Below are positions 1 through 20,502 of a stretch of DNA of 20,502 nucleotides, one piece after another. The first letter of the stretch is position 1. Every line of letters begins with the position of its first letter. The notes under the pieces are model-generated. The model had not been told where the DNA came from. It did no database searches and saw only the letters and a program-made list of their open reading frames with translations. The translations under genes were made by a program, and so were the position numbers. Source of the DNA: a virus; IMG/VR virus record IMGVR_UViG_3300001352_000106, positions 1 through 20,502 of that record. One strand, given 5' to 3'.

Positions 1-489
1 GAGGAGGTTCTTATGGCTTGCGTCTTTTACGGTATGCCAATACTTATAGAGAATAATAAGCCAAGGTTATTATATCATTTTAAAAATAGAGGGTATAGGG
101 GTTATAGTATTAATAGACCTGATAAAGGTTATAATAAACTTTCAAAAACAGAAAAAGAACTTGGTGGAATACCAAATAGTTCAGAAGATATAAAGCAAGC
201 TCATGCTGCTGCAATAGAATCTTACATTGAAAAATATGTTGGATTAGATTTATTAGAGACATTTAGAGATAATGATATTATGGGTTCAATGTACTTTACA
301 AGAACTCTTGAAGACTGGGCAAGATTTAATATAAACAATAGAACAAAATTTGATGCTTCAATTAGTTCTGGTTTAGCAATTATGGCCAATCAAAAAAGCC
401 TATATCAACCTGTTAAAAAAAATTCAAAAATAAAACTTAACTTTGCTAAATACGACAATAAAGGCAGTTATAGTCAAATCATAAAGTAA
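1..489 (+). CDS. terL: Terminase large subunit, C-terminal end (partial)
   Basis: The reading frame is already open at base 1, so the first ATG at base 13 is an internal Met and the gene begins upstream of the window. About 162 residues are visible. The product would be the DNA-packaging motor, which cuts and pumps phage DNA into the prohead; this portion corresponds to the end of the RNase H-like nuclease domain. Recognisable stretches are ENNKPRLLYHFKNRGYRG near the start, KTEKELGGIPN, and RTLEDWARFNINNRTKFDAS followed by SSGLAIMANQK; these resemble crAss-like phage TerL proteins as I remember them. The Asp in KFDAS may be the last acidic residue of the nuclease site (inference). The TAA stop touches the portal ATG with no gap. 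The ATPase domain is not in the window, so this rests on C-terminal motifs and position. Confidence 0.85.
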   Translation, partial: EEVLMACVFYGMPILIENNKPRLLYHFKNRGYRGYSINRPDKGYNKLSKTEKELGGIPNSSEDIKQAHAAAIESYIEKYVGLDLLETFRDNDIMGSMYFTRTLEDWARFNINNRTKFDASISSGLAIMANQKSLYQPVKKNSKIKLNFAKYDNKGSYSQIIK

Positions 490-2925
490 ATGAAAGAAGT
501 AGAAGTTAATATCAACCCAACAGGTTTTCCAAATCAATTTGTTTCTGATTCAGAAAAAAAATCTTTTGAATTTGGATTACAAATAGGACAGGCTATTCAA
601 TACGAATGGTTTAGAAAAGATGGAGGCCAGAGTAGGTTCTATAATCAATGGGCTGATTTTCATAGGCTAAGACTTTATGCAAGAGGAGAGCAGTCAGTTC
701 AAAAATACAAAAATGAATTAGCGATAGATGGTGATTTAAGTTATTTAAATTTAGATTGGACTCCTGTTCCTATTATTCCAAAGTTTGTTGACATTGTTGT
801 TAATGGAATGGCTGATCGTATATTTAAAGTAAATGCTTACGCTCAAGATGGGATGTCTTTAGATAAAAGAAGTGAATATCAAGTTCAGCTTGAAAAAGAT
901 ATGCTTTCTAAAGATATAATGAAACAAGTTCAAAATGATTTTGGTATAAATACTTTTGCAACATCTGAAGAAGAAGTTCCAAACACATCGGAAGAGTTAG
1001 CTCTTCATATGCAATTAAAATATAAGCCTTCAATTGAAATAGCAGAAGAGGAAGCAATAAACACTGTATTAGCTGAAAACAGATATCACGAAATACAAAA
1101 GCAAATTTATTATGACCAAACTGTATTGGGTGTTTCAATTTGTAAAAATACTTTTCAACCAGGTGCAGGTATAAAAATTGAATATGTAGATCCTGCAAAT
1201 GTTGTATACAGTTATACTGAAAATCCTCATTTTGATGATTGTTTTTATTGGGGAGAAATTAAAACTCTTCCTATAACTGAATTAAAAAAAATAGACACAA
1301 GTTTAACTAGAGCTGATATGGATGAAATTTCCAAATATAGCCAAAGTTGGTATGATTATAATAATACTGCTCAATATTACAACAATAGTTTATTTAGTAG
1401 AGACAGTGCTACTGTTTTGTTTTTTAATTATAAAACAACACAAACATTTACTTACAAGAAGAAAAAAAACGCATCAGGGGCTGAAAGGTTAATTGAAAAA
1501 GATGACACATTTGACCCTACTCAAGAAATGATGGAAGAAGGTGGTTTTGAAAAAGTTTCAAAAACCATTGACATATGGTATGAAGGTGTTATGGTTATGG
1601 GTACTAATATACTTCTTAAATGGGAGATGTCTGAAAACATGGCTAGACCACAGTCAGCGTCTCAGGAAGTATATCCGGAATATGTAGCTTGCGCTCCTAG
1701 AATGTATAAAGGAGTTTTAGAATCATTAGTAAGACGTATGATTACGTTTGCTGATTTAATTCAAATGACTCACTTAAAACTGCAACAAGTTATTTCCAGA
1801 GTAGTACCAGATGGTGTGTTTATTGATGCTGATGGAATAAATGAAGTAGACCTTGGAACAGGACAAGCTTACAACCCTGAGGATGCTCTTAGGATGTTTT
1901 TTCAGACAGGTTCTGTTATCGGTAGGAGTTATACTCAAGATGGAGATTATAATCAAGCAAAAGTGCCTATTCAGCAATTAAACAGTAATTCTGGTCAAGG
2001 TAAAATGCAAAGTTTAATAGGAGCTTATAATCATTATTTATCGATGATTAGAGATGTGACTGGTTTAAATGAAGCAAGAGATGGTTCAACACCAGATTCA
2101 TATTCGTTAGTTGGTTTACAGAAACTAGCTGCATTAAGTAGCAATACTGCAACTAGACATATATTAGATGCAGGATTAAATGTTAGTCAAAGGCTATGTA
2201 CGTCTTTATCTAGTAGGATTGCAGATATGTTAGAATATTCTGATTTTAGAGAAGAATTTGTAAATCAAATTGGTAAATTTAACGTTGGTATACTAGATGA
2301 AATAAGCAAATTGTATTTAAGTGATTTTGGTATATTTATCGAAATACAGCCTGATGAAGAAGAAAAGAAAATGTTAGAGCAAAACATTCAAATGGCACTT
2401 CAGCGTGACTCAATAAACTTAGAAGATGCGATTGATATTAGAGAAATACGAAACATTAAATTAGCTAATCAAGTTTTAAAACTTAAAAGAAAAGCTAAAG
2501 AAGATTTAGATCGTCAAAACAAAGCTGCTGCAGCTCAACAACAAGGGCAAATAAATATGCAGTCTCAACAGATGGCTGCACAAAATGCAATGCAAAAGTT
2601 ACAGATGGAGACTCAATCTGCTATGCAAATAGAAGAAGCGAAAGCTCAATTCTCTGTTAAAAAGATGCAAGGTGAAGCAGCAATAAAAGCCGAGTTAATG
2701 AATTTAGAATTTCAACTTCAAATGAAATTAAAAGGAGTTGAGGTTGAAGGATTAAAATCTAGAGAGCTTCAAAGAGAAGATGCTAAATCTCAAAGAATAT
2801 CTCAGGCTAACACCGAACAATCAAAATTAATAGAGCAAAGAAAAAATAATCTACCTCCAGTTACTTTTGAATCTAATGAAGATAGCTTAGATGGATTTGA
2901 CCTTGCTGAGTTTGAGCCTAGGTAA
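490..2925 (+). CDS. Portal protein (crAss-like)
   Basis: This 811-residue protein would form the dodecameric ring at the capsid vertex through which DNA enters and leaves. Its length fits the large portals of crAss-like phages. The N-terminal two thirds is a mixed alpha/beta core with clip- and stem-like features: a conserved block around residues 240-260 (ENPHFDDCFYWGEI), one around 385-450 (RMYKGVLESLVRRMITFADL, then VVPDGVFIDADGINEVDLG), and MIRDVTGLNEARDGSTPDS near 520-540. From about residue 620 to 795 it becomes a long Gln/Met/Lys/Glu-rich helical region, probably a coiled-coil barrel projecting into the capsid. It starts directly after the terminase stop, the classical TerL-portal pair. 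The tail after residue 795 is acidic. Function is inferred from family resemblance, size and gene order. Confidence 0.88.
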   Translation: MKEVEVNINPTGFPNQFVSDSEKKSFEFGLQIGQAIQYEWFRKDGGQSRFYNQWADFHRLRLYARGEQSVQKYKNELAIDGDLSYLNLDWTPVPIIPKFVDIVVNGMADRIFKVNAYAQDGMSLDKRSEYQVQLEKDMLSKDIMKQVQNDFGINTFATSEEEVPNTSEELALHMQLKYKPSIEIAEEEAINTVLAENRYHEIQKQIYYDQTVLGVSICKNTFQPGAGIKIEYVDPANVVYSYTENPHFDDCFYWGEIKTLPITELKKIDTSLTRADMDEISKYSQSWYDYNNTAQYYNNSLFSRDSATVLFFNYKTTQTFTYKKKKNASGAERLIEKDDTFDPTQEMMEEGGFEKVSKTIDIWYEGVMVMGTNILLKWEMSENMARPQSASQEVYPEYVACAPRMYKGVLESLVRRMITFADLIQMTHLKLQQVISRVVPDGVFIDADGINEVDLGTGQAYNPEDALRMFFQTGSVIGRSYTQDGDYNQAKVPIQQLNSNSGQGKMQSLIGAYNHYLSMIRDVTGLNEARDGSTPDSYSLVGLQKLAALSSNTATRHILDAGLNVSQRLCTSLSSRIADMLEYSDFREEFVNQIGKFNVGILDEISKLYLSDFGIFIEIQPDEEEKKMLEQNIQMALQRDSINLEDAIDIREIRNIKLANQVLKLKRKAKEDLDRQNKAAAAQQQGQINMQSQQMAAQNAMQKLQMETQSAMQIEEAKAQFSVKKMQGEAAIKAELMNLEFQLQMKLKGVEVEGLKSRELQREDAKSQRISQANTEQSKLIEQRKNNLPPVTFESNEDSLDGFDLAEFEPR

Positions 2926-2935
2926 TGCATTAAAA

Positions 2936-2963
2936 TTGAGTAGAAATTAATTATATAAATTTG
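2936..2963 (+). promoter_or_regulatory. Bacteroidota-type promoter before the scaffold/capsid genes
   Basis: In the 53-base gap after the portal gene, TTG (2936-2938) is followed 17 bases later by TAAATTTG (2956-2963). This matches the Bacteroidota sigma-ABfr consensus of a -33 TTG and a -7 TAnnTTTG box. The start codon of the next gene lies 15 bases downstream of the box, giving a very short leader. It would give extra transcription to the scaffold-like and capsid genes, which are needed in large amounts. The spacer is at the short end of the usual range, so this is a candidate. Confidence 0.5.
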
Positions 2964-2978
2964 TAAAAATAAAATTAA

Positions 2979-4070
2979 ATGGAATTTAAAGTAAAAGAAG
3001 TAAGTCCTTTAGAAGAAAAATCAGTTCAAGAGGTAGAAAAAAATCTTTTAGATAAGCATGAGGAAAAATTAAATGATGAGCAACCAAAAGCTAATAAAGA
3101 ACAAAAAGCTGATGATGAACCAAAATCTAATGAACCTGCAGAAATAAAAGATGAAGACGTTCTTTCATATATTAAAAACAGATATAATAAAGAAATATCA
3201 TCTATTGATGAGTTATTTTCTCAAAGAGAAGTAAATAATGATTTACCAGAGGATGTTTCTAAATATTTAAATTTTAAAAAAGAAACTGGCCGTGGTTTTA
3301 ATGATTTCGTAAAAGCAAATAAAAGTTACGATGATTTAAATGACGACCAAGTGTTAGCAGAATATTATTCTTTAACAGAAGAGGATTTAGATAATGAAGA
3401 TATTCATTATTTAGTTGAATCAAAATTTTCATATGATGAAGATATAGATGATGACTCTGAAATTAAAAAGAAAAGTATAGCTAAAAAAAGAGAACTTTCT
3501 AAGGCAAAAAAGTATCTTAATGATTTTAAAGAAAAATATAGCGTTCCTCTTGAGTCAAGTGGGAAAGCTGTTTCAAATGAAATCCAAGAAGAACTTAATG
3601 CGTATAAAAAGTTTATTCAAGAATCTAAGACTGTTGAAGAAGCTAATAAAAAAAAGAATGAGTATTTTTCAAAGAAAACTAATGAGGTTTTTAATTCAGA
3701 ATTCAAAGGTTTTGAGTTTAAAGTTGGAGACAAAAAAATTGGTTATTCTTATGGAGATGCACAGGAAATGAAAGCAAAACAAATGAATCTAGAAAGCTTC
3801 ATAGGCAAATATGTAGGTGATGACGGATTAATTTCTGATGCTAATGGTTGGCATAAAGCACTAAGTGCGGCAATGGATCCTGAACGTTTTGCTCAATATT
3901 TTTATGAGCAAGGAAAGTCAGATGGTGTGGGTAATATTTCTAAAAAAAGTAAAAACATTAATATGAATGTTAGAAATACACCACAAGTAATTGGCGAGAC
4001 AGGATTTAAAGCTAGGGCTGTTGGTGAAGACAAAGGAAAAGGTTTAAGAATAAAAAGTAAAAATAAATAA
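2979..4070 (+). CDS. Scaffold-like / head-assembly protein
   Basis: This 363-residue protein sits between portal and major capsid protein, where tailed phages usually encode the scaffold or prohead core protein. It is rich in Lys, Glu and Asp. Residues 1-60 look disordered and charged, 60-150 are strongly acidic, and about 155-240 is Lys/Glu-rich and likely coiled coil. The final 100 residues carry a denser segment (LESFIGKYVGDDGLISDANG and the following DPERFAQYFYEQGKSDGVG) and a basic tail ending KGKGLRIKSKNK. An acidic helical body with a basic C-terminal tail is typical of scaffolds, whose tail contacts the capsid protein. I see no protease motif. The start is the first ATG after an A-rich leader without a Shine-Dalgarno motif. 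The role is inferred from composition and position only. Confidence 0.6.
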   Translation: MEFKVKEVSPLEEKSVQEVEKNLLDKHEEKLNDEQPKANKEQKADDEPKSNEPAEIKDEDVLSYIKNRYNKEISSIDELFSQREVNNDLPEDVSKYLNFKKETGRGFNDFVKANKSYDDLNDDQVLAEYYSLTEEDLDNEDIHYLVESKFSYDEDIDDDSEIKKKSIAKKRELSKAKKYLNDFKEKYSVPLESSGKAVSNEIQEELNAYKKFIQESKTVEEANKKKNEYFSKKTNEVFNSEFKGFEFKVGDKKIGYSYGDAQEMKAKQMNLESFIGKYVGDDGLISDANGWHKALSAAMDPERFAQYFYEQGKSDGVGNISKKSKNINMNVRNTPQVIGETGFKARAVGEDKGKGLRIKSKNK

Positions 4071-4090
4071 TAATTAAAAAAAAGTAAAAA

Positions 4091-5512
4091 ATGTCAGTAC
4101 AAACGACACCAGGTTTTGACTTGCAACCAAGTTCGGAGCAGGTATTATTACAAACAAATTATATAACTAACTTTGATTTCTTAAATCAGTATCTACCAGA
4201 TACATATGAGAAAGAATTTGAGCGTTATGGAAATAGATCAGTAGCATCATTTTTAAGAATGGTGGGTGCTGAAATGCCTTCTAACTCAGACCTTATCAAA
4301 TGGGCAGAGCAAGGAAGATTACACACTAAGTATACAAATGTTACTTCAGCAGCAGCAGCAGCAGCAGATACTGCTACATTGACTATTGGAGATACTTTAG
4401 CACCTGGAACAGGTACTATAGCTATTCGTGTAGGTCAAACAATTATGTTATCTGACAGCACAGCGGCTTCTACAAATAGCAACAAAGCTATTGTAACAGC
4501 AGTTGATACAGCGGCAGGTACAATTGATGTAGCTTATTACGAAGCAGGAGGACAAACAATGGCGGCAGCAGTTGTATGTTCATTATTCATTTATGGTTCT
4601 GAATTTCAAAAAGGATCTATTGGAATGCAAGGGCAGTTAGAAGCTGATGATTCTATTTTTGAAAACTCTCCAATTATTATTAAAGACCGTTACGCAGTAT
4701 CAGGTTCTGATATGGCTCAGATTGGATGGATTGAAGTAACTACAGAAAATGGTGCAACAGGTTTCTTATGGTATATGAAATCAGAGCATGAAACTAGACT
4801 TCGTTTTGAAGACTATTTAGAAACAGCAATGGTTGAAGCAGTACCTGCAGAAGCAGCATCTGGAGCAGCAGCAATTGTTGAAGGTGTAGCAAGTGGTGTA
4901 GGTAACAAGGGTTCAGAAGGTCTTTTCTATGTTGTAGAGCAAAGAGGAAATGTTTGGGCAGGTGCAAACCCTGATGCATTATCAGATTTTGACGCTATTA
5001 TATCTAGATTAGATAAGCAAGGTTCTATTGAGGAAAATGTTATTTTCTTAAACAGAAACTTTGGTTTTGACATTGACGATATGTTAGCTGCTCAAAACTC
5101 TTATGGTGGTGGTGGTACTTCTTATGGTCTTTTTGACAATGATGAAGAGATGGCTCTTAATTTAGGATTCTCAGGATTCCGTAGAGGTTATGACTTTTAC
5201 AAGACAGACTGGAAATACTTAAATGACCCAACTATGCGTGGTGATATTGTAGGTGGTTCTGTAAATGGAATATTAGTTCCTGCAGGTTCTACTACAGTTT
5301 ATGACCAAGTACTTGGTAAAAACGCTAAGAGACCATTCTTACACGTTCGTTATAGAGCTTCAGAAACTGAAGACAGAAAGTATAAGACTTGGATTACAGG
5401 TTCAGCTGGTGGAGCTGCTACATCGGATTTAGATGCGATGGAAGTGAATTTCTTATCAGAAAGAGCTTTATGTACTTTAGGTGCTAATAACTTCTTTATT
5501 TTCAATAACTAG
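4091..5512 (+). CDS. Major capsid protein (HK97 fold, crAss-like)
   Basis: This 473-residue protein would be the main shell subunit. The N-terminal block LLQTNYITNFDFLNQYLPDT followed by KEFERYGNRSVASFLRMVGA and then EMPSNSDLIKWAEQGRLHTK is strongly reminiscent of crAss-like capsid proteins. Residues 87-92 are six alanines, then about 80 residues of Thr/Ala/Gly-rich beta-type sequence, probably an insertion domain exposed on the capsid surface. The remainder (GIEV-type strands, ENVIFLNRNFGFDIDDM, LNLGFSGFRRGYDFYKTDWK and the C-terminal FLHVRYRASETEDRKYKTW) fits the P- and A-domain core. The gene has higher-GC, more regular codons than its neighbours, as expected for a highly expressed gene. 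It ends in TAG and is followed by a strong terminator. Confidence 0.9.
   Translation: MSVQTTPGFDLQPSSEQVLLQTNYITNFDFLNQYLPDTYEKEFERYGNRSVASFLRMVGAEMPSNSDLIKWAEQGRLHTKYTNVTSAAAAAADTATLTIGDTLAPGTGTIAIRVGQTIMLSDSTAASTNSNKAIVTAVDTAAGTIDVAYYEAGGQTMAAAVVCSLFIYGSEFQKGSIGMQGQLEADDSIFENSPIIIKDRYAVSGSDMAQIGWIEVTTENGATGFLWYMKSEHETRLRFEDYLETAMVEAVPAEAASGAAAIVEGVASGVGNKGSEGLFYVVEQRGNVWAGANPDALSDFDAIISRLDKQGSIEENVIFLNRNFGFDIDDMLAAQNSYGGGGTSYGLFDNDEEMALNLGFSGFRRGYDFYKTDWKYLNDPTMRGDIVGGSVNGILVPAGSTTVYDQVLGKNAKRPFLHVRYRASETEDRKYKTWITGSAGGAATSDLDAMEVNFLSERALCTLGANNFFIFNN
4347..4367 (+). repeat. (CAG)7 trinucleotide microsatellite in the capsid gene
   Basis: Seven perfect CAG units in tandem encode part of Ser86 and a run of six alanines at the start of the presumed capsid insertion domain. 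All alanine codons are GCA, so the tract is repetitive in DNA and not only in protein, and could change length by slippage without breaking the frame. Confidence 0.85.
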
Positions 5513-5522
5513 AAGTAAATTT

Positions 5523-5555
5523 AAAAGAAAGGGTAATAAACTGCCCTTTCTTTTT
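5523..5555 (+). terminator. Intrinsic terminator after the capsid gene
   Basis: AAAAGAAAGGG (5523-5533) pairs perfectly with CCCTTTCTTTT (5544-5554), an 11-bp stem with a 10-base loop, running into a T tract. It lies 10 bases after the capsid stop codon and closes the portal-scaffold-capsid unit. Confidence 0.85.
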
Positions 5556-5584
5556 ATTATAAATTAAATTAAAATTAAAATCAA

Positions 5585-6361
5585 ATGCCAATAAAAGTAA
5601 AAGCTGCAACTGTAGCTACAAAAAAGAAATTAATTTTTGTAAATAAAACTTACAAACTAACAAAGGAACAAGCTCCTTTAAGTTATTCAATACCATCAAG
5701 AAACACTAAAAGAAAACCTCTATTGCATTTTGATGAGCAAACAGGTATAAATAAAGTGCTACGATATTCTCCTAATCAAAAAAGCATATTTGAAGACGAA
5801 CAAGATAATAATGTAATATTAGAGCCTATTGTATTTGAGGATGGATTATTGTTTGTTCCAAAAGAAAACCAAATGTTACAAAAGTTTTTGTCTTTTCATC
5901 CAGGGCTTGGAAATATGTTTGTAGAAGTAGACAAAGAAAAAGACGCAAGTTCTGATGTAGATTATTTAGATTTAGCATTAGATTCTCAGATTGCTGCAAA
6001 AGATTTAGATATTGAAATGCTTGAAACTATTGCTAGAGTTGTAATAGGATTAAAAATTGATAATTTAACTTCATCTGAATTAAAAAGAGATGTTAGGTTA
6101 TTTGCAAAAAGATATCCAAATGAATTTATGGAGGCTTTAAATGACCCATTATTAAGACTTCAAAATAAGTGTGCAAAGTTTTTTAGTGAAGGAATTTTAA
6201 TACTTAAAAACAAAAAGGATGTTTATTACAACATCAAAGGAAATAAAAATAAATTACTAACTGTTCCTTATGGGGAAGATCCTTTATTTATATTGGCATC
6301 ATTCCTTCAAAGTGACGAAGGGTTAGAGGTTTTAAGAATACTTGAAACTAAAATAGATTAA
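5585..6361 (+). CDS. Conserved phage protein of unknown function, head-associated by position
   Basis: This 258-residue protein has no signal peptide or membrane segment. The N-terminal 30 residues are basic (VKAATVATKKKLIF). A central block near residues 50-110 holds NQKSIFEDEQDNN, LEPIVFEDGLLFVPKENQML and KFLSFHPGLGNMFVEVD; I recall similar text in hypothetical proteins of other large phages but no assigned function. Residues 118-150 are an acidic helix, and the C-terminal half is a mixed fold with DPLLRLQNKCAKFFSEGILI. It lies directly after the capsid gene, which suggests a capsid decoration, completion or head-assembly role (inference). It is bracketed by terminators at 5523-5555 and 6450-6482 and no promoter box was found in its 29-base leader after the first terminator, so it may depend on read-through. 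Confidence 0.6.
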   Translation: MPIKVKAATVATKKKLIFVNKTYKLTKEQAPLSYSIPSRNTKRKPLLHFDEQTGINKVLRYSPNQKSIFEDEQDNNVILEPIVFEDGLLFVPKENQMLQKFLSFHPGLGNMFVEVDKEKDASSDVDYLDLALDSQIAAKDLDIEMLETIARVVIGLKIDNLTSSELKRDVRLFAKRYPNEFMEALNDPLLRLQNKCAKFFSEGILILKNKKDVYYNIKGNKNKLLTVPYGEDPLFILASFLQSDEGLEVLRILETKID

Positions 6362-6398
6362 TTATTTAAAATTTATCTTAATTTTTATTTATTTATTG

Positions 6399-6406
6399 TA
6401 CATTTG
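6399..6406 (+). promoter_or_regulatory. Weak promoter-like -7 box in the 144-base gap
   Basis: TACATTTG matches the TAnnTTTG -7 consensus in the noncoding gap 6362-6505, but no TTG lies at a suitable distance upstream. If active, it would make a short transcript of about 70 bases ending at the terminator 6450-6482, holding at most a six-codon reading frame (ATG at 6409). Otherwise the stretch 6362-6449 is very AT-rich and I see nothing else in it. Confidence 0.25.
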
Positions 6407-6449
6407 TATGATTAATGACTTAAATTAGGGGGTAAGTTGTTTTCATGTT

Positions 6450-6482
6450 AGAGGCTTCAAATTTTGAAGCCTCTTTTTTTTT
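6450..6482 (+). terminator. Intrinsic terminator before the connector/tail block
   Basis: AGAGGCTTC (6450-6458) pairs with GAAGCCTCT (6466-6474), with an AAATTTT loop that can partly pair further, followed by an uninterrupted T run to 6482. This is a textbook rho-independent terminator and separates the 258-aa gene from the tail genes. Confidence 0.9.
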
Positions 6483-6491
6483 GTATATTTG
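6464..6491 (+). promoter_or_regulatory. Bacteroidota-type promoter for the connector/tail block
   Basis: TTG (6464-6466) is followed after 17 bases by TATATTTG (6484-6491), a TAnnTTTG -7 box. The spacer equals that of the candidate at 2936-2963. The next ATG is 14 bases after the box. The -33 element falls inside the terminator hairpin, so termination and re-initiation overlap within about 40 bases. Confidence 0.55.
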
Positions 6492-6505
6492 TGAAAAGGT
6501 TTTAA

Positions 6506-7201
6506 ATGGCATCTATTATAAATACAGTAAGAGCAACTGTTCTTTCTATTGCAAACAAAAATAATTACGGATATATAACTCCTAGTGATTTTAATCTTTA
6601 CGCAAAACAAGCTCAATTAGATATATTTGAAGATTATTTTTATCAATATAATTCTTGGATTGTAAAACAAAACGCAAGAGTTTCAGGAAGCGAGTATGCT
6701 GATGTTATAAAAAGTCTTGTAGAGGTTATTGATAGTTTTTCAGTTACATCGCCTATTGTTTTTAACTCTGGTTTATATCCTTTACCTGACGATTATTATT
6801 TAGTAAATAAAATATTTCAAGGAAATACAGAGGTAGAAAGAGTTAGTCAAAGTAAAATACTTTTATTAAACAGTTCTCATTTAACAGCACCATCTACAAT
6901 GTTTCCTGCATACACTGCGGAAGCTGATAAAATTACTATATATCCTGTTTTAACAGGAACTGTAAACTGTCAATACATTAGATACCCTAAAGACCCTAAA
7001 TGGACGTATATAAATTTAACACAAGGAGAGCCTTTATTTGATGAGTCCCCTGCTGATTATCAAGACTTTGAGTTACCATTATCTGACCAAGTTAATTTAA
7101 TTAACAAAATTCTTCAGTATGCAGGAATGTCAATAAGAGAAATACCTTTGGTGCAATTTGCTCAAGGAGAAGAACAAGTAGAAAATACACAACAAGGATA
7201 A
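6506..7201 (+). CDS. Ring / head-tail connector protein (crAss-like)
   Basis: This 231-residue protein is first in the tail block. Its N terminus (NKNNYGYITPSDFNLYAKQA followed by QLDIFEDYFYQYNSWIVKQN) is a helical segment I associate with a conserved structural protein of crAss-like phages, where several small ring proteins stack below the portal. The middle is beta-rich: GLYPLPDDYYLVNKIF, then TIYPVLTGTVNCQYIRYPKD, the pattern seen in gp6/gp16-type adaptor proteins. The end is a helical, acidic, Gln-rich tail. It is three bases from the next gene. Which ring position it occupies cannot be told from sequence alone. Location would be the connector between capsid and tail. Confidence 0.65.
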   Translation: MASIINTVRATVLSIANKNNYGYITPSDFNLYAKQAQLDIFEDYFYQYNSWIVKQNARVSGSEYADVIKSLVEVIDSFSVTSPIVFNSGLYPLPDDYYLVNKIFQGNTEVERVSQSKILLLNSSHLTAPSTMFPAYTAEADKITIYPVLTGTVNCQYIRYPKDPKWTYINLTQGEPLFDESPADYQDFELPLSDQVNLINKILQYAGMSIREIPLVQFAQGEEQVENTQQG

Positions 7202-7204
7202 AAC

Positions 7205-8128
7205 ATGGCATATTTAACACAATATCAGTATTACGAAAATGAAGGAAATAATCCTGAAAATGATAATTGGGGTTCGTATCAATATGTATCATTAAAAGAA
7301 ATTGTAACTAATTTCATGTTGATGTACGTTGGCAATGATAAGTTAATAAACAACGTAGAGAGGTATAACATTTTATTTCATGCTAAAAGAGCAATACAAG
7401 AATTAAATTACGATTCTTTAAAAGAAATTAAAATATTAGAAATGTCTGTTAATGATGAGTTAAGATTTATTTTACCAGATGATTATGTTAATTGGGTTAG
7501 AATTTCAATGTATAAAAATGGAGTTTTATTTCCTTTAACAGAAAATATTCAAACTAATTGGAGTAGTGCTTATTTACAAGATAATAATAATAAAATATTA
7601 TTTGATGAAGAGGGTAGTGTTTTAAAACCTGAGTTTTCAACGGTAGATATTGATAGAATAAAAGGAAGTAGAAAGACTATATATTTAAATGAGCAAAGTT
7701 CATATGATGGGCAAGAGGGGTATTTCTACAATGGAATATGGTATTTTGAATATCCAATAGGTGGTAGATATGGTTTAAATACTGAGACAGCAAATGCTAA
7801 TCCTACGTTTAAGATAAATAAAAAATCAGGAGTAATTAATTTTAGTTCTGATATGTCAGGAGAGTTAGTTGTTTTGGAGTATGTTTCTGACGGAATGGAA
7901 GGTGGTGTAAATGCAGATATTAGTGTAAATAAGTTATTTGAAGAATTTGTTTATGCATACATAAAGTTTTCTGTGTTATCTAGTAAGTATGGTGTCCAAG
8001 AGTATATTATAAACAGGTCTAGAAAAGAGAAATCAGCCCTTCTAAGGAACGCAAAGATAAGATTAAGCAACATACATCCAGGGAGGTTATTAATGAATCT
8101 AAGAGGACAAAACAAGTGGATAAAATAA
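7205..8128 (+). CDS. Head-tail adaptor / tail tubular protein (P22 gp4-like, crAss-like)
   Basis: This 307-residue protein opens with YQYVSLKEIVTNFMLMYVGN, then VERYNILFHAKRAIQELNYD and ILPDDYVNWVRISMYKNGVL. This layout of N-terminal helices followed by 'LPDDYVNWVRIS' is characteristic of podovirus adaptor proteins of the P22 gp4/T7 gp11 kind and is well kept in crAss-like phages. Residues 110-215 look like a beta-rich insertion (ending in SGVINFSSDMSGELVVLEYV), and the last 80 residues are helical again (NKLFEEFVYAYIKFSVLSSK). It stops one base before the muzzle start, so the two are probably translated together, as adaptor and stabilisation protein are neighbours in the virion too. Assignment is from family memory and order. 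Confidence 0.72.
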   Translation: MAYLTQYQYYENEGNNPENDNWGSYQYVSLKEIVTNFMLMYVGNDKLINNVERYNILFHAKRAIQELNYDSLKEIKILEMSVNDELRFILPDDYVNWVRISMYKNGVLFPLTENIQTNWSSAYLQDNNNKILFDEEGSVLKPEFSTVDIDRIKGSRKTIYLNEQSSYDGQEGYFYNGIWYFEYPIGGRYGLNTETANANPTFKINKKSGVINFSSDMSGELVVLEYVSDGMEGGVNADISVNKLFEEFVYAYIKFSVLSSKYGVQEYIINRSRKEKSALLRNAKIRLSNIHPGRLLMNLRGQNKWIK

Positions 8129-8129
8129 T

Positions 8130-11100
8130 ATGGCTAAGATTCAAAAAAACTTTATAAAAGGTAGGATGAATAAATCCGTTGATGAACGATTAGTTCCTCA
8201 AGGAGAATATATTGACGCTTTAAATGTAAGGCTAGGGTCTACGGAAGGAACTGAAATAGGTGCTGTAGAAAACTCAAAAGGAAATGAGTTATTAGTTGAG
8301 TTAAAGTTTAATGACCAACCGTTAAGTGTAAATGCTAAATGTATAGGAGCTTATGAGGATGGTGCTACCGAAACTATTTATTGGTTTATAAATGATTCTA
8401 CAAATTTATATTCTTCTGTAACAGGGAAGGTGGACATGATTGTGTCTTATAATACCAGAACGTTTATATTGTTTTACCATGTTATATCTACATCTGTATT
8501 AAATTTCAACAAAGAGTTATTAATTAATGGAATAAATCTTATTGATGATTTATTGTTTTTTACAGATAACTTAAATCCTCCAAGAAAAATAAACATAAAT
8601 AAAACATATTTAGAACCTGTTGTTGGCGTTGACCAAGTTACAGAGCAAGATATTGGAGTTATAGTAGCTCCACCTTTAAAAGCCCCTGTTATCGACCAAT
8701 TTCAAATTGGTGGAGAGGAAAACTATATGGAGGATTTGTTTTTAAGTTTTGCATACAGATGGCAATACGAAGATGGTGAATATTCTGCATTTTCACCTTT
8801 CTCTCCTGTAGCATTTACTCCTGGGCCTTTTAATTTAAATTACGATACCTACGATAACGATGGTATGAAAAACATTTTTAATAGCGTAAATGTTTCATTT
8901 GAAACAGGAGGCAGAAATGTAAAAGATGTTGATGTTTTATTTAAATTTTCAACAAGCCAAACTGCTAATGTAATTGAACGATACAATAAAGTTGACCAAG
9001 GATGGTTAGATAATGAAACTCAAAATATTGTCTTTACAAATAAAAAAATATATACAACTCTTCCAGAAGAACAATTGTTAAGGCTTTATGATAATGTTCC
9101 TAAGATTGCTCAGGCTCAGACGATTATGGGTAACAGATTAATGTATGGAAATTATGTTGATGGATATGATGTTGTAAGTGAAAGTGGTCAACCAATATAT
9201 TTAGATTATGACTTATCTTTAATTACAGAAAATTTAAATAATGACGAAATAGAAGGTACTAAGAGTGATTTTAATTATACTATAGATGGTATTGAGTTAG
9301 TTCCAAATTCTGAAATAAGTATTAATTTTGGAGGATTAGATTTAATTGCAGGATCTCAAATAGGTATTGATTTTAATTATTCAAACAGTCAGTTTGGTGG
9401 AGATGCATCATATGTTACAGGAGGAACTCAACCTTTAAATAAATTTAATTATGCATTTCTATTTAATATTCAGCAAAACTATAATAGTGTTCATGATTTA
9501 GTAACTAGTCCTGAATTTGTATCTGCAGTTTCAGAATTTCAAGTTGATTGTAATACAGGAACATCTGTAACAGATATCTTTAATTGTGGTATAGTTGCTA
9601 GAAATGAATGGCAATATGATGGTTTTGGTATATCAAGTACCGACCAAGGATTTTCAATAGAAAGCACATTAGGTAGTGACATAGTTAGTATAGTAGTTCC
9701 GGGATTAAAATTTCAAAAATACGACCAAACTCAAAACCCTCCGACTCCATTAGGAGTATTTGCTTATGAGTATTTACAAGCAATTGAAGTGACTGGTTTA
9801 TACTCTTTAGATTCTTCAAAAGAAAGTCTTCATAGTAATAGAGATTATGAGATTGCAATTGTTTATATGGACGATTACGGAAGAAGCACAACTGCATTAG
9901 TAGATACAAATAACACAGTATATGTTCCTTGCGAAAACTCAATAACAAAAAACAATATTAGAATTCAGTTAAATAACTATCCTCCTTTTTGGGCAAAAAA
10001 ATATAAGTTTGTAATTAAAGAATCAAAAACAGGCTATAGGACTATTTATTCAAACATATTCTTTCGAGAAGAAGAAACTGGATTTGTATGGTATAAGTTA
10101 GATGGAGACAATAGGGATAAAGTAAAAGACAATTCAAATTTATTTGTAAAGTCTGATAGTAATGGCCCTGTTCTTACATGCACTAAGACAAAGGTGTTAG
10201 ATTTTAAAAGTCAAATAGAAGATTTTTTATGTAAAAAAGATGCAGATGGTAATGTTACATCAGGAACTTGTGGTCAGCCTACAGGAACTTATATGCAATT
10301 AAAACCTTCTAATTTTGCAGCAAACGCACCTGCAAATGCATTTATAGATAGGACTAGTGTAGGTGGGTTACCTAGTACAGGTTCTGGTTATAGTTATGCA
10401 AGAGTTTCATGTGCTTTTGAAGATGAGTCAACTCCAGGAGTTTATACTCCTTTTGACATTCCTGCAGGAAGTATAATAGAGTTTAGGCTTAACACTAACA
10501 GAAACAAGAGAGGTAGTTTGTGTGGGAGTAGAACTTATGATTTTAATCAAACTTTTACTGCTGGTAGGAATTATACTAATTTACATGATTTTGTTCAATC
10601 GCAAAATATTGATCTTACAAATGGGGTGTCAGGAGGTACTGATAATATTATAAATGTTGTAAATCAAATAGACACAATACAGCCTTATTTTACTGATTAT
10701 ATAAATCCAGGGACAACAACTATTAGTTTTCAGGAGGAAACTAATGGAAATCTTTGGTTAGTAATACAGACAGGTACAGGTAAGTGTGGGGGAATTGACG
10801 GAAGAGGTTCATATGAAACAGTTCAGATAGTAGTAAATAGAGCTACTACATTAAATGTTTTTGAAACAGAACCAATACAAGCAAATGATGAATTGTATTA
10901 TGAAAATAACCAAGTATTTGACATTGTTGGTGGATTTCATTTATCAGGAAACTCTACTGTAGACCAAAATCAGACTGCAACCGTTCCGGCTATTATTGAT
11001 TTAACTTTTTACAATTGCTATACGTTTGGAAATGGAGCTGAATCAGACAGGGTTTTTGATGCTTTAACTACTCCTGTATTATCATTAGGTGATAAGGTCA

Positions 11101-12485
11101 CTTCTGTTTCTGAAGAAGATTATAAGGAAATTCATAGATTTGCTGACATTACCTATAGTGGTGTTTTTAATCAAGAGAGTAATTTAAATAAACTCAATCA
11201 ATTTAATTTAGCTTTAGCTAATTTTAAAACTCTTGAAAACTCATATGGGCCACTAAGAAAAATGCATGCAAGACAAACAGATATTCTTACACTTCAAGAA
11301 GATAGAATATCTTACGTTTTAACTGGAAAAAATTTACTTTCAGACGCAGCAGCAGGTGGAGCTATAACTTCTGTTCCTGAAGTTTTAGGAACTCAACTAG
11401 CTAGGTTAGAAGAATATGGAATAAGTAATAACCCTGAAAGCTTTGCGTCATATGGATTTGATGTTTACTTTACAGATTCAAAAAGAAGCTCTGTAATAAA
11501 CTTAAAAGGTGGTTCTAAAGGTGGAGTGTCAGATAAGCTTTCTGTTATATCTCAAGTAGGTATGAGAAGTTGGTTTAGAGATTTATTTATAGATTCTTTC
11601 CCTACTCAAAAGCTTGGAGGATTTGATCCATATATGAATGAATATGTTTTAAGTTCTAATGCAGATTTAAGTAATGTTCCTCCTGTTGAAAGAGATTGTG
11701 GATATACTTTAATTCAGCAATCTAGTACTGATGTGATTTCTTTTAATTTAAACTTAACTAATATAATAGGAACTGTAGATATAGATTATAGCGCACCATT
11801 AGGAACAGTAAGAGTTCAGGTAAAATATAATGGAATATTTGTTATAGATACTATTGTGCAGTTTATTGGAACATTGAGCTTTAGTAAAATAGTAAACAAT
11901 CCTACTTTTGCAAATGTAATAATTACTCCTCAAGTTGCTTCAACATATCAATTAGATTTTAAATGTCCTGTGGCAAATACATTGAGAGTAAAACAATTTG
12001 TAGTAAACACTCCAGGAGAAGTAAATCAAACGGTAAAGGTAAGATACAATTGGACTTTAGTAAACCATATTAGTCCATGGAACTCAAACCTTGTAGTGTT
12101 GCAACAAGATGGTGTTTCATTGTCTCAACAGCAAGAGGGACTTGAATCTTTTGGAACAATTCCTGCTGATGGCTCTGTTGTTAAGTTGGAGGTTAAAAAT
12201 CAACAAGGTAGTTTTGCTTTTGACCCATTATCTGACAAGCTTCAATACTTGGTGTCTAATCAAAAATATGATGAAGTTGATATAAATGTTTTAATTCCTT
12301 TGTTAAATGATGCTACTCCAATACAAGGAAATACAAATTCGTATTTTGCTGAGTTCACATATAATAATCCAAGTAATTTAGAATATCTATATTTGGTATG
12401 GAATTTAAGAGAATCTAATGCACAAACATTTTGTTATGATGCAACTAGTGCTAATGATGCTTGTTGTAATTGTCCAGAACCTTAA
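8130..12485 (+). CDS. Tail stabilisation / muzzle protein (P22 gp10-like, crAss-like)
   Basis: At 1451 residues this is the largest complete gene here. The N-terminal signature GRMNKSVDERLVPQGEYIDA followed by LNVRLGSTEGTEIGAVENS (residues 11-49) is a hallmark I associate with crAss-like and P22 gp10-type tail stabilisation proteins. Further conserved-looking blocks are DLLFFTDNLNPPRKININ near 138-155, FAYRWQYEDGEYSAFSPFSP near 205-225 and YEIAIVYMDDYGRSTTAL near 572-590, both like fibronectin-type strands, and KLGGFDPYMNEYVLS near 1160. The middle (about 680-1000) is a Cys-, Gly- and Thr-rich beta region, probably elaborations on the propeller-like body. In the virion it would close the tail tip and gate DNA and protein release. 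The last 18 residues are Cys-rich (SANDACCNCPEP) and resemble a motif in the next gene. Confidence 0.82.
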   Translation: MAKIQKNFIKGRMNKSVDERLVPQGEYIDALNVRLGSTEGTEIGAVENSKGNELLVELKFNDQPLSVNAKCIGAYEDGATETIYWFINDSTNLYSSVTGKVDMIVSYNTRTFILFYHVISTSVLNFNKELLINGINLIDDLLFFTDNLNPPRKININKTYLEPVVGVDQVTEQDIGVIVAPPLKAPVIDQFQIGGEENYMEDLFLSFAYRWQYEDGEYSAFSPFSPVAFTPGPFNLNYDTYDNDGMKNIFNSVNVSFETGGRNVKDVDVLFKFSTSQTANVIERYNKVDQGWLDNETQNIVFTNKKIYTTLPEEQLLRLYDNVPKIAQAQTIMGNRLMYGNYVDGYDVVSESGQPIYLDYDLSLITENLNNDEIEGTKSDFNYTIDGIELVPNSEISINFGGLDLIAGSQIGIDFNYSNSQFGGDASYVTGGTQPLNKFNYAFLFNIQQNYNSVHDLVTSPEFVSAVSEFQVDCNTGTSVTDIFNCGIVARNEWQYDGFGISSTDQGFSIESTLGSDIVSIVVPGLKFQKYDQTQNPPTPLGVFAYEYLQAIEVTGLYSLDSSKESLHSNRDYEIAIVYMDDYGRSTTALVDTNNTVYVPCENSITKNNIRIQLNNYPPFWAKKYKFVIKESKTGYRTIYSNIFFREEETGFVWYKLDGDNRDKVKDNSNLFVKSDSNGPVLTCTKTKVLDFKSQIEDFLCKKDADGNVTSGTCGQPTGTYMQLKPSNFAANAPANAFIDRTSVGGLPSTGSGYSYARVSCAFEDESTPGVYTPFDIPAGSIIEFRLNTNRNKRGSLCGSRTYDFNQTFTAGRNYTNLHDFVQSQNIDLTNGVSGGTDNIINVVNQIDTIQPYFTDYINPGTTTISFQEETNGNLWLVIQTGTGKCGGIDGRGSYETVQIVVNRATTLNVFETEPIQANDELYYENNQVFDIVGGFHLSGNSTVDQNQTATVPAIIDLTFYNCYTFGNGAESDRVFDALTTPVLSLGDKVTSVSEEDYKEIHRFADITYSGVFNQESNLNKLNQFNLALANFKTLENSYGPLRKMHARQTDILTLQEDRISYVLTGKNLLSDAAAGGAITSVPEVLGTQLARLEEYGISNNPESFASYGFDVYFTDSKRSSVINLKGGSKGGVSDKLSVISQVGMRSWFRDLFIDSFPTQKLGGFDPYMNEYVLSSNADLSNVPPVERDCGYTLIQQSSTDVISFNLNLTNIIGTVDIDYSAPLGTVRVQVKYNGIFVIDTIVQFIGTLSFSKIVNNPTFANVIITPQVASTYQLDFKCPVANTLRVKQFVVNTPGEVNQTVKVRYNWTLVNHISPWNSNLVVLQQDGVSLSQQQEGLESFGTIPADGSVVKLEVKNQQGSFAFDPLSDKLQYLVSNQKYDEVDINVLIPLLNDATPIQGNTNSYFAEFTYNNPSNLEYLYLVWNLRESNAQTFCYDATSANDACCNCPEP

Positions 12486-12495
12486 AATATAATAA

Positions 12496-13206
12496 ATGGC
12501 TTCATATGTAAATAGATATACAGATAATTCAGACTTTTTATTGGCTTCGGCTGTATATGATAATCCTGAATTGACTACTCCTTCAGCTGATGGTTTTTAT
12601 CAGAAAAACGGAATTTATAGGCAACAACAAGGAGGGGTATTAATAAACGGTTCTTCAACTTGCCCATCGTGTGCAGGTAACTTTGAGGTATTAAAAGTTA
12701 ATTCTATTTCTGCAAATGAATTATGTTGCGTGAGTAGTAGTAGTTTTACTGCTCATTTTAATACTGGGGATTCTTTTTCAAATCCATCGACTACATTAAT
12801 GTATACAGATGCGGCTTTGTCAAGTCTTTCTCCTGATGGTTGGTATAAAACAAAAATATCTAATCAATATAGACAACAGTCTTCAGGTACTTTAGGTGTC
12901 TTAACATCGTGTCCAACTTGTTCTTCAGGTACTTTTTATATATCTACAAAAAGAACTGTTTGTAGTGATTTTTGCACAGGAAATTATGCAATTACATCAT
13001 CAAAAAACATGAATAGTGGAAACGGTTATAGTAGTATAACTATAAATGACGTTGTTCAAGGTACTTTACTAAGCAATGGATGGTATGCCTATGCTGAAAA
13101 TTATAACACGCAAACTCCTTCAGGAACATTTAAATTAATGAATCTATTAAACAATGTAGTTACTAGTATAGCTCAATGCTCTGCAGGTAGTTGCGTAATT
13201 CAATAA
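12496..13206 (+). CDS. Cys-rich repeat protein, probable tail appendage
   Basis: This 236-residue protein is built from about three repeats. Units at residues 19-60 and 101-142 align well: an aliphatic strand, a P/S-A/P-DGFY or DGWY turn, YRQQ, an SGT or GGV strand, then CPSC or CPTC. A weaker third copy at 181-233 keeps SNGWY, PSGTF and C-x4-C. Ten cysteines are present, including Cys56/59, 77/78, 139/142, 156/160 and 228/233, which suggests metal binding or disulfides. I recall this DGWY...CPxC pattern from tail or surface proteins of Bacteroidota phages, so an adhesin-like or tail-appendage role is my inference. There is no signal peptide. It starts 10 bases after the muzzle gene and in another frame. 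Confidence 0.6.
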   Translation: MASYVNRYTDNSDFLLASAVYDNPELTTPSADGFYQKNGIYRQQQGGVLINGSSTCPSCAGNFEVLKVNSISANELCCVSSSSFTAHFNTGDSFSNPSTTLMYTDAALSSLSPDGWYKTKISNQYRQQSSGTLGVLTSCPTCSSGTFYISTKRTVCSDFCTGNYAITSSKNMNSGNGYSSITINDVVQGTLLSNGWYAYAENYNTQTPSGTFKLMNLLNNVVTSIAQCSAGSCVIQ

Positions 13207-13208
13207 AT

Positions 13209-13964
13209 ATGCCTCAACAAGATTATACGTTAACATATAGTGAATCTGTAAATGGATGGCCATCATTTTACAGCTATGTACCTGATTTTATTCTAGGAAT
13301 GAATCAATATTTATATACTTTTAAAAAAGGAAACTTATATAGACATAATACTAACGATAGAAGAAATAGTTATTATGGTGTTGACTATAATTCTACTATA
13401 ACAGGTGTTTTTAACCAAGAGCCAACAAGTACTAAGGTTTTTAAAACCATTGAGCTTGAAAGCGATGATGCTTGGGATTGTGAGTTGATTTCTGATTTAG
13501 GAACAGGATCTATGCCCGCTTCTTATTTTGTATTAAAAGAGGGTGCTTACTTTGCATTTATAAGAAGAGTCGCAGGCTCTGAAGACTTAGCGTTAAGGTC
13601 AGCACAAGGTATAGGTACTTTTGCATCCACTACAGGTTCAGGGCCAGCAGCAATTACATTGACTTTTAGTTTTGTGATTGGTTCTATACTTAGTATTGGA
13701 GATACTGCTTACTATAACAACGCAGGAGTTATTGTAGAAATAGGAGAGATAACATCTGTTAGTACTGATAATAAAACCATTACAATATTGAATCCTGTAA
13801 TTACCGGAGCAGTTCCTTCTAGTTTTATTTTGTTTGTAAAAAACAGCGTTGCAGAGTCTTATGGTACTCTAGGTTATTTCCTTCAGTTCAAATTAACAAA
13901 TTCAAACACTCAATCCGTAGAGCTTTTTACAGTTGACTCGGACGTATTTAAAAGTAATCCTTAG
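13209..13964 (+). CDS. Tail-associated structural protein, function unknown
   Basis: I place the start at the ATG at 13209, two bases after the preceding stop, giving 251 residues; a TTG at 13191 would add six residues and overlap the upstream gene. The N-terminal region is distinctive: NGWPSFYSYVPDFILGMNQY, then LYTFKKGNLYRHNTNDRRNS. I recall this SFYSY...PD...N..(L/F)YTFK.GNLYRHN signature from structural proteins of Bacteroidota phages, often next to tail genes, without a firm function. Residues 130-215 are Gly/Ser/Thr/Ile-rich beta-strand sequence (SIGDTAYYNNAGVIVEIGEI). It ends in TAG, eight bases before a promoter-like box. It is probably part of the tail tip or fibre attachment, by position only. 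Confidence 0.55.
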   Translation: MPQQDYTLTYSESVNGWPSFYSYVPDFILGMNQYLYTFKKGNLYRHNTNDRRNSYYGVDYNSTITGVFNQEPTSTKVFKTIELESDDAWDCELISDLGTGSMPASYFVLKEGAYFAFIRRVAGSEDLALRSAQGIGTFASTTGSGPAAITLTFSFVIGSILSIGDTAYYNNAGVIVEIGEITSVSTDNKTITILNPVITGAVPSSFILFVKNSVAESYGTLGYFLQFKLTNSNTQSVELFTVDSDVFKSNP

Positions 13965-13971
13965 TTTTTTG

Positions 13972-13979
13972 TATCTTTG
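13972..13979 (+). promoter_or_regulatory. Promoter -7 box (TATCTTTG) before the acetyltransferase gene
   Basis: TATCTTTG is an exact TAnnTTTG match in the only 20-base gap of this block. No TTG lies at the usual -33 distance. The ATG at 13985 is just five bases past the box, so transcription would begin about at the start codon and the message would be leaderless or nearly so. Confidence 0.4.
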
Positions 13980-13984
13980 TTTCA

Positions 13985-14395
13985 ATGAAATTTGAAGTAA
14001 GAAAATTAAATTCAACAGATTACGATTCTATATTAACAAAATGGTGGAAAAATTGGAGATGGACATCACCTCCAAAAGATTTTTTACCAGAGAATGGTGA
14101 AGGTGGTTTTATTGTTTATGAAGAAGATATTCCTGTTTGCGCAGGATACATATACATAACAAATTCAAAGGTCGGTTGGTGTGATTGGATTATATCTAAT
14201 TTTGAATATAAGGATAAGATAAAAAGAGAGCAAGCATTAATATACTTAATTAGTGTTTTAACTAACACATTAAAATTATCAGGATGCAAATATTCATATG
14301 CTCTTTTAAAATCAAAATCACTAACTCAACATTATGAGAAGAATGGTTATATTGAATCTGGTACATACAATACAGAAATGATTAAAATATTATAA
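13985..14395 (+). CDS. GNAT-like acetyltransferase
   Basis: This 136-residue protein has the size and layout of small phage GNAT proteins. The first beta-alpha segment is MKFEVRKLNSTDYDSILTKW, followed by NWRWTSPPKDFLPENGEGGF with IVYEEDIPVCAGYIYITNS as the central strands, VGWCDWIISNFEYKDKIKRE entering the cofactor helix, and LTQHYEKNGYIESG as the C-terminal 'Y-E-K-x-G-(Y/F)' motif typical of GNAT folds. The usual acetyl-CoA loop (Q/R-x-x-G-x-G/A) is not evident; KIKREQAL stands in its place, so activity is uncertain. Phages often carry such a gene among structural genes; targets are unknown. The next gene begins one base after its stop. It has its own promoter-like box. Confidence 0.7.
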   Translation: MKFEVRKLNSTDYDSILTKWWKNWRWTSPPKDFLPENGEGGFIVYEEDIPVCAGYIYITNSKVGWCDWIISNFEYKDKIKREQALIYLISVLTNTLKLSGCKYSYALLKSKSLTQHYEKNGYIESGTYNTEMIKIL

Positions 14396-14396
14396 T

Positions 14397-15188
14397 ATGG
14401 CAGCATTTACAACGATAGCAGCAGCAACAGTTTCAATAGGTGGATCGATAGCAGAAGGGGCTATAGCAGGAGACGCAGCAAAAGTTGCAGCAAGAGAATC
14501 AGGCAGGTTAAGATTGGAGCAAGAAAGATTAGAAAAAGAATCAGTCGCTAGGTTAGAGGAAAACTTTTACAGTGCTGTTAGGGCTACTACAGATGTTTAT
14601 GACAGACAGCTTAGAGGTGGAAATGCATTTGCTGCTCAATTATTAGAATCTGTTCAAGAAGGTGACCAAAGAGGTGTTGCTGCAGGAGCAGGTAAAATAA
14701 AACAAGCTCAAGATGCTACATTAGGAGCTACGGCTGATAAGTTTGCAGAACAAAAGTTAAAAATAGATTTTGCTGAGGCACAGGCAGGTGAATTGTCCGC
14801 TTCAGAAATAGCAGCCTTACAAGATGATAGAGCGGCATCAGCAGGGCAAAAAGCAGATGCTTTAACTGCACAGGCAGACAAATTAAAAGGAAAAGCAACA
14901 GGAGCATTTATTGACGCAGGAGTAAGTGCTTTACAAGCAGGAGTTTCTGCAGCAGAAGGAATGGAAGGAAAAGCTACAAATAAAGCAATAGAAACGTTAG
15001 GAGAAGATAAAGTCTCAAAAATGACCTTTAAAGAAATTAGAAATTACAATAAACTTGTTAAGGAATTTGGGCCAAATATTGATTTTAACCAATCTTTTAA
15101 AACTGAGGAAATTACAAATCCTTTTATTGATTTTAATTTAGATACATTTATGAATTCAGTTGGAGGATCAAAAACAAGATTGACGTAA
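14397..15188 (+). CDS. Internal virion / ejection protein (T7 gp14-like by character)
   Basis: This 263-residue protein begins with an Ala/Gly/Ile-rich apolar stretch (residues 2-30, TIAAATVSIGGSIAEGAIAG) and continues into a long Ala/Glu/Lys/Gln helical region, about 30-200, with coiled-coil character. That combination, a small membrane-active N terminus with a helical body, is typical of the T7 gp14-type internal protein that enters the host envelope during infection. It is first of three genes in the place where podoviruses encode ejected proteins. Residues 200-263 are more polar and less helical. Its stop overlaps the next start (TAATG at 15186-15190), so the two are likely translationally coupled. 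No sequence match was recognised; the call is from composition and order. Confidence 0.55.
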   Translation: MAAFTTIAAATVSIGGSIAEGAIAGDAAKVAARESGRLRLEQERLEKESVARLEENFYSAVRATTDVYDRQLRGGNAFAAQLLESVQEGDQRGVAAGAGKIKQAQDATLGATADKFAEQKLKIDFAEAQAGELSASEIAALQDDRAASAGQKADALTAQADKLKGKATGAFIDAGVSALQAGVSAAEGMEGKATNKAIETLGEDKVSKMTFKEIRNYNKLVKEFGPNIDFNQSFKTEEITNPFIDFNLDTFMNSVGGSKTRLT

Positions 15189-17155
15189 TGGGAAATAAAT
15201 TAGATGCTACTAGAATTTCATTAGAAAAAGGTTTCACAGGTGTAAGCGACCCTACATCTACGTTGTCAGCTATAACTAAAGGCGTAAACGACATTAAAAC
15301 TTGGCAGCAAGAAAGAGAAGCGGCTGCTAATAAATTAAAGACTGATACAGCAAATTCTGTTAGAGAGTCTACTATAGAAGCTAATAAGAAATTAACAGGA
15401 AACAAAAGTGTAGATACAGTTATTTTAAAAGCGTTAGAAAGCACTAAAAATAAGTTATACACTAATGAAAAGTTAGTTCAGAAAAACGCTAAGAGTCCTA
15501 CTGATAATCTTATCTTTAGACAAAACGCCAAGCAAAGTTATGAGATACTTTCTCAAAATTTAAATGATTACGATAAAAACTTTCAAGAGTCTTTAAAAAG
15601 AGCTAAAGGTTATGTTGGTGAAGATGGAAATAAAATAGGAGGAGGAGCTTTTGAAGCTGGTATACAAAGAGTTCAAACAACTTTAGGTAATCCTAATTTA
15701 TATGAAATTGTTAGCAATGATGATGGAACTATGGATATTTCTTTTTACAAAACAAAAATAAACACTACTTTAAACACTAGGGAGTTGGTTTTAGATAAAG
15801 AAGGAAATCCAATTGTAGACCCTACTATGTCTGGTATGGCTGCTACTACTTTCATGAAAGGTAAAAATCAACAATCTGATAGACTATATTTAAGTGATGA
15901 AATAACTAAGGCTTTAGCAAAAGGTAGTGCCTTAGATACTGCTTATGAATCAATAATAACTCAAGAGGGGTACACAGGTGTTGTTTTGGACGATATGAGG
16001 AATAGTCCCGGGATAAAAAAGTTATTATATGACTATGCTAAAAATGCCACTGCGACATCTGAAAGAAGATTAAGTATTTTAGCTGATAATATGCCTGTTG
16101 GTAAAGAACAGAAAGTTTTAATGCCTAATGATGTAGAAAACTTTAAGGGAGATATTAAGGAAACAGTTAGTTATGAATATTTTGATATAGATACAGGTCT
16201 TGTAGAACCAGGGATTTATAATAAATATGTTATAGCTAAGTTAGATCCTATGAGTGGTTTATTTATAAATGAAGAAAGCGATGATGCTAAGTTAGCTTCA
16301 GAAAGAATTGCAGTAAGTTCGTTATACTCAGGGTTAAAAAGAAAGATAACAGGAAGAGACAAGACTACTACATTTAGGCCTACTACCCCAAATGGAGGTG
16401 AAAAAGAAGATGAAGCTTATGGTGAATTGATTAAAAAATCAGTATTAGGTGACTCAAAATCTTATGAAGCTCTTTTACGCAAGTCGGGTTTAAGAAGCAA
16501 TGTTCTAGATGACGGAAGGATTCAATTTGTTGACCAAGACAACAACAAAATAGGAGAACCTTTAAAATTTAGTGAAACTACTGAGGACGGTGAAACAACG
16601 TTCTTAAATGCTCGTGATACAGCCATACAATTAGCGTCAATTTTTGGAGTAAGCCCAGAAGTTTTTGATAATAAGATTAAATTTGATGAGGGTCAAAAAG
16701 TATTGGATAAAGGGCTTATTCAATTCGGTGAAGCTCCAGAGGTTAGATTAGACCTCACTACAAATATTGGAACAACTAAAGATAAACTTTCAATACAAGA
16801 ATCTTTATTAGAGGCATCACAAGCAGCTAACTACGCAACCTCTATGTATGGTATTGATGGATCTGTTTTAGCTGATGGGATACAATCAACTCTAGGCCAA
16901 GCATTACAAAAAACTAATCAAAACTTAAATAGTAGTCCTAAGGTTACATATGATAAAAAGAATGAGACAATGACCGTAACAGCTGTAAATTCAAAAGGGA
17001 AAACAATTACAGTATCTAAAATAATAGATGATGATTACGGAGGGGATGATGCAGTAGCTAAAAAAGCTGATGCTTTTGTAATGGAGTTTTTAAGTAACAT
17101 TAATTCATCTGAAGATTATACGTCAGGAGGCGGAGTAGATTACACAAATAAATAA
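15188..17155 (+). CDS. Probable internal virion / cargo protein, unknown family
   Basis: This 655-residue protein is soluble-looking, without signal peptide or clear membrane helix. The N terminus has a helical, Lys/Glu/Asn-rich region (residues 25-145, for example GVNDIKTWQQEREAAANKLK), followed by a mixed alpha/beta section from about 155 (YEIVSNDDGTMDISFYKTKI) and a compact central part. About residues 400-420 form a charged Thr-rich linker. The C-terminal third contains a second alpha/beta block (NVLDDGRIQFVDQDNNKIGE) and a helix-rich stretch near 540-580. I do not recognise a domain. Its position between a gp14-like protein and a giant ejected protein corresponds to T7 gp15 or crAss cargo proteins. 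The start is fixed by the one-base overlap with the upstream stop. Confidence 0.5.
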   Translation: MGNKLDATRISLEKGFTGVSDPTSTLSAITKGVNDIKTWQQEREAAANKLKTDTANSVRESTIEANKKLTGNKSVDTVILKALESTKNKLYTNEKLVQKNAKSPTDNLIFRQNAKQSYEILSQNLNDYDKNFQESLKRAKGYVGEDGNKIGGGAFEAGIQRVQTTLGNPNLYEIVSNDDGTMDISFYKTKINTTLNTRELVLDKEGNPIVDPTMSGMAATTFMKGKNQQSDRLYLSDEITKALAKGSALDTAYESIITQEGYTGVVLDDMRNSPGIKKLLYDYAKNATATSERRLSILADNMPVGKEQKVLMPNDVENFKGDIKETVSYEYFDIDTGLVEPGIYNKYVIAKLDPMSGLFINEESDDAKLASERIAVSSLYSGLKRKITGRDKTTTFRPTTPNGGEKEDEAYGELIKKSVLGDSKSYEALLRKSGLRSNVLDDGRIQFVDQDNNKIGEPLKFSETTEDGETTFLNARDTAIQLASIFGVSPEVFDNKIKFDEGQKVLDKGLIQFGEAPEVRLDLTTNIGTTKDKLSIQESLLEASQAANYATSMYGIDGSVLADGIQSTLGQALQKTNQNLNSSPKVTYDKKNETMTVTAVNSKGKTITVSKIIDDDYGGDDAVAKKADAFVMEFLSNINSSEDYTSGGGVDYTNK

Positions 17156-17161
17156 AACTAA

Positions 17162-20100
17162 ATGGATCAAGAGGTATTACAAGATTTATACGATAGAGCT
17201 AAATCAAAGGGGTATAGCAAATCTATAGAGGAATTTCAGCAACTGATATCTTCGGATAATGAGGTTTTAAATGATAACTTTGAGTATGTCAAATCAAAAG
17301 GATATGCAAAAGATATATCTGATTTTTCTGTATTAGTAGGATTCGGTGAAAAAAAAAATCAAGTCGTTACTCCTTCAGATGTAGTAGAGGATGTTATGGA
17401 ATCCACTACAGAAACGGAAATAACTCCTGGCTCCTTGGATTCTTCAGGTCAGCCTCCAATTGAAATACCTATTGTTGAGGAAGAGGAAGAAATTGTGTTT
17501 GATGAAACAACTCCTGAAAATAAAGAGCTTTTAATAAAAAATCAATCTAATATTGATTTATTAAATTCAGTAGGATATATTGAAGCTAATGAGGGTATTG
17601 AGTCTGTAATTAGTTCTGAAGGACTTACTAATTTTGATAAAGAACGATTAGAAAGCAAAGAAAAATCCTATAGGCTTAAAAATAATAAAACAGGTGAATT
17701 TGAGTATAAAAAAGAATCTGAAATAAATCCTGATGTTTTAAAGGCTATAAAAATATACAAAACTTCAAAAGATAATTCTTACACACCAAACTATTTAGAT
17801 GTTCAGGTAGATATTAAAGACTTTGAAAGAGATGATGTGCCTGATGCAAGTAAACTAGATTTATTAGGAATTAATCAAGAAGATTATTTAAAGTGGGATA
17901 AAGTAAACACAAGACAAGAAGGTTCTGTGTTTAAGTTTATGAAAAACATTTTACTTGATGATGAATATAGTGATTTTGAAAAAGAACAAAGACAGTATGA
18001 AAAACTTCAATCATACCAAGCAACTCAATTAAATGGTATAACTAATGACTTGGAAAAAAATCAAGCATTACAAAAACTAACTTCGGATTCTAAGCAGATT
18101 AAAGTATTAAAGAAAGAAGAGAAAGAGCTTCAGAAAAAATTCTATGACAAGGTTGGGGTAATGAGCAAATCAATAGATTTGTTTCCTAAGTTTAAAGATG
18201 CTACTGTAGATACAGAATTAGAAAAAAGAAAAAGACTTTATTATGCTGTAAAAGAAGGAGGTTCAAGTGAGGCTAGTCAAGGAACTATAGAGTTATTAAG
18301 AACAGGAGGAACAGCTATTGTTGATTTTACAACGAACGTTCTTGGTGGTGTGCCAGGGTTTTTAGACCAAAGATTGACAACTTTAGGATATGACAAGAAA
18401 GGGTTTCTTGCAGGATTGAGTGATATGTTTACTGACTCATCTGAACACGTTGACTTAGCTTACGGTGGAGTTAAACGTTCAGGTTTTATGTCTGGTAAAC
18501 CTGTTACATATAGAGGTCAACAATACTTTGTCGATAAAAACGGAAAGGTCTATGATGAAGAGACAAATATATTAATGGATGGGATTGTACCTTTATCAGA
18601 CATAAAAGAAATACAAAAACGATCTAAAGATGTCCCTGACGCAGAAACCATGTGGACTGGGGGTTCTGTTGTTTCAGGAGGTGTAAGCACGTTAGTTAAC
18701 TTGTTTGGATTAATAAGAACAGGTGGCAAAGTAAACAATGCATTAGGATTAAAAAAATACATGAAGACTGGCACAGCAGGTAAAGTAGCAATGGGCCTTA
18801 CTTCCTTTACAAGTGGAGTTGTTGACAATGTTGATGATATTAGGTCTCAGTTAATTGCCACAGGAATGAGTGAGAAGGAAGCTATGAATATAGCTGTTAA
18901 TGCAGGTCAAGCAATATCTACTTTAGATGGTGTATTTTCTGGATTAGCAGGTAGCAACGAAAAACTTTTAACAGGATTAACAGGAATTAAAAATCAAATA
19001 AAAAACCTAGCAATTAGCAAAGGAAAAAACTTTACTGCTAAAGAGTTTAAAACAAAAAGCTTTGAGCTGATAAAAGAAAATGCAAAAGAATTGTTTGTAG
19101 AAGAACTTCCTGTATTATTTTCTGAAAAAGGAATAAACTATCTAGTAAACAGAAGTATAGGTCAAAATGTATTAGACTCTAAAATAACAAAAGAAAACAT
19201 AATAGAGACTGCTGTAATGACTATTGGAGCAACTACTACTTTGGGTGGTAGAAAGTTATTATCAGGAAATAGAAGATCAGATTTAGTTAGAACTATAGCA
19301 GAAGATATAGGTGACTTACAAGGAACTTTAGATGTTTTAGTTAAAGAAGGTTCACTGACTAATAAAGAGTCTTCTAATGCGTATACTGAGATATACAGCA
19401 TGCAAACAGCAGAAAACCTAACAAAAGGCACTATACTTGTTTCTGAAAACATGGAGACTGCTTCAGACTTGCTAATTCAAAGACAAAACTTAATTAATAG
19501 TAAGGAAGGATTAGAAGGCCCTGGTAAACAAAATATAGATAATAAAATAGCTGATGTAGACGCACAGTTAGATGCCCTTTACGCAAGAGATAAGGAACAA
19601 GCTAAAGCTATTGTTGATGGAGAGCAAGATGGTGAGGTTAAAATAGAGGTTACTAAAGAAGAGGCATTAGAATCTTTAAAGTCTGAAAACGAAGTTAGAA
19701 AAAAAGCAGGTTTACCTGTGGTATTAGAGTCTGATGAAAATATATTAAAACAACAAGAACAATTACTAAAAGAAAAACAAGATGCCATTTCAAAGTCAAG
19801 CACAGAGAAGCAAGTGCTACCAGATGCTTCAACAAGCAAAGAAGAGGGGGGAGACTCCAAAGTGGGACTGCAGCAAGTGGGAGAAGGAGACACTCAGCAA
19901 GTCACTACCGACACGAAAGTCGAAAAAGGTGACACGAAAACCGACCAAGCTAGCGACACGACTACGGAGACAGATACTGAACAGTTAGACTTATCAAGGA
20001 CTCTTAAAGAACCTCAGAAACTACCTAAAACACCAAAACAAACAAAAAATGAAAATGGTGTTATTACAAGTGGTAAAGTTCATTTATACCACTCAACTAA

Positions 20101-20502
20101 TGGTATAGAAAACTTAAATAATATTTTAGAGAACGGAATAGACTTTGAAAAACAAAAAGCAGTTGGTGGATTGTTTTTTTCTAAATTAGGTAGCCCATAT
20201 AGACAAGGAGATTCTTTTGTTGTAATAGAAACAGATGTAGAAAACATACCTTTTAATCAAAGAACAGAAGGTCAAGAGGTAGCTTTAGGGCAGCTTTCTG
20301 ATTATAAGATAGTACATAGTTCAAAGATGAGTCCTAAAGAGTTAGAAACACTGTCAGCACTTGAAATGATTTTAAATAGAAAAACAAATGGTGGTATTGA
20401 TGGATACAATAAATCTTTAGAGAATTATAAAAAAAGAAACAAGAATAGTGAGCTAATTAAGTATCTTGAATCTCAACCTACCTCAACAGAGGAAGGTATG
20501 AG
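17162..20502 (+). CDS. Giant multidomain ejected (polyvalent-type) protein, 3' end missing
   Basis: From ATG 17162 the frame stays open to the window end, giving at least 1113 residues; the gene is 3'-truncated by the window. Residues 2-57 are two similar units (LYDRAKSKGYSKSIEEFQQL and EYVKSKGYAKDISDFSVLVG). Residues 80-125 are an acidic linker. Gly-rich apolar segments at about 380-400, 500-525, 542-555 and 680-695 could insert in a membrane, as T7 gp16 does. Residues 720-875 are helical and charged. Residues 874-943 are low-complexity Thr/Asp/Ser/Gln linker that overlaps another gene. From about 970, HLYHSTNGIENLNNILENGI, then GGLFFS and RTEGQEVALGQLSDYKIVHS, resembles a small ADP-ribosyltransferase-like domain (His977 and a Glu near 1036-1039 as candidate site residues). 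It fits proteins injected with the DNA to act on the host; domain assignment is inference. Confidence 0.75.
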   Translation, partial: MDQEVLQDLYDRAKSKGYSKSIEEFQQLISSDNEVLNDNFEYVKSKGYAKDISDFSVLVGFGEKKNQVVTPSDVVEDVMESTTETEITPGSLDSSGQPPIEIPIVEEEEEIVFDETTPENKELLIKNQSNIDLLNSVGYIEANEGIESVISSEGLTNFDKERLESKEKSYRLKNNKTGEFEYKKESEINPDVLKAIKIYKTSKDNSYTPNYLDVQVDIKDFERDDVPDASKLDLLGINQEDYLKWDKVNTRQEGSVFKFMKNILLDDEYSDFEKEQRQYEKLQSYQATQLNGITNDLEKNQALQKLTSDSKQIKVLKKEEKELQKKFYDKVGVMSKSIDLFPKFKDATVDTELEKRKRLYYAVKEGGSSEASQGTIELLRTGGTAIVDFTTNVLGGVPGFLDQRLTTLGYDKKGFLAGLSDMFTDSSEHVDLAYGGVKRSGFMSGKPVTYRGQQYFVDKNGKVYDEETNILMDGIVPLSDIKEIQKRSKDVPDAETMWTGGSVVSGGVSTLVNLFGLIRTGGKVNNALGLKKYMKTGTAGKVAMGLTSFTSGVVDNVDDIRSQLIATGMSEKEAMNIAVNAGQAISTLDGVFSGLAGSNEKLLTGLTGIKNQIKNLAISKGKNFTAKEFKTKSFELIKENAKELFVEELPVLFSEKGINYLVNRSIGQNVLDSKITKENIIETAVMTIGATTTLGGRKLLSGNRRSDLVRTIAEDIGDLQGTLDVLVKEGSLTNKESSNAYTEIYSMQTAENLTKGTILVSENMETASDLLIQRQNLINSKEGLEGPGKQNIDNKIADVDAQLDALYARDKEQAKAIVDGEQDGEVKIEVTKEEALESLKSENEVRKKAGLPVVLESDENILKQQEQLLKEKQDAISKSSTEKQVLPDASTSKEEGGDSKVGLQQVGEGDTQQVTTDTKVEKGDTKTDQASDTTTETDTEQLDLSRTLKEPQKLPKTPKQTKNENGVITSGKVHLYHSTNGIENLNNILENGIDFEKQKAVGGLFFSKLGSPYRQGDSFVVIETDVENIPFNQRTEGQEVALGQLSDYKIVHSSKMSPKELETLSALEMILNRKTNGGIDGYNKSLENYKKRNKNSELIKYLESQPTSTEEGM
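19782..19988 (+). CDS. Overprinted small conserved phage protein inside the giant gene
   Basis: A 68-codon ORF lies wholly within the giant ejected-protein gene in the +1 frame. Its product begins MPFQSQAQRSKCYQMLQQAK and continues with PKWDCSKWEKET (residues 26-37), ending in a basic Lys/Arg tail. The MPFxSxAQRxxCYxM start and WDCxxW core look like a family of small uncharacterised phage proteins I know from many tailed phages, where it is a stand-alone gene. Hand-counted GC is 102 of 207 bases (49%), against 27-35% in nearby 60-base lines, and third codon positions are unusually rich in G. The enclosing frame here is low-complexity linker, as expected when the other frame carries the constraint. 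The start context is A-rich like the other genes. It ends in TAG. Function unknown; Cys12, Cys30 and the tryptophans could matter for fold or metal binding. Confidence 0.72.
   Translation: MPFQSQAQRSKCYQMLQQAKKRGETPKWDCSKWEKETLSKSLPTRKSKKVTRKPTKLATRLRRQILNS

Follow-up and report, generated by a model that had tools for sequence, protein, structure and literature searches.

A giant virion-type gene at the end of a 20.5 kb virus record (IMGVR_UViG_3300001352_000106; its 20,502 nucleotides are referred to as the window) encloses an open reading frame for 68 amino acids in its +1 frame. The question raised by this locus is whether the smaller frame is a gene of its own and, if so, which of the two frames is the older one. 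Our preferred explanation, to which we assign a probability of about 0.88, is that an old and independent family of small proteins is encoded out of frame in the linkers of virion genes, with an internal start, and forms a cassette that changes its location.

Genomic context of the nested frame

The window was identified as a fragment of a crAss-like phage, since besides a portal protein and a protein in the position of the capsid protein it encodes further virion proteins and the muzzle domain typical of crAss phages. The assignment as crAss-like is based on the muzzle domain and on the order portal-head-MCP-ring-muzzle-cargo, and the same gene order was found in the cultured Flavobacterium phage Elemovirus. 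The features of the window described here are all located on the plus strand. The gene for the portal protein (490–2925, phrog_6547), which served as marker for the tree of phage relationships, is followed by that of a 363-aa head protein (2979–4070), homologous to the gene that serves as the alternative house in sister phages, and by that of the virion protein in the major capsid position (4091–5512, phrog_13704). The muzzle C-terminal domain is encoded at 13191–13964 (PF25729, E = 1e-14).

The giant gene, which is the house of the nested gene, starts at 17162 and is still open at the window end (>20502), so that 1113 codons are visible; its product in relatives is 2000–3700 aa long. The giant protein of the window yielded no Pfam match above the cut-off. 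Past the linker, at 20070–20340, the giant frame (LYHSTNGIENLNNILENGI...GGLFFSK) encodes what by eye resembles an ADP-ribosyltransferase-type polyvalent domain. Gene order, protein size and the analogy to the cargo proteins of crAss001 suggest that the giant protein is ejected. These cargo proteins are large, their genes follow the one for the muzzle, and the virion stores and extrudes them (PMC10172136). The giant gene of the window has a similar place, and the passages of that study consulted here describe no nested gene.

The nested gene (19782–19988, stop included) has its own ATG and stop, in the +1 frame relative to the giant ORF as previously reported, and encodes a Lys/Arg-rich protein with a net charge of +15 (MPFQSQAQRSKCYQMLQQAKKRGETPKWDCSKWEKETLSKSLPTRKSKKVTRKPTKLATRLRRQILNS). 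It is preceded by an A-rich, G-poor leader (19761–19781) with an in-frame TAA at 19767–19769. Over the same bases (19781–19987) the giant frame, probably the younger of the two, encodes a linker with a net charge of −9 (DAISKSSTEKQVLPDASTSKEEGGDSKVGLQQVGEGDTQQVTTDTK...). Of the 69 codons of this linker, 13 are for T, 9 for D, 7 for S and 7 for Q, in agreement with the earlier description as low-complexity Thr/Asp/Ser/Gln sequence. The G + C content, said to be about 49% with a fall at the edges, is 49.3% across the ORF compared to 32.7% and 30.3% in flanks of 300 bases. This rise is general: in 185 of 196 loci, the G + C content of the cassette is higher than that of either flank. The length of the ORF is weak evidence by itself (P 0.01–0.09 overall): an equally long +1 ORF anywhere in the giant gene was obtained with P = 0.012 in codon shuffles and P = 0.07 in synonymous shuffles. 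As its length in a single sequence is possibly due to chance, the status as a gene has to be decided by homologues.

Homologues and their distribution

The profile search proposed in the first-pass annotation found no curated family for the 68-aa product, with nothing significant in Pfam, PHROGs, NCBIfam or PDB sequences. Homologues were obtained by tblastn and by scans of viral contigs. The family consists of small basic proteins of 40–70 aa with the pattern MPFKSxAQ...W..ET..LP. The signatures MPFxSQAQR...CY and WDCxxW, noticed earlier in the single sequence, proved to be real, with M1, P2, F3 and Q8 being invariant in 74 sequences.

A first scan of viral contigs yielded 64 loci, and the nested relatives number more than 200 in all, about 100 of them distinct. 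Both frames are open over the whole inner gene, and this is conserved across the more than 200 loci. Nearly all nested copies begin with ATG and end at a stop of their own, and their house ORF is offset by one base, with the same direction of the shift throughout; the house frame is interrupted in L130/L201 (one contig). Among annotated phages, good E-values in tblastn were limited to Elemovirus and one related podovirus record. Elemovirus features an unannotated 42-aa ORF in the same relative frame within the gene of a 3694-aa 'structural protein'. In the 68 Elemovirus records that matched, the enclosing structural protein is the sole annotation at the nested site, which agrees with the earlier expectation that standard annotation discards such a gene. 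Recurrence in a cultured phage genus argues against an artefact of fragmentary or chimeric metagenomic contigs.

The small gene is also present in GC-rich phages (55–62%), in giant genes with helicase domains, and the giant genes of further relatives house subtypes without Cys. One contig of a GC-rich phage (G021, L049:5001) has the small domain as a fusion, located near the N-terminus of an 816-aa open frame. Each of 40 records contains one full copy. In G029, G028 and G027, truncated copies of 13–25 aa that retain the leader (L396, L397 and L398, at 1501) were observed in the giant gene that also houses the full copy, which follows several hundred bases downstream; they are possibly scars left by a duplication or a replacement. 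A recognisable copy is present in 16 of the 24 records that have a related capsid gene. The other eight, some of them fragments and one 62.8 kb in length, lack such a copy, so the gene is dispensable there, replaced or too diverged. No match to the small gene was found in plasmids.

Stand-alone homologues were found at L073, L090/92/93, L121, L145, L192 and L395 as well as in bacterial MAGs, in line with the proposal of the first-pass annotation that a normally independent gene is kept in the linker without breaking the larger frame. A gene overprinted de novo would lack such homologues outside the overlap. The free copies, which occur in unrelated phages, often lie in the packaging module, in the orders TerL-small-portal (L093), TerS-small-TerL (L192) and small-TerS-TerL (L073), or near the portal gene (L145); TerS in L192 and L073 was called by gene order, with no family matched. 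At L192:1700, the gene in the TerS position and the free gene have 29 bases in common at the end of the former, in the +1 relation also seen for the nested copies, which is possibly an intermediate stage. Chromosomal small genes are found in MAGs of Acidobacteriota, Chloroflexota and Gemmatimonadota, not beside terminase or portal genes. The motif MPFKSQAQRRKFAxLLVxGxIS...EEWNRxTG..LPER occurs free-standing in the MAG contigs L140–L144, L146–L149, L151–L169, L172 and L173. Fold comparison gave matches to giant viruses (best E = 1.1e-3, 39% identity), which possibly carry the family as well.

Selection on the two frames

A comparison of both frames across relatives had been suggested, and the substitutions were found to fit the small frame and not that of the giant gene. 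For pairs diverged by 2–25%, the pN/pS values of the small frame were 0.29, 0.22, 0.20 and 0.25 in four groups, and those of the house frame in the shared stretch were 1.51, 1.55, 1.49 and 1.01; in overlapping frames such values are indicative only. Differences in the overlap follow the codon rhythm of the small frame (position 3 > 1 > 2), while those in the flanks peak at house position 3 instead. In disjoint nearest pairs the peak at small-frame position 3 holds (p = 3e-5 to 8e-30); codon-position tests of this kind are biased by the overlap, and the direction observed is inexplicable by selection on the house frame alone. These values indicate purifying selection on the small frame and none on the giant's frame within the overlap.

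Nevertheless, stops are avoided in the house frame. When the small proteins were recoded according to the codon usage of the respective phage, the house frame was open by chance in 0.02% of trials for the window, in at most 0.5% for AT-rich phages and in 0.4–2% for phages with a GC of 43–60%. Stops in the house-equivalent frame were found in each of the 11 stand-alone genes tested. Internal ATG-A codons close the other frame in many members and may partly force the common relative frame.

The first-pass annotation had considered that related phages might have stops in the +1 frame under a conserved linker; in nearly all relatives the small frame and its ATG are open. The small frame was found to be decayed, with the linker intact, in one relative only (G051, locus L393), whose capsid protein is 89% identical to that of the window (L307). 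At about 1420–1640 on the minus strand of L393, the nested gene has lost its start region and has a TGA at the second Cys, and yet the linker frame remains open. This decayed copy is a fossil of the overlap.

Start context and age of the frames

A consensus of the leader was derived from 107 distinct nested ATGs of AT-rich phages. Upstream of the ATG, A is found at positions −13 (93%), −12 (87%), −11 (88%), −8 (83%), −6 (85%), −3 (71%) and −2 (86%), compared to 29–52% for +1-frame ATGs elsewhere in the same genes. With a folding energy of −1.3 kcal/mol, versus −5.2 kcal/mol in these controls, the leader is nearly unstructured. An in-frame stop is located at most 15 codons upstream of the nested ATG in 102 of the 107 cases. 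Ribosome profiling of Flavobacterium johnsoniae identified A at −3, −6, −12 and −13 as positive determinants of initiation (PMC6847099). Judged by sequence, the nested start is of this Bacteroidota type, with A at −3/−6/−12/−13, low structure and no Shine-Dalgarno motif. The match of the leader, together with the upstream stops, makes internal initiation the best-supported route, and not frameshifting; the small protein is probably translated from the nested ATG.

According to the phylogenetic criterion for overlaps, the frame with the wider distribution is the ancestral one (PMC8227390), and by this criterion the small frame is ancestral. Selection on the small frame, the leader and the stand-alone homologues likewise suggest that the small gene is older and the Thr/Asp/Gln-rich linker its by-product. 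That the linker appears to be the younger frame had been missed by the first-pass annotation. Disorder has been reported for frames shifted in the direction of the linker (PMC8227390).

House genes and changes of location

House proteins were clustered with the overlap masked, which resulted in two large classes: the giant genes and a protein of about 400 aa, encoded in L101 between the portal and capsid genes. The small gene thus has a second, unrelated house gene, which goes beyond what had been claimed before. In the lineage of the window the nesting is in the giant gene, in the sister lineage in the gene for the ~400-aa protein between portal and capsid. The product of 2979–4070 of the window and the 379-aa house protein of L101 share 36% identity (E = 5e-50), and the portal proteins are 50% identical. 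This head gene is empty in the window, the single small-gene match of the record being the copy at 19782–19988.

In the portal tree, all 19 head-nested phages form one clade (support 100/100), and the giant-nested phages, the distant Elemovirus among them, fall outside of it. L121/G004, with a free-standing gene directly after the giant gene, clusters inside the giant group; the ends of its giant are common with that of its sister and the cassette is absent. In the giant-nested clade, free small genes directly 3' of a giant gene without a nested copy were observed at L121:5001–5174 and in L297.

In their first 36 codons, nested copies from the two sites are up to 90.7% identical at the nucleotide level, with adjacent flanks that are about 40% alike. 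In one and the same head gene (L044:3307 and L064:3253) the flanks are 88–91% identical and the cassettes 71%, and the nested genes belong to different subtypes, with and without Cys; this is a subtype swap in place. The house gene at L128:2873–6025 (1051+ aa), which carries a nested gene at about codon 710, showed no similarity to other houses and no Pfam match. As both frames of the cassette are open, it can move between unrelated houses without breaking the house protein; the direction of this movement is one that we infer. We see an even chance that it is a two-frame cassette with its own leader, insertable in the disordered linker of any expressed virion gene, which phages move, swap and lose.

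In the proposed mechanism, ribosomes on the late structural mRNA would read the giant frame straight through, while others would start at the nested ATG by means of the A-rich, unstructured leader of the Bacteroidota type and produce a separate small protein. The small frame would set the bases, and the giant frame would only need to stay stop-free, resulting in an acidic, disordered linker. The cassette would have moved between unrelated houses (giant gene and head gene), been exchanged between subtypes and been freed as a separate gene, and it would have been lost at least once, leaving the linker as a fossil.

Putative role of the small protein

The predicted structure of the small protein consists of three helices (mean pLDDT 87, pTM 0.54). 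A fold search in the PDB was uninformative (best match E = 9.9), and a literature search for the peptide motif gave no match. Based on the gene neighbourhood, our best guess is a tentative one, namely that the protein may assist in assembling the head or packaging the DNA; a function in regulation or in the interaction with the host is about as likely.

Alternative explanations

If the conserved element were the linker peptide in the giant frame and the +1 ORF its shadow, the motif [DN]A[VI]QEQSTxESVLxxExSxVGLQEVGEGN, which recurs in many house proteins, and the open linker over the broken small frame of G051 would be accounted for. We nevertheless consider this highly improbable given the substitution pattern, linker-frame pN/pS values of at least 1, stand-alone homologues with stops in the linker frame and the conserved leader with its upstream stops. 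A ribosomal frameshift from the giant frame, yielding a truncated giant protein with a basic tail, would fit a product in +1, and some late phage genes do use frameshifting. It is equally improbable here, as the ATG is invariant, in-frame stops precede it within 15 codons in 102 of 107 cases, the leader suits initiation and the stand-alone genes begin at the same ATG.

The relocation of a two-frame cassette competes with several independent nestings in giant and head genes, which we regard as possible, if somewhat doubtful. Each of the two groups, head-nested and giant-nested, is old and for the most part distinct from the other, the mean codon agreement across sites (0.60) is lower than within sites (0.71–0.74), and the protein sequence itself restricts which frame can stay open. 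However, the best cross-site pairs, with 90.7% nucleotide identity and 79% codon agreement, are as similar as same-site pairs, and the frame is always the same, including cases in which the other frame could more easily be kept open (L069, L074, L091, L081). With regard to function, it is quite conceivable that the small protein is a regulator, a host-takeover or a counter-defence protein favoured by late or virion-linked expression, instead of a packaging accessory. Variable location, subtype swaps and absence from some relatives fit any accessory role, as does the presence in bacterial chromosomes and possibly giant viruses. Some houses have helicase domains, as polyvalent proteins do (PMC5512222), which is in favour of such a role; the clustering of free phage copies with terminase and portal genes speaks against it.

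Comparison with known systems and implications

The embedded sgl lysis genes of ssRNA phages are likewise small genes located fully inside a larger phage gene in another frame, at sites that differ among related phages and with remnants of lost copies (PMC7693330). In contrast to the locus described here, they originated de novo and have no sequence similarity to one another, whereas here one recognisable family with free-standing members occupies several nested sites in virion-protein linkers of dsDNA tailed phages. Classical viral overprinting also features two proteins per stretch, one disordered frame and relaxed constraint on one of them (PMC8227390). There, the outer gene is usually ancestral and the inner one new and taxonomically restricted, whereas in the present case it is the inner gene that is more widely distributed, and the linker around it is the younger frame. 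Some houses resemble polyvalent proteins in being giant multidomain phage proteins, with helicase domains in GC-rich houses only; a term search of the text of the polyvalent-protein paper (PMC5512222) showed that overlapping genes are not mentioned there.

The usual explanation of nested genes is that a new gene is born inside an old one, while in this case the inner gene would be the old one and change its house. Overlaps and disordered linkers could come about in this way, and the reading is testable because Elemovirus isolates with their host exist. If the cassette reading is true, linkers in other phage proteins may be cassette fossils. The nested gene, which annotation pipelines drop, can serve as a marker for a hidden but common family of small proteins in crAss-like and other phages.
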